A DNA stretch of 64,000 bases from Arthrobacter sp. ES3-54 (GTDB lineage Bacteria; Actinomycetota; Actinomycetes; Actinomycetales; Micrococcaceae), in NCBI RefSeq assembly GCF_029504395.1, contig NZ_JAQFIF010000004.1, forward strand, positions 372,001-436,000, given 5' to 3'. Both the position numbers and the translations under genes were made by a program. The stretch's first letter is position 1, and each line of letters starts with the position of its first letter. Under the pieces are notes generated by a model that saw only the letters and a program-made list of their open reading frames with translations, searched no databases and had not been told where the DNA came from. Shown here one piece after another: positions 1-64,000 of this stretch.

Positions 1-286
1 CCACAGCCACCGAGTATCCGCCGCGCCGGACCAGTACGGCACCGATGCTCCGGGGCTGCCCGGCCAGGGAGGCCAGCCGCGAGACGGCGTCGTGGCCGCT
101 CCCGGGCCGGCCGTCCACGGGCCAGGGCGCCCGGAGCACGGCCACGGCGCCGTCCGCGGCGCGCAGCTGCAGGCCGGCGTCGAGCTCCTCCTCCACCAGG
201 GCGCCGTGGCTCGCGGCGAAGCGGTCCACCCAGCCGGGCAGCCTGTCGCCGGAGACGAAGGCCACTCGGGTCTCGGGGCTGGACAT
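1..286 (-). CDS. acVLRF1-type peptidyl-tRNA hydrolase / release-factor-like protein (partial)
   Basis: Reads leftwards from ATG at 286 and runs off the window, so only about 95 N-terminal residues are visible. The start region TRVAFVSGDRLPGWVDRFAA, then LQLRAADGAVAVLRAPWPV and IGAVLVRRGGYSVAV, resemble the actinobacterial VLRF1 family (acVLRF1), related to Vms1/release factor 1 and thought to act on peptidyl-tRNA in ribosome rescue. The catalytic Gln-containing loop would lie outside the window. A GGAGAG ribosome binding site sits about 8 nt before the ATG. The gene diverges from rarA and may share a promoter with it. Family assignment is from remembered motif similarity. Confidence 0.6.
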   Translation of the reverse strand, partial: MSSPETRVAFVSGDRLPGWVDRFAASHGALVEEELDAGLQLRAADGAVAVLRAPWPVDGRPGSGHDAVSRLASLAGQPRSIGAVLVRRGGYSVAV

Positions 287-346
287 GGCAGGCTCTCCGT
301 TGCAGGGGTGAGAAGTGATGATGGCAGGGCGGGCAGGAACTAGAAG

Positions 347-353
347 TAGCCTA
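347..353. promoter_or_regulatory. Overlapping divergent -10 boxes between acVLRF1 gene and rarA
   Basis: TAGCCTA reads as the -10 hexamer TAGCCT on the + strand (347-352) and TAGGCT on the - strand (353-348). On the + strand the box ends 6 nt before the rarA GTG, so the transcript would be leaderless. On the - strand it would leave a leader of about 55 nt containing a GGAGAG site. No clear -35 boxes are visible. Confidence 0.4.
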
Positions 354-358
354 TCTAT

Positions 359-1843
359 GTGGATGATCTCTTTGGCGCAGGGCGGGACGACGCCGACGGA
401 ACTGACGACCCCGGCGAAGATGGCAACGGCGGCGCCGACCATTCCGGCCACGCCCGGGGCCAAGCTCGGTCTGGCGCCGGGTCAGCCTCGCCGCGGAGCC
501 CGCTCGCGGTCCGGATGCGGCCGCGCACCCTCGATGACGTGGTGGGCCAGCAGCACCTGCTCGGCCAGGGCTCCCCGCTGCGCCAGCTGGCTGCCGGCTC
601 CGACGCGACCGGCCCCGCCGGGCCGAGCTCTGTGATTCTCTGGGGTCCTCCCGGCACCGGCAAGACCACCCTTGCCCATGTCATTGCCAAGGGCCCCGGA
701 CGGAAATTCGTCGAGCTCTCCGCCATCACCGCCGGCGTCAAGGACGTCCGCCGCGTGATGGATGAGGCGCTGACCGCACGCGACCTCTTCAAGACCACCA
801 CCGTCCTTTTCCTCGACGAGATCCACCGCTTCAACAAGGCCCAGCAGGACGCGCTGCTTCCCGGCGTCGAGAACCGCTGGGTGGTGCTGGTGGCTGCTAC
901 CACCGAAAACCCGTCGTTTTCCGTCGTGTCCCCGCTGCTGTCCCGCTCGCTGCTGCTGACCCTGAAACCTCTCACCGACGCCGACGTCGAGGGCCTGTTG
1001 CAGCGGGCCGTTTCGGATGTCCGTGGACTGAACGGCAAGGCCGAGCTCAGCGCCGAAGCCCTGGCGCACCTTGTCCGGCTCTCCGGCGGCGACGCCCGCC
1101 GGGCCCTGACGGCCCTCGAAGCCGCGGCTGGCGTCGCCTTCGGCGACGCGGACGACATCGACGCAGTCGATACCGACACAGCCGCCGGCGCGGGAACGGC
1201 GGAGCCCGTCACGATCCAATTGCGGCACACGGAGCGGGCCCTGGATGTCGCCTCCGTCCGCTACGACCGGGCCGGGGACCAGCATTACGACGTCGCCAGC
1301 GCGTTCATCAAGTCGATCCGGGGTTCCGACGTCGACGCCGCCCTGCACTATCTCGCCCGGATGCTGGAGGCCGGTGAGGACGCCAAGTTCGTGGCCCGCC
1401 GGATCGTAATCTCCGCGGCCGAGGACGTCGGCATGGCGGACCCGACGGCGCTGCAGACCGCCGTCGCGGCGGCCCAGGCCGTCCAACTGATCGGCATGCC
1501 GGAAGGCCGGATCATCCTCGCTGAGGCCGTGGTGCATCTGGCCACTGCGCCGAAGTCCAACGCCGCGTACATGGGGATCAACCAGGCGATCGCGGACGTC
1601 CGCGCCGGGCTCGGAAACGGCATCCCGGCCCACCTGCGCGATGCCCACTACCCGGGCTCAAAACAGCTGGGTCACGGCAAGGGCTACAAATACGCCCACG
1701 ATGCGCCGCATGCCGTGGCCACCCAGCAGTATCCGCCGGACGACCTCGTCGGGCGCAACTATTACGAGCCCACCGCCAACGGAGCCGAACGCGACATCGC
1801 CACCCGGCTCGAGCGGCTCCGGAAGATCATCCGCGGCAAGTGA
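359..1843 (+). CDS. rarA: Replication-associated recombination protein A (RarA/MgsA, AAA+ ATPase)
   Basis: DNA-dependent AAA+ ATPase of the clamp-loader clade that acts at stalled replication forks. Walker A is GPPGTGKTT, Walker B is [19 protein letters not shown], followed by sensor [18 protein letters not shown]; the C-terminal region has the tetramerisation-type segment ([19 protein letters not shown]). It is 494 aa, longer than the usual roughly 440, because of an acidic/Gly-rich N-terminal extension of about 45 residues and an Asp/Ala-rich insertion near residue 265. The GTG at 359 is chosen because it is the first in-frame start and lies 6 nt after a -10-like box. No SD sequence is present, in keeping with a leaderless transcript. 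Confidence 0.93.
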
Positions 1844-1896
1844 ACGGCCCGTGACCAGCGGCTGGTCCGTCGCGGCACGCAGCGCGGAATCCGCCG

Positions 1897-1924
1897 TTGA
1901 CATAGGGGCCAAGAGGTCTAACGT
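1897..1924 (+). promoter_or_regulatory. Strong SigA-type promoter upstream of the cupin gene
   Basis: TTGACA (1897-1902), 16 nt spacer, TAACGT (1919-1924). This is the best consensus promoter in the window. It would start transcription near 1931 and leave a leader of about 155 nt before the cupin start. The whole 243-nt gap 1844-2086 holds no other gene that can be supported. Confidence 0.6.
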
Positions 1925-2086
1925 GGAATTACGTCAGCATTGATCTGCTGGCCATCCGTGCGGCGCAGGGGACAGCGCGGTCACATCGCCGGCTCTCGCA
2001 CTCCGGACCGCGGAACGGCAGTCGGCTTCGCTCCATCCCAGATCATCCAGCGCGAGCGTCCCCGCCCCGTCCCCAGGTAGTGTCCC

Positions 2087-2485
2087 ATGAGTATCAATTT
2101 CGTTACAGCCATGGCAGTGAAGTCCTTCGATGTGCCCGACAAGAAGCGGTGCCCGGACAAGGCTGAATTCGACCTCTGCACGGTGAACGACTACTCGGTG
2201 GCCCGACTGATCCTGGGCCCGGGCTGGCGGTGGTCGGAGAACACCAGGCCCTACGAGCAGACCGACGTATGCCTGCACCACCATCTCGGATTCTGCATAT
2301 CCGGAGAAATGGAAGTAGAAACGGCCGAAGGGCTGCGCTCCACGATCCACGCCAACGACACCTACGCGATTCCGCCGGGCCACGACGAATGGGTAGTGGG
2401 TCCAAAACCGTTCGTGGCCGTGGAATTCCTGGGTGCGGCGTCCTTCGGACGCAGCGGTGCCCGCGGAGTGCACGCCCGGATCTGA
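2087..2485 (+). CDS. Small single-domain cupin protein
   Basis: 132 aa. The stretch LHHHLGFCISGEMEVETAEG followed by an Asp-Tyr-Ala-Ile-Pro-Pro-Gly-His motif is a cupin barrel: a His cluster for a metal site, the turn Gly, and the second motif with PPGHDEW. Such stand-alone cupins bind a small ligand or metal, but the substrate cannot be told here. ATG 2087 is the first start; ATG 2111 (MAVKSFD) is possible. Neither has a good SD. The gene is monocistronic behind its own strong promoter, and rpsD follows with a separate leader. Confidence 0.75.
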   Translation: MSINFVTAMAVKSFDVPDKKRCPDKAEFDLCTVNDYSVARLILGPGWRWSENTRPYEQTDVCLHHHLGFCISGEMEVETAEGLRSTIHANDTYAIPPGHDEWVVGPKPFVAVEFLGAASFGRSGARGVHARI

Positions 2486-2509
2486 CTTCGGTCCGCCGGC
2501 CGGATCTGG

Positions 2510-2515
2510 TAGGCT
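2510..2515 (+). promoter_or_regulatory. Probable rpsD -10 box
   Basis: TAGGCT at 2510-2515 with a weak TTCGGT 17 nt upstream. It would give a leader of about 150 nt before rpsD, which contains a hairpin built on TTGGCC/GGCCAG around 2606-2634. Confidence 0.35.
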
Positions 2516-2672
2516 GATTCGTTGTCTGGCAAGGCACGGACGCACAATCCATCGAAACTTCGCGTTTGATGAGGGTTGCCCTGTGCCCAGTAGCAAAAGG
2601 CAGCGGTTGGCCGATGCTCTCCATCGTGGAGGCCAGTAACACTGACACACCGCAGATATTGGAAGGACACAA

Positions 2673-3299
2673 GTGGCTAACAACACTCGTGCTCGCCGTA
2701 CCGCACGCCTTTCGCGTGCACTCGGCATCGCTCTGACCCCCAAGGCCGCCAAGTACATGGAGCGCCGCCCGTACGGCCCCGGTGAGCATGGCCGTGCCCG
2801 CAAGAAGCAGGACTCCGACTACGCCGTACGTCTGCGCGAAAAGCAGCGTCTGCGCGCCCAGTACGGCATCCGCGAAGCCCAGATGACCCGTGCCTTCGAA
2901 GAAGCACGTCGCACCAAGGGCCTGACCGGTGAAAACCTGATCGAACTGCTCGAAATGCGTCTCGACGCCCTCGTGCTGCGTGCCGGCTTCGCCCGCACCA
3001 TCGCCCAGGCCCGCCAGCTGGTTGTGCACCGCCACATCCTCGTTGACGGCATCCGCGTTGACCGCCCGTCTTTCCGCGTCGGCGAGGGCCAGCTGGTTCA
3101 CGTCCACAGCCGCAGCGAGACCATGCCTCCGTTCCAGGTTGCAGCAGCCGGCGCTCACCGCGACGTTCTGCCGATCGTTCCGGCCTACCTGGACGTCAAG
3201 CTTGACGCCCTGCAGGCCCGCCTGGTGCGCCGCCCCAAGCGTTCCGAGATCCCCGTGACCTGCGAAGAGCAGCTCGTCGTGGAATTCTACGCACGCTAA
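2673..3299 (+). CDS. rpsD: 30S ribosomal protein S4
   Basis: Primary 16S rRNA-binding protein of the small subunit. 208 aa, full length. The N-terminal part (RRPYGPGEHGRARKKQDSDY) and the S4 RNA-binding domain (RLDALVLRAGFARTIAQARQ, VHRHILVDG) are clear. The Zn-binding cysteines found near the N-terminus of many S4 proteins are absent. GTG start with GGAAGG 6-7 nt upstream. It stands alone here, away from the rpsM-rpsK-rpoA-rplQ cluster, and is followed by its own terminator. Confidence 0.97.
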   Translation: MANNTRARRTARLSRALGIALTPKAAKYMERRPYGPGEHGRARKKQDSDYAVRLREKQRLRAQYGIREAQMTRAFEEARRTKGLTGENLIELLEMRLDALVLRAGFARTIAQARQLVVHRHILVDGIRVDRPSFRVGEGQLVHVHSRSETMPPFQVAAAGAHRDVLPIVPAYLDVKLDALQARLVRRPKRSEIPVTCEEQLVVEFYAR

Positions 3300-3318
3300 T
3301 TTCAAAGGCAACACTTAC

Positions 3319-3352
3319 AAAGAAGCCCGTGGCAAGCGCCGCGGGCTTCTTT
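3319..3352 (+). terminator. rpsD intrinsic terminator
   Basis: AAAGAAGCCCG (3319-3329) pairs with CGGGCTTCTTT (3342-3352) around a short GC loop; the arm itself supplies the T-run. Confidence 0.8.
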
Positions 3353-3466
3353 GTATGTAAGGTACTTGGGGGAGTTCCCCGGGAGCCGGTTCTGACCGCC
3401 GGCCAAATCCGTCGGAACCCGACGCAACGAGCAGGTATCCACTGCAGTTCAAGGAGATGAGTGTCT

Positions 3467-3841
3467 ATGTCTGGTGGCGATATTGCCGGCCTGATCGCGG
3501 CAGGGGTGTTTGCACTGCTGGTCCTGCTGCTCGCCGTGCCCATCCTGAAGCTCGGCGGAGTGTTCGACGAGATGCGGACCACGATCCGCTCGCTCAGCGA
3601 CGGCGCCACCCCGCTCATGGACGAGGTCACCGCCACGGTGACCACCACCAACGAGCAGCTGAAGAAGGTTGACGGCATCTCCTCCAACGTCTCGGACGCC
3701 TCGGCCAACATCTCGGCGCTGTCCTCGCTGATGGCGGCCACTGTCGGTTCGCCGCTGATCAAGGTGGCAGCCTTCAGCTACGGCGTGCGCTCCGCCTTCA
3801 GCACCCCCAAAAAGCCCGCCACCGGCCGCCGCAGCCGCTAA
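3467..3841 (+). CDS. DUF948 family membrane protein
   Basis: 124 aa. One N-terminal membrane helix (IAGLIAAGVFALLVLLLAVP) followed by a soluble helical, heptad-like part (LSDGATPLMDEVTATVTTTN) and a basic C-terminus. This is the DUF948/YtxG type, conserved between rpsD and alaS in Actinobacteria; function unknown. ATG 3467 is preferred over GTG 3461 because AAGGAG (3451-3456) is 10 nt from the ATG but only 4 nt from the GTG. It lies 19 nt upstream of the next small membrane gene. Confidence 0.8.
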   Translation: MSGGDIAGLIAAGVFALLVLLLAVPILKLGGVFDEMRTTIRSLSDGATPLMDEVTATVTTTNEQLKKVDGISSNVSDASANISALSSLMAATVGSPLIKVAAFSYGVRSAFSTPKKPATGRRSR

Positions 3842-3860
3842 CCCTCCGGGAGAACCTGAC

Positions 3861-4127
3861 ATGAACAGAATCATCTGGATGGGAATCGGCGTCGCGATCG
3901 GCGTCATCGCCTTCCGCAAGGTCACCGAAGCCCAGTCCGCCCTCGGCCCCGAGGGCCTCAACCGGGCCGTGGGACGGCTGGCGGACGGCCTGTACGACTT
4001 CGCCGACGCCGTCCGCGAAGGCATGGGGGAGCGGGAAGCCGAACTCCGCTCCGCCCTTGGCATCGAAACGGCAACGGATATTGCCGCCGGCGGCGCCGTT
4101 GCCCGCCGGGATGCGGTCCGGCGCTAG
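3861..4127 (+). CDS. Small membrane-anchored protein next to alaS (DUF6167-like)
   Basis: 88 aa. Starts with a short membrane segment (IIWMGIGVAIGVIAFRKV) followed by a soluble helix (LYDFADAVREGMGEREAELR). Proteins of this size and position, between DUF948 and alaS, are conserved in Actinobacteria; I recall them as DUF6167, but this is from context and not from strong motifs. CGGGAGAA lies upstream of the ATG. No known function. Confidence 0.65.
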   Translation: MNRIIWMGIGVAIGVIAFRKVTEAQSALGPEGLNRAVGRLADGLYDFADAVREGMGEREAELRSALGIETATDIAAGGAVARRDAVRR

Positions 4128-4295
4128 CCGGGAGAGAATTAGTAAGTACGGTGCCCGTTAAGGGCGCGCGTCGGCACCACCTGGAGGGGCACCGGATTGA
4201 CGGGGCCCGGATCAGTGCCGGTCCTCAGCTTGTCCCGCGCAGCACAGACGCGGGCCACATAACGCAGTGAATATTGAAGGGTAAGAAATCAGCTC

Positions 4296-6974
<2,679 letters not shown>

Positions 6975-6983
6975 CGGATCTAC

Positions 6984-7568
6984 GTGTCTGAAGCTGCTGT
7001 GGCCGGCGTCTATCCCCGGGGTGTGAAGCTCGGGGTGGACGTCGGCACCGTCCGCGTTGGCGTGGCCGTCTGCGACCGCGACGGAATTCTGGCGACCCCG
7101 CTGCGCACGCTGCAGCGGAACGTGAAAAAGAACACCGACGTGCGCATCCTGGTCGGCCTGGCCGCGGAGCTGGACGCGGTGGAGATTTTCGTGGGACTGC
7201 CGCGCACCATGAAGGGCGAAGAGCACGCCTCGGCCAGGATGGCCACAGAGTATGCACAGCTGCTTGCCCGGGCCCTGCAGGGCGCCGGATCCGACGTGCC
7301 CGTGCGCCTGGTTGACGAGCGGCTCAGCACCGTGACCGCCCACCGCAACCTGCACGAGGCTGGCATGAGCAGCAGAAATCACCGTACAGTAGTTGATCAG
7401 GTTGCGGCGGCAGGTATTCTGCAACATGCGATTGATATGCAAAAGGCCAGGGGAACGGAGGTCGGAAACCGCGTGTACGCGGAGTCTGCGCCGGGGCCGA
7501 CCGGAGGCGGCGCACAGACCGGCCCGGCAGTACAGACGCACTCTTCAGACAATGGAAGGCTACAGTGA
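6984..7568 (+). CDS. ruvX: Putative pre-16S rRNA nuclease / Holliday junction resolvase-like (YqgF/RuvX)
   Basis: RNase H-fold nuclease of the YqgF family, implicated in 16S rRNA 5' end maturation. Motifs: KLGVDVGTVRVGVAVCD with the first catalytic Asp, EIFVGLPRTMKGEEHASA, and RLVDERLSTVTAHRNL with the later acidic residues. At 194 aa it is longer than the usual 140-160 because of a Gly/Pro-rich C-terminal tail of about 35 residues. GTG start 9 nt after alaS; its TGA overlaps the mltG GTG by 4 nt. Confidence 0.9.
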   Translation: MSEAAVAGVYPRGVKLGVDVGTVRVGVAVCDRDGILATPLRTLQRNVKKNTDVRILVGLAAELDAVEIFVGLPRTMKGEEHASARMATEYAQLLARALQGAGSDVPVRLVDERLSTVTAHRNLHEAGMSSRNHRTVVDQVAAAGILQHAIDMQKARGTEVGNRVYAESAPGPTGGGAQTGPAVQTHSSDNGRLQ

Positions 7569-9355
7569 GCCCGGTCAACAGTGATGACTCCTCCGGTGAC
7601 GCCCTTAGTGGTGCCGGCCGACCGCTGACGCGTAAAGAGATCCGGGCCCGGGAAAAGCTCCTGGCGACGCAGGGACACAGCGTGATCCCGCCGCAGGCTT
7701 TTGAGACGGGACGAGACGTTCCATCGCCGACGCCGGAGCGCGAACTGCCGCAGGCCGCCCCGGAACTGCCCGAGGCAGCACCGACCGTGCACGAAGACGC
7801 TGTTCATGACGAACCCATGCGCGACGAACCCGTGCACACAGAACCCGTGCATGAAGACGCTGTTCATGAAGAGCCCGTGCACGAAGAACCCGTTCGCGAA
7901 GAGCCCGTTCACACAGAAGCTGTGCACGAAGAGCCCGTTCAGGACGTTCCGGCTGACGTGGCGCCCGTCCGCGAAGACTTCACCCAGATGATCCCCGTCC
8001 GCGAAGAGCCCGTCCGCGAAGAGGCCGTCCACGAGGACGCCGTCCACGAGGACGCTGTCTATGCGACGGCCGGCCAGCAGGGCTACGAAGCCCGCCATGA
8101 CGGGGCTGCCCACGGCACCGGCCCTCACCACAGTTACGCGCTGCACCCCCACGATGTGGGACAACATGATGAGGCCCACCATGTTTACGACGAGTCCGTC
8201 GAACCCCACGATCAGGCGCACCCGGAAGCCGAGTACCACGGCGAGCCCGGCCACGAGCTGATGGCCGGAGCGGTCCGCTACAACAAGGTTCCGTCCAAGA
8301 AGGTCCGCCGCCGGCGCCGCTTCCTGGCCCTGGTGCTGTCCCTGACGGTTTTCGTCGTCGCAATCGCTATCGGCGCGCAGTTCCTCAAGCCCCTCCTGGG
8401 CGGGGACAAAATGGCCGACTACCCGGGGCCCGGGACCGGCAACGTCACCATCACGGTCGAACCCGGCGCCGGGCCGAGGTCCGTGGCCACCGAGCTGGAG
8501 TCGCAGAAGGTCGTGGCGAACGCAGACACTTTCTTGAAGGAGTTCACCGCTTCCGGCGGTGCCCTGAACCCCGGCACTTTCTCGATGCGCCAGGAAATGA
8601 AGAACTCCGATGCCGTGTCTGTCCTGCTCAACAAGGGCCAGGGTAAGGTCATGTACTTTGCGCTCAGCGCCGGGTTGCGGATCAGCGAATCCCTGCAGGC
8701 GATTTCCGAGGGCACCGGGATTTCGGTTGCCGATTTGAAGGCGCTCAGCGATGCGCCCGCGCAGTTTGGCGTCCCGAAGAAGGCCAAGAACCTCGAGGGC
8801 TACCTGGCGCCGGGGGAGTACCGCTTCCCGTTGGGCTCCTCTGCCAAGGAGATTCTGCAGAAGCTCGTCGGCAGCACCCTGGATGAACTCAAGGCCCAGG
8901 GCGTCACCGATTCCGCGAAACAGTATGACGTAGTGACGGTTGCGAGCATCGTGCAGGCCGAAGGCGGCCAAGCCGAATACGGTGACGTTGCAGGTGCCAT
9001 CTACAACCGCCTCAAGCCGAACAACACCGAGACGAACGGGCTGATCCAGTCCGATGCCACGGTCACCTATGGCCTGGGCATCCGCAGCTTCCACATCGAC
9101 GAGGCCCAGAAGGCTGACAAGTCGAATCCGTACAACACCTACGCCAACCAGGGGTTGCCCGCCGGGCCCATCGGCTCTCCCGGCAAGACGGCCATTGATG
9201 CCGCCGCCAAGCCCAAGTCCAACAGCTACCTCTATTGGGTCACCATCAACCTGGACACCAAGGAGACCAAGTTCTCCAAGACCCTGGCCGAACACAACGG
9301 ATACGTGGAGCAGTACAACGCCTGGTGTGCGGCCAACCCGGGACGCTGCGTATGA
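7565..9355 (+). CDS. mltG: Endolytic murein transglycosylase MltG with a repetitive acidic cytoplasmic region
   Basis: Cleaves nascent glycan strands to end peptidoglycan polymerisation. 596 aa. Residues 1-74 are Ala/Pro-rich, 75-165 are about twenty imperfect copies of a five-residue unit (VHEEP, VREEP, VHEDA), 178-240 are His-rich, a basic patch (KKVRRRRR) precedes a single membrane helix at about 253-273, and the YceG catalytic domain follows. Catalytic Glu466 lies in VTVASIVQAEGGQ; LIQSDATVTYGLG and GLPAGPIGSPG are further signature motifs. GTG start overlaps the ruvX stop. Its stop overlaps aroE by 4 nt, tying it to the shikimate genes. Confidence 0.93.
   Translation: MSPVNSDDSSGDALSGAGRPLTRKEIRAREKLLATQGHSVIPPQAFETGRDVPSPTPERELPQAAPELPEAAPTVHEDAVHDEPMRDEPVHTEPVHEDAVHEEPVHEEPVREEPVHTEAVHEEPVQDVPADVAPVREDFTQMIPVREEPVREEAVHEDAVHEDAVYATAGQQGYEARHDGAAHGTGPHHSYALHPHDVGQHDEAHHVYDESVEPHDQAHPEAEYHGEPGHELMAGAVRYNKVPSKKVRRRRRFLALVLSLTVFVVAIAIGAQFLKPLLGGDKMADYPGPGTGNVTITVEPGAGPRSVATELESQKVVANADTFLKEFTASGGALNPGTFSMRQEMKNSDAVSVLLNKGQGKVMYFALSAGLRISESLQAISEGTGISVADLKALSDAPAQFGVPKKAKNLEGYLAPGEYRFPLGSSAKEILQKLVGSTLDELKAQGVTDSAKQYDVVTVASIVQAEGGQAEYGDVAGAIYNRLKPNNTETNGLIQSDATVTYGLGIRSFHIDEAQKADKSNPYNTYANQGLPAGPIGSPGKTAIDAAAKPKSNSYLYWVTINLDTKETKFSKTLAEHNGYVEQYNAWCAANPGRCV
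7787..8059 (+). repeat. 15-bp-unit coding repeat inside mltG
   Basis: About 270 nt of degenerate tandem 15-mers of the form GTG/GTC/GTT-CAC/CGC-GAA-GAG-CCC encode the V(H/R)(E/T/D)(E/D)(P/A) repeats. Third-position variation indicates the array is old or selected at the protein level; copy number could still vary between strains. Confidence 0.85.
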
Positions 9356-10245
9356 CGCTGCGGGCGGCCGTCCTTGGGCATCCCGTCAGCCATTCGAAGT
9401 CGCCGGCGCTGCACCGCGCCGCCTACGCCCACCTGGGCCTGGACATCGCCTACTCCGCCATTGACGTGACAGAGGCCGCCCTGCCGGATTTCATGCGGCA
9501 GGTCAGGGACGAGGCGCGCGCTGACGGTTCCTGGCGCGGGCTCTCGGTCACCATGCCGCTCAAATCGGCCATGGTGGCGGAAGTGGACGAAGTCCGGGGC
9601 GTCGGGCGCGCACTCGGCGTCGTCAATACCGTTGCGTTCGAACCCGACGCCGGCAGTGCTGACCAAACCCAGTTGGTCGGCTACAACACCGACGTCGCCG
9701 GCATCGTCAACGCACTCCGGCACGCGGGGGCCGCCCCGGCGCCCACCGCCGTAATCCTCGGCGGCGGCGGGACCGCCGCCGCGGCCGTCGCGGCGCTCAA
9801 GGAACTGGGGGCAGCGACTGCCGACGTGTTCGTGCGCGATCCCAGCCGTGCCGGCGAGGCCCGCGCGGCGTCCGCCGCCCTGGCGGTCCCCGTCCAGGTG
9901 CTTCCCCTCGCCGGAGCGGCCGCCGCCGTCGCCGCGGCCGACGTCGTCATCTCCACGCTGCCGCCCCGCGCTGCAGACGCACTCGCCGCGGAACTGGCAG
10001 ACGCACTCGCGGCGAAACTGACGGGCAGCCCCGGCGTGCTCCTGGACGTCGCCTATGATCCGTGGCCCAGCCAGATTGCGGCGGTCTGGCAGGAAGCTGG
10101 CGGCACGGTGGTCCCGGGACTTGAAATGCTCATCTACCAGGCCGTAGAGCAGGTACGGCATTTCACCGGACTGGGCGAGGCCCTCCCGGCCGGAGTCATA
10201 GATGTGATGTGTGACGCAGTGGGGGCACCCCGACGGGTGTTCTAA
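9352..10245 (+). CDS. aroE: Shikimate dehydrogenase
   Basis: NADPH-dependent reduction of 3-dehydroshikimate to shikimate. 297 aa. Substrate-binding motifs [19 protein letters not shown] and [10 protein letters not shown], the GYNTDVAGI motif, and a Rossmann Gly-rich loop ([16 protein letters not shown]). The ATG at 9352 overlaps the mltG stop (ATGA). It heads a tightly coupled aroE-aroC-aroK-aroB series. aroC follows after 26 nt. Confidence 0.93.
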
Positions 10246-10271
10246 CCGCCCGACATGGCAGGATGGAATGT

Positions 10272-11470
10272 ATGTTGCGTTGGTTGACTGCCGGAGAATC
10301 CCATGGCCCGGCACTGGTCGGAATAATTGAAGGCGTGCCCGCCGGTGTGGAACTCACCAGCGCCCACATCAGCGAGGCCCTGGCCCGCCGGCGGCTCGGC
10401 TATGGCCGCGGCGCCCGGATGAAATTCGAGCAGGACGAGGTCACGATCCTCGGCGGAGTCCGCCATGGCCTGACCCAGGGCGGCCCTGTCGCCATCCAGG
10501 TCGGCAACACCGAATGGCCCAAGTGGGAACAGATCATGTCTTCCGACCCCGTGGAGCCGGAAATCTTGGCCGACCAGGCCCGGAACGCCCCCCTGACGCG
10601 GCCGCGGCCCGGCCACGCCGACTTCACCGGCATGCAGAAATACGGCTTCGACGAGGCCCGCCCGGTCCTGGAGCGGGCCAGCGCCCGCGAGACGGCCACG
10701 AGGGTGGCGCTCGGCACGGTCGCCGCAGCGTTCCTCAAGCAGCTCGGAATTGAACTCGTCTCCCACACCGTGTCCATCGCCAGCGTTGCCGTGCCGGAAG
10801 GCCGGCCGCTGCCGGTCCCGGGCAACGTGATCGCCCTGGACGCCGATCCGCTACGCTGCTTCGACCGCGAAACCTCGGACGCCATGGTGGCCGAGGTCGA
10901 CGTCGCGCACAAAGAAGGCGAAACCCTTGGCGGCGTGGTGGAAGTTCTTGTCTACGGGCTCCCGCCGGGACTGGGCAGCTACGTCCACTGGGACCGGCGG
11001 CTCGACTCGCGCCTGGCGGCGGCCCTGATGGGCATCCAGGCCATCAAGGGAGTTGAGGTCGGCGACGGGTTCCGCACCGCGGCGCGCCGCGGCTCGGCCG
11101 CCCACGATGAGATCGTCAAGGACGCGGACGGCAAGATCATCCGCACGTCCAACCGTGCAGGCGGGATCGAGGGCGGCATGAGCATTGGCGACGTCCTGCG
11201 CGTCCGTGCCGCCATGAAGCCGATCGCCACCGTGCCCCGCGCGCTCAAGACGGTCGACGTCAGCACGGGGGAGGCCGCCAAGGCCCACCACCAGCGCTCA
11301 GACGTCTGTGCCGTCCCGGCCGCCGGTGTCGTGGCCGAGGCCATGGTGGCCCTGGTGATCGCCGAAGCGGTCACCGAAAAATTCGGCGGTGACTCCGTGC
11401 AGGAGACCGCCCGCAACATCAAGGGTTACCTGGACAGCATTCCGGCGTCCCTGGACTCGATCGGCCACTA

Positions 11471-11471
<1 letters not shown>
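10272..11471 (+). CDS. aroC: Chorismate synthase
   Basis: Last step of the shikimate pathway, EPSP to chorismate, needing reduced FMN. 399 aa. Signature [20 protein letters not shown] at the N-terminus, [32 protein letters not shown] and the third signature [20 protein letters not shown] 10272 ([12 protein letters not shown]) is preferred over ATG 10263 because AGGATGGA ends about 5 nt before it and family members begin MLRW. Its stop overlaps the aroK GTG by 1 nt. Confidence 0.96.
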
Positions 11472-13169
<1,698 letters not shown>

Positions 13170-13170
<1 letters not shown>

Positions 13171-13688
13171 TGTACATGGTCAAGGGCGGCACGAGCGAGT
13201 GGCCGGACGCGGGACTTCCCGGGATCCGGATCAACCCGCAGACCCTGATGCCCCAGATCGTCAACGACGAGGTCCTGGCCGAGGCGTTGGCGGCCTCCGT
13301 CGACCCGGGGGACCTGATCCTCGTCCGGCTCGTCGAAGGGCACGCGGCCGAGGCCGCCGAGCTCCTGGCCGAGGCCCGCTACAAGGACCCCGACTCGCTC
13401 CGGCTGCGGATCTTCGAGGCGGACGTGCTCCGGGTTTCGAACCGGTTCGACCGGGCGGTCGAAGTGTTCCGGCAGCTCCTCGCCGAGACCCAGGGCACCC
13501 TGGAGGAGGCGGCCGTCCGCCAGCACCTCGGCAGGTCCTACTTCGCCGGCGGGAACGTTGGCGCCGCCGTCGAATCCTTCGCCAAGGCGCTGGATTTGCG
13601 CGTGGCCGGGTCCGCCGACGCGGCTCTGATCTACGCCTCCACAGTGGCGCTGCAGCGCGCGCGGGACGTGCTGGAACAGCAGTCCTGA
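13170..13688 (+). CDS. Small TPR-like helical protein
   Basis: 172 aa, soluble. Residues about 55-165 read as helical repeat pairs of TPR type (AELLAEARYKDPDSLRLRIF, RFDRAVEVFRQLLAETQ, AVRQHLGRSYFAGGNVGAAV, ESFAKALDL). No catalytic motif. ATG overlaps the aroB stop, so it is cotranslated with the shikimate genes, in the place where some actinobacteria carry aroQ. Its job is unknown; a protein-protein interaction role is inferred only from the fold. Confidence 0.7.
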
Positions 13689-13843
13689 GCCCCGGTCAGC
13701 CAGCTATCCACGGGAACCGGTAGAATAGATCTTGGATTTTTGACAAATACGCGCTGGCGGGCCGCACGGCATGCCGGCCCGGCATAGAACGTCTGGCCGA
13801 TAGCACCGGCCCGATGGAACCAGAGAGAAACTAAGAGGATACA

Positions 13844-14407
13844 GTGGCAACCACTAACGACATCAAGAACGGAACCGTCCTTAAGCTTGAGGGCCAGCTT
13901 TGGAACATCATCGAGTTCCAGCACGTCAAGCCCGGCAAGGGTGGCGCGTTCGTGCGCACCAAGATGCGCAACGTGATGTCCGGCAAGGTGGTCGACAAGA
14001 CCTTCAATGCCGGACTGAAGATTGAGACCGCCACGGTGGACCGCCGCGACTACCAGTACCTGTACCAGGACGGCACCGACTTCGTCTTCATGGACACCTC
14101 GGACTTCGACCAGCTCACCGTTTCCGCCGCCACCGTCGGCGACGCCACCAACTTCATGCTCGAGAACCAGATGGTCAACATCGCCATCCACGAGGGGAAC
14201 CCGCTCTACATCGAGCTGCCCCCGAGCGTCGTCCTCGAGATCACCTACACCGAGCCGGGCCTGCAGGGCGACCGCTCCTCGGCCGGCACCAAGCCCGCCA
14301 CGCTCGAAACCGGATACGAGATCCAGGTGCCGCTGTTCGTCGAGAACAACACCAAAGTCAAGGTCGACACCCGTGACGGCAGCTACCTCGGCCGGGTCAA
14401 CGACTAG
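13844..14407 (+). CDS. efp: Elongation factor P
   Basis: Relieves ribosome stalling at consecutive prolines. 187 aa, standard three-barrel length. The N-terminal KOW-like domain carries [19 protein letters not shown] with Lys32 at the loop tip that contacts the CCA end; the C-terminal OB region has [17 protein letters not shown]. The loop reads PGKGG and not the PGKGP described for unmodified actinobacterial EF-P. GTG start with AAGAGGA about 7 nt upstream. A -10-like TAGAAT lies at 13721. Its stop overlaps nusB. Confidence 0.96.
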
Positions 14408-14817
14408 TGAGTGCGCGCGGTAAGGCCCGGAACCGGGCCCTCGATGTGCTTTTTGAGGCCGAGCAGCGCTCTGCCTCGGCGTTCGACGTACTGAAGTCCC
14501 GCCGCGAGCAGACAGACCAGATCGTCAACCCGTACACCCTCGAAATTGTCGAAGGCGTGGTGTCGCACCAGGCGGCCATCGACGAATTCCTCGAGACCTA
14601 TTCGCAGGGCTGGACCCTGGAGCGCATGCCCTCCGTGGACCGCATCATCCTGCGGATCGGCACCTGGGAACTGCTCTACAACGACGACGTCCCGGACGGC
14701 GTGGCAGTCAGCGAAGCTGTGGCGCTGGCCAAAACGCTCTCCACGGACGAGTCGCCGTCGTTCATCAACGGCCTGCTGGGCCGGCTGCAGCAGCTGAAGC
14801 CTTCGCTGCTGGCCTAA
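14407..14817 (+). CDS. nusB: Transcription antitermination protein NusB
   Basis: Binds boxA RNA with S10 during rRNA transcription. 136 aa, all-helical NusB fold: ARGKARNRALDVLFEAEQRS at the N-terminus, LERMPSVDRIILRIGTWELL, and the conserved SEAVALAKTLSTDESPSFIN motif. GTG overlaps the efp TAG by 1 nt. A terminator follows after about 30 nt, ending the alaS-to-nusB run. Confidence 0.96.
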   Translation: MSARGKARNRALDVLFEAEQRSASAFDVLKSRREQTDQIVNPYTLEIVEGVVSHQAAIDEFLETYSQGWTLERMPSVDRIILRIGTWELLYNDDVPDGVAVSEAVALAKTLSTDESPSFINGLLGRLQQLKPSLLA

Positions 14818-14846
14818 GTCTTAAGGCAATCAGGTCAGGCACTACG

Positions 14847-14882
14847 AAGAACCCCGTCCAGGACAGCCTGGGCGGGGTTCTT
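14847..14882 (+). terminator. Intrinsic terminator after nusB
   Basis: AAGAACCCCG (14847-14856) pairs with CGGGGTTCTT (14873-14882), with an inner CCAGGACAGCCTGG hairpin; T-run at the 3' end. It separates nusB from the convergent prsW-like gene and also ends transcription in that direction poorly, lacking Ts on the other strand. Confidence 0.8.
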
Positions 14883-14885
14883 TCG

Positions 14886-16148
14886 TCAGCCGACGACGGC
14901 GGTCCGGAGCGCGGTGATCTCGGCGAGCTGGTGCTGCTCATCGCGTTGGTGCGCCGGCACGTCCCGGCCGGTGAGGATCCGTTGGCGCGTCAGTGCAAGC
15001 TGGGTGGCTGCATCGATCAGGGCCTTCATCTGCGCGCCCCGCCCGACGGATTTCGCCCAGCGCAGTGCAGAACGGCGGCCAGCGGCGGTGGCCAGCATTT
15101 CCACCTCAGCCGCGGTGAACCAGCCCGCGGCCGAGTATTCCTTGAGCCGCTGGCGGGTGAGCCTTCGCTCCGCCACCCGCAGCAGCACGATGACCAGGAC
15201 CGCCAGCAGGAAGATCGGGACCTGCACCAGGACGTACTGGGCCAAGAAGTCCTGGCCCATGCTGTTCCAGCCACTGTGCAGCAGCATCGCGGGGACGAGG
15301 CCGGCGGCGAACGCCAGCACGCCCAGCCCGGTGTGGCCGCGGCGCACCGCGAGGCCCATGATCAGGCCGGTGGTTCCCGTGAAGATGGCGTGGGCGAAGG
15401 GGGACATGACCCCGCGGAGGAAAAACACCACGGCGAGGTCCGTGCCGGGGTCGCTGGATTCGGCGATGGCACGGCCGAAGTACAGGATGTTCTCGGTGAA
15501 CGCGAAGCCAGCCGCGATCGTGAAGGCGAACACCACACCGTCCACCGGCCCGTTGAAATGCTTCGGGGCGAAGATCAGGAGCACCAGCAGCCCCAGGGAC
15601 TTAGCGAATTCCTCTACCACCGGCGCCTGGACCGTCACGGCGAAGGTCGTATAGTCCAGCCCGGAGGCCGGCCCCGCCACCAGCGAAAAGTACGGCTGGA
15701 TCAGCATGGTGACCGCGATGGAGACGGCAGCGCCCCAGACAAAGGCGAAAAGCAGCAGCGGCTTGGGCTCAGGTTCCCAGCGGTCGATGAAGCGCACGGT
15801 CAACAGCACGGTCCCCAGCGGAATCAGGGAGGCGATGAAGCCAATGACAAAGCCGGAGATTCCGGTCCTGTCCAGGAGGAAGGGCAGGACCAGGAAGAGG
15901 CTGACGAACGCGAGGAACCCGCCGGCCAGCACCAGGCCAGAAACGCCGGCGGAACGGCGGCCGCCCGGAACCGCCGGAAGGGCCGGAGGGAGCGCCGGCT
16001 GGAACTGGCCGCGGGAGTTGGCCGGGGCCTGCCGGTAGTCGGCCGGGCGGACATGTCCCAGCCACGTCGGGTTGGCCTGCTGGGGCAGCGGCCGCTGGCC
16101 TGAGGCGCCAAGGTAGTCCTGCCCGGGCCGTGGCTCGTTCGTCGTCAT
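14886..16148 (-). CDS. PrsW family intramembrane metalloprotease-like protein
   Basis: Multi-pass membrane protein, 420 aa, of the PrsW/CPBP-like superfamily that includes proteases cleaving anti-sigma factors. About 65 Pro/Gln-rich N-terminal residues are followed by roughly eight membrane segments. The signature EEFAKSLGLLVLL (EExxK) and the later FTENILYFG and SPFAHAIFTGTTGL motifs carry the expected catalytic Glu and His residues. The C-terminal 90 residues are soluble and helical. ATG 16148 is preferred over 16184 because a TAGGCT box ends 7 nt before it, giving a leaderless start. Substrate unknown. Confidence 0.85.
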   Translation of the reverse strand: MTTNEPRPGQDYLGASGQRPLPQQANPTWLGHVRPADYRQAPANSRGQFQPALPPALPAVPGGRRSAGVSGLVLAGGFLAFVSLFLVLPFLLDRTGISGFVIGFIASLIPLGTVLLTVRFIDRWEPEPKPLLLFAFVWGAAVSIAVTMLIQPYFSLVAGPASGLDYTTFAVTVQAPVVEEFAKSLGLLVLLIFAPKHFNGPVDGVVFAFTIAAGFAFTENILYFGRAIAESSDPGTDLAVVFFLRGVMSPFAHAIFTGTTGLIMGLAVRRGHTGLGVLAFAAGLVPAMLLHSGWNSMGQDFLAQYVLVQVPIFLLAVLVIVLLRVAERRLTRQRLKEYSAAGWFTAAEVEMLATAAGRRSALRWAKSVGRGAQMKALIDAATQLALTRQRILTGRDVPAHQRDEQHQLAEITALRTAVVG

Positions 16149-16155
16149 GGAGTCG

Positions 16156-16161
16156 AGCCTA
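16156..16161 (-). promoter_or_regulatory. -10 box for leaderless prsW-like mRNA
   Basis: TAGGCT on the - strand ends 7 nt before the ATG at 16148. There is no SD sequence between them. Confidence 0.45.
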
Positions 16162-16217
16162 TGTCCGTGTGAGGTTAAACGCATTCCGGCGGCGATGGGC
16201 CGTCTTCCCCGCTGTGG

Positions 16218-16223
16218 TAATTT
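16218..16223 (+). promoter_or_regulatory. Candidate extended -10 of the pyr operon
   Basis: TGGTAATTT contains TG one base before TAATTT (16218-16223), an extended -10 arrangement. It would place the start near 16230, just before the PyrR hairpin. No -35 is evident. Confidence 0.4.
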
Positions 16224-16238
16224 GAAAGAGCAAATAAT

Positions 16239-16277
16239 CCTTTTTTAATTCCGTCCCGTGAGGCGGGGAAAGGGGAG
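16239..16277 (+). promoter_or_regulatory. PyrR RNA-binding loop overlapping the pyrR Shine-Dalgarno
   Basis: The core TCCCGTGAGGC at 16254-16264 fits the Bacillus PyrR-binding consensus UCCNGNGAGGY exactly. The upper stem CCGTC/GGCGG (16251-16255 with 16262-16266) closes a six-nt loop, and the outer consensus A:U pair is replaced by a compensatory C:G. A lower stem can form between CCTTT (16239-16243) and AAAGG (16269-16273), hiding most of the AGGGGAG SD at 16271-16277. No terminator is present, so translational repression by PyrR is the likely mode. Confidence 0.75.
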
Positions 16278-16284
16278 ACGAGCT

Positions 16285-16884
16285 TTGACTTCTGTGCCTT
16301 CAGCACCGGGTCCGGCGAAGGTGATACTCACCCGGGTTGTCCTCAACCAGGCTGACATAGACCGCGCCCTCACTCGTATCGCCCACGAAATTCTCGAGGC
16401 CAACAAGGGCTCCCAGGACCTCGTCCTGCTGGGTATCCCGCGCCGGGGTTATCCCCTCGCCGTCCGCCTCGCCGCCAAGATCGCCGCCGCCGACCCCACA
16501 GTGGACGCCTCCGCGATTGTCGGCCAGCTCGACGTCACCATGTTCCGCGATGACCTCTCGCACCAGCCCACCAGGCCGCCGTACCCCACGCAGCTCCCGC
16601 GCACCGGGATCGATAACAAAGTTGTTGTGCTGATCGACGACGTCCTCTACTCCGGGCGCACCATCCGGGCAGCCCTCGATGCCATCATCGACCTCGGCCG
16701 CCCGCGGATTGTCCGCCTCGCCGTGCTGATCGACCGTGGCCACCGGGAACTGCCCATCCGCGCGGACCACGTCGGCAAGAACCTGCCCACCTCCTCGTCC
16801 GAGAAGGTCCGCGTCCGCCTCGAGGAAACCGATTCCGTGGACGGCGCACCCGTCAATGAAGTGGTCATTGAGGCCACAGCATGA
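16285..16884 (+). CDS. pyrR: Bifunctional pyr operon regulator / uracil phosphoribosyltransferase
   Basis: UMP/UTP-responsive RNA-binding regulator with a type I phosphoribosyltransferase fold. 199 aa. PRPP-binding motif [20 protein letters not shown], plus [18 protein letters not shown] and [13 protein letters not shown] typical of PyrR. TTG 16285 is chosen because AGGGGAG lies 7 nt upstream; the in-frame GTG at 16258 sits inside the PyrR-binding hairpin and has no SD. First gene of the pyrimidine operon; its TGA overlaps the pyrB ATG by 4 nt. Autogenous control through the upstream hairpin is likely. Confidence 0.93.
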
Positions 16885-17939
16885 GGCACCTGCTCTCCAC
16901 CCAGGACCTGAGCCTGCACGACGCCATCCGCATCCTGGACACCGCCGAGGAAATGGCGGCCGTGGGGGAGCGCGAGGTCAAAAAGCTCCCTGCCCTGCGC
17001 GGGCGCACCGTGGTCAACCTGTTCTTCGAGGACTCCACCCGCACCCGGATCTCCTTCGAGGCAGCCGCCAAGCGGCTCTCCGCCGACGTCATCAACTTCG
17101 CCGCGAAAGGCTCCTCCGTCTCCAAGGGCGAGTCACTCAAGGACACCGCCCAGACACTCGCCGCGATGGGCGCCGACGCGGTGGTCATCCGGCACTGGGC
17201 CTCCGGCGCCCCGCACCGGCTTGCCGCAACCGACTGGATCGACGCCGCCGTCATCAACGCCGGGGACGGCACCCACGAACACCCCACGCAGGCGCTGTTG
17301 GACGCGTTCACCATGCGCCGGCACTGGTCGAAGCTGGCCGGCACGCCGTCGGCCGGAGCCGACCTCAAAGGCATGCGCGTCGCCATCGCCGGCGACGTGC
17401 TGCACTCCCGGGTGGCGCGTTCCAACGTCTGGCTGCTGCGCACCCTCGGCGCCGAAGTCACCCTCGTTGCGCCGCCCACCTTGCTGCCCATCGGCGTCGA
17501 AAAGTGGCCCTGCGCCGTTAGCTTCGACCTCGACGAGACCCTCGCACAGGGCGTGGATGCCATGATGATGCTCCGGGTCCAGGGCGAACGGATGAATGCA
17601 TCCTTCTTCCCGACCACCCGGGAGTACTCGCGCCGCTGGGGCTTCGACGACAACCGGCTCCGGGCCCTCGACAGCCTCGGGCTCAAGGACACCATCATCA
17701 TGCACCCGGGTCCGATGAACCGCGGCCTGGAAATCTCCGCTGCCGCGGCCGACTCGCCCCGCTCCACCGTGCTGGCGCAGGTCCGCAACGGTGTCTCCAT
17801 CCGCATGGCGGCACTGTACCTGCTGCTTTCCGGGGAGAACCGCGAACCGGCCCCGGCACCTGTACCTGCATCCGTGTCTGCATCCGCGGCCCACGCCGCC
17901 AATCCGAACCTCACTCATTCCCACCAGGAGAGCCACTGA
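16881..17939 (+). CDS. pyrB: Aspartate carbamoyltransferase catalytic subunit
   Basis: Forms carbamoyl-aspartate from carbamoyl phosphate and aspartate. 352 aa. Carbamoyl-phosphate site [31 protein letters not shown] and the aspartate-site region [11 protein letters not shown], followed by [11 protein letters not shown]. The last 35 residues form an Ala/Pro-rich tail ([15 protein letters not shown]) beyond the family core. No pyrI regulatory subunit is present, as in other actinobacteria. Overlaps pyrR and pyrC. Confidence 0.97.
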
Positions 17940-19327
17940 TGGCCGAACAGCAACAGCACGCAGACAACAGCGGGGCCTACCTCATCCGAGGCGCCTCGAT
18001 CCTGGGCGGAGCAGCCGAAGACCTCCTGATCCGGGACGGCGTGATCGCCGCCCGCGGCCGGCAGTTGGACGCGGACGTCGCCGGGGTGAGGGGCGCAACA
18101 GTAATTGACGCCGCCGGCCTCGTCGCGCTCCCGGGCATGGTGGACATCCACACGCACCTGCGTGAACCCGGCCGCGAAGACGCCGAAACCGTCGAAACCG
18201 GCACCCGCGCCGCCGCACTCGGCGGCTATACGGCCGTCCACGCGATGGCCAACAGCACCCCGGTGGCGGACACCGCCGGCGTCGTCGAACAAGTCCTCAC
18301 CCTTGGCCGGACCGCCGGCTGGGTGGACGTCCGCCCGGTGGGCGCCGTCACCGTTGGACTCGCGGGGGAGCAGCTCGCCGAACTCGGCGCCATGGCCGAC
18401 TCCCGGGCCCACGTGCGGGTCTTTTCCGACGACGGCATCTGCGTGCACGATCCGGTGCTGATGCGCCGCGCGCTCGAATACGTCAAGGCGTTCGACGGCG
18501 TCGTGGCCCAGCACGCGCAGGAACCCCGCCTCACCGCCGGCGCCCAGATGAACGAGGGCGAGGTCTCCGCCGTCCTGGGCCTGGCCGGCTGGCCGGCTGT
18601 TGCCGAAGAAAGCATCATCGCCCGGGACGTGCTGCTGGCCCAGCACGTCGGCTCCCGCCTGCACGTGTGCCACGTCTCCACGGCCGGGTCCGTGGAGATC
18701 ATCCGCTGGGCCAAGTCCCGCGGCGTCAACGTCACGGCCGAGGTCACCCCGCACCACCTCTGGCTCACGGATGAGCTCGCCCGCAGCTACGACCCCGTCT
18801 ACAAGGTCAACCCGCCGCTGCGCACCGACGCCGATGTCCAGGCCCTCCGCGCCGCCCTGGCCGACGGCACGATCGACGTCGTCGGCACCGACCACGCCCC
18901 GCACCCGAGCGAACACAAGGAATGCGAGTGGGCGCAGGCGGCCATGGGCATGACCGGGCTGGAAACTGCGCTCTCCGTGGTGCAGCACACCATGATCGAA
19001 TCCGGCCTGATGGGCTGGGAAGACTTCGCCCGCGTGACCTCCACGGCACCGGCCGCTATCGGCCGGGTCCAGGACCAGGGCCGCCCGCTCGAGGCCGGGG
19101 AGCCCGCCAACGTCACACTCGTGGACCCGGCTGCGCGCTGGACCGTGGACCCTTCTAAGATGGCAACCATGGGCCGTAACTCTCCGTTTGCCGGCCGGGA
19201 ACTGCCCGGGAAGGTAGTGGCGACGTTCTTCAAGGGCCACCCGACCGTTCTCGACGGAAAACTCAACACCCCCTACCGGTGGCCGGCCGACGCTGTCGAC
19301 GCCGGACCGGCGGGCCGCCGCCCATGA
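17939..19327 (+). CDS. pyrC: Dihydroorotase
   Basis: Zn-dependent cyclisation of carbamoyl-aspartate to dihydroorotate. 462 aa, type I amidohydrolase. Metal-binding motif MVDIHTHLREPGREDAET, later His residues in AQHAQEPRL and LHVCHVSTAGS, and the conserved Asp in VVGTDHAPHPSEHKE. ATG overlaps the pyrB TGA; the stop overlaps the following membrane gene by 4 nt. Confidence 0.96.
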   Translation: MAEQQQHADNSGAYLIRGASILGGAAEDLLIRDGVIAARGRQLDADVAGVRGATVIDAAGLVALPGMVDIHTHLREPGREDAETVETGTRAAALGGYTAVHAMANSTPVADTAGVVEQVLTLGRTAGWVDVRPVGAVTVGLAGEQLAELGAMADSRAHVRVFSDDGICVHDPVLMRRALEYVKAFDGVVAQHAQEPRLTAGAQMNEGEVSAVLGLAGWPAVAEESIIARDVLLAQHVGSRLHVCHVSTAGSVEIIRWAKSRGVNVTAEVTPHHLWLTDELARSYDPVYKVNPPLRTDADVQALRAALADGTIDVVGTDHAPHPSEHKECEWAQAAMGMTGLETALSVVQHTMIESGLMGWEDFARVTSTAPAAIGRVQDQGRPLEAGEPANVTLVDPAARWTVDPSKMATMGRNSPFAGRELPGKVVATFFKGHPTVLDGKLNTPYRWPADAVDAGPAGRRP

Positions 19328-19845
19328 CGGTCAAGGACCTTTCCCTGCTCTTCACGCTCGTCCTGACCGGCGTCGCGCTTGTCCTCATCGCGGTCGGCTG
19401 GCGCAACCGCCTGCGCCGCCAGTCCGACGTCGAGCCCCTCCCCGAGGTCCCCGCCGAGCTCGGCGCCCCGCTGGCCGCGGCCGAGGGCCAGTACGTCGCG
19501 TCCACCACCGCCGGCGACTGGCTGGACCGGATCGCCGTGCACAATCTGGGCATCCGCACCAACGCCACGCTCAGCGTGCACCCCGAAGGCGTGCTGTTCG
19601 ATCGCGCGGGCGCCGGTCCGGTGTTCATCCCGGCCTCACGCCTCACCGGTGTGCGGCAGGAAAGCGGCATGGCCGGAAAGTTCGTCGAGAAGGACGGCCT
19701 GCTGGTGCTGAGCTGGATGCTCGGTTCCCACGAGCTGGACACCGGCTACCGGACCCGCCGTGCCGAGGACAAGGCCGTGCTCCTCACCACCCTCCAAGAT
19801 TTAATCTCCGCAGCCCCTCAGGCAGAAGCCGATAGTGGAAAGTAA
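19324..19845 (+). CDS. Membrane-anchored PH-like domain protein of the pyr operon
   Basis: 173 aa. One N-terminal membrane helix ([20 protein letters not shown]), a basic stop-transfer (WRNRLRRQ), a linker, then a beta-rich domain of about 110 residues ([40 protein letters not shown]) resembling bacterial PH domains. No catalytic residues. ATG overlaps pyrC and its end overlaps carA by 11 nt, so it is a fixed member of the operon; membership is also seen in related actinobacteria as I recall. Function unknown. Confidence 0.75.
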
Positions 19846-21114
19846 CGACGTGACGGAAGCCAACGAAGTGCCAGAAACAGAAGTGACAACCACCCCCGCT
19901 GCACCCGCTGCAGCAGCATCCACCCCCGCAGTCCTCGTGCTCGAGGACGGCCGGATTTTCCGCGGCACCAGCTACGGCGCCACCGGAACGGCGCTCGGCG
20001 AGGCGGTCTTCGCGACCGGCATGACCGGCTACCAGGAGACCATCACCGACCCCTCCTACGCACGCCAGCTCGTGGTCCAGACCGCGCCGCACATTGGCAA
20101 CACCGGCGTCAACACCGACGACGCCGAGTCCCGCCGCATCTGGGTAGCCGGCTACATCGTCCGCGACGCCGCGCGCCGGCCCTCCAACTGGCGTTCCGAA
20201 CGGTCCCTGGACGATGAGCTGACCGAGCAGGGGATCGTCGGCATCCAGGGCGTCGACACCCGCGCCATCACCCGCCACCTGCGCGAACACAAGACCATGC
20301 GCGCCGGCATCTTTTCCGGCGACGCCGCCCGCGCCACGGACAAGGAACTCGTCGACGCCGTCCTGGCCAGCGCGCCGATGGAAGGCTCACGGCTCGCCGA
20401 GGAAGTCAGCGTGGACGCCGCGTACACCGTGGAGCCCAAGGACTTCGGCTGGGACGGCGAGCCGCGCTTCAGCATCGCCGCCATCGACCTCGGCATCAAG
20501 CGCATGACCCCGGTCCGTTTCGCCGAGCGCGGTGTCCGGGTGCACGTGCTGCCCGCCACGGCAACCCTCGCCGACGTCCAGGCCGTCAACCCGGACGGCT
20601 TCTTCATGTCCAACGGCCCCGGTGACCCCGCCACCGCGGACAACCAGGTGGCGCTGCTGCGCTCCGTGCTCGACGAGAAGATCCCGTACTTCGGGATCTG
20701 CTTCGGCAACCAGATCCTGGGCCGGGCCCTCGGGTTCGGCACCTACAAGCTGCGCTACGGCCACCGCGGCATCAACCAGCCCGTGATGGACCGCCGCACC
20801 GGCAAGGTCGAAATCACCTCGCAGAACCACGGGTTCGCCGTCGACGCTCCGCTCAACGGCGCCACGCAGGCCCCCGAGGAGCGCTTCGGCCGTGTCGAGG
20901 TCAGCCACGTGAGCCTCAATGACGACGTCGTCGAAGGCCTCGCCTGCCTCGACATCCCGGCCTTCTCCGTGCAGTACCACCCCGAAGCTGCCGCCGGCCC
21001 GCACGACGCCGCCTACCTCTTCGACCGCTTCATCGAGCTGATGGCGGACGCTTCTTCAAAGACAGAGACAGGCACAAAGACTGCCACCGATTCCAAGACT
21101 GAGGACAAGAAGTA

Positions 21115-21115
<1 letters not shown>
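19835..21115 (+). CDS. carA: Carbamoyl-phosphate synthase small subunit (glutamine amidotransferase)
   Basis: Supplies ammonia from glutamine to CarB. 426 aa. N-terminal CPSase small domain ([20 protein letters not shown]) and C-terminal class I glutaminase with catalytic Cys in [12 protein letters not shown] and the His-Glu pair in [12 protein letters not shown]. The roughly 30 N-terminal residues (Thr/Ala/Glu-rich) and a Thr/Lys-rich tail are low complexity. GTG 19835 is the first start; GTG 19850 also fits. Stop overlaps carB by 1 nt. Confidence 0.95.
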
Positions 21116-24406
<3,291 letters not shown>

Positions 24407-24414
<8 letters not shown>

Positions 24415-25273
24415 GGCATCCACGGCCGGAACCCCCGGCCGGGAGTCCTTCGGCTCCCGGCTGGGGCGGGCCATGGCGGACCGCGGCCCGCTGTGCGTCG
24501 GCATCGACCCGCACCCGGCGCTCCTGCAGCGCTGGGGACTGACTGACGACCCCGCCGGGCTGGAACGCTTCTCGCTGACCGTCCTGGAGGCCGTGGGCTC
24601 CCTCGCTGCCGCGGTGAAGCCGCAGGTGGCCCTGTACGAGCGGCACGGCTCCGCGGGAATCGCCGTGCTCGAACGGATCCTGGCCGCGGCTGCGGAAAAC
24701 TCCGTGCTGAGCATTGCGGATGCCAAACGCGGCGACATCGGCTCCACCATGGCTGCCTACGCCGACGCCTGGCTGCGGGACGGCTCTGCCCTGGCCGCGG
24801 ATTCGGTCACGCTGAGCCCGTACCTGGGCTTTGAGTCGCTCCGGCCCGCCCTGGACCTGGCGGCCGAGACCGGGCGCGGCGTGTTCGTCCTCGCGCTGAC
24901 CTCGAACCCGGAAGGCGCCTCCGTGCAGCACGTCGGCGGGGCGGACTCCGTCGCGCGGCGGATCACGGAAGCGGCGGCGGCGGAGAACCGCCGCTATGAC
25001 GGTCCGCTCGGTTCCGTGGGCCTGGTGATCGGCGCCACGGTGGGTTCAGCCCTCACCGCACTGGATCTCGACCTGGCGGCGGTCCGCGGGCCCATCCTGG
25101 CCCCCGGCCTGGGTGCGCAGGGCGCCACGGCCGCGGACCTGCGCCGAACTTTCGGTGCGGCCTATCCCCAGGTCCTGGGCACTTCGAGCCGGGACATCCT
25201 CGGCGCCGGACCGCAGCTGCAGTCCCTCCGGGATGCCGCACGGCGCACCCTCGACGAACTCCTCGCCGCCTAG
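24407..25273 (+). CDS. pyrF: Orotidine-5'-phosphate decarboxylase, type 2
   Basis: Last step of UMP synthesis. 288 aa, the longer actinobacterial class. Signature [19 protein letters not shown] with the catalytic Lys/Asp cluster; [12 protein letters not shown] near the N-terminus and [14 protein letters not shown] at the phosphate site. ATG lies inside the end of carB. It closes the pyrimidine operon and is followed by a strong terminator. pyrD is not in the window. Confidence 0.95.
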
Positions 25274-25288
25274 CGGCCGCCGGGAAGC

Positions 25289-25329
25289 CGGCCCGGGTCC
25301 GGGGCTCCCGGACCCGGGCCGCGGGCTTT
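25289..25329 (+). terminator. Terminator of the pyr operon
   Basis: A perfect 15-bp hairpin: CGGCCCGGGTCCGGG (25289-25303), loop GCT, and its complement at 25307-25321, followed by CGGGCTTTC. GC-only stem with a short T-run. Confidence 0.7.
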
Positions 25330-25374
25330 CCGGACGGCGGCCAGCTTCGGCCTGCTGGCGTCCGCAGATTTCCA

Positions 25375-25404
25375 TTGATTTCTGCCGCCGCCAGACGGTA
25401 GGTT
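25375..25404 (+). promoter_or_regulatory. mihF promoter
   Basis: TTGATT (25375-25380), 18 nt spacer, TAGGTT (25399-25404). It would start near 25411, leaving a 43-nt leader with GGGAGG before the GTG. Confidence 0.55.
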
Positions 25405-25453
25405 CGGGGCAAGGGCACGAGTGCCCCGTCCCGCCATGCAGGGAGGACTTCCA

Positions 25454-25771
25454 GTGAGTTTGAGACCCCTCACTCCGCAGGAGCGTTCCGACGCCCTCCG
25501 CAAGGCCGCTGCCGCAAGGGCCACCAGGGCCGAGGCAAAGGAGCGCCTCAAGACGGGGGAACTGTCTATTGCCAAAGTCATCAGTGCCGCCGAAACCGAC
25601 GACGCCATTGCCCGCATGAGAATTGTGGAGCTGCTCGAAGCCCTGCCCGGGATCGGCCGGGTCCGGGCGGCCGCCATCATGGACCAGCTTGGCATCGCGC
25701 AATCCCGACGGGTCCGCGGCCTGGGAATCCACCAGCGCCGGGCGCTGGTAGATTTTATTGACGACAAATAG
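25454..25771 (+). CDS. mihF: Integration host factor, actinobacterial type (mIHF)
   Basis: Nucleoid-associated DNA-binding protein of the mIHF/sIHF family, unrelated to proteobacterial IHF. 105 aa. N-terminal helix rich in Ala/Arg ([20 protein letters not shown]) and the helix-two-turn-helix part [19 protein letters not shown], ending [20 protein letters not shown] 25454 is chosen over 25421 because GGGAGG lies about 8 nt upstream and homologues begin near [10 protein letters not shown]. gmk follows after 38 nt. Confidence 0.93.
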
Positions 25772-25809
25772 CTCGTTCCGCCGAGCTGCCCCCACCGCCG
25801 AAGGAATAT

Positions 25810-26382
25810 GTGAGCAAGAAACCGGGACTGACAGTCCTCGCCGGCCCGACGGCTGTTGGCAAAGGCACCGTGTCCACCTACATCCGGGACAACTACCCCG
25901 AGGTGTGGCTGTCCGTTTCGGCTACCACCCGGGCTCCGCGGCCCGGGGAAATCGACGGAGTGCACTATTACTTCAAGTCGAAGGAGGAGTTCGAGTCCCT
26001 GGTGGCTGCAGGCGAATTCCTCGAATGGGCCGTGGTACATGGACAGAACACCTATGGCACCCTGAAGAGCACGGTCAACGAGGCCATCGCCGACGGCCGC
26101 CCGGTGCTTCTGGAAATCGATCTGCAGGGAGCGCGCCAGGTAAGGCAGGCCGTTCCGGATGCGCAGTTCGTGTTTCTGGCGCCCCCGAGCTGGGACGAAT
26201 TAGTGCGTCGGCTTGTGGGCCGCGGCACGGAAAGCGCCGAGGAACAGCGGCGGCGGCTGGAAACCGGTAAAGTAGAGCTTGCTGCTGAACCGGAGTTCGA
26301 CCACACCGTTATTAATGACGACGTTCGCCGGGCAGCGGACGAGCTTGTTTCACTCATGGGGCTGACCCCCCACCCGCACTAG
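25810..26382 (+). CDS. gmk: Guanylate kinase
   Basis: Phosphorylates GMP to GDP. 190 aa. P-loop [18 protein letters not shown]-binding [21 protein letters not shown] and [15 protein letters not shown] start with GAAGGAA about 5 nt upstream. Lies between mihF and rpoZ, the usual actinobacterial order. Confidence 0.96.
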
Positions 26383-26421
26383 CCGCGGGAAGCCATCAGC
26401 CCGTTAGAATTTGGAGAATTC

Positions 26422-26682
26422 GTGTCCACGAACCTTGAAGGCATCATCAACCCGCCGATCGACGAGCTGCTGAAGGCCGCCGACTCGAAGTACGGACTGG
26501 TGATTTTCGGTGCCAAGCGCGCACGCCAGATCAACGCGTACTACGCCCAGCTGCACGAGGGCCTCTTCGAGTACGTTGGCCCGCTGGTCGACACCAAGCT
26601 GAACGAGAAGTCCCTGTCGATCGCGCTGCGCGAGATCAACGAAGGCAAGCTCGTCTCCACGCCGATCGAAGCCGCAGAGTAA
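26422..26682 (+). CDS. rpoZ: RNA polymerase omega subunit
   Basis: Assists folding of the beta-prime subunit. 86 aa. The [20 protein letters not shown] helix and [10 protein letters not shown] match the omega core. GTG start with TTGGAGAA about 5 nt upstream. A -10-like TAGAAT lies just upstream in the gmk-rpoZ gap, so a separate short-leader transcript is possible. Confidence 0.95.
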
Positions 26683-26734
26683 TTCCCTCCGCGGGAAGAG
26701 CCAAGTAAACAGACTGCCTGCTGACGGAGATCAC

Positions 26735-28048
26735 GTGCGCATAGTCCTCGGAGTCGGGGGAGGGATTGCCGCCTACAAGGTGGCGTCGCTCCTCCGGCTT
26801 TTTACTGAAGCCGGGCACGACGTCACGGTCATCCCGACCGAGGCGGCCACCCGCTTCGTCGGCGTCGCCACGTGGGAGGCCCTTTCCGGGCACCCGGTGA
26901 GCAACAGCGTGTTCGACGCCGTCCACACGGTCAACCATGTCCGGCTCGGCCACGAGGCCGAACTGATCGTCGTGGCCCCCGCAACGGCCGATCTCCTGGC
27001 TCGTGCGGCCACCGGCCAAGCCGATGACCTACTCACCAACACCCTGCTGATGGCCGGCGACTGCCCGGTGCTCATGGCCCCGGCCATGCACACCGAAATG
27101 TGGCAGCACCCTGCCACCCAGGCCAACGTCGAAACCCTGCGCAGCCGCGGCGTCACCGTGCTGGAACCCGCGAGCGGCCGCCTGACCGGCGCCGACTCCG
27201 GTCCCGGCCGGTTGCCCGAGCCCGAGGCGATCTTCACCGCCGCAATGGCCCTCGCAGGCGCATCTGCTGCCGAGGCGGGGGAGTCGGGCGGCGCGGCCCA
27301 GCCGGACGTGGACGCTGTCCTGGCCGCCGGTCCGTCAGCGGCGCCGTTGGCGGTCCGTGCTCTGGCCGGTCTCACGGTGACCGTCAGTGCCGGCGGCACC
27401 CGGGAACCGCTGGACCCCGTGCGATTCCTCGGCAACCGCTCCTCGGGCAAGCAGGGCGTGGCCCTGGCCGCGGCCGCCCTCGAGGCCGGCGCCCGCGTCC
27501 GCCTGCTCGCTGCCCACATGGAGGTCCCTGCGCCCGCCGGCGTCGAGGTCGTCCAGGTCGAGACCGCCCTGGAGCTGCGGAAGGCGGCGCTGCACGCCGC
27601 CGCCGATTCCGACGTCGTCATCATGGCCGCCGCCGTCGCGGACTTCCGTCCCGCGGACGTCTCCGGGACCAAGATCAAGAAGCGCGACGACGTCGCGGAT
27701 CCGGTGATTAACCTGGTGCGCAATCCCGACATCCTGCGGGAACTGGTGGAGGTCCGCGACGCCGCGTCGCGGGACCAGCTGATCGTCGGCTTTGCCGCCG
27801 AAACAGGCGACGCCGGGGGCGACGTCCTCGAGTATGCCCGGGCCAAGCTGCAGCGGAAGGCCTGTGACCTGTTGGTCGTCAACCAGGTTGGCCGGGACAA
27901 GGTCTTTGGCGAAGACACGAACTCCGTAGTCATCCTTTCCCGCGACGGCTCCGAACCCCAAGAGGCGTCGGGTTCCAAATCCGACGTCGCGGCTGCCGTG
28001 ATCGACCGGATCAGCGCCGAGCTGAGCCGGGCTGTACCGCCGGCATAG
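26735..28048 (+). CDS. coaBC: Bifunctional phosphopantothenoylcysteine decarboxylase / phosphopantothenate-cysteine ligase
   Basis: Two consecutive steps of coenzyme A synthesis. 437 aa. The N-terminal flavoprotein CoaC domain (IVLGVGGGIAAYKVASLLRL) has the catalytic His in TVNHVRLG and PAMHTEMW; the C-terminal CoaB domain begins near residue 213 (LTVSAGGTREPLDPVRFLGN) with KIKKRDD and NPDIL. The lid segment reads SGRLTGADSGPGRL, where E. coli has a catalytic Cys. The linker between domains is Ala-rich. GTG with CGGAG upstream. Confidence 0.95.
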   Translation: MRIVLGVGGGIAAYKVASLLRLFTEAGHDVTVIPTEAATRFVGVATWEALSGHPVSNSVFDAVHTVNHVRLGHEAELIVVAPATADLLARAATGQADDLLTNTLLMAGDCPVLMAPAMHTEMWQHPATQANVETLRSRGVTVLEPASGRLTGADSGPGRLPEPEAIFTAAMALAGASAAEAGESGGAAQPDVDAVLAAGPSAAPLAVRALAGLTVTVSAGGTREPLDPVRFLGNRSSGKQGVALAAAALEAGARVRLLAAHMEVPAPAGVEVVQVETALELRKAALHAAADSDVVIMAAAVADFRPADVSGTKIKKRDDVADPVINLVRNPDILRELVEVRDAASRDQLIVGFAAETGDAGGDVLEYARAKLQRKACDLLVVNQVGRDKVFGEDTNSVVILSRDGSEPQEASGSKSDVAAAVIDRISAELSRAVPPA

Positions 28049-28125
28049 CCCGGCGTAACCAACATCTCCTTAGCACGGGGACACACGCCGCCGGACGTCC
28101 GTTTTCCAACCAGTAAGGTAGTTGA

Positions 28126-29361
28126 GTGACTTTACCGCTGCACATCCCCGCCTTCCACGGGTCCACGCCCGCCGCGCTCCGGCTCTTCACGTCCGAGTCG
28201 GTGACGGAGGGCCACCCCGACAAAATCTGTGACCAGATCAGCGATGCGATCCTTGACGCCCTGCTCGCCAAAGACCCCGAGTCCCGGGTTGCCGTGGAGA
28301 CGCTGGCCACCACCGGGCTGGTCCACGTGGCCGGCGAGGTCACCACCGACGCCTACGTCGAGATCCCCCAGATTGTCCGGGAGACCATCCTGGGCATCGG
28401 GTACGATTCTTCGGCCAACGGCTTCGACGGCGCCCGGTGCGGCGTCTCGGTGTCCATCGGCCAGCAGTCCAACGACATCGCCGGCGGCGTGTTCAACTCG
28501 CTCGAAGCCCGTGAGGGACGCCAGGAGGACGACTACGACCTCCAGGGCGCCGGCGACCAGGGCCTCATGTTCGGCTACGCCAGCGACGAGACGCCGTCCT
28601 ACATGCCCGTGCCGATCTGGCTCGCGCACCGGCTGTCCGAGCGCCTGACCGAGGTCCGCAAGAACGGCGAACTCGCCTACTTGCGCCCGGACGGCAAGAC
28701 GCAGGTCACGGTGGGCTACGACGGCGACCGGCCGGTCTCGGTCGAGACTGTCGTCATCTCCAGCCAGCACGCCGAAGGCACCAGCCTCGACCGGCTCCGG
28801 GCCGACCTCGCCGAGCACGTGGTGGGGCCGGTCATGGCGCTGTCCAACCTGGACACCTCACGGGCCCACAACATCCTGAACCCCGCAGGCGCCTTCGTCA
28901 TTGGCGGCCCCGTGGGCGACGCCGGCCTCACCGGCCGCAAGATCATCGTCGACACCTACGGCGGCATGGCCCGCCACGGCGGCGGCGCGTTCTCCGGCAA
29001 GGATCCGTCGAAGGTGGACCGCTCGGCCGCGTACGCCATGCGCTGGGTCGCCAAGAATGTGGTGGCCGCCGGCCTTGCCAAGCGCGCCGAAATCCAGATC
29101 GCCTACGCGATCGGGCAGGCCCGCCCGGTGGGAACTTACGTGGAGACGTTCGGAACCGAAACCGTGGACCCGGCGCGGATCAGCGCCGCGATCGCCGAGA
29201 TCTTCGACCTGCGCCCCCGGGCCATCATCGACGCTCTCGACCTGAAGCGCCCGATCTACGCCAAGACCGCCGCCCACGGGCACTTCGGCCGCGAAGACCC
29301 GGACTTTACCTGGGAACGCCTGGACCGGGTGGACGAGCTGAAGGCGTTTTTCAACGCCTGA
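28126..29361 (+). CDS. metK: S-adenosylmethionine synthetase
   Basis: Makes SAM from ATP and methionine. 411 aa. Signatures [32 protein letters not shown] and [16 protein letters not shown] are all present. GTG 28126 follows TAAGGTAGTTGA, which can be read either as an SD (AAGG) or as a -10 box (TAAGGT) ending 6 nt before the start. No SAM riboswitch fits in the 77-nt gap after coaBC. Confidence 0.97.
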
Positions 29362-29435
29362 GGCCAGGCCCACACCGTCCGAAGCCTCTTGTCGGGTTGT
29401 TTACGGTGAGATTTGTCAGTCCTGTGTGATGTGCT

Positions 29436-29467
29436 GTAGCCAGGCCGCCCTCCGGTGGCCTGGCTAC
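29436..29467 (+). terminator. Hairpin downstream of metK
   Basis: GTAGCCAGGCC (29436-29446) and GGCCTGGCTAC (29457-29467) form a perfect 11-bp stem with a 10-nt loop. No T-run follows, so the terminator role is inferred from position. Confidence 0.5.
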
Positions 29468-29474
29468 ATGCAAT

Positions 29475-29573
29475 TTAGCCGGTGCATATCCGGTGCATAT
29501 ATGGACGGCTGGCATCTGGACGGTTCATATTTAGCCGGTCTTCTTGTTTAGCCGGTTTTGTTAGTTAGCCGGT
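29475..29573 (+). repeat. TTAGCCGGT direct repeats upstream of priA
   Basis: TTAGCCGGT occurs at 29475, 29531, 29548 and 29565. The last three are in phase with a 17-nt period and have T-rich spacers. Between copies one and two, GGTGCATAT is also duplicated (29481 and 29492). The array is AT-richer than its surroundings and ends about 35 nt before the priA start. Confidence 0.8.
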
Positions 29574-29609
29574 GTTGTTGCCGAACGATCCCAAGGGGAG
29601 GTGCGAGCC

Positions 29610-31784
29610 GTGAGTCCCAGTCCTGCCGGCGGCGCGCCCGGCGAGCCCCAGCAGCTGTCCCTGCTCCAGGGCTTTCCCGCCTCCGCCGCGGAAGCGTCGG
29701 GGCCCGCCCTTGCCGCACAGTTGCCGGTGGCGCGGGTGCTGATCGAATCCTCGCTGCCACACCTGGACCGGCCATTCGATTACAGCGTGCCGGCCGCCCT
29801 CGACGCCGAAGCCGTGCCCGGAGCCCGGGTCAAGGTCAAGTTCAACGGGCAGGAACTGGCCGGCTACCTGCTGGAACGCACCGCCGGGTCCGACGCCGGC
29901 CACCCGCTCGTGCCGCTGCACAAAGTACTCTCGGCCGTCCCGGTCCTCACCCCTGCGGTGGCCGAGCTCGCCGGCCGGATCGCCGCGCGGTACGCCGGAA
30001 CGGTCAGCGATGTCCTGCGCGTTGCCGTGCCGCCCCGCATGGCCAAACTGGAAAAGGAATTCGCCCCGGACGGCCGGCTCGACCCCGAGCTGTTCGGTAC
30101 TGAGATGTTCGGTCTTGCGACCGCCGTGTCGCTTCCGTCACCAGCCGCGGGCAGCGTCTGGGCCACCTACCGCAACGGGCCGGCGTTCATCGCGCACCTC
30201 GCCGCGGGGGAGTCGCCCCGGGCCGTGCTGACCGCCCTGCAGGGGTACGGGCCCGGTGGCTGGCCGCGGATGGTCGCCGAGGCGGTGGCGGCGGTGCGGA
30301 TCTCCGGCCGCGGCGCCGTGGTGGTGGTGCCCGACTACCGCGACCTCGACCGTGTCGAGTCTGCCCTGCTGGAACTCCTTCCTGCCGGCGACGTCGCCCG
30401 GCTTACCGCGGACGACGGCCAGACGCCGCGCTACCGGAGTTTCCTGCGCGTCCTCAGCGGCGCGGCCGGGGTGGCCGTGGGCACGCGGTCCGCGGCCTAC
30501 GCGCCGGTGCGGAACCTCGGGCTCGTGGTCTGCTGGGACGACGGCGACGACCTCCACATCGAGCAGCGCTCCCCGTACGCGCACTCCCGCGAGGTCCTCC
30601 TGCTCCGCGCGGGCCAGGAGGGCGCCGCGTGCCTGCTCGCGGCCCACTCGCGCAGCACCGAAACGGAACGGCTGGTCGCCTCCGGCTGGGCGCAGGCCGT
30701 GGAAGCGGAGCGAACCGTCCTCCGGCGCACCGTCCCGCGCGTCCTGAACACGGCCGACAGCTATGAACTCGAGCATGACCCGCTCGCCCGCATCGCCCGC
30801 CTCCCGGGCGCGGCCTGGCGGGCTGCCAAGGAGGGCCTGGACCGGGGTCCTGTCCTGGTCCAAGTGGCCCGGGCCGGCTACGCCCCCTCGCTGGTGTGCG
30901 AAAGCTGCCGGGAACCGGCGCGCTGCACCGCCTGCAGCGGGCCCCTGGCGATCGCCGGTCCGGGCGGGAGCAGCGCCGTACCGCAATGCCGCTGGTGCTC
31001 GGCCCCCGCCCCGGCCTGGCGCTGCGGCACGTGCAACGGTGTCCGCCTCCGGCGTGGCGCCACGGGTGCCCTCCGCACGGCGGAGGAGCTGGGCCGGGCC
31101 TTCCCGGGGAAACCGGTCATCACCTCCTCCGGGGACCAGATCAAGGCCACCGTTCCGGCGACGGCCGCCCTCGTGGTTGCCACCGTCGGTGCCGAACCGG
31201 TGGCCACCGGCGGTTACGCCGCAGCCCTGCTGCTCGACGGCGACTCGCTGCTGCGCCGGGAAAACCTGAGGGCGGGGGAGGACGCAGTCCGCCGCTGGTT
31301 CAACGCCGCAGCCCTGGTGCGGCCGGCACACGACGGCGGGCTGGTGGTCATTACCGCCGACGACGCCGCCGGCGTTGGGGCCCTCTTGCGCTGGGATCCC
31401 GCCGGGTACGCCAGCCGGGAACTGGCACTGCGGCAGGAGCTGCAGCTGCCGCCCGCCGTGCGGGTCGCCTCCGTCACCGGCGGCAGGACCGCCGTCGGCC
31501 ATTTCACCGATGCCATTCAGCAGCGGCTGGCGGCGCAGGGAACCGTCCTCCGGACGGCCGGGCCCGCGCCCCTCATCCTGCCGGCCGCCGCGGGGGCCAG
31601 CCGCGCGGCGTCACGGGATTCTTCGCCGCGGGATGCCGGCGAGGAGGTCCGGACCCTGCTGTTCATCCCTTACGCCCAGGCCGCGGACGCCACGGCCGTC
31701 ATGCGGGCCGTCAAGGCGGCAGCCGCAGCCAAGCGCAGCGACGACCCGGTGCAGCTGCGCCTGGACGGCGTGGACGTCCTCTAG
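29610..31784 (+). CDS. priA: PriA-like primosomal protein without helicase motifs
   Basis: Actinobacterial homologue of replication restart protein PriA. 724 aa. The N-terminal 3'-DNA-binding domain is clear (VARVLIESSLPHLDRPFDYS), and the Zn region has eight Cys in four pairs from about residue 430 (CESC, CTAC, CRWC, CGTC). The Walker A position reads ALQGYGPGGWPRM and the DEEH position reads VVCWDDGDDLHIEQ, so ATP binding and helicase activity are unlikely, as known for this branch. GTG 29610 is preferred over 29601 because AGGGGAGG ends 8 nt upstream. Confidence 0.88.
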   Translation: MSPSPAGGAPGEPQQLSLLQGFPASAAEASGPALAAQLPVARVLIESSLPHLDRPFDYSVPAALDAEAVPGARVKVKFNGQELAGYLLERTAGSDAGHPLVPLHKVLSAVPVLTPAVAELAGRIAARYAGTVSDVLRVAVPPRMAKLEKEFAPDGRLDPELFGTEMFGLATAVSLPSPAAGSVWATYRNGPAFIAHLAAGESPRAVLTALQGYGPGGWPRMVAEAVAAVRISGRGAVVVVPDYRDLDRVESALLELLPAGDVARLTADDGQTPRYRSFLRVLSGAAGVAVGTRSAAYAPVRNLGLVVCWDDGDDLHIEQRSPYAHSREVLLLRAGQEGAACLLAAHSRSTETERLVASGWAQAVEAERTVLRRTVPRVLNTADSYELEHDPLARIARLPGAAWRAAKEGLDRGPVLVQVARAGYAPSLVCESCREPARCTACSGPLAIAGPGGSSAVPQCRWCSAPAPAWRCGTCNGVRLRRGATGALRTAEELGRAFPGKPVITSSGDQIKATVPATAALVVATVGAEPVATGGYAAALLLDGDSLLRRENLRAGEDAVRRWFNAAALVRPAHDGGLVVITADDAAGVGALLRWDPAGYASRELALRQELQLPPAVRVASVTGGRTAVGHFTDAIQQRLAAQGTVLRTAGPAPLILPAAAGASRAASRDSSPRDAGEEVRTLLFIPYAQAADATAVMRAVKAAAAAKRSDDPVQLRLDGVDVL

Positions 31785-31796
31785 CCGCGGCCAGAG

Positions 31797-32882
31797 CTAG
31801 CTTTTGTTCCGGCTCCGGAGCGCGACGGCCTCTTCGGCGACGGCCACGAGCCGCCGCGCCGACTCGTCCCAGCTGAAGTCGGCTGCCCGCTCCACCGAAC
31901 GGCGGGAACGGGCCTTCCACAGGTCGGGGTCCTCGAGTTCGCGCACCGCCCCAGCAAACTCCGACGACGAGTCGGCGTGCACGTAGCTGACGGCGTCATC
32001 GCCGACTTCCCGGAAGATCGGGATGTCGCTGGCGATCACCGGCGTGCCGTGCGACATTGCCTCGACGAGCGGCAACCCGTAGCCCTCGGCCCGGGACAGG
32101 CTAATCAGGGCTGTGGTGCGCGCCAGGAGGGCCTCGTACTCGGCGTCCGTCACGCCGTTGTGGAAGACGATGTTTGCGCCCTCCGGGGCCAGGGCCTCCA
32201 GTTCGGCCCGCCGCTCCGGAGTGATGCGGCTCAGCAGGTGGAGCGTCATGTCCGGCAGCTCCGCCATGCCGCGGATCATCGTCTCCACGTTCTTGTAGGG
32301 CATGAAGGAACCCATATAGAGCAGGGTCTTGTCGGCCCCTGCCCCCGGGTCGCGCGGTGTGTGGCCGTGCTGGGGAGCGTTGCCCACAATCCTGACCGGG
32401 CGCCGGGTGAGCCGGTACTTTGCCATCAGGGCCGCCGTGGTGGAGCTGATGGTCGCCACGATGTCCGCCCTGTTCAGCAGGAGCCGCTGGGGCCAGAAGG
32501 CCTTGTGGTAGAGGCGCCACAGGACCCGGACCGGGGCCGGCAGGAACCCGGGCGGGGTGGGGTGCTCGTAGTAGATGAGGTCGTGCAGGGTCAGCACAAG
32601 GGCGTACTTGCGGCCCCAGCTGCCCATGGTCTGCATGGGGCACACCACCACGTCCGCGCCCAGTTTGTTGACCTTCGCCGCCACGAAGAGCTCGGCCGGG
32701 GACAGGGGGCTGTTGATCACCGTGTACGGAACGTCCGGCAGGAGCGCGAGTTGGCGGGGATCGCTGATCAGCATCGAGACGTCGGCGATCTTGGCGGTCG
32801 CCGCGATCAGGCTGGCGCCGTAGCGGCTAATGCCGTCGTGCTGGTCCAGCCGGGTGAAGCGAGCATCGATGAGAATTTTCAC
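31797..32882 (-). CDS. Glycosyltransferase family 4 protein
   Basis: 361 aa, GT-B fold. The C-terminal donor-binding half contains LLYMGSFMPYKNVETMIRGM, the characteristic LSRAEGYGLPLVEAMSHGTP with the E-x7-E motif, and VIASDIPIFREVGDDA. The N-terminal acceptor half has ISRYGASLI and LTLHDLIYYEH. No membrane segments. Its start overlaps the end of the upstream hydrolase by 4 nt, so the two are cotranslated. Substrate and product cannot be told; cell-envelope glycan or glycolipid is a guess only. Confidence 0.88.
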   Translation of the reverse strand: MKILIDARFTRLDQHDGISRYGASLIAATAKIADVSMLISDPRQLALLPDVPYTVINSPLSPAELFVAAKVNKLGADVVVCPMQTMGSWGRKYALVLTLHDLIYYEHPTPPGFLPAPVRVLWRLYHKAFWPQRLLLNRADIVATISSTTAALMAKYRLTRRPVRIVGNAPQHGHTPRDPGAGADKTLLYMGSFMPYKNVETMIRGMAELPDMTLHLLSRITPERRAELEALAPEGANIVFHNGVTDAEYEALLARTTALISLSRAEGYGLPLVEAMSHGTPVIASDIPIFREVGDDAVSYVHADSSSEFAGAVRELEDPDLWKARSRRSVERAADFSWDESARRLVAVAEEAVALRSRNKS

Positions 32883-33805
32883 GCGGCGTGGTCCTTTAGG
32901 AAGCGTCGGATGTAGCGGGCGGCGGGGTCGGGGGTTTCGTAGTGGATCAGGTGCCCGACGCCGGGAATGACCTCCAGCCTCCCGTCCGGAAGCCGCGCCG
33001 CGAGTTTGTGCTGGTCCGCCAGCATGGCGATCTCGTCCTTCTCTCCCGCGATCAGCAGCACGGGCAGCGTCAGTTCGGCAGCCACCTCTGTGACGTTGCT
33101 GCCGACGGAGGCCTTGAAGGCCTGCAGCAGGCTGTCCCGGTCCGCGAAAGAGGAGAAGTACGCGCTGTGCTGGGCGTGCACGAACCGGCGGATGTCCTTG
33201 TCCCCGGTCTTGGCCATGGTCACGCTCATCACCCGCACGATCACCTGGCTGCGCAGCAGGGCCAGCCCGAGCCGCTGGGGGAGGCGCGCCGCGGCCTCGT
33301 AGTAGAGCACCGCAAGCTTCGTCATCAGGCCCTTGGGCCCTTCGAGGGCGGGCGCCGCGATGGGATTGACCAGGATCAGTTCGGCCACGGCGCCGGGGTT
33401 GGCCGCCACGAAGTGGCTGGCGATGATCGACCCGAACGAATGTCCCAGCAGGACGGTATCCGCGCCCAGGCCCAGCGCGGCTATGAAGCCGCCGAGGAAT
33501 CTGGCGTAGGCGGGAACGCTGTGCTCGTTTCCCTCGAAGGCGGCCGAGCTGCCGAAGCCCGGCAGGTCCGGCATGATCAGGCGCATGTCTGTCAGCTGGT
33601 CCGCCACCCGGAGCAGGCCGTGGTGGTCGCCGCGAAATCCGTGCACCACCAAGATGGTGCGGGTCTCCGGGGTGACGCGGACGGGTTCGTAGACCCAGTA
33701 GGCGATCCTGGCGCCGTCAACCTCGGCGGACGCGGCCCGGGTGCGGGCGTCAAGTCCGCCGCTGAACAGGGGCGTGCGTGAGGATCCGGTTTCCACTTGT
33801 TCCAT
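32879..33805 (-). CDS. Alpha/beta hydrolase
   Basis: 308 aa. Fold motifs: TILVVHGFRGDHHGLLRVAD with the oxyanion region, MPDLPGFGSS, nucleophile Ser in LLGHSFGSIIASHF, acidic residue in LLIAGEKDEIAML and catalytic His in GVGHLIHYE. Substrate unknown. First of a two-gene unit with the glycosyltransferase. A TAGGAT box ends 8 nt before the ATG and no SD is present, so the mRNA is probably leaderless or nearly so. Confidence 0.87.
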   Translation of the reverse strand: MEQVETGSSRTPLFSGGLDARTRAASAEVDGARIAYWVYEPVRVTPETRTILVVHGFRGDHHGLLRVADQLTDMRLIMPDLPGFGSSAAFEGNEHSVPAYARFLGGFIAALGLGADTVLLGHSFGSIIASHFVAANPGAVAELILVNPIAAPALEGPKGLMTKLAVLYYEAAARLPQRLGLALLRSQVIVRVMSVTMAKTGDKDIRRFVHAQHSAYFSSFADRDSLLQAFKASVGSNVTEVAAELTLPVLLIAGEKDEIAMLADQHKLAARLPDGRLEVIPGVGHLIHYETPDPAARYIRRFLKDHAA

Positions 33806-33813
33806 TGGTTCGA

Positions 33814-33819
33814 ATCCTA
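33814..33819 (-). promoter_or_regulatory. -10 box of the hydrolase gene
   Basis: TAGGAT on the - strand, 8 nt from the ATG at 33805. Confidence 0.4.
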
Positions 33820-34686
33820 TGCGACGTTGTCGGGGTGGGAGCCGGTCCGGAAGCCGCGTTCGAGGCCGCCGATCTCCGACATGTCCAGCGGGGTGAGCTC
33901 AAAGTCGAAAACCTCGAAGTTTTCCCGGATCCGCCCGGACGAGCTGGCCTTGGGGATGGCGATGTTGCCAAGTTGCAGGTGCCAGCGGAGGATGATTTGC
34001 GCCGCGGTGCGGTCGTGTTCGGCGGCGAGGGCCAGGATTACGGGGTCCTTCAGCACCTGGCCGCGGCCCAAGGGACTCCACGCCTCGGTGCGGATGCCCA
34101 GCACCTCGTGCTTTTCCCGCAGTTCATCCTGCTGCAGCCAGGGATGAAGCTCGATCTGGTTCACGGCCGGTACCACCTCGGCCGTTTGCAGGAGCCGGTC
34201 CAGGTGTTGCGGCTGGAAGTTGCAGACGCCGATTGCACGGACCTTGCCCTCACGGTACAGCGTCTCCAGGGCCCGGTACGTGTCCGGGAACAGGCCACGC
34301 CGCGCACACGGCCAATGGATCAGGTAGAGGTCGATGTATTCCAGGCCGAGGTTGGACATCGAGGTGTCGAACGCCCGCATCGTGGCGTCGTAGCCGTGGT
34401 CGTCATTCCAGACCTTGGTAGTGACGAAGAGGTCCTCGCGGGAAACGTAGGGCGCGGTTTCCCCGGGCTCACCGCCCGTGCCCTCAAATCCGGACAGGGC
34501 ACCGATGCCCTTCCCAACACCAGTCTCGTTGCCGTACATGGCGGCGGTGTCGAAGTGCCGGTACCCGGCCTCGACCGCCATGGTCACCAGGCTGGCGGCG
34601 TCGGCCGGGGGGACCTTGTACAGCCCGAATCCCAGCCGGTCGATCAATACGCCGTTGTTCAGGGTCAGCCGGGGGGAGAGTTTCAT
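33817..34686 (-). CDS. Aldo/keto reductase
   Basis: 289 aa, AKR TIM barrel. Catalytic tetrad: Asp and Tyr in RHFDTAAMYGNETGVGKGI, Lys in LFVTTKVWNDDHG and His in YIDLYLIHWPCA; cofactor site IAIPKASSSGRIRENFEVFD. Resembles the 2,5-diketo-gluconate reductase-like group; substrate not predictable. ATG 34686 is chosen because an upstream TAAAGT box ends 7 nt before it and homologues begin near LTLNNGVLIDRLGFG. Its 3' end overlaps the hydrolase promoter. Confidence 0.92.
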   Translation of the reverse strand: MKLSPRLTLNNGVLIDRLGFGLYKVPPADAASLVTMAVEAGYRHFDTAAMYGNETGVGKGIGALSGFEGTGGEPGETAPYVSREDLFVTTKVWNDDHGYDATMRAFDTSMSNLGLEYIDLYLIHWPCARRGLFPDTYRALETLYREGKVRAIGVCNFQPQHLDRLLQTAEVVPAVNQIELHPWLQQDELREKHEVLGIRTEAWSPLGRGQVLKDPVILALAAEHDRTAAQIILRWHLQLGNIAIPKASSSGRIRENFEVFDFELTPLDMSEIGGLERGFRTGSHPDNVA

Positions 34687-34693
34687 GACAATG

Positions 34694-34699
34694 ACTTTA
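34694..34699 (-). promoter_or_regulatory. -10 box for leaderless aldo/keto reductase mRNA
   Basis: TAAAGT on the - strand, 7 nt before the ATG, with no SD in between. Confidence 0.45.
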
Positions 34700-34777
34700 C
34701 CTACTGGCGCTGGCGAGCGCCGGACCGCCGGACCCCCGGTAACGCCGGCCGCACCAGTCACGGTTCGCCGTGGCCAC

Positions 34778-35740
34778 TCAGGACAGCCCGTCGAACCGGA
34801 CCAGCCTGCGGGCGCTGGCCTCATCCAGGATCAGGTCGGTGGCCAGCCCCGCCGCCAGCGCGCCCCGGAGCCCGTTGATCTTGGAGGCGCCGGACACGAC
34901 GCAGATGCGGCGCCGCACCTGACGGAGCTGGGCCAGGTCCGGGCCGGTGGACCGCTCGTTGAGTGTGATGCCGTCCGATGATCCGTCACCGCGGAAGAAC
35001 ACCGTGGCAACATCGCCCACCACGTCGGAGGTCGCCAGGACGTTCAGGTCGTCTTCATCGAGGTAGCCGCCGGCGTAGACGTGGCTGGGATAGTCGGCGT
35101 CGACCGATCCGACACCAAAGATCGCGATGCTCATCCGGGCCTGCAGCTCCAGGATCCGCTGAACACTGCGCTCATTCCACATGGCTGTTTTGGTCGCGGC
35201 GTGGTCGAAGAAAGCCGGGACGGGAAATTGTTCCACCCGTGCACCGTAGGCGCTGCCGAACCGTCGCATGATGTCGGAGGCGTAGGTGATGCCGGTGGTC
35301 TGCATGTTGCCAGCGCCGTTGAGCTGGACGATCACGCTGTCATGGGTGATCTTGCGGGTCAGGTGCCGGCTCACAGCGCTCAGGGTGGAGCCCCACGCGA
35401 CGCCGATGATGGCGTTGGAGTCAACCAGCGGCCCGATCGTCCGGGCCGCCTGCATCGCCACACGGTCCAGTGTTTCCGCCTCATTAAGGGTGTCCACCAC
35501 CGGAACAACGTGGACATCCACCCTGAATTCGGCGCGGATCATGCTCTCAAGTTCGGGCCCGGTGTCCAGCGGGCTGCGGATCTGGATCTGCACCAGACCC
35601 GAATCCCGGGCCGCCGACAACAGCCGCGAAACCGTGGACCGGGACGTCCGGAGCTCGCGGGCGATGGCGTCCATGGTCAGGTCCTGAAGGTAATACAGCT
35701 GGGCCGCGCGAAGGGCGTCGGACTGGCGTGAACGCGTCAT
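34778..35740 (-). CDS. SorC/DeoR-type sugar-binding transcriptional regulator
   Basis: 320 aa. N-terminal helix-turn-helix (YLQDLTMDAIARELRTSRST, VSRLLSAARDSG) and a C-terminal SorC effector domain (GVAWGSTLSAVSRHL, VVSGASKINGLRGALAAGLA). It is divergent from glpD-glpF-glpK, so it is the obvious candidate regulator of glycerol use, sensing a phosphorylated metabolite; this is inferred from position. ATG 35740 is preferred over the longer reading because GGGAAA lies upstream and the HTH then starts at residue 15. A TGCAC/GTGCA palindrome overlaps its own promoter. Confidence 0.9.
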   Translation of the reverse strand: MTRSRQSDALRAAQLYYLQDLTMDAIARELRTSRSTVSRLLSAARDSGLVQIQIRSPLDTGPELESMIRAEFRVDVHVVPVVDTLNEAETLDRVAMQAARTIGPLVDSNAIIGVAWGSTLSAVSRHLTRKITHDSVIVQLNGAGNMQTTGITYASDIMRRFGSAYGARVEQFPVPAFFDHAATKTAMWNERSVQRILELQARMSIAIFGVGSVDADYPSHVYAGGYLDEDDLNVLATSDVVGDVATVFFRGDGSSDGITLNERSTGPDLAQLRQVRRRICVVSGASKINGLRGALAAGLATDLILDEASARRLVRFDGLS

Positions 35741-35753
35741 GAAATTTCCCGTC

Positions 35754-35767
35754 TGCACGTTTGTGCA
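35754..35767. promoter_or_regulatory. Candidate operator of the SorC-type regulator
   Basis: TGCACgtttGTGCA, a perfect 5-bp inverted repeat with a 4-nt centre, lies in the 123-nt divergent region. On the - strand it overlaps a -10-like TATGCA for the regulator gene; on the + strand it lies just before the glpD -35. Confidence 0.5.
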
Positions 35768-35773
35768 TAGTGC

Positions 35774-35803
35774 TTGACTCCATTTTCCATTAGTCCAAAG
35801 AAT
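35774..35803 (+). promoter_or_regulatory. glpD promoter
   Basis: TTGACT (35774-35779), 18-nt spacer, AAGAAT (35798-35803). The spacer and downstream sequence are AT-rich compared with neighbours. Confidence 0.45.
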
Positions 35804-35863
35804 AGTGTTGAACGGCGCCGCGCCCCGGGCGTGCCGCACAGAACCAAACCCAAGGGAGCAGTT

Positions 35864-37663
35864 TTGGGACAGAAGGACTCAGTCGGCACACCGGCGAACG
35901 ATCGCGCCTCAGTGCATACGTTGCGGACGCGGCGGCACGCGCAGGTTTTGATCATCGGCGGCGGAATCAACGGGGTGGGCACGTTCCGTGACCTTGCCCT
36001 GCAGGGCGTCGATGTGGCGCTCGTTGAGCGTGGCGATTACTGCCAGGGCGCCAGTGGCGCCTCCTCCCACATGATCCACGGCGGCATCCGGTACCTCGAA
36101 AACGGCGAATTCCGCCTCGTCCAGGAGTCCGTGGTCGAGCGCAACAGGCTCCTGCGGATCGCACCCCATTACGTCAAACCGCTGCAGACCACGATCCCGA
36201 TCTTCAGCACCTTCTCCGGAGTGCTGGCCGCCCCGATGCGCTTCCTGACCCACAAGCAGGGCAAGCACACAGAGCGCGGAGCGTTCCTGATCAAGCTGGG
36301 CCTGAGCATGTACGACTTCTTCTCCCGCGACGGCGGCACGGTTCCGCGGCACCGGTTCCTCGGACGCAAGCGCGCCCTGGCCGAGCTGCCCCGCCTCCAC
36401 CCCGGGATCAAATACGCGGCCACCTACTTCGACGCCTCCGTCCACAACCCCGAGCGCCTCACCCTGGACGTGCTCCAGGACGGCGAGAAGGCTGGCGGTG
36501 CGGACAGCGGCATGGCCCGGGCCAGCAACTATGTCTCGCTCGTTTCGACGGGTGCCGCGGACGGCGCCACAGCCGGAACCGGCACCGGCACCATCGAAAG
36601 CACCGGTACAACAGTCCAGCTGCGCGACGAGCTGACCGGCGAAGTGTTCGACTTCACCGCCGACGTCATCGTGAACACCACCGGCGCCTGGGTCGACCTG
36701 ACCAACGAAGCGATGGGGGCCGCGTCGTCGTTCATGGGCGGAACCAAAGGGTCGCATATCGTGCTGGACCATCCGGAGTTGCTGGAGGCGTGCAACGGCC
36801 GAGAAATCTTCTTCGAGCACACCGACGGCCGGATCGTGCTGATCTATCCGATGGGGGACCGCGTCCTGGTCGGCACCACCGACGTCGACGCCGACATGGC
36901 CCAGGACGCCGTCTGCACCGAGGCGGAAATCGATTACTTCCTTGACCTGATCGGGCACGTGTTCCCAGGCATCCAAGTGGACCGGGAACAGGTTGTCTAC
37001 ACCTTCTCCGGCGTGCGCCCGCTTCCGAAGCATGACGCCACCCAGCCTGGGTTCGTCAGCCGGGACTACAGGATCCAACGCCGTGCTGCGGCGGGCCGGA
37101 CCGTCCTGAGCCTCGTGGGCGGCAAGTGGACTACGTTCCGGGCCCTGGCCGAGCACCTGAGCAACGACGTCCTCGCCGAACTCGGCATGGAACGGAAGGT
37201 CTCGACGGCGAAGCTCGCCATCGGCGGCGGCGCCGGGTTCCCGGACAGCGAGGACGGTGTCCAGCGCTGGATCAAAGCCCATATGTCGGCCGGCCGCGAT
37301 GCCGCCCGCGTCACCGGGCTGCTGACCCGCTACGGGACCCGCGCCGAGGAAGTCATCCGATTCCTGGATGCGGACCAGGCCGGTGCACCCGACAGGCCGC
37401 TGCACTCCACCCGCGAGCTCAGCACCCGCGAATTGGAGTTCATGGCGGCGCACGAGCAGGTCGGACACCTCGTGGACGTCCTCATCCGCCGCACCTCATT
37501 GGCGTTCCGGGGACTCGTGACCGGGGAATTGCTGAATGAAGTTGCCGACACACTTTCGGGCCCGCTCGGCTGGGACGCGGCTCGCCGGGCCAAGGAGATC
37601 AGCCACACGCAGGAGGTGCTTGAGCGGTTCCACCGCGTCCAGGTCCACAGCCTGGTCGCCTGA
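35864..37663 (+). CDS. glpD: Glycerol-3-phosphate dehydrogenase (FAD-dependent)
   Basis: Membrane-associated oxidation of glycerol-3-phosphate to DHAP. 599 aa. FAD-binding VLIIGGGINGVGTFRDLALQ, substrate and FAD contacts in GASSHMIHGGIRYLENGEF, IVNTTGAWVDL, and the C-terminal DAO cap (TFRALAEHLSNDVLAELG). TTG 35864 is preferred because AAGGGAG ends 5 nt upstream; the longer ATG reading at 35774 would start inside the promoter. A short Gly/Thr-rich insertion (AGTGTGTIESTGTT) lies near residue 250. First gene of the glycerol operon. Confidence 0.95.
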   Translation: MGQKDSVGTPANDRASVHTLRTRRHAQVLIIGGGINGVGTFRDLALQGVDVALVERGDYCQGASGASSHMIHGGIRYLENGEFRLVQESVVERNRLLRIAPHYVKPLQTTIPIFSTFSGVLAAPMRFLTHKQGKHTERGAFLIKLGLSMYDFFSRDGGTVPRHRFLGRKRALAELPRLHPGIKYAATYFDASVHNPERLTLDVLQDGEKAGGADSGMARASNYVSLVSTGAADGATAGTGTGTIESTGTTVQLRDELTGEVFDFTADVIVNTTGAWVDLTNEAMGAASSFMGGTKGSHIVLDHPELLEACNGREIFFEHTDGRIVLIYPMGDRVLVGTTDVDADMAQDAVCTEAEIDYFLDLIGHVFPGIQVDREQVVYTFSGVRPLPKHDATQPGFVSRDYRIQRRAAAGRTVLSLVGGKWTTFRALAEHLSNDVLAELGMERKVSTAKLAIGGGAGFPDSEDGVQRWIKAHMSAGRDAARVTGLLTRYGTRAEEVIRFLDADQAGAPDRPLHSTRELSTRELEFMAAHEQVGHLVDVLIRRTSLAFRGLVTGELLNEVADTLSGPLGWDAARRAKEISHTQEVLERFHRVQVHSLVA

Positions 37664-37676
37664 TACGGCTTGCGTG

Positions 37677-37767
37677 CCCGGGCGGGGAAGCCCGGGTGCA
37701 AGCACTGCGCGGTCCGCCCCGGCGGCCGGCGCAGTGGCTGGCCGGCAGCACGAACATGCTGCCGGCC
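37677..37767 (+). repeat. Two hairpins in the glpD-glpF gap
   Basis: CCCGGGC (37677-37683) pairs with GCCCGGG (37690-37696), and GGCCGGCAGCA (37740-37750) pairs with TGCTGCCGGCC (37757-37767). Neither has a T-run. They may tune mRNA stability or polarity between glpD and glpFK. Confidence 0.6.
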
Positions 37768-37819
37768 CCACGGCTTCCAAACTCGCGGAGGCCGACAACA
37801 GAAAATAGAGGAGTCAAAG

Positions 37820-38572
37820 ATGTCTCTTGGAATAGTTTTCCTGTCCGAAGTATTCGGTACCGCAATGCTGACCCTGCTGGGTTGCGGCGTTGTGGCCAAC
37901 GTTGCGCTCAGAGGCACCAAGGGCAACAACGGCGGGTTCCTGATGGTGACTTGGGGATGGGGCCTTGCCGTCTTCTGCGGTGTCTATGTTGCTTCCATCT
38001 CAGGTGCGCACCTGAACCCCGCGGTCACCTTTGGTCTGTTGCTCAACGGCAAGCGGTTGTACGCTCCCGGCGTTCCGGTTGACTTCGCCTCGACCCTTAC
38101 GTACTTCGGTGGTGAACTGACCGGTGCCTTCCTCGGCGCCGTCGTGATGTGGCTGGCCCACAAGCAACACTTTGATCTCGAGTCCGAGCCCGCCGGCAAG
38201 CTGGCAGTCTTCTCCACCGGCCCCGCGATCCGCTCCAACCAGTGGAACCTGATCACCGAGATCATCGGCACCTTTGTCCTCGTGTTCGTCATCCTGACCT
38301 TCGGCGGCACGCCTTCCGGACTCGGCCCGCTGTCGGTGGCCCTGCTGGTTGTCGGCATCGGTGTTTCGCTCGGCGGCCCCACCGGCTACGCCATCAACCC
38401 CGCCCGTGACCTCGGCCCGCGCATCGCGCACGCATTGCTTCCCATCAAGGGCAAGGGCTCCAGCGACTGGAGCTACTCCTGGATCCCGGTTGTCGGCCCC
38501 CTCATCGGCGGCGGACTCGGCGGCCTCGTGGCAGCAGTCGTTCCGATCATCGTCCCCGTAATCCCTCACTAA
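37820..38572 (+). CDS. glpF: Glycerol uptake facilitator (MIP/aquaglyceroporin family)
   Basis: 250 aa, six membrane segments plus two half-helices. First NPA motif in SGAHLNPAVTFG and second in GYAINPARDLGPR, the second followed by Asp as in glycerol-conducting GlpF. ATG 37820 follows AGAGGAG at 6 nt spacing. Lies between glpD and glpK, so glycerol entry, phosphorylation and oxidation are encoded together. Confidence 0.95.
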   Translation: MSLGIVFLSEVFGTAMLTLLGCGVVANVALRGTKGNNGGFLMVTWGWGLAVFCGVYVASISGAHLNPAVTFGLLLNGKRLYAPGVPVDFASTLTYFGGELTGAFLGAVVMWLAHKQHFDLESEPAGKLAVFSTGPAIRSNQWNLITEIIGTFVLVFVILTFGGTPSGLGPLSVALLVVGIGVSLGGPTGYAINPARDLGPRIAHALLPIKGKGSSDWSYSWIPVVGPLIGGGLGGLVAAVVPIIVPVIPH

Positions 38573-38624
38573 CAGTCACTAACTGCCAGTTCAACTGCCA
38601 CGCCAACCAGACAAGGACGTCAAT

Positions 38625-40139
38625 ATGAACCAGTACGTAGTTGCAATCGACCAGGGCACCACGAGCACGCGCGCCATCGTGTTCGACCACAGCGGCAGCA
38701 TTGTCTCCTCGGGCCAGATGGAGCATGAGCAGATCTTCCCCCAGGCCGGCTGGGTGGAGCACAATCCCGCTGAAATCTGGAACAACACCCGCGAAGTGAT
38801 TGGCTCGGCCCTGTCCAAGGCGAACCTGACGCGTCACGACATCGCCGCCGTCGGCATCACCAACCAGCGCGAAACGGCCGTTGTGTGGGACAAGACCACC
38901 GGCGAGCCGATTTATAACGCCATCGTGTGGCAGGACACCCGCACCCAGCCGATCGTTGACGAGCTCGCGAAAGAGGGGGGCGCGGACCGCTTCAAGCAGA
39001 AGGTGGGCCTGCCGCTGGCGACCTACTTCTCGGGCACCAAGATCAAGTGGATCCTGGACAATGTCGAAGGCGCCCGGGCCAAGGCGGAGGCCGGCGACCT
39101 CGTCTTCGGCAACACCGACTGCTGGGTACTGTGGAACCTGACCGGCGGGATCGACGGCGGAGTGCACGTCACCGACGTGACCAACGCCTCTCGGACCATG
39201 TTCATGGACCTGGAGACGCTGTCCTGGGACCAGGAGATCCTGGACGCGTTCGGCGTCCCGGCCTCCATGATGCCGGCCATCAAGTCCTCCTCCGAGGTCT
39301 ACGGCACGGTGCACACCTCCCAGTTGCTGCGCGAGGTTCCTGTGGCCGGCATCCTGGGCGACCAGCAGGCGGCCACGTTCGGCCAGGCGGCGTTCGATGC
39401 CGGGGAAGCCAAGAACACGTACGGCACGGGCTGCTTCCTGATCTTTAACACGGCCGAGGAAATTATCCACTCCAAGAACGGGCTGCTGACCACCGTGGGC
39501 TACAAGCTCGGCGACGCGCCGCCGCACTACGCGCTGGAGGGCTCCATCGCCGTCACCGGTTCGCTCATCCAGTGGCTGCGGGACAATCTCGGCCTGATCA
39601 GCAGCGCTCCGGAGGTCGAGACCCTCGCGGCCTCGGTGGAGGACAACGGCGGCGTGTACATTGTGCCGGCGTTCTCCGGCCTTTTCGCGCCGTACTGGCG
39701 TTCGGACGCCCGCGGCGCCATCGTGGGCCTGACCCGTTTTGTGAACAAGAACCACATCGCCCGCGCGGCCCTGGAGGCCACCGCCTTCCAGACCCGCGAG
39801 GTGCTGGACGCCGTCAACGCCGACTCCGGCGTGCCTCTGACGGAGCTGAAGGTCGACGGCGGCATGGTCGCCAACGACGCCCTCATGCAGTTCCAGGCGG
39901 ACATTCTCGGCGTGCCGGTCATCCGTCCGAAGGTGGTGGAGACGACCGCGCTGGGCGCCGCCTACGCGGCCGGCCTGGCGGTCGGATTCTGGAAGGACCT
40001 GGGCGAGTGCTCGGCCAACTGGGCAGAGGACAAGCGGTGGGAGCCGCAAATGGACCAGGCCGAGCGGGAACGCCAGATGCGCCTCTGGAAGAAGGCCATC
40101 ACCAAGTCCATGGACTGGGTTGACGACGACGTCCGGTAG
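38625..40139 (+). CDS. glpK: Glycerol kinase
   Basis: Phosphorylates glycerol. 504 aa, FGGY family. N-terminal [18 protein letters not shown], glycerol contacts in [17 protein letters not shown], and C-terminal signature region [23 protein letters not shown] 38625 is 52 nt after glpF with AAGGAC upstream. Last gene of the glycerol operon, followed by a long palindrome. Confidence 0.97.
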
Positions 40140-40188
40140 AGGCGTACCCTGACCCGCCAGGTGCCGCCCCGGCGGGTACGGCTTCGGC

Positions 40189-40240
40189 GGACAATGAAGA
40201 GCTCCGGCCAGGAAATCCTGGCCGGAGCTCTTCATTGTCC
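40189..40240. terminator. 25-bp perfect palindrome between glpK and the convergent secreted-protein gene
   Basis: The 25 nt at 40189-40213 (beginning GGACAATGAAGAGC) are the exact reverse complement of 40216-40240, with only AA between. It lies between two converging transcription units and would act as a bidirectional terminator; no T-run flanks it. Confidence 0.7.
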
Positions 40241-40275
40241 CGCCTCCGGTTTGTCCCTCAGGACACGGGACGCAC

Positions 40276-41190
40276 TTACCGGGTGCTCACGACAGCGCGC
40301 GGCGTCTTGGCGTAGACGTCCTTGCTGACCGTGTAGCCGCGGCGGTCAAGCGCCAGCGCTTGCTTATTGACGCTGGCCAGTTCCGTTCTGTTGAGCTTCT
40401 TGATCTTGACCAGGTCCATGAACTCCTGGTCTTCGCCGCCCACCGCAGTCACTTTGATAAGCCCGGTCCCGGGAGCGTAATACTTGCGCTGGTGGCCAGC
40501 GCTCGGGGGCTCCAGCGGGTTGAACTCATCGATCACCATGACGTCGTCGTAGCACCCCGTGGGGACACAGACGCACAAGTGCTTGTACTTGACGTCACCG
40601 CAGTCCAGGAAGTCCACGGTGGGGGCGTAGGCCTGGACGTAGGCAGGTGTGTTCCGGTGTGGCCGGGCCTGCATCGCAATGCCGGCACGGGCCTTGTCGA
40701 TGCCGCTGATGAACGTGCTGGGGGCGCCGACAAGCTTGCCGTTCTCGTACTCCTCCGGATACTCGCCGAAGAGCCACACCGTCCCCTTCCTCGTCTGGGC
40801 GAAGAAGGCGAGCTCGGACTCCACGAGTTCACCGTCGGAGTAGTCCCGGTCCCAAATCGCGATCGTCTTGACCCCGTCAATGACCTTGGTCAAGCCCGTG
40901 ACGATGCTGACCACCGTACGGGCTGTCGTCCCGTCCGGTGAGACTACCTTGCCGGTGGTGGTGCGGTGCATTCCGGGCTTGAGCGTGAGCCACTTGTTGT
41001 CAATCTCAGGCTTTGACGGGAACGCGGAACGGTGGAACGACAACGCCGAGCCGGGGCCGCACAGTTCCTTCGAACTGGCGGCCGCCGAAGCGGCCGCCGC
41101 CGCCGTCGCCGCGGTCGCCACAGTCAGGGATGCCACCACCAGCAAGAGCGCAGAGCCGTAAGCGGTTAATCTCTTAGATCGTGGAGTCAT
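40276..41190 (-). CDS. Secreted protein of unknown function, last gene of the RND locus
   Basis: 304 aa. A Sec-type signal peptide (basic start, then a long hydrophobic Ala-rich stretch, residues about 8-40) precedes a domain with no family I recognise. A cysteine-containing segment near residue 200 (FLDCGDVKYKHLCVCVPTGC) has five Cys within about 20 residues and could bind metal or form disulfides. It ends with a helical basic part. ATG 41190 follows GAGAGG, 27 nt after the second RND permease, so it is very probably cotranscribed with the export genes. Confidence 0.75.
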   Translation of the reverse strand: MTPRSKRLTAYGSALLLVVASLTVATAATAAAAASAAASSKELCGPGSALSFHRSAFPSKPEIDNKWLTLKPGMHRTTTGKVVSPDGTTARTVVSIVTGLTKVIDGVKTIAIWDRDYSDGELVESELAFFAQTRKGTVWLFGEYPEEYENGKLVGAPSTFISGIDKARAGIAMQARPHRNTPAYVQAYAPTVDFLDCGDVKYKHLCVCVPTGCYDDVMVIDEFNPLEPPSAGHQRKYYAPGTGLIKVTAVGGEDQEFMDLVKIKKLNRTELASVNKQALALDRRGYTVSKDVYAKTPRAVVSTR

Positions 41191-41217
41191 CTGACTGCCC
41201 TCTCATGCGTGGTTGGG

Positions 41218-44200
41218 TTAGGCGGCTGGTACGGGTTCCGGGTCGCGGGACCCACGATCACGTGCCGGGCCCTTCTTGGCGAACCGAAGGTAGAGCGACG
41301 GAACGATGAAGAGGTTGACCAGTGTCGAAGTCACCAGCCCGCCCAGGATCACCACGGCCATGGGGTGCTCGATCTCATGGCCGGGCCGGTTACCCATCAC
41401 CACCAGCGGCACCAGCGCGAGTGCAGTGGCGAGCGTGGTCATGAGGATTGGCGACAAGCGTTCGGCCGCGCCCCGCAGGACCAGGTCCCGGCCGAACGGC
41501 ATGCCCTCGAACTGCTCCAGGTGCTGGCAGTGGTTGATGAGCAGGATGCCGTTGCGGGCGGCGATGCCCATCACTGTCAGGAACCCGACCAGCGACCCGA
41601 GGGACAGGATTCCGCCGCTCATGTGCGCGGCGATCACCCCGCCAACCAGTGCTACAGGCAGCGTCAGGATGCCAAGGGTGGCAAGCCGCCAGCTCTTGAA
41701 TGCCGCCTGGAGCAGGAGGAACACCACAACCAGGGCGCCGGCCGCGAAGAGGAGAAGCCGCTGTGAGGCAGCCTGCCGCTCTGCGTATTCGCCCAGGATC
41801 TCCGCGTTGTAACCAGTGGGGAACTCCACGGTCTTGAGGTCGGATTCGAGTTTCTCGACGACTTTTGCGAGATCGCCTTCCTTGACGTTGGCGCTGACAT
41901 CGAGTCGGCGGGACCCTTCCGAACGCTCAATGACGTTGGGAGTGGGCTTTACCGTGATCTTGGCGACATCGGCCACCCGGATCACCTGTCCGCTGGGAGT
42001 GTCCAGCGGGAGGTTCTCGATGCTCGTGACGCTGGTCCGGATCGCGGGAGGACTCCAGACCTGGACGTCATAGGCTTTGCCGTCGCGGTAGACGTCGCCC
42101 ACCTCCTCGCCGGAGACCAGGGTGGCTGCGGCACGGCGGACGTCACCGGGCTTCAGGCCGTAGCGGTTGGCGGCGTCCAGGTTCACCTCAACGTCCACCT
42201 GCGGCACATTGACCTGCAGGGCGACCTTGGCTCCGATTGCCCCCTCGATGCCGGCAAGGACAGTCTTGACCTTGTCCGCCTGCTTCTTCAGCGTGGTGAG
42301 GTCATCGCCGTATACACGGACGACGATCGAGTAGCCCGTGCCGGTGAGCACCTCGCGGACACGTTCCTTGAGGTAGGTCTGGACGTCCCGGTGGATGCCG
42401 GGGTACCCGTCCACTACCTGCTGGATAGAGGCCAGGGTCTTGTCGTAGTCGACCGAGGGGTCAACGCTGATCCAGTTCTCGCCAAAGTTGACGCCCACCA
42501 CCTCATCGGCGGCGAAAGCCTGACCAATGTGGGATCCGCAGTTGTTGACGCCTGGAATGGTCATCAGCTCCTTGCAGGCCAGTTGGCTCACGCGCACTTC
42601 CTCGGCATTGGATGTGCCGGGTTGCGTGACCCAGTGCATGAGGAAGTCGCGTTCCTTGAACGACGGCAACAGCGATTGACCCAGGAGCGGGGCCGCTATG
42701 ATTCCGACGACGCCGAGCGCCGCCACCGCGAGATAGCCGGGCAGCGGCCGCTTCACGATGGGCCGCAGGGCCGCGCCGTACCAGCGCTTGAGGACCCGCA
42801 CCACCGGCGGATCCCGATCTTCGAGCTTGGCATTGCGCAGGAAGATGTACGCCATAGCCGGGGTGACCGTGAGGGCCACCAGCATGGACGCCATCACGGC
42901 CAGCGTGTAGGACGTGGCCAGGGGGCGGAAGAAGGCGCCGGTCAGCCCGTCCAGGAAGAAGATCGGCACTGTGGCGGCGACGATAATCAGGGTGGCGTAG
43001 ACAATGGGGGCGCGAACTTCCAGGGAGGCGTTGACGACCACACGGGCGGTACTTTCGTTCCCGCCGCTGGCCCGGTGGTGCCGGAGTCGTCTGACGATGT
43101 TCTCGACGTCGATGATGGCATCGTCCACCACGACCCCGACGGCAATCACCAGCCCCGCAAGCACCATCGTATTAATCGTGCCCCCGGTCCAATAGAGCAC
43201 CAGGGCCGCGGCCATCAGCGACAACGGGATTGCCGTCACGCTGACCAGCGCCGTCCGCCATTGGAACAGGAAGACACTTAGCACCAGGACCACCAGGAGG
43301 CAGCCCAGCAGCAGCGCGAGGCTCAGGTTGCCGAGGGACTCCTCGATGAACGAGGCTGGCCGGAACAAGGTGGTGTCGACCGCGATCCCGGTCAGGCCGG
43401 GCTGGAGTTCCTTGAGCGCTTCCTCAACCCCGCGCGTGACCTCGAGCGTGTTGCCCCAGGGCAGCTTTTCGACAATGAGCATCAGCCCAGGGCCGCCGTT
43501 GATGACCGCGTCACCGATCAGTTGCTGGTGGTCCTCCACGACGTTGGCTACGTCGGCGAGCCGCAGGGGAGGCAGTCCCTGACGGTCCTCCAACGGCACC
43601 TGGGCAAGGTCCGCCGGGGACGTGATGGGTTGGACGTGCCTGATGGTCAGGCTCTGGTTGGGTGTTTCCAGTGCGCCTCCGGTGCCGATCAAGGCGCCGG
43701 GAGAGTACTTGAGCAGGCCAGCGTCCAAGGCGTCGGACGTGGAGTTCATGACGGCGTCCAGCGTGACCTTGTTGGCCGCCAGCTTGGCCGGATCAACCTG
43801 GACCTGCAGCATCTGCAGGCGTTCGCCCCAGATCGCCACGTTCGCGACGCCCGGCACCCGCAGGAGATGTGCCCGGATATTCCAGTAGGAAATCATGGAC
43901 ATCTCGATCAGGGAGCGGGTCTCGGAAGACAGCCCGATCTTCATGACACGGCTGGTGGAGGACAGCGGCTGGAGCATCACTGGCGGCGCGGCCCAAGTGG
44001 GCAGCGTCGGTATGACCGTTGCCATCCGCTCCGACACCAGTTGCCTGGCGGTGAGCAGATCGGTTCCGGGCTTGAACTCCATCACGATGGCGGACAGCTG
44101 CGACACAGACTTGGAGCGCATCTGGTCCAGGCCGTCTATGCCGTTGAAGGCCTGCTCCATCGGAACCGTTACGAGTTCCTCAACTTCGGAGGCGGTGAGT

Positions 44201-44361
44201 CCCAGACACGCCGTCTGGACCTCGACACGGGGCGGTGCAAACTCCGGGAAAACATCCACCGAAGCTCTGCTGAGTTGCGCGCCGCCCACGATCATGAGGG
44301 CCGCCGCCATCGCAATGACGATCGATCGGAACCTCAGACTTGCAGCGACAATCCGGCGCAT
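41218..44361 (-). CDS. RND efflux permease, heavy-metal (CusA/CzcA)-like, second copy
   Basis: 1047 aa, full-length RND: membrane segments at the N-terminus, about 340-540 and 860-1030, with two large extracytoplasmic loops. HME-like N-terminal region VDVFPEFAPPRVEVQTACLG. TM4 proton-relay motif GVVVDDAIIDVENIVRRL keeps both Asp413/414 and Glu420; TM10 reads GIAARNGILLINH. The methionine cluster of CusA is not evident in the porter loops, so the substrate is uncertain. ATG 44361 follows the lipoprotein stop by 1 nt. Unusual in a monoderm organism. Confidence 0.9.
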   Translation of the reverse strand: MRRIVAASLRFRSIVIAMAAALMIVGGAQLSRASVDVFPEFAPPRVEVQTACLGLTASEVEELVTVPMEQAFNGIDGLDQMRSKSVSQLSAIVMEFKPGTDLLTARQLVSERMATVIPTLPTWAAPPVMLQPLSSTSRVMKIGLSSETRSLIEMSMISYWNIRAHLLRVPGVANVAIWGERLQMLQVQVDPAKLAANKVTLDAVMNSTSDALDAGLLKYSPGALIGTGGALETPNQSLTIRHVQPITSPADLAQVPLEDRQGLPPLRLADVANVVEDHQQLIGDAVINGGPGLMLIVEKLPWGNTLEVTRGVEEALKELQPGLTGIAVDTTLFRPASFIEESLGNLSLALLLGCLLVVLVLSVFLFQWRTALVSVTAIPLSLMAAALVLYWTGGTINTMVLAGLVIAVGVVVDDAIIDVENIVRRLRHHRASGGNESTARVVVNASLEVRAPIVYATLIIVAATVPIFFLDGLTGAFFRPLATSYTLAVMASMLVALTVTPAMAYIFLRNAKLEDRDPPVVRVLKRWYGAALRPIVKRPLPGYLAVAALGVVGIIAAPLLGQSLLPSFKERDFLMHWVTQPGTSNAEEVRVSQLACKELMTIPGVNNCGSHIGQAFAADEVVGVNFGENWISVDPSVDYDKTLASIQQVVDGYPGIHRDVQTYLKERVREVLTGTGYSIVVRVYGDDLTTLKKQADKVKTVLAGIEGAIGAKVALQVNVPQVDVEVNLDAANRYGLKPGDVRRAAATLVSGEEVGDVYRDGKAYDVQVWSPPAIRTSVTSIENLPLDTPSGQVIRVADVAKITVKPTPNVIERSEGSRRLDVSANVKEGDLAKVVEKLESDLKTVEFPTGYNAEILGEYAERQAASQRLLLFAAGALVVVFLLLQAAFKSWRLATLGILTLPVALVGGVIAAHMSGGILSLGSLVGFLTVMGIAARNGILLINHCQHLEQFEGMPFGRDLVLRGAAERLSPILMTTLATALALVPLVVMGNRPGHEIEHPMAVVILGGLVTSTLVNLFIVPSLYLRFAKKGPARDRGSRDPEPVPAA

Positions 44362-44362
44362 G

Positions 44363-44821
44363 TCAGTGCGCCGTATCGAATTCAGCGCCGAAGAGTTCGG
44401 CCGCGCCGACGGTCACGATTGTGGTGCCGGCCGCGGGGCCTGCCGAGGCCGTCACCACTCCGTCCTCCACCTTGGCCACGGTAACGGCCTGCCGCTGGTA
44501 AACCCGCGGGGCCGGGTTGGTGTAGACCCAGGTTTTTCCGTTGGCGTCATAGAGCAGCGCGGCGTAGGGCACGACGACGTCCTTCCCCTTGCCGGCCTTG
44601 ACGGTTTCGGTCTTCAGGTCGAGGCGTTCGACTCCCTTTTCGGTCAAGGTCAGCTTTGCGATGCCTGTTGCGGCATTCTTTTCCACCTTGGCGGGTTCGT
44701 TGGCCGCTACGACGGCGGGGGCGGCCGCCGTCGTCTGGGCACATGCGGGCAACGCGAACAGGAGTGCTGCGCATACAGCGGCCGCCAGGGGCAGGCGCCG
44801 CAGGGGCTGTTGGCTGGTCAT
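44363..44821 (-). CDS. Minimal membrane-fusion-protein-like lipoprotein
   Basis: 152 aa. Signal peptide with lipobox LPAC at about residues 24-27 (LLFALPACAQTT), then only about 100 residues. These resemble the beta-barrel and membrane-proximal end of CusB/CzcB adaptors (LTEKGVERLDLKTETV, VVPYAALLYDANGKTWVYTN, TIVTVGAAELFGAEFDT). The lipoyl and alpha-hairpin domains that reach an outer-membrane channel are missing. ATG 44821 overlaps the stop of the first permease by 4 nt and the second permease starts 1 nt after its stop, so the three are translationally coupled. Confidence 0.8.
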   Translation of the reverse strand: MTSQQPLRRLPLAAAVCAALLFALPACAQTTAAAPAVVAANEPAKVEKNAATGIAKLTLTEKGVERLDLKTETVKAGKGKDVVVPYAALLYDANGKTWVYTNPAPRVYQRQAVTVAKVEDGVVTASAGPAAGTTIVTVGAAELFGAEFDTAH

Positions 44822-47800
44822 TTTGCTTCCACCTTTTCCTGCGTAACGGACTGGACGGGAACTTCGGCCTCGTAGACTTCGGCCCACTCTTCCGGGGCGG
44901 CCTTTGGCCCGAACCAGAGTGCGAGCAGGGGGAGTACGAAGATCCCGATGAGAGTTGTTGTGATGAGTCCGCTGACAATGATCAGGGCCATTGGACCCAG
45001 AAGGGCCCCGCCGACGGCGCCGCCGAAAAGTCCCGGCGGTATCAGGATCGCCATCGTGATCAGGGCGGCCTTCAGGATGGGCGATACCCGGTCCCGGGCC
45101 GCCATCATGATGACTTTGTCAGGGGGTTCGTGCGGGGCAGCCCGCCACAGCTCATCCGTTCTGGCCGAGAGCAGCGTCGCGTTGCGGACGGCGATGGCCA
45201 GCACCGCGGCAAACGCCGTGAGCGCCAGTACGGTGATGGCGCCTCCCGCGATCCACGCGGCCACGGCGGACCCGGCCAGCGCGGCCGGCAGGGAAAGGAA
45301 GACGGCTAGCGCGAGCTTCCAACTCCGCACGGCTGTCTGGAGAAGGAGCAGGATTGCCAAGAGGGCGGCCGCGCCGATCCACAGAACCAGGGCGTCGCCG
45401 GCGAGCTGTTCACTGTACTTCGTGGGGATTTCGGCGTGGTATTCCAGCGGGAACTGGATCTGCTCGATCGCCGTGTTGATATCGCGCTGGATATCAGCAA
45501 GCGGCCGCCCGCTGACCTCGGCCACGACATCGATCCGGCGCGAGGTGTCATCGTGCTGGATCACGACTTCATTGGGGACGAGCCGAACATCGGCGATCTG
45601 GCCCAGCTGGACCTGGCCGCCGTTTGGCGTGTCGAGCAGGAGTTCACGGATGCTGGTCAGGTCATCCCTGACACCCACCGCGCCGCGCACCACCACTTCA
45701 AAGACCTTCTGCTCTTCGAACAGGTTGCCGACGACGATGCCTTGCATCAGGGCGGCAGCGGCGCGCCGTGCGTCGCCGGGTTTGATTCCGACCTTCTGCG
45801 CCGCTTCGAGGTTGACCTCGACTTCGACGATGGGCGTCATGGCGCTGGCATTGATCGTCGGGTTCTTGACGCCGTCGACCTTTTCGATGGCCTTGCGGAC
45901 CTCTTCGGCCTTCTCGCGCAGGACCGGCATGTCGGTTCCGTAAACGCGGACGGCGAATCCCGGATCCATGCTGCTGCGCTGTTGACCAATCTTTTGCTGG
46001 GAGTAGTTGATCACGTTGTGGGCGATGCCCGGGTAGCCCTGGACGACCTCACGGACCGCCTTCTCCGTTTCGCTGAAGTTGGCATCCGGTGTGATGGATA
46101 CCCAGAGTTCCGCTGAGCTGTTGCCAACAACCTGGTCGGAGGAGATGGCGCGGCCGATATGCCCGCCCACTCCCGAAACGCCCGGCAAGGTCCGCAGTTC
46201 ATCGGACGCCTTCGACGCCACCCGGCGGACCTCGTCGTTGGACGTGCCCGCCATCGAGTCCCACTGCACCAGGAGCGTGCGGTCCGGAATCGTCGGAACG
46301 ACCGCCCGGTTCCCGACCAGCTGGGAGGCGGCGGCCAGTCCCAGCAGCCCCACGACGGCGACAGCGACGATGCCGAGCGCGGTGCGGGAGCGTCCGCCCT
46401 CGAGGGCCCGGTTGTAATAGGACCTGGCCCGGACAACAGTTGCCGAGTCCGCCCGCCGGGCCTTCTCAGCCGGAAGCAGGAGATACGCCAGGACCGGTGT
46501 CACGGACAAACCCACCAACATCGACGCGGCAAGCGCCAGTGCCAGGGACCAGAAGAGCGGCTGGAAGAACGCACCGCCAACTCCCGTAACGAACAGCGTC
46601 GGAACCAGCGCAAGGGCCATGATGAGGGACCCGTGGAACAGCGGTGTGCGGACGCTGCGGACAAGCTGGACCATGCGGAACCTGATGGTGGCATCGGTCT
46701 CGGTCTCCGTGGTCCTCAACGGCCGGCGCCGCTGCGCCTGCACATCTTCCACGATGTCTCCCACAATCACGGAAACACCCAGGATGATGCCGGCCAGGAT
46801 CGAGATGTTCAGCGTGGAGTCAAGCAGGTAGAGCACCACTCCTGCCGCCATGACTGTGGTGGTGATGGCCACGAGGGCGATCACGGCGACACGCCAGGAA
46901 CGGAAGAGGACCCAGAAGAGCAGCACGGCAATCAGGAGGCTCACGAGGAGCGCCACGCCGAGTCCGTCCACGGCATCCTGCAGGAACGAGGCTGGCCGGA
47001 AGACGGACGTATCCATCTGGATACCGGAAAGCCCGGGCTGCATGTCGTTCAGGGCGGCTTCGATGTCCTTGGTGACCTGCAGCGCGCTGGTTCCGGGGAA
47101 CTTCTCCACGACCAGCAGGAGGCCTGCATCCTGGCCGACGACGGCATCGCCGATCAGCGGCTGGTGGTCCTCCTTCACCTGGGCAATGTCACCCAGGAGC
47201 ATGGGAGGTTGGGCGTCCTCGACACTGACTTTCGCCAGGTCCGCGGGCGTTCGGATGGGCAGGACGTGCTGAATGCCCAGGCGCTGGCTGGGTGACTCCA
47301 CAAACCCGCCCGTCCCGGGGGTCGACGCCTCCAGGAAGCTCAGCGGCGACACCCACACTGCGTTGCCTGCGGTCTTGATGATCTGTTCGAGCGTGATGCC
47401 CTTGTCGCGCATCTGGGTGGGGGTCACTTCGACCTGAAGCTGCTGCTCGCGCTGTCCCCAAATGGAAACGTTGGCGACACCGGGAATGCCGATCAGCCGC
47501 GGCTTGATCTTCCACCGGGCCAGGACCGACATTTCGATCCCGGAGAGCTCCTTGGAGTTCATCCGGACCATGAGGACGCGGCTGGTTGACGACAGCGGTT
47601 GCATGATCAGGGGCGGCGCGGAGACTTGCGGCAGCGCGTGCGCCTGGGTCATGCGTTCGGCCACGAGCTGGCGCGCGCGCAGAAGGTCAGTGCCCGGCTC
47701 GAACACGAGCTCGATGGAGGACAGGCCCGGAACCGACTTGGACCGGATTTCATCGAGCCACGCCACCCCGTTCAGGAGGTCGGCTTCCATCGGAGCGGTG

Positions 47801-47994
47801 ATGAGCTGTTCGACTTCGGCAGCTGAGAGGCCCAAGGCCTCGGTCTGGATCTCGACATGCGCGGGAGCAAACTCGGGCATGCTGTCAATGGCTACGTTGG
47901 GGACGTTCACTACCCCGAAGGCAATGAGTCCGCCGGCCACGGCGAGAACCAGGATGCGGAACTGCATACTGAAACGAGTGATCCAGCCGAACAT
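44818..47994 (-). CDS. RND efflux permease, heavy-metal-like, first copy (altered proton relay)
   Basis: 1058 aa, full-length RND topology. HME-like N-terminus VAIDSMPEFAPAHVEIQTEA, porter motifs IMQPLSSTSRVLMVRMNSKE, and the C-terminal half with AIAVRNATLLSAR in TM10. In TM4 the motif reads GVSVIVGDIVEDVQAQ: the position of the first relay Asp is Gly412 and the Glu position is Gln419, unlike its partner. The two permeases share the same layout but are clearly diverged, so a hetero-oligomer is conceivable. ATG 47994 lies 2 nt after a 28-codon upstream ORF. Confidence 0.9.
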   Translation of the reverse strand: MFGWITRFSMQFRILVLAVAGGLIAFGVVNVPNVAIDSMPEFAPAHVEIQTEALGLSAAEVEQLITAPMEADLLNGVAWLDEIRSKSVPGLSSIELVFEPGTDLLRARQLVAERMTQAHALPQVSAPPLIMQPLSSTSRVLMVRMNSKELSGIEMSVLARWKIKPRLIGIPGVANVSIWGQREQQLQVEVTPTQMRDKGITLEQIIKTAGNAVWVSPLSFLEASTPGTGGFVESPSQRLGIQHVLPIRTPADLAKVSVEDAQPPMLLGDIAQVKEDHQPLIGDAVVGQDAGLLLVVEKFPGTSALQVTKDIEAALNDMQPGLSGIQMDTSVFRPASFLQDAVDGLGVALLVSLLIAVLLFWVLFRSWRVAVIALVAITTTVMAAGVVLYLLDSTLNISILAGIILGVSVIVGDIVEDVQAQRRRPLRTTETETDATIRFRMVQLVRSVRTPLFHGSLIMALALVPTLFVTGVGGAFFQPLFWSLALALAASMLVGLSVTPVLAYLLLPAEKARRADSATVVRARSYYNRALEGGRSRTALGIVAVAVVGLLGLAAASQLVGNRAVVPTIPDRTLLVQWDSMAGTSNDEVRRVASKASDELRTLPGVSGVGGHIGRAISSDQVVGNSSAELWVSITPDANFSETEKAVREVVQGYPGIAHNVINYSQQKIGQQRSSMDPGFAVRVYGTDMPVLREKAEEVRKAIEKVDGVKNPTINASAMTPIVEVEVNLEAAQKVGIKPGDARRAAAALMQGIVVGNLFEEQKVFEVVVRGAVGVRDDLTSIRELLLDTPNGGQVQLGQIADVRLVPNEVVIQHDDTSRRIDVVAEVSGRPLADIQRDINTAIEQIQFPLEYHAEIPTKYSEQLAGDALVLWIGAAALLAILLLLQTAVRSWKLALAVFLSLPAALAGSAVAAWIAGGAITVLALTAFAAVLAIAVRNATLLSARTDELWRAAPHEPPDKVIMMAARDRVSPILKAALITMAILIPPGLFGGAVGGALLGPMALIIVSGLITTTLIGIFVLPLLALWFGPKAAPEEWAEVYEAEVPVQSVTQEKVEAK

Positions 47995-47996
47995 GG

Positions 47997-48083
47997 CTAG
48001 CTCTGTTCCAGGGAGCCGGCGTCGCGAGTGCGGCCAGCGGGGGTTTTCGGTAGGTGCACGGAAGAATTGCGCAAGTGAAGCAT
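47997..48083 (-). CDS. 28-codon upstream ORF of the RND operon
   Basis: ATG 48083 has GAGGA at 7 nt spacing, a better ribosome site than that of the following permease. It encodes 28 residues (MLHLRNSSVHLP at the start, AGSLEQS at the end), basic and without a membrane segment, and its TAG lies 2 nt before the permease ATG. This layout suggests translational coupling or a leader peptide. I know no family for it. Confidence 0.5.
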   Translation of the reverse strand: MLHLRNSSVHLPKTPAGRTRDAGSLEQS

Positions 48084-48538
48084 GACAGGCTCCTCAACCC
48101 GAGACCATTTGCGAATCCCCCCAAGAGATCCCATTTGCTGATCTTTATCGAATAGTGTCCCCAACTGAATCGTTTGGCAAGGTCAAATTTTAAGCCCCGT
48201 CCCCGGTTTTTCACGGGATTCTCCCAGCTTGAAGCCGCATAATGCCCTTTCGGGACAAACTTCGTGGAACTGCCCGGGCTCCCGCGGGCAGCTGCCCCAG
48301 TATTGGTCGTTTAATACCTGTTTGAGCTCGAGGAACCACCTGAAATTCGGTTTAATTTACTCGCCTTGGACGTCTGTCAATGGGCCGAAAGTACCGCAAT
48401 TTCACAGGTATGGAATTTGTAACAATTGTGGACCTAGCGGCCCGCGCAGGTCGCCGGACCGCGAGTCGACTGCGACTACCGGGCAGCCCCGGAGCCGTCG
48501 GTTCAGCGCGAACCAGCCCGAGGGGCTAAAGTGGACCT
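48084..48538. other. 455-nt intergenic region between the RND operon and the leuS leader
   Basis: No convincing gene. It should hold the RND operon promoter (leftward), which I could not pin down; AT-rich stretches occur at 48130-48200 and 48305-48365. A small hairpin TGCCCG/CGGGCA lies at 48271-48290. GGTTCagcgcGAACC at 48500-48514 is an inverted repeat in the -35 region of the leuS leader promoter. Confidence 0.6.
48527..48532 (+). promoter_or_regulatory. -10 box for the leuS leader transcript
   Basis: TAAAGT ends 6 nt before the ATG of the leader peptide, so transcription would begin at or next to the A of that ATG. A weak -35 may lie at about 48502-48508. Confidence 0.5.
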
Positions 48539-48565
48539 ATGCGCGCCGTGCTCCTGCTTAGCTAG
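48539..48565 (+). CDS. Leucine-rich leader peptide of leuS
   Basis: Eight codons reading M-R-A-V-L-L-L-S then TAG, with three consecutive different Leu codons CTC-CTG-CTT at 48551-48559. A terminator hairpin follows 58 nt downstream, and leuS after about 275 nt. This is the standard layout for ribosome-mediated attenuation responding to charged tRNA-Leu. The ATG probably starts a leaderless mRNA. Confidence 0.7.
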   Translation: MRAVLLLS

Positions 48566-48623
48566 CCGCCCGGCATCCCGACGAGACCTCGATTGCGAAG
48601 AGTCCCCGGATTGCCGAGCGGCG

Positions 48624-48647
48624 GCCCCTCCATGTCGAGGGGCTTTT
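48624..48647 (+). terminator. Attenuator terminator in the leuS leader
   Basis: GCCCCTC (48624-48630), loop CATGTC, GAGGGGC (48637-48643), followed by TTTTGTG. Upstream, CCGC and CGGC at 48566-48574 can pair with GCCGaGCGG at 48613-48621 immediately before the terminator arm, a possible antiterminator element. Confidence 0.7.
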
Positions 48648-48839
48648 GTGTGTCCGGGGTAAATTCCGGGGCGCACAGCACGAAGTAACAGCAGGAGTAC
48701 CACGTACGGACGTATGGAGTCAGGGCCGGGCAACCGGCCGTGGCAGTGCAGACTTGATGGTGAACAGGCCTGGCGGCAGGCAGGCCTGAAGGTAGGCAGG
48801 CTTGGGATGACAAGCCGCATAGAACAGAAGAGGCCAGCA

Positions 48840-51365
48840 GTGAGCGTTCAGCCGGAAACACAGACCGGATCACCAGCAGCCGCGGCGGAGGGGCCCGAAG
48901 AAGGTGCCTACAGCTTCGCGGCAATGGAATCCAAATGGCCCCAGGTCTGGGAAGACCTGAAGGTCTTCACGCCGCTCGATGACGGCTCAAAGGAACGCCG
49001 CTACGTGCTGGACATGTTCCCGTATCCCTCCGGTGACCTTCATATGGGCCACGCCGAGGCATTCGCGATGGGCGACGTTGTGGCGCGCTACCTGCGCCAG
49101 CAGGGCTACGACGTGCTGCACCCGATCGGCTGGGACTCCTTCGGCCTGCCCGCAGAGAACGCAGCGATCAAGCGCAACGCGCACCCCAGTGAGTGGACGT
49201 ACGCCAACATCGACACCCAGGCGGCGTCGTTCAAGCGCTACGCCATCTCAGCGGACTGGTCCCGTCGGCTGCACACCTCCGACCCGGAGTACTACCGCTG
49301 GACCCAGTGGCTGTTCAAGCGCTTCTACGAGCGTGGACTGGCATACCGCAAGAATTCGCCGGTCAACTGGTGCCCCAAGGACCAGACCGTGCTGGCCAAC
49401 GAACAGGTGGTCAATGGCGCCTGCGAGCGGTGCGGCACGCCCGTCACCAAGAAGTCCTTGAACCAGTGGTACTTCAAGATCACCGACTACGCCGACCGCC
49501 TGCTCGATGACATGGACGAACTGCGCGGGCACTGGCCCGAGCGCGTCCTGGCGATGCAGAAAAACTGGATCGGCCGCTCCGAGGGCGCCCACGTCAACTT
49601 CGTGATCGAGGCCGACGGCGGCAAGGCCGCCAAGGATGTCACCGTCTTCACGACACGTCCGGACACCCTCTACGGCGCCACCTTCTTCGTCGTCGCCGCC
49701 GACGCGCCGCTCGCCGTCGAACTGGTCACGGACGAGCACGCCGCCGCCCTGGACGCCTACCGCGAACAGGTCAAGGCGCTGTCCGAGATCGAGCGCCAGT
49801 CCACTGAGCGCGAGAAGACCGGCGTCTTCACCGGGCGCTACGCGACCAACCCGCTCAATGGCGAGAAGCTGCCTGTGTGGGCCGCGGACTATGTCCTGGC
49901 CGACTATGGCACGGGCGCCATCATGGCCGTCCCGGCCCATGACCAGCGCGACCTCGACTTCGCCAAGACCTTTGACCTGCCCGTCCGGGCAGTACTGGAC
50001 ACCGGCGAGGAAGACCCCGCGGCCACGGGCATCGCCACCTCCGGCGAGGGTACCCTGATCAACTCCGGCGGCCTGGACGGGCTGCCGAAGGCCGAGGCCA
50101 TCCCGGCCGCCATCGAGATCCTGCGTGAACTGGGCACAGGCGAGAAGTTCGTGAACTTCCGCCTGCGCGACTGGCTGCTCAGCCGGCAGCGGTTCTGGGG
50201 CACCCCGATCCCCATCATCCACTGCCCGGCCTGCGGCGAGGTCCCGGTCCCGGACGATCAGTTGCCTGTGACCCTGCCGGCGGACCTGCGCGGCGAAGAC
50301 CTGTCCCCGAAGGGCACGTCCCCGCTGGCCGCGGTCGAAAGTTGGGTCAACATTGAGTGCCCCAACTGCCACGGCCCGGCCAAGCGGGACACCGACACCA
50401 TGGACACGTTCGTGGATTCCTCCTGGTACTTCCTGCGCTTTGTCTCCCCGCAGTACACCGAAGGCCCGTTCGATCCGGAGAAGATCAACGACTGGATGCC
50501 GGTTGGCCAGTACGTGGGAGGCGTGGAGCACGCGATTCTGCACCTGCTCTATGCGCGGTTCTTCACCAAGGTCATCCACGACCTTGGCATGATCGACGCG
50601 GACGAACCGTTCAGTGCGCTGCTGAACCAGGGCCAGGTGCTCAACGGCGGCAAGGCCATGAGCAAGTCCTTGGGCAACGGCGTCGACCTCAGCGAACAGC
50701 TGGACAAGTTCGGCGTGGACGCCGTACGCCTGACCATGATCTTCGCCTCCCCGCCGGAGGACGACGTCGATTGGGCGGACGTATCGCCGTCCGGTTCCGC
50801 GAAGTTCCTGGCCCGCGCCTGGCGCCTCGGCCAGGATGTGACGAGCGCACCCGGCGTCGACTTCGCCACCGGTGACCGTGCGCTGCGCACCGTCACGCAC
50901 CGCACGATCGCCGATGCGCAGGCCCTGCTGGACAACAACAAGTTCAACGTTGTTGTGGCAAAGCTGATGGAACTGGTCAACGCAACCCGCAAGTCCATCG
51001 ACAGCGGTGCCGGCGGCGCGGATCCTGCCGTCCGCGAAGCCGTGGAAGCCGTTGCCGTCATCCTGAGCCTGTTTGCGCCCTATACCGCCGAGGACCTGTG
51101 GAACGTCCTGGGGCATCCGGCCTCGGTCGCCAACGCCGGCTGGCCCACGTACGACGACGCCTTGCTCGTTGAGGACACTGTCACCGCTGTCGTCCAGGTG
51201 CAGGGCAAGGTGCGGGACCGCCTGGAGGTTTCCCCGGATATCTCTGAGGGGGATCTTCGCGAACTGGCGCTGGCCTCGGAAAATGTCCAGCGCGCCCTCG
51301 ACGGCCGCGCCCTCCGCACGGTGATCGTGCGGGCGCCTAAACTGGTCAACATCGTCCCGGCCTAG
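48840..51365 (+). CDS. leuS: Leucyl-tRNA synthetase
   Basis: Charges tRNA-Leu. 841 aa. Class I signature HMGH in [17 protein letters not shown], the editing CP1 domain with [20 protein letters not shown], and the KMSKS variant in [14 protein letters not shown]. The Cys pairs CERCGTP and CPACGEV are Zn-knuckle-like. GTG 48840 is preferred because GAAGAGG ends 6 nt upstream; an in-frame ATG at 48807 would add 11 residues. The first roughly 30 residues are low-complexity. Confidence 0.97.
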
Positions 51366-51382
51366 TCCGGCGTACTTCCCTG

Positions 51383-51415
51383 CACTGGGCCGCCGGCCGA
51401 TACCGGCGGCCAGTG
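51383..51415 (+). terminator. Hairpin terminator after leuS
   Basis: CACTGG-CCGCCGG (51383-51396, with one bulged G) pairs with CCGGCGGCCAGTG (51403-51415). No T-run. Confidence 0.55.
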
Positions 51416-51461
51416 TCAGGGAACGTGACGGGCACGGCTGCCCAGGCCGGAGAAAAAGTCC

Positions 51462-52589
51462 ATGCGTCCCGATAGCAGGAGGTCCCGGGTGCCACACCGC
51501 GAGTCGCCAGGCTGGCCATGGCTGCGCGAGCGGCTTGTTCGCCTTCGCCCGGGCCCCCGGGGCGGTGCCCACGATGTGGCTCCCGCCGCCGTCGTGCAGG
51601 TTGCGGTGGTCACGGACTCTGCCGCCGCGTTGCCCGCGGACTGGATCCGGGCTTTCGCTGCCGACGGCGGGCTGACCGTGGTGCCGATGCCCGTTATGGT
51701 CGGCGCCGAAATCTACGGTGAGGGTGAGGACGACATTGCCGAGACGATCGCCGTTGCCCTCGCCAGCGGCAAGTCCGTCAAGACCTCGCGTCCGTCACCG
51801 GGGCAGTTTGAACACGCCTACCGGGCGGCCAGCGAGCATGGCTTCCAGTCCGTGGTCTCGATTCACATCTCCGGTGCGCTGTCCGGCACTGCCGACGCCG
51901 CTCGCCTGGCGGCCCAACGGGTCGGCATCCCGGTAGAGGTCCTGGACTCCCGGACGGTGGGGATGGCGCAGGGGATGGGCGTGCAGGGCGCCGTCGTCGC
52001 GGCCGCCGATGGCCGGAATGCTGCCGGCGTGTTGGCCTTCGCGCAGGACCGGCTGGACCGCACCAAAGTGTATTTCTATGTTCCAAGTCTGGAACAGCTG
52101 CGTCGGGGCGGCCGGATCGGGGCCGCGGCCTCGCTCTGGGGAACCATGTTCTCCATCAAACCCATCCTGGCGGTCGAAGATGGCCGGATCATCCCGCTGG
52201 AAAAGGTTCGGTCCGCGGCGAAGGCCATCGCACGGCTGGAAGAAATCGTTGCAGCCGATGCCTCCACGCGTCCTGCCGGACAGGCGAGGCTGGCGGTACA
52301 CCACTTTGGAAACCGGGCCGAGGCCGAGGAGCTTGCCCGGCGCCTTGCCGTGGCATTGCCCTCTTGTCCGCCGGCCCAGATCAGCGCACTACCTGCCGTC
52401 CTGGCCGCCCACGCGGGGCTCGGCGTGCTGGCGGTGATTGTGGGGGAGGGCAGCACCCCCGGAAGCTCGAGCTCCACCGGCGCCGGCAACGCCGCCGACG
52501 CCACTGCCAAGGGCGGGGCGTCGGAGCCCGGCGTGCTGGACGGCGGGGAACCGGACGCCGGCCGGGCAACCGCGCGCTCTGGCGACTAG
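51462..52589 (+). CDS. DegV family fatty-acid-binding protein
   Basis: DegV/FakB-like proteins bind fatty acids and can present them to a fatty-acid kinase. 375 aa. DegV fold: VAVVTDSAAALPADWI, SVKTSRPSPGQFEHAYRA, SIHISGALSGTADAARLAA, VLDSRTVGMAQGM, YFYVPSLEQLRRGGRIGAA and FSIKPILAVEDGRI. The core begins near residue 47; the preceding Arg/Trp-rich part and the Gly/Ser/Ala-rich tail of 45 residues are unusual. The start is uncertain: ATG 51462 or a downstream GTG. Confidence 0.88.
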   Translation: MRPDSRRSRVPHRESPGWPWLRERLVRLRPGPRGGAHDVAPAAVVQVAVVTDSAAALPADWIRAFAADGGLTVVPMPVMVGAEIYGEGEDDIAETIAVALASGKSVKTSRPSPGQFEHAYRAASEHGFQSVVSIHISGALSGTADAARLAAQRVGIPVEVLDSRTVGMAQGMGVQGAVVAAADGRNAAGVLAFAQDRLDRTKVYFYVPSLEQLRRGGRIGAAASLWGTMFSIKPILAVEDGRIIPLEKVRSAAKAIARLEEIVAADASTRPAGQARLAVHHFGNRAEAEELARRLAVALPSCPPAQISALPAVLAAHAGLGVLAVIVGEGSTPGSSSSTGAGNAADATAKGGASEPGVLDGGEPDAGRATARSGD

Positions 52590-52683
52590 CGCCGGGGTCC
52601 TCCGTGATGGGCGAAAGGCTGGCAGGGAGCGGGCGCCGGGGGTAAAGTCACTCCACCGAACCCCAGCGAACCCGGAGGACGCC

Positions 52684-52869
52684 ATGGCAATGCAGGTGCA
52701 CCACGTAGCCCAGTTCGATCGCGACGTTGCCGAAGAGGTGACCAAATGGCTGAAATACCTCAAGGGCCAAGTGACTAGCGTCCAGTTCCTCACCACCACC
52801 GTGCCGGATCCCAAGGCCGCTGACAAATGGCGGGTTCAGTACGAGGCCTACATCACCTACCAGCAGTAA
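52684..52869 (+). CDS. Small conserved protein (61 aa)
   Basis: ATG 52684 follows GGAGGAC at 5 nt spacing, the strongest SD nearby. The 61-residue product (QVHHVAQFDRDVAEEVTKWL, ADKWRVQYEAYITYQQ) is soluble, Gln/Tyr-rich at the end and has no motif I recognise. The good SD and non-repetitive composition support a real gene. Lies between degV and a convergent secreted-protein gene. Confidence 0.65.
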   Translation: MAMQVHHVAQFDRDVAEEVTKWLKYLKGQVTSVQFLTTTVPDPKAADKWRVQYEAYITYQQ

Positions 52870-52889
52870 TTCCGGACTGAAGCTGCGCC

Positions 52890-53729
52890 TTACGAGCTAG
52901 GCGCGGTTGTGAGGCCAAGCGTCGTTTGCAGCGTAGCCGGCGCGGTCGCGGGCGCGGTTGTCGGCCCGAGGGCTGGCTCGGTTGTTGGCGCGGGCGGTGA
53001 AGCGGTGGTTGGCTCGGTTATTGGCGCGAGGGTTGGCGCAGTGGTTGGAGCGGTGGTTGGCTCGGTTGCCGGCGCGGGCGGTGGAGCGGTGGTTGGCTCG
53101 GAGCCCGGCGCTGTGGTCGGCCCGGGGGCTGGCGCAATCGTCGGCGCGGCCGACGGCGCGGGAGCCGGCGGGTTAGCTGGCACGCCCGTCGGCGCGGGGG
53201 CCGGCGCCGTAGTTGGCTCGGGGGCTGGCGAGGTAGTTGGCTCGGGGGCCGGTGCGGTTGTCGGCTCGGGGGCTGGCGAGGTAGTGGGCTCGGGGGCCGG
53301 TGCGGTTGTCGGCGCGGGGGCCGGCTGATTCGGCTTGATGGTGTAACTGGGCTGCGGGCTCGAGCCGTTGACCCAAAGGGCTGCTTTTACTCTGTGGGCA
53401 GCGCCGGGCTCCAGCCACCAGAACACCTGGACGTTGCAGTGGTATACAACCGTGAAATTACCGACTGCGCCACTGGGTGGAACCGAGTGAATCGACGTGG
53501 CGGCCGTCTGGGTGGTCCAGATGAAATTTTGGTCGGCCCTCATTCCTGCGGTGCCATCAACCGTCACATGCGCTATGCCGTAGAGACCGTGCTGCGGGCA
53601 GAAGCTGCCGTCAACGGATATGTTGACGATCTGGGTTGAGGTAGCTTGCGTTGTGTCTGCCATAGCAGGCGGGGGCAACATAGTGCCGCCAAGAGCCACG
53701 ACTACCGCAGGCCCAAACAACCACTTCAT
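52890..53729 (-). CDS. Secreted protein with a Pro/Thr/Ala-rich repeat tail
   Basis: 279 aa. Signal peptide (residues 1-24, cleavage likely after AMA), a globular N-terminal domain of about 110 residues with two Cys (DGSFCPQHGLYGIAHVTVDG, VVYHCNVQVFWWLEPGAAHR), then about 140 residues of repeats based on APAPEPTTSPAPEPTT. No LPXTG motif or C-terminal membrane anchor, so it is released or held non-covalently. The globular domain is unassigned. ATG 53729 has no strong SD. Confidence 0.8.
   Translation of the reverse strand: MKWLFGPAVVVALGGTMLPPPAMADTTQATSTQIVNISVDGSFCPQHGLYGIAHVTVDGTAGMRADQNFIWTTQTAATSIHSVPPSGAVGNFTVVYHCNVQVFWWLEPGAAHRVKAALWVNGSSPQPSYTIKPNQPAPAPTTAPAPEPTTSPAPEPTTAPAPEPTTSPAPEPTTAPAPAPTGVPANPPAPAPSAAPTIAPAPGPTTAPGSEPTTAPPPAPATEPTTAPTTAPTLAPITEPTTASPPAPTTEPALGPTTAPATAPATLQTTLGLTTAPSS
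52905..53330 (-). repeat. Pro/Thr/Ala coding repeat array
   Basis: About 425 nt of degenerate 12- to 24-nt units encoding APEPTTAP and APEPTTSP variants. The block at 53205-53320 is the most regular, with nearly identical 48-nt units, and is the part most likely to vary in length. Confidence 0.8.
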
Positions 53730-53941
53730 TGCACACCAGCTTTCGACGCCTGATGGTCACATCCAGGCGATCAGGGTTGCCCCCAGCCGGCAAAGTTTTC
53801 TCGATTGGATGCAGACGTTACCACCGGGTCCGGGTGGGCACCACCGTAGGGAATACTTGCCCGGTGCCGCGAAATTACGCGTATCACTCGGGTATTTCCA
53901 CATACGTCTGGTGCCGGATGTCGGCGTCGGTGAGGGTTGCC

Positions 53942-53947
53942 TAGAGT
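53942..53947 (+). promoter_or_regulatory. -10 box for leaderless comEA mRNA
   Basis: TAGAGT ends 7 nt before the comEA ATG at 53955; no SD between. Confidence 0.45.
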
Positions 53948-53954
53948 CGCTTCC

Positions 53955-55010
53955 ATGTCACGCCGAAACCCGGGAGCTGAATCCGCCACCGGAGTCCGGG
54001 TTGCCCGTGAACGCCTGGCGTCGATGCTGAAAGATGCCGGAGGTGAATCCGTGGCCACGGATGCCCCCGACGCCAGGAATGCCGGGGACGCCGGTGAGTC
54101 ACCGTCCGGCCGGGGCGCCGGAGATTCGCCGCAGGCCTGGAGTCCGGGGATGCAGCTGGGCGCGGACCGGGCAGCGGATCTGTCCCTGGGGCTGTTGGGT
54201 TTGCCGGCGTCTGGCGTCACCGCCCCGTCCCCGGCGGCCGCGGCGGTCGGTGGTGTCGGCCGGCGCAGCGCCGGCGGCGCCGGAACGCATGCCGTGCAGC
54301 CCCCCGGGCGCGGGGACGAAGCAAGGGTGCCGCTCTCCGCGTGGTTGCGGGCCAGGACCGGTGTGCGGGCGGCTGTTCTGCTGGGCGTCCTCGCCGCGGT
54401 GTTGGGCGGCTGCTTCTGGTGGCAGGCCGGCACCGGCGGCGCGCAAGTGGTCGCGTTCAGCGAGTCCGCCCCGGCCGTGGAGGAAGCACCCGGTCCGGCA
54501 GCCGGCGAGACCATCGCGCCGCCGGGAGAAGATGCCAGCACGGGGCCGGAAAGCATCGAGGTCCATGTTGCCGGCGCCGTACTCAGACCGGGGGTGGTTC
54601 AGTTGCCTTCGGGCAGCCGGCTTTACGAAGCGATCCTGGCGGCGGGCGGCGCCACGGACAAAGCGGATCCGGACCGGCTCAACCTGGCGGCGGTGGTGGA
54701 GGACGGCCAGAAGGTCCTGGTGCCCATCCGCGGCGAACCTGACCAGGCCGATGTGCCCACAGGAGGCTCACCTGCGTCCGGTTCCACCACGGGCGGCACG
54801 GGGCCCGGCAGCGGTGGCGGAAAGATCAACCTCAACACCGCCAGCCTCGAGGAACTGGGGACTCTCCCGCGCGTCGGTCCGGTCTTGGCGCAGCGCATCG
54901 TGGACTGGCGTCAACAGCACGGGCGCTTCAAGTCCGTGCAGGAGCTCGACGCAGTTGGCGGGATCGGTCCGAAGTTGCTCGAAGCCCTGCTGCCGCTAGT
55001 GGGCATCTGA
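53955..55010 (+). CDS. comEA: ComEA family helix-hairpin-helix DNA-binding protein
   Basis: Membrane-anchored DNA receptor of the uptake machinery. 351 aa. A long low-complexity N-terminus (about 135 residues), one membrane helix (VRAAVLLGVLAAVLGGCFWW), an SLBB domain (IEVHVAGAVLRPGVVQLPSG), a Gly/Thr linker, and two HhH motifs (INLNTASLEELGTLPRVGPV, LDAVGGIGPKLLEALLPL). ATG 53955 is chosen over TTG 53937 because a -10 box lies exactly 7 nt before it. comEC follows after 1 nt. Confidence 0.92.
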   Translation: MSRRNPGAESATGVRVARERLASMLKDAGGESVATDAPDARNAGDAGESPSGRGAGDSPQAWSPGMQLGADRAADLSLGLLGLPASGVTAPSPAAAAVGGVGRRSAGGAGTHAVQPPGRGDEARVPLSAWLRARTGVRAAVLLGVLAAVLGGCFWWQAGTGGAQVVAFSESAPAVEEAPGPAAGETIAPPGEDASTGPESIEVHVAGAVLRPGVVQLPSGSRLYEAILAAGGATDKADPDRLNLAAVVEDGQKVLVPIRGEPDQADVPTGGSPASGSTTGGTGPGSGGGKINLNTASLEELGTLPRVGPVLAQRIVDWRQQHGRFKSVQELDAVGGIGPKLLEALLPLVGI

Positions 55011-55011
55011 G

Positions 55012-57261
55012 ATGGCACGGCGGGTCGCCGTCGTGCGGCAGCAGGACGTGGCACGGGACGCTGACGTGGCACGCCGTGGCGTGGGGCAGCCCAGCCTGCG
55101 GGGTCCTGCGGCAGCCCTGCGGAGCCGCTGGCAGCGCTACGTCGAGTCGGCCGTCCAGTCCCCGCCGCGCGCGGAACGCGAGGCGCTGGTGTGCACCGGT
55201 CGGGTCCGTGGATCGGGCGTTGCCACGGCGGAGGCCCACGGTCCGCAGCCCGGTGGCAGACCGCCTGCGGGCCAGCGTGTGAAGCGGCTCCCGGATTTCC
55301 GGGGGCGCCTTGGGCGGCTTAGGCGGTTCCCTCCCGGGCACTTCACCGGCCGCATGCTGTCCCGGCCCGCGCGTGACACCTCCTTGGGTCGACGCTCAAC
55401 GGAACGGACCAGGCGGACGGACCTTCGGCTGGGATTGCCTGCCCTCCTTGTCTGGGGGACCGCTGTGGCCGGAAACTGGTTGTCCCCTGCAGGGCTGGCG
55501 GGTCTGTGCGCGGCACTTGCGGCAGCCGCCGGAATCCTGCTTTACATGGCTGGCCGCGGAAACGCCGGCCGGGTTGGGTTCGGTCGCGGCACAGTCCGGA
55601 GCGCCAAAGTTCGGAAAGCAAGGGTTCGGAAAGCAAGGGTTCGGGGCGCCAAGACTGTGCGGGAAGCCGCCGGGCACGGCCCCCGTCCTGGGCCGGCGGC
55701 AGCACGCAGCCTTCGCGCCACTGTGGCTGTGGCGCTGTTGCTGTCCCTCGCGGCGGGCGCACATGCCGCCGTTGACGCGTCCCGGCGGCATGACGGCGCC
55801 ATCGCTGATGCAGTGGCCGCCCGCGCGGCTGTCGTCGCGGAACTGGAAATTGCGGGCGCCCCGCGGCGACTCAGGATTCCTGGATCCGGCGGGCTGGCGG
55901 ACCGCTGGGCAGTCCCCGTGAAGCTGAAGACGATGACCCTGGGCGGCCACAAAGTTGCCGGAGAGGCCCGGCTAGTCGTCATGGGTGGAGCGGCATGGGA
56001 ACACGCAGTTCCGGGCCAGCGCCTGCGCGCCACGGGCAAGCTCCGACCGGCCGAACCCGGCGAGCCGGAGGCGGGACTCCTTTCGGCCTCGTCCGCTCCA
56101 ACGGCGCTGCAGGGACCGGGGCCGTGGCAGCAGGGTCCCGGTGGGTTGCGCCGTGCCTTCACCGCCGCGTCGGCACGGGCCGGGGGCGATGCCTCCGGGC
56201 TGCTGCCCGGCATGGTCACCGGCGACACCAGCGCCCTGGATCCGGAATTGGAAGCTGCCATGAAGACGGTGGGGATGACGCACCTGACCGCCGTCAGCGG
56301 CGCGAACTGCAGCCTGATCCTGGGGACCCTGCTGCTCATCGCCCGCTCGCTGCGCCTTCCGCGCACGGCGGCCGCCGCGGCCAGTCTCGCGGGGCTAGCG
56401 CTGTTCGTCGTCATGGTGGGACCGGATCCCAGTGTGCTGCGGGCCGCGCTCATGGGCAGCATCGGCCTCGCGTCAGTAGCTTTTGGGCGGGCGGGGCGCG
56501 GACTCAGCCTGCTGTGCGTTGCCGTCATCGGCCTGCTGTTGGCACAGCCGGTTCTGGCCACCAGCTTCGGATTCCTGCTCTCGGTGCTGGCCACTCTGGG
56601 AATTGTGGTCGCCGGACGTCGCATCATGGACTGGGTGCCAGCCGCAGTGCCGCGCTGGGCCGCGGCGGGCGTCGCCGTCCCCTTGTCCGCCCAGCTGTTC
56701 TGCGCTCCGGCGATCGTGCTGTTGCAACCGCAGTTCGGTGCGTACGCACTGCCCGCAAACGTGGCCGCTGCGGGGTTCGTGGCGCCAGTGACACTCCTCG
56801 GCACGGCCGCTGTGGCGCTCCTGCCCGCCGTCTCTGCCGCAGGGGAGCTCTTAGTGGTCGTTGCTGCCTTCTTCGCGGGCGCTGTGGCGGGGATCGCCCG
56901 CTTCTTCGCGGCGCTCCCGGGCGCCGCATTGCCATGGCCGGAAGGGGCGTTCGGCGCAGCCACCATGGGCATCTTTTCCGCGACTGTGCTGGCAGCGGCG
57001 TGGGTGGCCCTGCACCCTGCCGCGGTTGTCCGGGCCGTCCTGGCGGCACACGCCCGGGTGGTTGCCGTCCTCGAAGGAGGGTCGCGTGAGGCGGCACGGT
57101 CGGCCGCCCGGCAGGCCGTCAGGCGCGGCTTGGAGCACCGGTCCGGGCGTGGGACGCTTAGAGTCCGCAAACCAACTTCCGGGAGGAATCACGAGTGGCT
57201 GCTGCCCAGACCCAACGGCCCAGGACCTCGGCGTCGAACACCGCCACCTGGCGCGACGTGA
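55012..57261 (+). CDS. comEC: ComEC/Rec2 family DNA-uptake channel, without metallo-beta-lactamase domain
   Basis: 749 aa. Basic N-terminal region of about 130 residues, membrane helices, an OB-like part (WAVPVKLKTMTLGGHKVAGE), then the competence domain with GLLPGMVTGDTSALDPELEA and the hallmark MTHLTAVSGANCSLI near residue 422, followed by about nine membrane segments. No HxHxDH nuclease motif: the protein ends in a basic tail after the last helix. A KVRKARVRKARVR repeat (55606-55650) lies between helices. Its last 67 nt overlap holA out of frame. Confidence 0.88.
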   Translation: MARRVAVVRQQDVARDADVARRGVGQPSLRGPAAALRSRWQRYVESAVQSPPRAEREALVCTGRVRGSGVATAEAHGPQPGGRPPAGQRVKRLPDFRGRLGRLRRFPPGHFTGRMLSRPARDTSLGRRSTERTRRTDLRLGLPALLVWGTAVAGNWLSPAGLAGLCAALAAAAGILLYMAGRGNAGRVGFGRGTVRSAKVRKARVRKARVRGAKTVREAAGHGPRPGPAAARSLRATVAVALLLSLAAGAHAAVDASRRHDGAIADAVAARAAVVAELEIAGAPRRLRIPGSGGLADRWAVPVKLKTMTLGGHKVAGEARLVVMGGAAWEHAVPGQRLRATGKLRPAEPGEPEAGLLSASSAPTALQGPGPWQQGPGGLRRAFTAASARAGGDASGLLPGMVTGDTSALDPELEAAMKTVGMTHLTAVSGANCSLILGTLLLIARSLRLPRTAAAAASLAGLALFVVMVGPDPSVLRAALMGSIGLASVAFGRAGRGLSLLCVAVIGLLLAQPVLATSFGFLLSVLATLGIVVAGRRIMDWVPAAVPRWAAAGVAVPLSAQLFCAPAIVLLQPQFGAYALPANVAAAGFVAPVTLLGTAAVALLPAVSAAGELLVVVAAFFAGAVAGIARFFAALPGAALPWPEGAFGAATMGIFSATVLAAAWVALHPAAVVRAVLAAHARVVAVLEGGSREAARSAARQAVRRGLEHRSGRGTLRVRKPTSGRNHEWLLPRPNGPGPRRRTPPPGAT

Positions 57262-58211
57262 CACCGGCTGCCGTAGTTTTGGTCGGCGGCCCGGAAGACT
57301 ATTTGGGTTCGCGTGCAATGGACCGTATCCGCGGGCAGGTCCGCGAGGCGGCGCCTGACGTCGAAATTACCCGGCTCAACGCCGGCAGCTACGCGGCCGG
57401 GTCGCTAGCCATGAACGTCAGCCCTTCACTTTTCGGCGAACGGAAGCTCATCGAGGTCGAGGGGCTCGAGGCGATGAACGATGCCTTCCTCGCCGATGCC
57501 CTGAAGTATGTGGCGCAGCCGGAACCGGACGCCGTCCTGGTGCTCCGGCACGGCGGGGGAGTCCGCGGCAAAAAGCTGCTGGACGCCATCAAAGCCGCGG
57601 GCTGGCCCGTTGTCGACTGCCAGCCGCTCAAGAAAGACGCCGAGAAGATCGCCTTCGTCACGTCCGAGTTCAAGACGGCGTCCCGTCGTATCGACCCCGA
57701 CGCCGTGCACGCCCTCGTCAATGCGGTCGGTGCGCAGCTCGCGGAACTCGCCGCCGCCTGCAGCCAGCTGATCGCTGACGCCACCACCGGCGTGGACGCC
57801 GCCATGGTGGACAAGTACTACGGAGGCCGGGTCGAGGCCTCGGCTTTCAAGGTCGCCGACGCCGCGATGGCGGGCAACGGCCCGCTGGCCCTCTCCACAC
57901 TCCGCCACGCCCTGGCCACCGGCGCGGACCCGGTACCGATCGTGGCGGCGCTGGCATCCAAGCTGCGTTCCCTGGCCAAAGTGGCCGGCGCGCAGGGGTC
58001 GTCCTCGCAGATCGCCAAGCAGCTGGGAATGCAGCCCTGGCTCGTCGAACAGGCCCAGCGGGAAGTTCGGCGCTGGACGCCCGAGGGGCTGGTCCGCTCC
58101 ATCCAGGTCACGGCCGAGGCCGACGCCCAGGTCAAGGGGCTCTCCCGCGATCCCGTCTATGCCGTTGAACATGCGGTCACGGTGATTGCCACCTCGGTTC
58201 GCAGGTCCTGA
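57195..58211 (+). CDS. holA: DNA polymerase III delta subunit
   Basis: Clamp-loader subunit that opens the beta clamp. 338 aa. AAA-like N-terminal region (AVVLVGGPEDYLGSRAMDRI, NVSPSLFGERKLIEVEGLEA) and the C-terminal collar domain (AKQLGMQPWLVEQAQREVRR). No functional P-loop, as expected for delta. GTG 57195 follows GGGAGGA at about 9 nt. Conserved order comEA-comEC-holA-rpsT. Confidence 0.93.
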   Translation: MAAAQTQRPRTSASNTATWRDVTPAAVVLVGGPEDYLGSRAMDRIRGQVREAAPDVEITRLNAGSYAAGSLAMNVSPSLFGERKLIEVEGLEAMNDAFLADALKYVAQPEPDAVLVLRHGGGVRGKKLLDAIKAAGWPVVDCQPLKKDAEKIAFVTSEFKTASRRIDPDAVHALVNAVGAQLAELAAACSQLIADATTGVDAAMVDKYYGGRVEASAFKVADAAMAGNGPLALSTLRHALATGADPVPIVAALASKLRSLAKVAGAQGSSSQIAKQLGMQPWLVEQAQREVRRWTPEGLVRSIQVTAEADAQVKGLSRDPVYAVEHAVTVIATSVRRS

Positions 58212-58308
58212 CACAAGGGTTCGGGCCCACCCGCCCGCGTGTCGGGGCAGCTCCGGCCGCGGCCACCTGGCGTAACGGTATGCGGACGCAACTTGCGGCT
58301 TAACTGGA

Positions 58309-58339
58309 TGTGGCCGGCACCCATGGGGTGCCGGCCACA
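58309..58339. terminator. Bidirectional hairpin between holA and rpsT
   Basis: TGTGGCCGGCACCC (58309-58322) and its exact complement at 58326-58339 form a 14-bp stem with a 3-nt loop between convergent genes. Confidence 0.6.
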
Positions 58340-58366
58340 ATCATCAGTTCAAGTGAACTGGAAACC

Positions 58367-58627
58367 TTAGAGTGCGTTGACCTTCTTGGAGATCGCGGAC
58401 TTGCGGTTTGCAGCGTTGTTCTTGTGAAGAACACCCTTGCTGACAGCCTTGTCCAGCTTGCGGCCGGCTGCAACCAGTGCGGCAGCGGCAGCATCCTTGT
58501 CGGTGGACTCAACGGCGGTGTTGACGGCGCGGATGGCCGTCTTCAGCTCGGACTTGACTGCGTTGTTGCGCAGGCGAGCCTTCTCGTTGGTCAGGATGCG
58601 CTTCTTCTGGGACTTGATATTAGCCAC
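58367..58627 (-). CDS. rpsT: 30S ribosomal protein S20
   Basis: Binds 16S rRNA near the 5' end. 86 aa, standard length. Basic helical protein starting [20 protein letters not shown], with [20 protein letters not shown] at the end. GTG start at 58627 with AGAGAG upstream. Convergent with holA. Confidence 0.97.
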
Positions 58628-58827
58628 GTGTGAACTCTCTTTTTCAATGCGGAAAATGGTCTAGAGGGCTTTCAGATTGGCCATTGACTGAGCGGCGTGG
58701 GGATACCTATGGCGACCAACCATCTGTGGCCGTCGACCTGCACGGACACACAGCTGTAAATAATAGCAGAGATGAACGTGCAGGCACGAGTGCGGGTTGT
58801 GATCCGCCGCCCCTGGCGCCTGGCGGG

Positions 58828-59445
58828 TTAGCTCCAGCCGCGGCGCTCCCGCAGGGCCGCTGCGATGAGGTTGAAGCGGCCGACGTCCAGGATCGCTCCC
58901 TCGCGCCGGATGTCCTTGGCGTTGATCTGCAGAACCCGGTCCAGCTTCGCTTCGCTGGGCCGCCACTGGCGGTCCCACGGGCCCGTGCCGATGTCCACGT
59001 AGTCATCCGACCGGCGGGAGTCGCCGTCGTGGTCCTTGCTCGTCAGCATCAGGCCCAGCAGATACCGGCCGCTGGTGCCCACCAGCAGCACCGGGCGGTC
59101 CTTGCCCTGGGAAAAGTCCTCTTCATAGGGCACCCAGGTCCACACGATTTCGCCGGGCTCGGGCAGACCGTTGGGTGCGGGGGCGTAGCGGACGGCCGCC
59201 CGCCCCAGGAAGTCGCCGGGATACGTCCCGGTCAGCCCGGCGGCCGGGGCGCCGCCCGCGGCGCGGGTCGGGGCGCTGGGCCGTGTCTGGCCCGGCCGCC
59301 GCTTCGCTGCAGGTTTCGCTGCAGGTTTCCGGGCAGGTTTTGCCGCCGGTCCGCGGGTGGTGCCCGGTGGGGAGCCGCCGAGTTTGTCCAGGTAGCGGAG
59401 TGCGTCGCGGACCGCGTTGCCGATCGATCGTAAGTTCCAAGCCAT
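58828..59445 (-). CDS. PemK/MazF-fold protein without adjacent antitoxin
   Basis: 205 aa. Residues 1-90 contain an amphipathic start (WNLRSIGNAVRDALRYLDKL) and an Ala/Lys/Pro-rich linker; the C-terminal 110 residues match the MazF/PemK beta-barrel: PEPGEIVWTWVPYEEDFSQG, KDRPVLLVGTSGRYLLGLML and LDRVLQINAKDIRREGAILD. No antitoxin-sized ORF lies beside it. This is the actinobacterial PemK-like gene often found between rpsT and lepA; toxicity is not established. ATG 59445 has a TATGGT box 6 nt upstream and no SD. Confidence 0.8.
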   Translation of the reverse strand: MAWNLRSIGNAVRDALRYLDKLGGSPPGTTRGPAAKPARKPAAKPAAKRRPGQTRPSAPTRAAGGAPAAGLTGTYPGDFLGRAAVRYAPAPNGLPEPGEIVWTWVPYEEDFSQGKDRPVLLVGTSGRYLLGLMLTSKDHDGDSRRSDDYVDIGTGPWDRQWRPSEAKLDRVLQINAKDIRREGAILDVGRFNLIAAALRERRGWS

Positions 59446-59451
59446 GGGGAA

Positions 59452-59479
59452 ACCATACCGGCCTCCCCCAGCGGGGGAG
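59452..59479 (-). promoter_or_regulatory. Promoter and inverted repeat of the PemK/MazF-like gene
   Basis: TATGGT (59457-59452) ends 6 nt before the ATG. CTCCCCC (59463-59469) and GGGGGAG (59473-59479) form a perfect inverted repeat around AGC across the -10/-35 spacer, a plausible autoregulatory site or hairpin. Confidence 0.4.
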
Positions 59480-59675
59480 AGGGGAGCAGGCAGAGTTGCG
59501 CGGAGAATCCACGGGACTGACAAGAGCCCGCAACGCAATGCAGGGATGCACTGCCACCGGCCCGGACGTGGGAGACTATAGGAACGACAATTGCGCCACG
59601 TCGCAGGATGGAAAACCAGCCATCCGCGCCGACCCGTGGACAAGCCAACCTTAATGCCAACAGTAAGGACCCTGC

Positions 59676-61529
59676 GTGTCTCCCATGGCCCGCACCGCCC
59701 CGGTGCCCGCCGCAACAGATCCGGCCATCATCCGGAACTTCTGCATCATTGCGCACATTGACCACGGCAAATCCACACTGGCCGACCGGATGCTTCAATT
59801 CACCGGCGTCGTCCAGTCCCGTGACATGAAGGCCCAGTACCTGGACCGCATGGACATTGAGCGCGAACGCGGCATCACCATTAAATCCCAGGCCGTCCGC
59901 ATGCCCTGGGAACTCGACGGCACCAGCTACGCGCTGAACATGATCGACACCCCCGGGCACGTTGACTTCACGTATGAGGTCTCCCGCTCGCTCGCGGCTT
60001 GCGAAGGTGCGATCCTGCTGGTCGACGCGGCCCAGGGCATCGAGGCCCAGACCCTCGCCAACCTCTACCTGGCGATGGAAAACAACCTCACGATCATCCC
60101 GGTCCTGAACAAGATCGACCTTCCGGCAGCCCAGCCGGAGAAGTACGCGGCGGAACTTGCCAACTTGATCGGCGGCGACCCCGACGACGTGCTCCGCGTC
60201 TCCGGCAAGACGGGCATGGGCGTCGAGGTCCTGCTGGACAAGATCGTCCGCGACCTGCCGGCCCCCGTGGGCGACCCCAACGCCCCGGCCCGCGCCATGA
60301 TCTTCGACTCGGTCTACGACACGTACCGCGGTGTGGTCACCTACGTCCGCGTGGTCGACGGCATGCTGCACCCCCGCGAACGCATCCAGATGATGTCCAC
60401 CCGCGCCACGCATGAGCTCCTCGAGATCGGTGTCAGCTCCCCTGAGCCCACCCCCTCCAAGGGCCTCGGCGTCGGCGAAGTCGGCTACCTCATCACCGGC
60501 GTGAAGGACGTCCGCCTGTCCAAGGTGGGCGACACCGTCACCAACCTTGCCAAGCCGGCCACCGAATCCCTCCCCGGCTATGCGGACGCCAAGCCTATGG
60601 TGTTCTCCGGCCTGTACCCGCTGGACGGCACCGACTATCCGGTGCTCCGCGATGCGCTCGAGAAGCTGATGCTCAACGATGCCGCGCTGGTGTACGAGCC
60701 CGAGACGTCCGCCGCGCTGGGATTCGGCTTCCGGGTGGGCTTCCTGGGCCTGCTGCACCTGGAAATCACCCGCGAGCGGCTCGAACGCGAGTACAACCTG
60801 GACCTGATCTCCACCGCCCCCAACGTGGAATACGAGGTGACGCTGGAGGACAAGAGAATCGTCCACGTCACGAACCCCAGCGAGTACCCCACCGGCAAAA
60901 TCGCTGAAGTCCGCGAGCCGATGGTGTCCGCCACCATCCTTGCGCCGAACGAGTTTGTCGGCGCCATCATGGAGCTCTGCCAGAGCCGGCGCGGCGTCAT
61001 GGGCGGCATGGACTACCTCTCCGAGGACCGGGTGGAAATCCGTTACCGCCTGCCGCTGGCCGAAATCGTCTTCGACTTCTTCGACATCCTCAAGTCCAAG
61101 ACCCGCGGCTACGGCTCGCTGGACTGGAAGGCCGACGGCGAGCAGGTGGCCGACCTCGTCAAGGTGGACATCATGCTCCAAGGCGAGCAGGTTGACGCCT
61201 TCTCCGCCATCACGCACCGGGACAAGGCCTACGCCTACGGCGTCATGATGACCGGCAAGCTGCGCGAACTCATTCCGCGCCAGCAGTTCGAGGTGCCCAT
61301 CCAGGCCGCCATCGGCTCCAGGATCATCGCCCGCGAAAGCATCCGCGCCATCCGCAAGGACGTCCTTGCTAAGTGCTACGGCGGTGACATCACCCGAAAG
61401 CGCAAACTGCTCGAAAAGCAGAAGGAAGGCAAGAAGCGCATGAAGATGGTGGGCCGCGTCGAAGTGCCGCAGGAAGCCTTTATCGCCGCGCTCACGACGG
61501 ACGAGTCCAAGGACAAGGCCAAGAAGTAG
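59676..61529 (+). CDS. lepA: Elongation factor 4 (LepA), back-translocating GTPase
   Basis: 617 aa. GTPase motifs [19 protein letters not shown] (G1), [12 protein letters not shown] (G2), [17 protein letters not shown] (G3) and VLNKIDLP (G4); domains II-V and the LepA-specific C-terminus ([20 protein letters not shown]) are complete. GTG 59676 with TAAGGA at 7 nt; ATG 59685 is an alternative. hemW follows after 45 nt. Confidence 0.97.
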
Positions 61530-61574
61530 CGGTGCTGGTAATGACTGTTGCTGCAGTATCGGCAGGCCGGGCCC

Positions 61575-62813
61575 GTGCCTAGCGTTCTTCCTCTCGGTGA
61601 CCCGGCGCCGCCGGACGGGCTCCTGCCCGCCCAGGCGCGCGAGGGCGCCGATCAGCGCGCCTTCGGGCTGTACGTGCACATCCCGTTCTGTGCGGTCCGG
61701 TGCGGGTACTGCGACTTCAACACGTACACCGCCACCGAGTTGGGCGGCGGGGCCTCTCAGGACGCCTACGCCGCCACAGCGATCGCGGAAGTGGATTTCG
61801 CCGCCGAGGTCCTGAAGCGCAGCGGCCTGCCCGCGCGCCCGCTCAGTACGGTCTTTTTTGGCGGCGGCACGCCCACGCTGCTGCCGGCCGAGGACCTGGC
61901 GCGCATCCTCACGGCCGCGATCGGCGCCTGGGGCCTGCAGCCCGGGGCCGAGGTGACCACTGAGGCAAACCCGGATTCCGTCACCCCCGAATCACTGGAG
62001 CTACTCGCCGACGCCGGGTTCACGCGCGTGTCCTTCGGCATGCAGTCGGCCGTGCCGCACGTCCTGAAGGTCCTGGACCGCACCCACACGCCCAGCCGGG
62101 TGCCCGAAGTGGTGCAGTGGGCGCGGGATGCGGGGCTCGCGGTCAGCCTCGACCTAATTTACGGGACGCCGGGGGAGTCGCTGGAGGACTGGCGCTGCTC
62201 GCTCGAGACGGCACTGTCCTACGCCCCCGACCACATTAGCGCCTACGCCCTGATTGTTGAGGATGGCACCAAGCTTGCGGCGCAGATCCGCCGCGGCGAA
62301 GTGCCGGGAATCGACGACGACGACCACGCCGCCAAATACGAACTCGCCGACGAGCTGATTTCCGCGGCCGGGCTCACCTGGTACGAGGTCAGCAACTGGT
62401 CCCGCACTCCCGGTCAGGCCTGCCGGCACAACCTCGCCTACTGGCGGGGGGATGACTGGTGGGGCATCGGCCCCGGAGCGCACTCGCACGTGGGAGGCGT
62501 GCGGTGGTGGAACGTCAAGCACCCCACCGCCTACGCCAACCGCCTCGGCGCCGGGGTCTCACCCGCCGCCGGACGCGAAACGCTGGACACCGAAACCCGC
62601 AACGTGGAACGCGTCATGCTCGAGGCCCGGCTGAACTCCGGACTGGACATCCCGAGCCTGGGCGGCCTGGGGGACACCGGCCGGCACGCCGTCGCGGGTC
62701 TGATTGCCGACGGCCTGGTGGATCCCGCGGCCGCTTTCAAGGGCCGGCTCATCCTCACGCTCAAGGGCCGGCTGCTGGCCGACGCCGTGGTCCGCAGGAT
62801 CCTGCCGGATTGA
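61575..62813 (+). CDS. hemW: Radical SAM protein HemW (heme chaperone; formerly HemN-like)
   Basis: 412 aa. Radical SAM Cys cluster in YVHIPFCAVRCGYCDFNTYT, STVFFGGGTPTLLP, FGMQSAVPHVLKVLDRTHTP and the HemW-type GPGAHSHVGG motif. The HemN-specific extra Cys region is not seen, so heme delivery is more likely than coproporphyrinogen oxidation. GTG 61575 (PSVLPLGDPAPPDG) is preferred over 61548. Conserved lepA-hemW-DUF3097-hrcA neighbourhood. Confidence 0.92.
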   Translation: MPSVLPLGDPAPPDGLLPAQAREGADQRAFGLYVHIPFCAVRCGYCDFNTYTATELGGGASQDAYAATAIAEVDFAAEVLKRSGLPARPLSTVFFGGGTPTLLPAEDLARILTAAIGAWGLQPGAEVTTEANPDSVTPESLELLADAGFTRVSFGMQSAVPHVLKVLDRTHTPSRVPEVVQWARDAGLAVSLDLIYGTPGESLEDWRCSLETALSYAPDHISAYALIVEDGTKLAAQIRRGEVPGIDDDDHAAKYELADELISAAGLTWYEVSNWSRTPGQACRHNLAYWRGDDWWGIGPGAHSHVGGVRWWNVKHPTAYANRLGAGVSPAAGRETLDTETRNVERVMLEARLNSGLDIPSLGGLGDTGRHAVAGLIADGLVDPAAAFKGRLILTLKGRLLADAVVRRILPD

Positions 62814-62871
62814 GCGGGCCGACCCGGGCACTACAGCCCAGCCGGACACAGCGTTGCAGCCGCACATGAAA

Positions 62872-62910
62872 AGAGCCGGCCGCTAGCCCTGACGGGCAGC
62901 GGCCGGCTCT
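62872..62910. terminator. Bidirectional terminator between hemW and the DUF4870 gene
   Basis: AGAGCCGGCCGCT (62872-62884) pairs with AGCGGCCGGCTCT (62898-62910), with an inner GCCC/GGGC pair extending the stem. CTTGCTTG follows on the + strand and TTTTCATG on the - strand. Confidence 0.75.
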
Positions 62911-62931
62911 CTTGCTTGCGTCCGGGCTGGG

Positions 62932-63351
62932 CTACTTGATCCAGCGCAGGTTGAACTCGTAGCGGTGCGGCTGGCCGCGGTTGACGTGGATGCCTGCCGC
63001 CACCGAGAAGCACGTCACGGCGATCCAGATCACCGTGGCGAGCACGGCGAAGAGGTTGCCCACCACGGGAATGAAGACGAGCAGATTGGCGAGCACCGCG
63101 GCGAGGGTCGGCGGCAGCGTGAAATTGAGGGCTTCCTTGGATTCCTGCGCCGTGAACGGGCCGCGGTCCTTGAAGATCAGATAGATCAGCAGCGACGGCA
63201 CGCAGCCCAGGATGCCGCCGAAGTGCGCCAGCGTGGCCCACTGCCGGTCCTCGCTGGCCGTCAGCGGGAGTGCATTTGCCGGAACGCCATGGTACGGGGG
63301 CTGACCCTGGCCGGCCTGGTTGCCCGTCTGTTCGCGTGCGTTATCTGCCAC
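62932..63351 (-). CDS. DUF4870 (Tic20-like) membrane protein
   Basis: 139 aa. A Gln/Gly-rich N-terminus of about 35 residues, then WATLAHFGGILGCVPSLLIY, KEALNFTLPPTLAAVLANLL and VIWIAVTCFSVAAGIHVNRG, the three to four helices and ESKEALNF motif of DUF4870. Function unknown. GTG 63351 with AAGGG about 8 nt upstream. Convergent with hemW. Confidence 0.85.
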   Translation of the reverse strand: MADNAREQTGNQAGQGQPPYHGVPANALPLTASEDRQWATLAHFGGILGCVPSLLIYLIFKDRGPFTAQESKEALNFTLPPTLAAVLANLLVFIPVVGNLFAVLATVIWIAVTCFSVAAGIHVNRGQPHRYEFNLRWIK

Positions 63352-63494
63352 GGTGAAGCCCTTCGGATTGCGGTGATGCGTTGCTGCCTGGGTTGTGCTG
63401 GACTAGCCGGAACCGTGCTGGGAGCGCGGCCGCCGTTCCAAGAATACTTGCTCCGGCGCGGAAATGGAGATCAGGGAGCGTCCGCCGCGGCAAA

Positions 63495-64000
63495 CTAGGG
63501 CACGGTGAGGAAGTCAATGACCTCTTCCACGCGGCCCAGCAGGGACGCCTCCAGGTCTGCATAGCTGCGGACAGCCCCCAACAGTTTCTGCCAGCCGAGG
63601 CCGACGTCCTCCTTTGTGGAGTGGGGCCACCCGAAAGCCATCAGGATGCCTGTCTTCCAGTCGACGCCGCGGGGGATCACGGGCCACTTTTCGATACCCA
63701 GGACCGCAGGCCGGATGGCCTGCCACACATCCACATAGGGGTGGCCCACAATCAGGACGTTGCCGGCGGCGCCCGGTGACGCCATAACGGCGTCGGCGAT
63801 CCGTGACTCCTTGGAGTTGGGCACCAGGTGGTCCACGAGGACGCCGAGGCGGCGGCCGGGGCCCGGACCGAACTCCGCCACGGCGCCCGCGAGGTCGTCG
63901 ATGCCGTGCAGGGGTTCGACGACGATGCCCTCCACGCGGAGATCATCGCCCCAGACCTTCTCCACCAGCTCGGCGTCGTGTTTTCCCTCCACCCAGATGC
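63495..64000 (-). CDS. DUF3097 family protein (partial, N-terminus outside the window)
   Basis: About 168 C-terminal residues are visible; the reading frame is open to the window edge (IWVEGKHDAELVEKVWGDDL). Motifs EGIVVEPLHGIDDL, GVLVDHLVPNSKESRIADAV and GHPYVDVWQAIRPAVLGIEK are those of DUF3097, found next to hemW and hrcA in actinobacteria. The spacing of Glu in VEGKHD and Asp in LVDH resembles a Toprim fold. The internal GTG at 63992 is not the true start. Confidence 0.75.
   Translation of the reverse strand, partial: IWVEGKHDAELVEKVWGDDLRVEGIVVEPLHGIDDLAGAVAEFGPGPGRRLGVLVDHLVPNSKESRIADAVMASPGAAGNVLIVGHPYVDVWQAIRPAVLGIEKWPVIPRGVDWKTGILMAFGWPHSTKEDVGLGWQKLLGAVRSYADLEASLLGRVEEVIDFLTVP

Follow-up and report, generated by a model that had tools for sequence, protein, structure and literature searches.

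The leuS gene of Arthrobacter sp. ES3-54 is, on balance, probably controlled by a leucine-sensing transcription attenuator that works through two touching hairpins. All its elements lie on the forward strand of the window (the whole 64,000-nucleotide stretch of DNA analysed). A -10-like TAAAGT box (48527..48532) is separated by 6 nt from the ATG of an eight-codon leader ORF (48539..48565), which reads ATG CGC GCC GTG CTC CTG CTT AGC TAG (stop codon at 48563-48565) and encodes the peptide MRAVLLLS. Judging from the box, the leader transcript is most likely leaderless, starting at or beside this ATG. The CTC CTG CTT run (48551..48559), recognized from the sequence and from the codon pattern of relatives, provides the putative regulatory Leu codons. 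Folding predicts a hairpin downstream (hp1, 48565..48622, core GCCGC/GCGGC), the proposed abutting antiterminator, and then an intrinsic terminator (48623..48647) with the stem GGCCCCTC/GAGGGGCT and TTTT. The terminator arms, GCCCCTC at 48624-48630 and GAGGGGC at 48637-48643, and the TTTT at 48644-48647 were read directly. A terminator scan recovered the same hairpin; since it found 2 terminator-like sites per 1 kb versus 1.2 in shuffled sequence, the terminator by itself is little proof. The remaining leader (48648..48839) includes the ribosome site ahead of GTG 48840, the start of the gene proposed to be regulated. This gene, leuS (48840..51365), encodes an 841 aa leucyl-tRNA synthetase matching TIGR00396 (leuS_bact) with 961.9 bits against a cut-off of 548.4. 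The first-pass annotation had placed the box, the ATG, the TAG, the terminator hairpin, the TTTT and the leuS start correctly; hp1 is absent from it. No Rfam family, T-box included, was matched in the whole window at the gathering score or in 48500-48900 up to E 5. The arrangement is that of a leader-peptide attenuator in the broad sense, with a short Leu-codon ORF before leuS and a predicted intrinsic terminator between them.

Conservation was analyzed on 278 collected leuS loci, of which 272 were counted after six with less than 250 nt upstream had been dropped. A short ORF with three consecutive Leu codons was found upstream of leuS in 112 of the 272 loci (reverse strand, 6). When a TANNNT box located 5-9 nt upstream of the ORF start was also required, 99 loci remained, versus none of the 272 on the reverse strand, indicating that the leader pattern as a whole is beyond chance. 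The Leu leader peptide, putatively leaderless, with a terminator ahead of leuS, as first proposed for the window alone, is therefore upheld by these counts. The locus set contains near-duplicates, and 80 loci were chosen as closest relatives by design; the structure counts rest on 98 leaders rather than 99, and clustering at 80% identity gave 75 representative leaders. Of 28 additional loci from the genus, among them repeats of species already sampled, 27 showed the Leu pattern; the odd one (L304) carries L-V-L in place of LLL. In other families, leaders such as MRAVRLLLSEPR occur upstream of leuS. CTT is the third Leu codon in 64 of the 75 representatives; within leuS itself, counted over those closest-relative loci that carry the leader, it accounts for 2.8% of 1560 Leu codons. 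In eight leaders the Leu run is broken by one codon, the first and third positions still being Leu. No element was detected in 24 of 70 family loci and in 75 of 128 class loci, a few of the latter being incomplete. These comparisons support the view that a Leu-codon leader and a predicted terminator ahead of leuS have been kept in position, codons and structure across many actinomycetes. The Leu run and the hairpin pair, whose lack of conservation in relatives was to count against the first-pass annotation, are both conserved.

The spacing of the two hairpins is conserved. When offsets from +8 to +19 were searched, 76 of 98 leaders had an hp1 that started at +14, 5 nt past the last Leu codon; the spacer between this codon and hp1 measured 3-5 nt in 93, and the gap between the end of hp1 and the terminator 0-1 nt in 82. 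The two hairpins adjoin without any shared bases. Among the representatives, an hp1 stem of at least 5 bp with a gap of 0-1 nt was found in 62 of 75, versus 9.9% after shuffling the intervening stretch; with a start at +14 in addition, the figures were 49 of 75 versus 1.0%. Placed at fixed positions, the hp1 core showed five of five pairs in 58 of 75 at +14, versus at most 19 of 75 at nine other offsets. Core pairing with the own partner exceeded that with permuted partners just slightly (4.39 versus 4.24, sd 0.04), a consequence of the near invariance of the core. The z of about -20 obtained for the hp1 and terminator arms in the permuted-partner test is circular, since these arms were chosen as pairing; the other tests of the two hairpins are the fixed-position core, the shuffling and the pair count. 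In 48 aligned sequences, 94.3% of cells were paired and 13 of 17 pairs showed double changes (86 such cells; hp1, 8 of 10 pairs; terminator, 5 of 7 pairs), these sequences having been preselected for an hp1 of at least 5 bp and a gap of 0-2, which biases the pairing percentage and, to a lesser degree, the double changes. None of 500 shuffles matched any of the five measures, and slid versions scored far lower. In the predicted free RNA both hairpins fold together (mean P 0.945 for the terminator and 0.955 for hp1). The stop codon lies within or just past the hp1 5' arm, and later where the hp1 stem is longer (Spearman 0.50, relatedness ignored). Given the distance at which the ribosome helicase acts, a ribosome that has reached the stop codon would melt 5 nt or more of the hp1 arm in 72 of the 75 representatives, and the entire contiguous arm in 58.

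We propose the following sequence of events. Transcription would begin at or beside the leader ATG, and a ribosome would then load at the extreme 5' end. Held on any Leu codon, this ribosome would sit just ahead of hp1, which would remain folded because it begins 5 nt past the last Leu codon. The last base pairs of a terminator close within the RNA polymerase exit channel, where there is no space for a second helix; folded hp1, 0-1 nt from the terminator stem, would therefore hinder termination and leuS would be transcribed. With ample charged tRNA-Leu, the ribosome would reach the stop codon and melt hp1, so that the terminator could close and leuS would be off. The steric step, in which hp1 touches the terminator, is one that we infer from general polymerase geometry. 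No paper demonstrating steric antitermination by a touching hairpin was found among the literature matches listed from one search. With a toeprint-sized ribosome footprint, the mean P of hp1 was 0.67 with the ribosome at the second Leu codon and 0.17 at the third; since the hp1 core would already be covered at the third codon, the abutting model requires a shorter helicase distance. Adjoining hairpins could also stack and aid termination, contrary to this model. In a Mycobacterium tuberculosis ilvB1 reporter, replacement of the LVVI codons led to loss of induction (PMC13236596); these published data agree with an antiterminator that forms upon ribosome stalling.

The layout is not confined to leuS. 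A similar one was found upstream of cimA and ilvB, including ilvB of Arthrobacter sp. ES3-54. A candidate leader was present in 21 of 31 ilvB loci, and in 17 of these 21 hp1 ended 0-1 nt before the terminator, the hairpin search having been confined to the vicinity of the terminator. At two loci (L347 and L356), the ORF starts read as citramalate synthase, i.e. cimA and not ilvB. Possibly, with somewhat less than even chances, the branched-chain amino acid genes leuS, ilvB and cimA share one modular actinomycete attenuator, made of regulatory codons, a spacer that positions a hairpin directly ahead of a ribosome occupying the last of them, and the hairpin itself, which would block the terminator through contact, with no base in common. 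If so, an untranslated leader would lead to readthrough, the opposite of the trp attenuator default, and antitermination would need no base competition; a helix set against the foot of the terminator, with a ribosome set against that helix, would be sufficient. A 5-nt spacer and a 0-1 nt gap would then provide a simple search rule for such switches, and attenuation would reach citramalate synthase, for which no report of attenuation was found among the literature matches listed. The abutting design may also bear on the S. coelicolor ilvB leader, where codon changes were reported to be without effect (PMC1262725), as against M. tuberculosis ilvB1, where they were effective (PMC13236596).

The first-pass annotation had expected mutually exclusive hairpins, as in a classical attenuator, where a stalled ribosome permits an antiterminator that takes terminator bases. 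The locus has the right parts in the right order, Streptomyces leuS leaders were termed classical, with an antiterminator marked, by Seliverstov et al. (PMC1262725), the ilvB1 structures are given as mutually exclusive (PMC13236596), and by eye some Streptomyces-like leaders could add 1-3 pairs joining hp1 and the terminator foot. In the transcript folded before the terminator 3' arm is made, however, upstream pairing of the terminator 5' arm with the ribosome stalled on Leu averaged 0.017 and exceeded 0.5 in 1 of 98 leaders, versus sequestration of 0.74-1.0 at the first regulatory codon in all six E. coli controls. Moreover, apart from the opposite arm, neither terminator arm had an own partner that it favoured over permuted ones in the permuted-partner search, two hp1-loop comparisons of which were invalid. 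We consequently regard the classical reading as improbable here: of the attenuator interpretation, the leader peptide with its terminator is supported and the exclusive hairpins are not. With the ribosome at the stop codon, mean upstream pairing of the terminator 5' arm was 0.31 (above 0.5 in 18 of 95 leaders), and this increase over the stalled state counts mildly against the abutting model; among the six controls, hisL was exceptional in still showing 0.73 at this position. Equilibrium folding of the complete leader was dropped as a test of exclusion: it is uninformative, for even the stalled state of E. coli trpL and leuL retains the terminator at 0.85-1.0. The Leu stretch showed a slight preference for its own hp1 3' arm over permuted arms (z -3.28; -6.4 kcal/mol, where hp1 reaches -16.6 kcal/mol), which may point to an alternative structure or reflect no more than shared base composition; its z with the region 3' of the terminator was -3.19. 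For the whole ORF, z was -2.83 with the hp1 3' arm, -2.63 with the region past the terminator and -2.49 with the hp1 5' arm. As to a protector hairpin around the regulatory codons, the Leu codons lie upstream of hp1 in weak local pairing in the window fold; the hp1 search in the 98 leaders covered start positions at or past the last Leu codon (+8 to +19).

About as improbable, if marginally less so, hp1 might be a pause or stacking hairpin, which delays the polymerase for the ribosome, stacks coaxially to help the terminator and is disrupted by a stalled ribosome. The predicted coexistence of both hairpins in free RNA fits this role, as does the toeprint-sized footprint, which would cover the hp1 arm with the third Leu codon in the A site. 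By the helicase distance, however, the 5-nt spacer would keep hp1 folded, and it is passing the codons, not stalling on them, that would open it. The distance between ribosome and polymerase could also matter in itself, a ribosome near the stop codon blocking terminator formation and hp1 merely isolating the leader; E. coli terminators a few bases past a gene are indeed reported to be repressed (PMC4824070). This is quite unlikely, as it predicts higher readthrough with plentiful leucine, the wrong direction for a synthetase, and leaves the fixed spacer unexplained. Finally, a fixed terminator might simply follow a leaderless mini-gene, leuS being transcribed from a second promoter without regulation. 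The segment 48648-48839 could contain such a promoter, the scan there having covered the sigma-70 consensus only, but the Leu codons, spacing and paired hairpins conserved ahead of leuS, and the Ile/Leu/Val codons conserved ahead of ilvB and cimA, make this very improbable.

As leuS attenuators were predicted in S. coelicolor and S. avermitilis in 2005 (Seliverstov et al., PMC1262725) and the leaderless LLL leader LeuL2 (MRAVRLLLSEPR) with a terminator ahead of leuS was described in S. lividans in 2021 (PMC8079986), leuS attenuation by a leaderless Leu peptide is not new as an idea. The exact LeuL2 peptide occurs in eight genomes of our sample, two of which are in the alignment. The window shares with these Streptomyces loci the gene, the Leu-run leader peptide, the hairpin and the terminator ahead of leuS, together with a probably leaderless start, which is reported for S. 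lividans; its leader is shorter (8 codons), with a stop codon overlapping hp1, and its hairpins are predicted without base competition, whereas the Streptomyces system was called classical (PMC1262725). The M. tuberculosis ilvB1 (PMC13236596) and Streptomyces ilvB leaders likewise combine branched-chain codons, a hairpin and a terminator. For ilvB1, stalling is proposed to allow the antiterminator to form, and a ribosome that has reached the stop codon to mask it; gene and codons differ, and the structures are mutually exclusive according to PMC13236596, on whose description the M. tuberculosis comparison rests. E. coli leuL, trpL, thrL, hisL, pheL and ilvL likewise combine an intrinsic terminator with a leader peptide that contains regulatory codons. 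In contrast to the actinomycete leuS leaders, all six sequester the terminator arm on stalling, and folding of their free RNA puts the first regulatory codon within a hairpin arm or at its edge, whereas the window Leu codons precede hp1. The LEU element of actinobacterial leuA has a Leu-run leader peptide in common with the window, which unlike it has a terminator. According to PMC1262725, its Leu run pairs with the leuA ribosome site; the corresponding helix is weak in the window. This helix, between the Leu run and 48690-48700 (3' of the terminator), looked promising by eye and was rejected as a general part (mean z across the leaders -0.22); p was 0.245 in the window, and below 0.05 in 14 of the 43 Arthrobacter-like leaders and in 7 of the 78 others.

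Direct inspection of the sequence bore out the coordinates that the first-pass annotation had given for a leucine leader upstream of leuS: an eight-codon ORF encoding MRAVLLLS, with a TAAAGT box 6 nt upstream of its ATG and regulatory codons CTC CTG CTT at 48551-48559, an intrinsic terminator at 48624-48647 and the GTG start codon of leuS at 48840. The leuS product is a normal bacterial leucyl-tRNA synthetase, and its closest relative is that of Arthrobacter sp. SO3 (95% identity). Absent from that annotation was a hairpin, hp1, located at 48565-48622 between the leader stop codon and the terminator. This hairpin begins on the final base of the stop codon and ends 0-1 nt short of the terminator stem, depending on how a closing G-U pair is counted. 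Attenuation of leuS was predicted in Streptomyces in 2005 (PMC1262725), and a leaderless leader, MRAVRLLLSEPR, followed by a terminator was reported in S. lividans in 2021 (PMC8079986). The window element is therefore one more example of a switch already described. The exact S. lividans peptide was found in eight genomes examined here.

Conservation was assessed on 278 leuS loci, from the 80 closest relatives, 70 of 149 family-search genomes and 128 of 148 class-search genomes; six with less than 250 nt upstream were dropped. A short ORF with three consecutive Leu codons was present in 112 of the remaining 272 loci, and 99 of these had a TANNNT box 5-9 nt before its start codon, against six such ORFs, none of them with the box, on the reverse strand of the same loci. 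Kinship inflates these counts, for which dereplication is a partial remedy, and an element called absent from a locus is absent by the criteria used here; in one family (f7) the ORF with box was found in none of the 11 loci examined. Among 28 further loci of the genus, some species being repeated, the pattern was present in 27; in the remaining one, L304, Leu-Val-Leu replaces Leu-Leu-Leu and the other elements are kept. Structure analyses were performed on 98 leaders (locus L103 left out), reduced to 75 representatives by dereplication at 80%. The third Leu codon (48557-48559 in the window) was CTT in 64 of the 75, a rare codon that accounts for 2.8% of leucines in leuS itself at the leader-bearing closest-relative loci.

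The start of hp1 was searched from +8 to +19 relative to the third-last Leu codon. It lay at +14, that is 5 nt past the last Leu codon, in 76 of 98 leaders and 3-5 nt past it in 93, while the gap to the terminator was 0 or 1 nt in 82. A five-pair stem with a 0-1 nt gap was observed in 62 of 75 representatives, against 9.9% after shuffling of the stretch from the Leu codons to the terminator; when a +14 start was also required, the figures were 49 of 75 and 1.0%. In an alignment of the window with 47 of 64 references, preselected for an hp1 of at least 5 pairs and a gap of 0-2 nt, 94.3% of cells were paired and 13 of 17 pairs had changes on both sides; no shuffled or slid version of this 48-sequence alignment came near these values. 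The stop codon came right after one further codon in 34 of 75 leaders and three codons later in 31, and hp1 stem length rose with a later stop codon (Spearman 0.50, uncorrected for relatedness). Among the papers listed by our literature searches there was no account of this abutting, non-overlapping geometry or of the fixed spacer, which is weak evidence of novelty as subscription papers and figures were largely outside their coverage. In most Micrococcaceae terminators examined, only four U precede GTGTGT or GCATGT (window 48644-48655), whereas a run of five to seven U is seen in many terminators from other families.

In a classical attenuator, ribosome stalling allows an antiterminator to seize the 5' arm of the terminator, and mutually exclusive hairpins of this kind had been anticipated for leuS. 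We folded each transcript as far as the last base of its terminator loop, allowing pairing from 13 nt past the first base of the first regulatory codon onward. In six E. coli attenuators, with what we take to be their regulatory codons, 0.74 to 1.0 of the terminator arm was paired upstream in this state, whereas in the 98 leuS leaders the mean was 0.017 and only one exceeded 0.5. No base-pairing antiterminator is therefore predicted, and the folds did not bear out mutual exclusion. With the ribosome at the stop codon, upstream pairing was about 0 in five of the six controls (hisL, 0.73); in the leuS leaders it averaged 0.31, exceeding 0.5 in 18 of 95. This small predicted signal runs in the wrong direction for a classical switch, and also mildly against a switch based on abutting hairpins.

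The position of hp1 is nevertheless that expected of an antiterminator, whole during the wait on Leu and broken after passage. If the ribosomal helicase site is placed some 11 nt away from the codon in the P site, a ribosome whose A site holds the third Leu codon would barely reach hp1. A ribosome at the stop codon would open 5 nt or more of hp1 in 72 of 75 leaders and the whole contiguous 5' arm in 58. With a longer, toeprint-sized footprint, hp1 would already be largely covered at the third codon. That hp1 abuts the terminator suggests a steric block requiring no shared base. The terminator would close within the polymerase exit channel, where a second helix at its foot would obstruct closure; we infer this step from polymerase structure, and the papers listed by a literature search included no account of steric hindrance of a terminator by an abutting hairpin. 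All evidence on the leuS attenuator is comparative. For ilvB1 of M. tuberculosis, a recent paper reports a leader RNA and a loss of induction upon replacement of the LVVI codons, and proposes an antiterminator that would be masked once a ribosome occupies the stop codon (PMC13236596). The direction agrees with that of the proposed leuS switch, but the ilvB1 structures are called mutually exclusive there, unlike the predicted leuS hairpins.

A covariance model of these leaders gave one strong match in the window's own genome (E 2.1e-14; next 0.7; 150 of 9119 candidates scored). It matched 46 of 70 family loci and 53 of 128 class loci, the sequences used to build it matching by construction, and had at least one match in 76 of 118 class genomes, some of them not at leuS. 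We inspected 24 leuS matches beyond the initial count: locus L103 has three consecutive Leu codons, L137 is truncated by a contig end, and in each of the remaining 22 a short ORF carries one to three Leu codons, two in most of them. In eight of these 22 the run is broken by a single codon, with Leu kept at the first and third place.

Twenty of the weaker class-wide matches, besides those in leuS loci, were also inspected. Ten lay upstream of citramalate synthase (cimA; L347-L352, L355, L356, L360, L361), with Leu/Ile leader codons and a hairpin and abutting terminator around position 208 after orientation; the one of the ten proteins tested matched TIGR00977 with 551.5 bits (cut-off 450). The other ten lay upstream of ilvB (one protein tested), with Ile/Leu/Val codons. 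The terminator gap was 0-1 nt in 18 of these 20 leaders and -1 in two, hp1 started at +10 to +16, varying with the codon triple chosen, and stalled-state upstream pairing of the terminator arm was low (highest 0.28). No account of a cimA attenuator was found among the papers listed by the literature searches, weak evidence given that subscription papers were mostly outside their coverage. A set of 31 ilvB loci yielded candidate leaders in 21 and none in ten; hp1 started at +10 to +19, and the gap was 0-1 nt in 17 of the 21, the search near the terminator favouring small gaps. The own-genome ilvB candidate (L364, 28 codons, contig C1 just before 513169) belongs to this set and has Val-Val-Leu-Thr-Lys codons, a hairpin at +14 and a gap of 0. 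It was not reported by the covariance model, which is thus insensitive to the wider class.

Two further features of the window were recorded. AGCAGGAGTAC, at 48690-48700, could form an 11-base pairing with the Leu codons; a significance test of this helix in the window was negative, and a similar helix recurs in an Arthrobacter subgroup. On the minus strand, the product of an ORF at 52890-53729 has a signal-like N-terminus followed by a long stretch of low-complexity Pro/Ala/Thr repeats.
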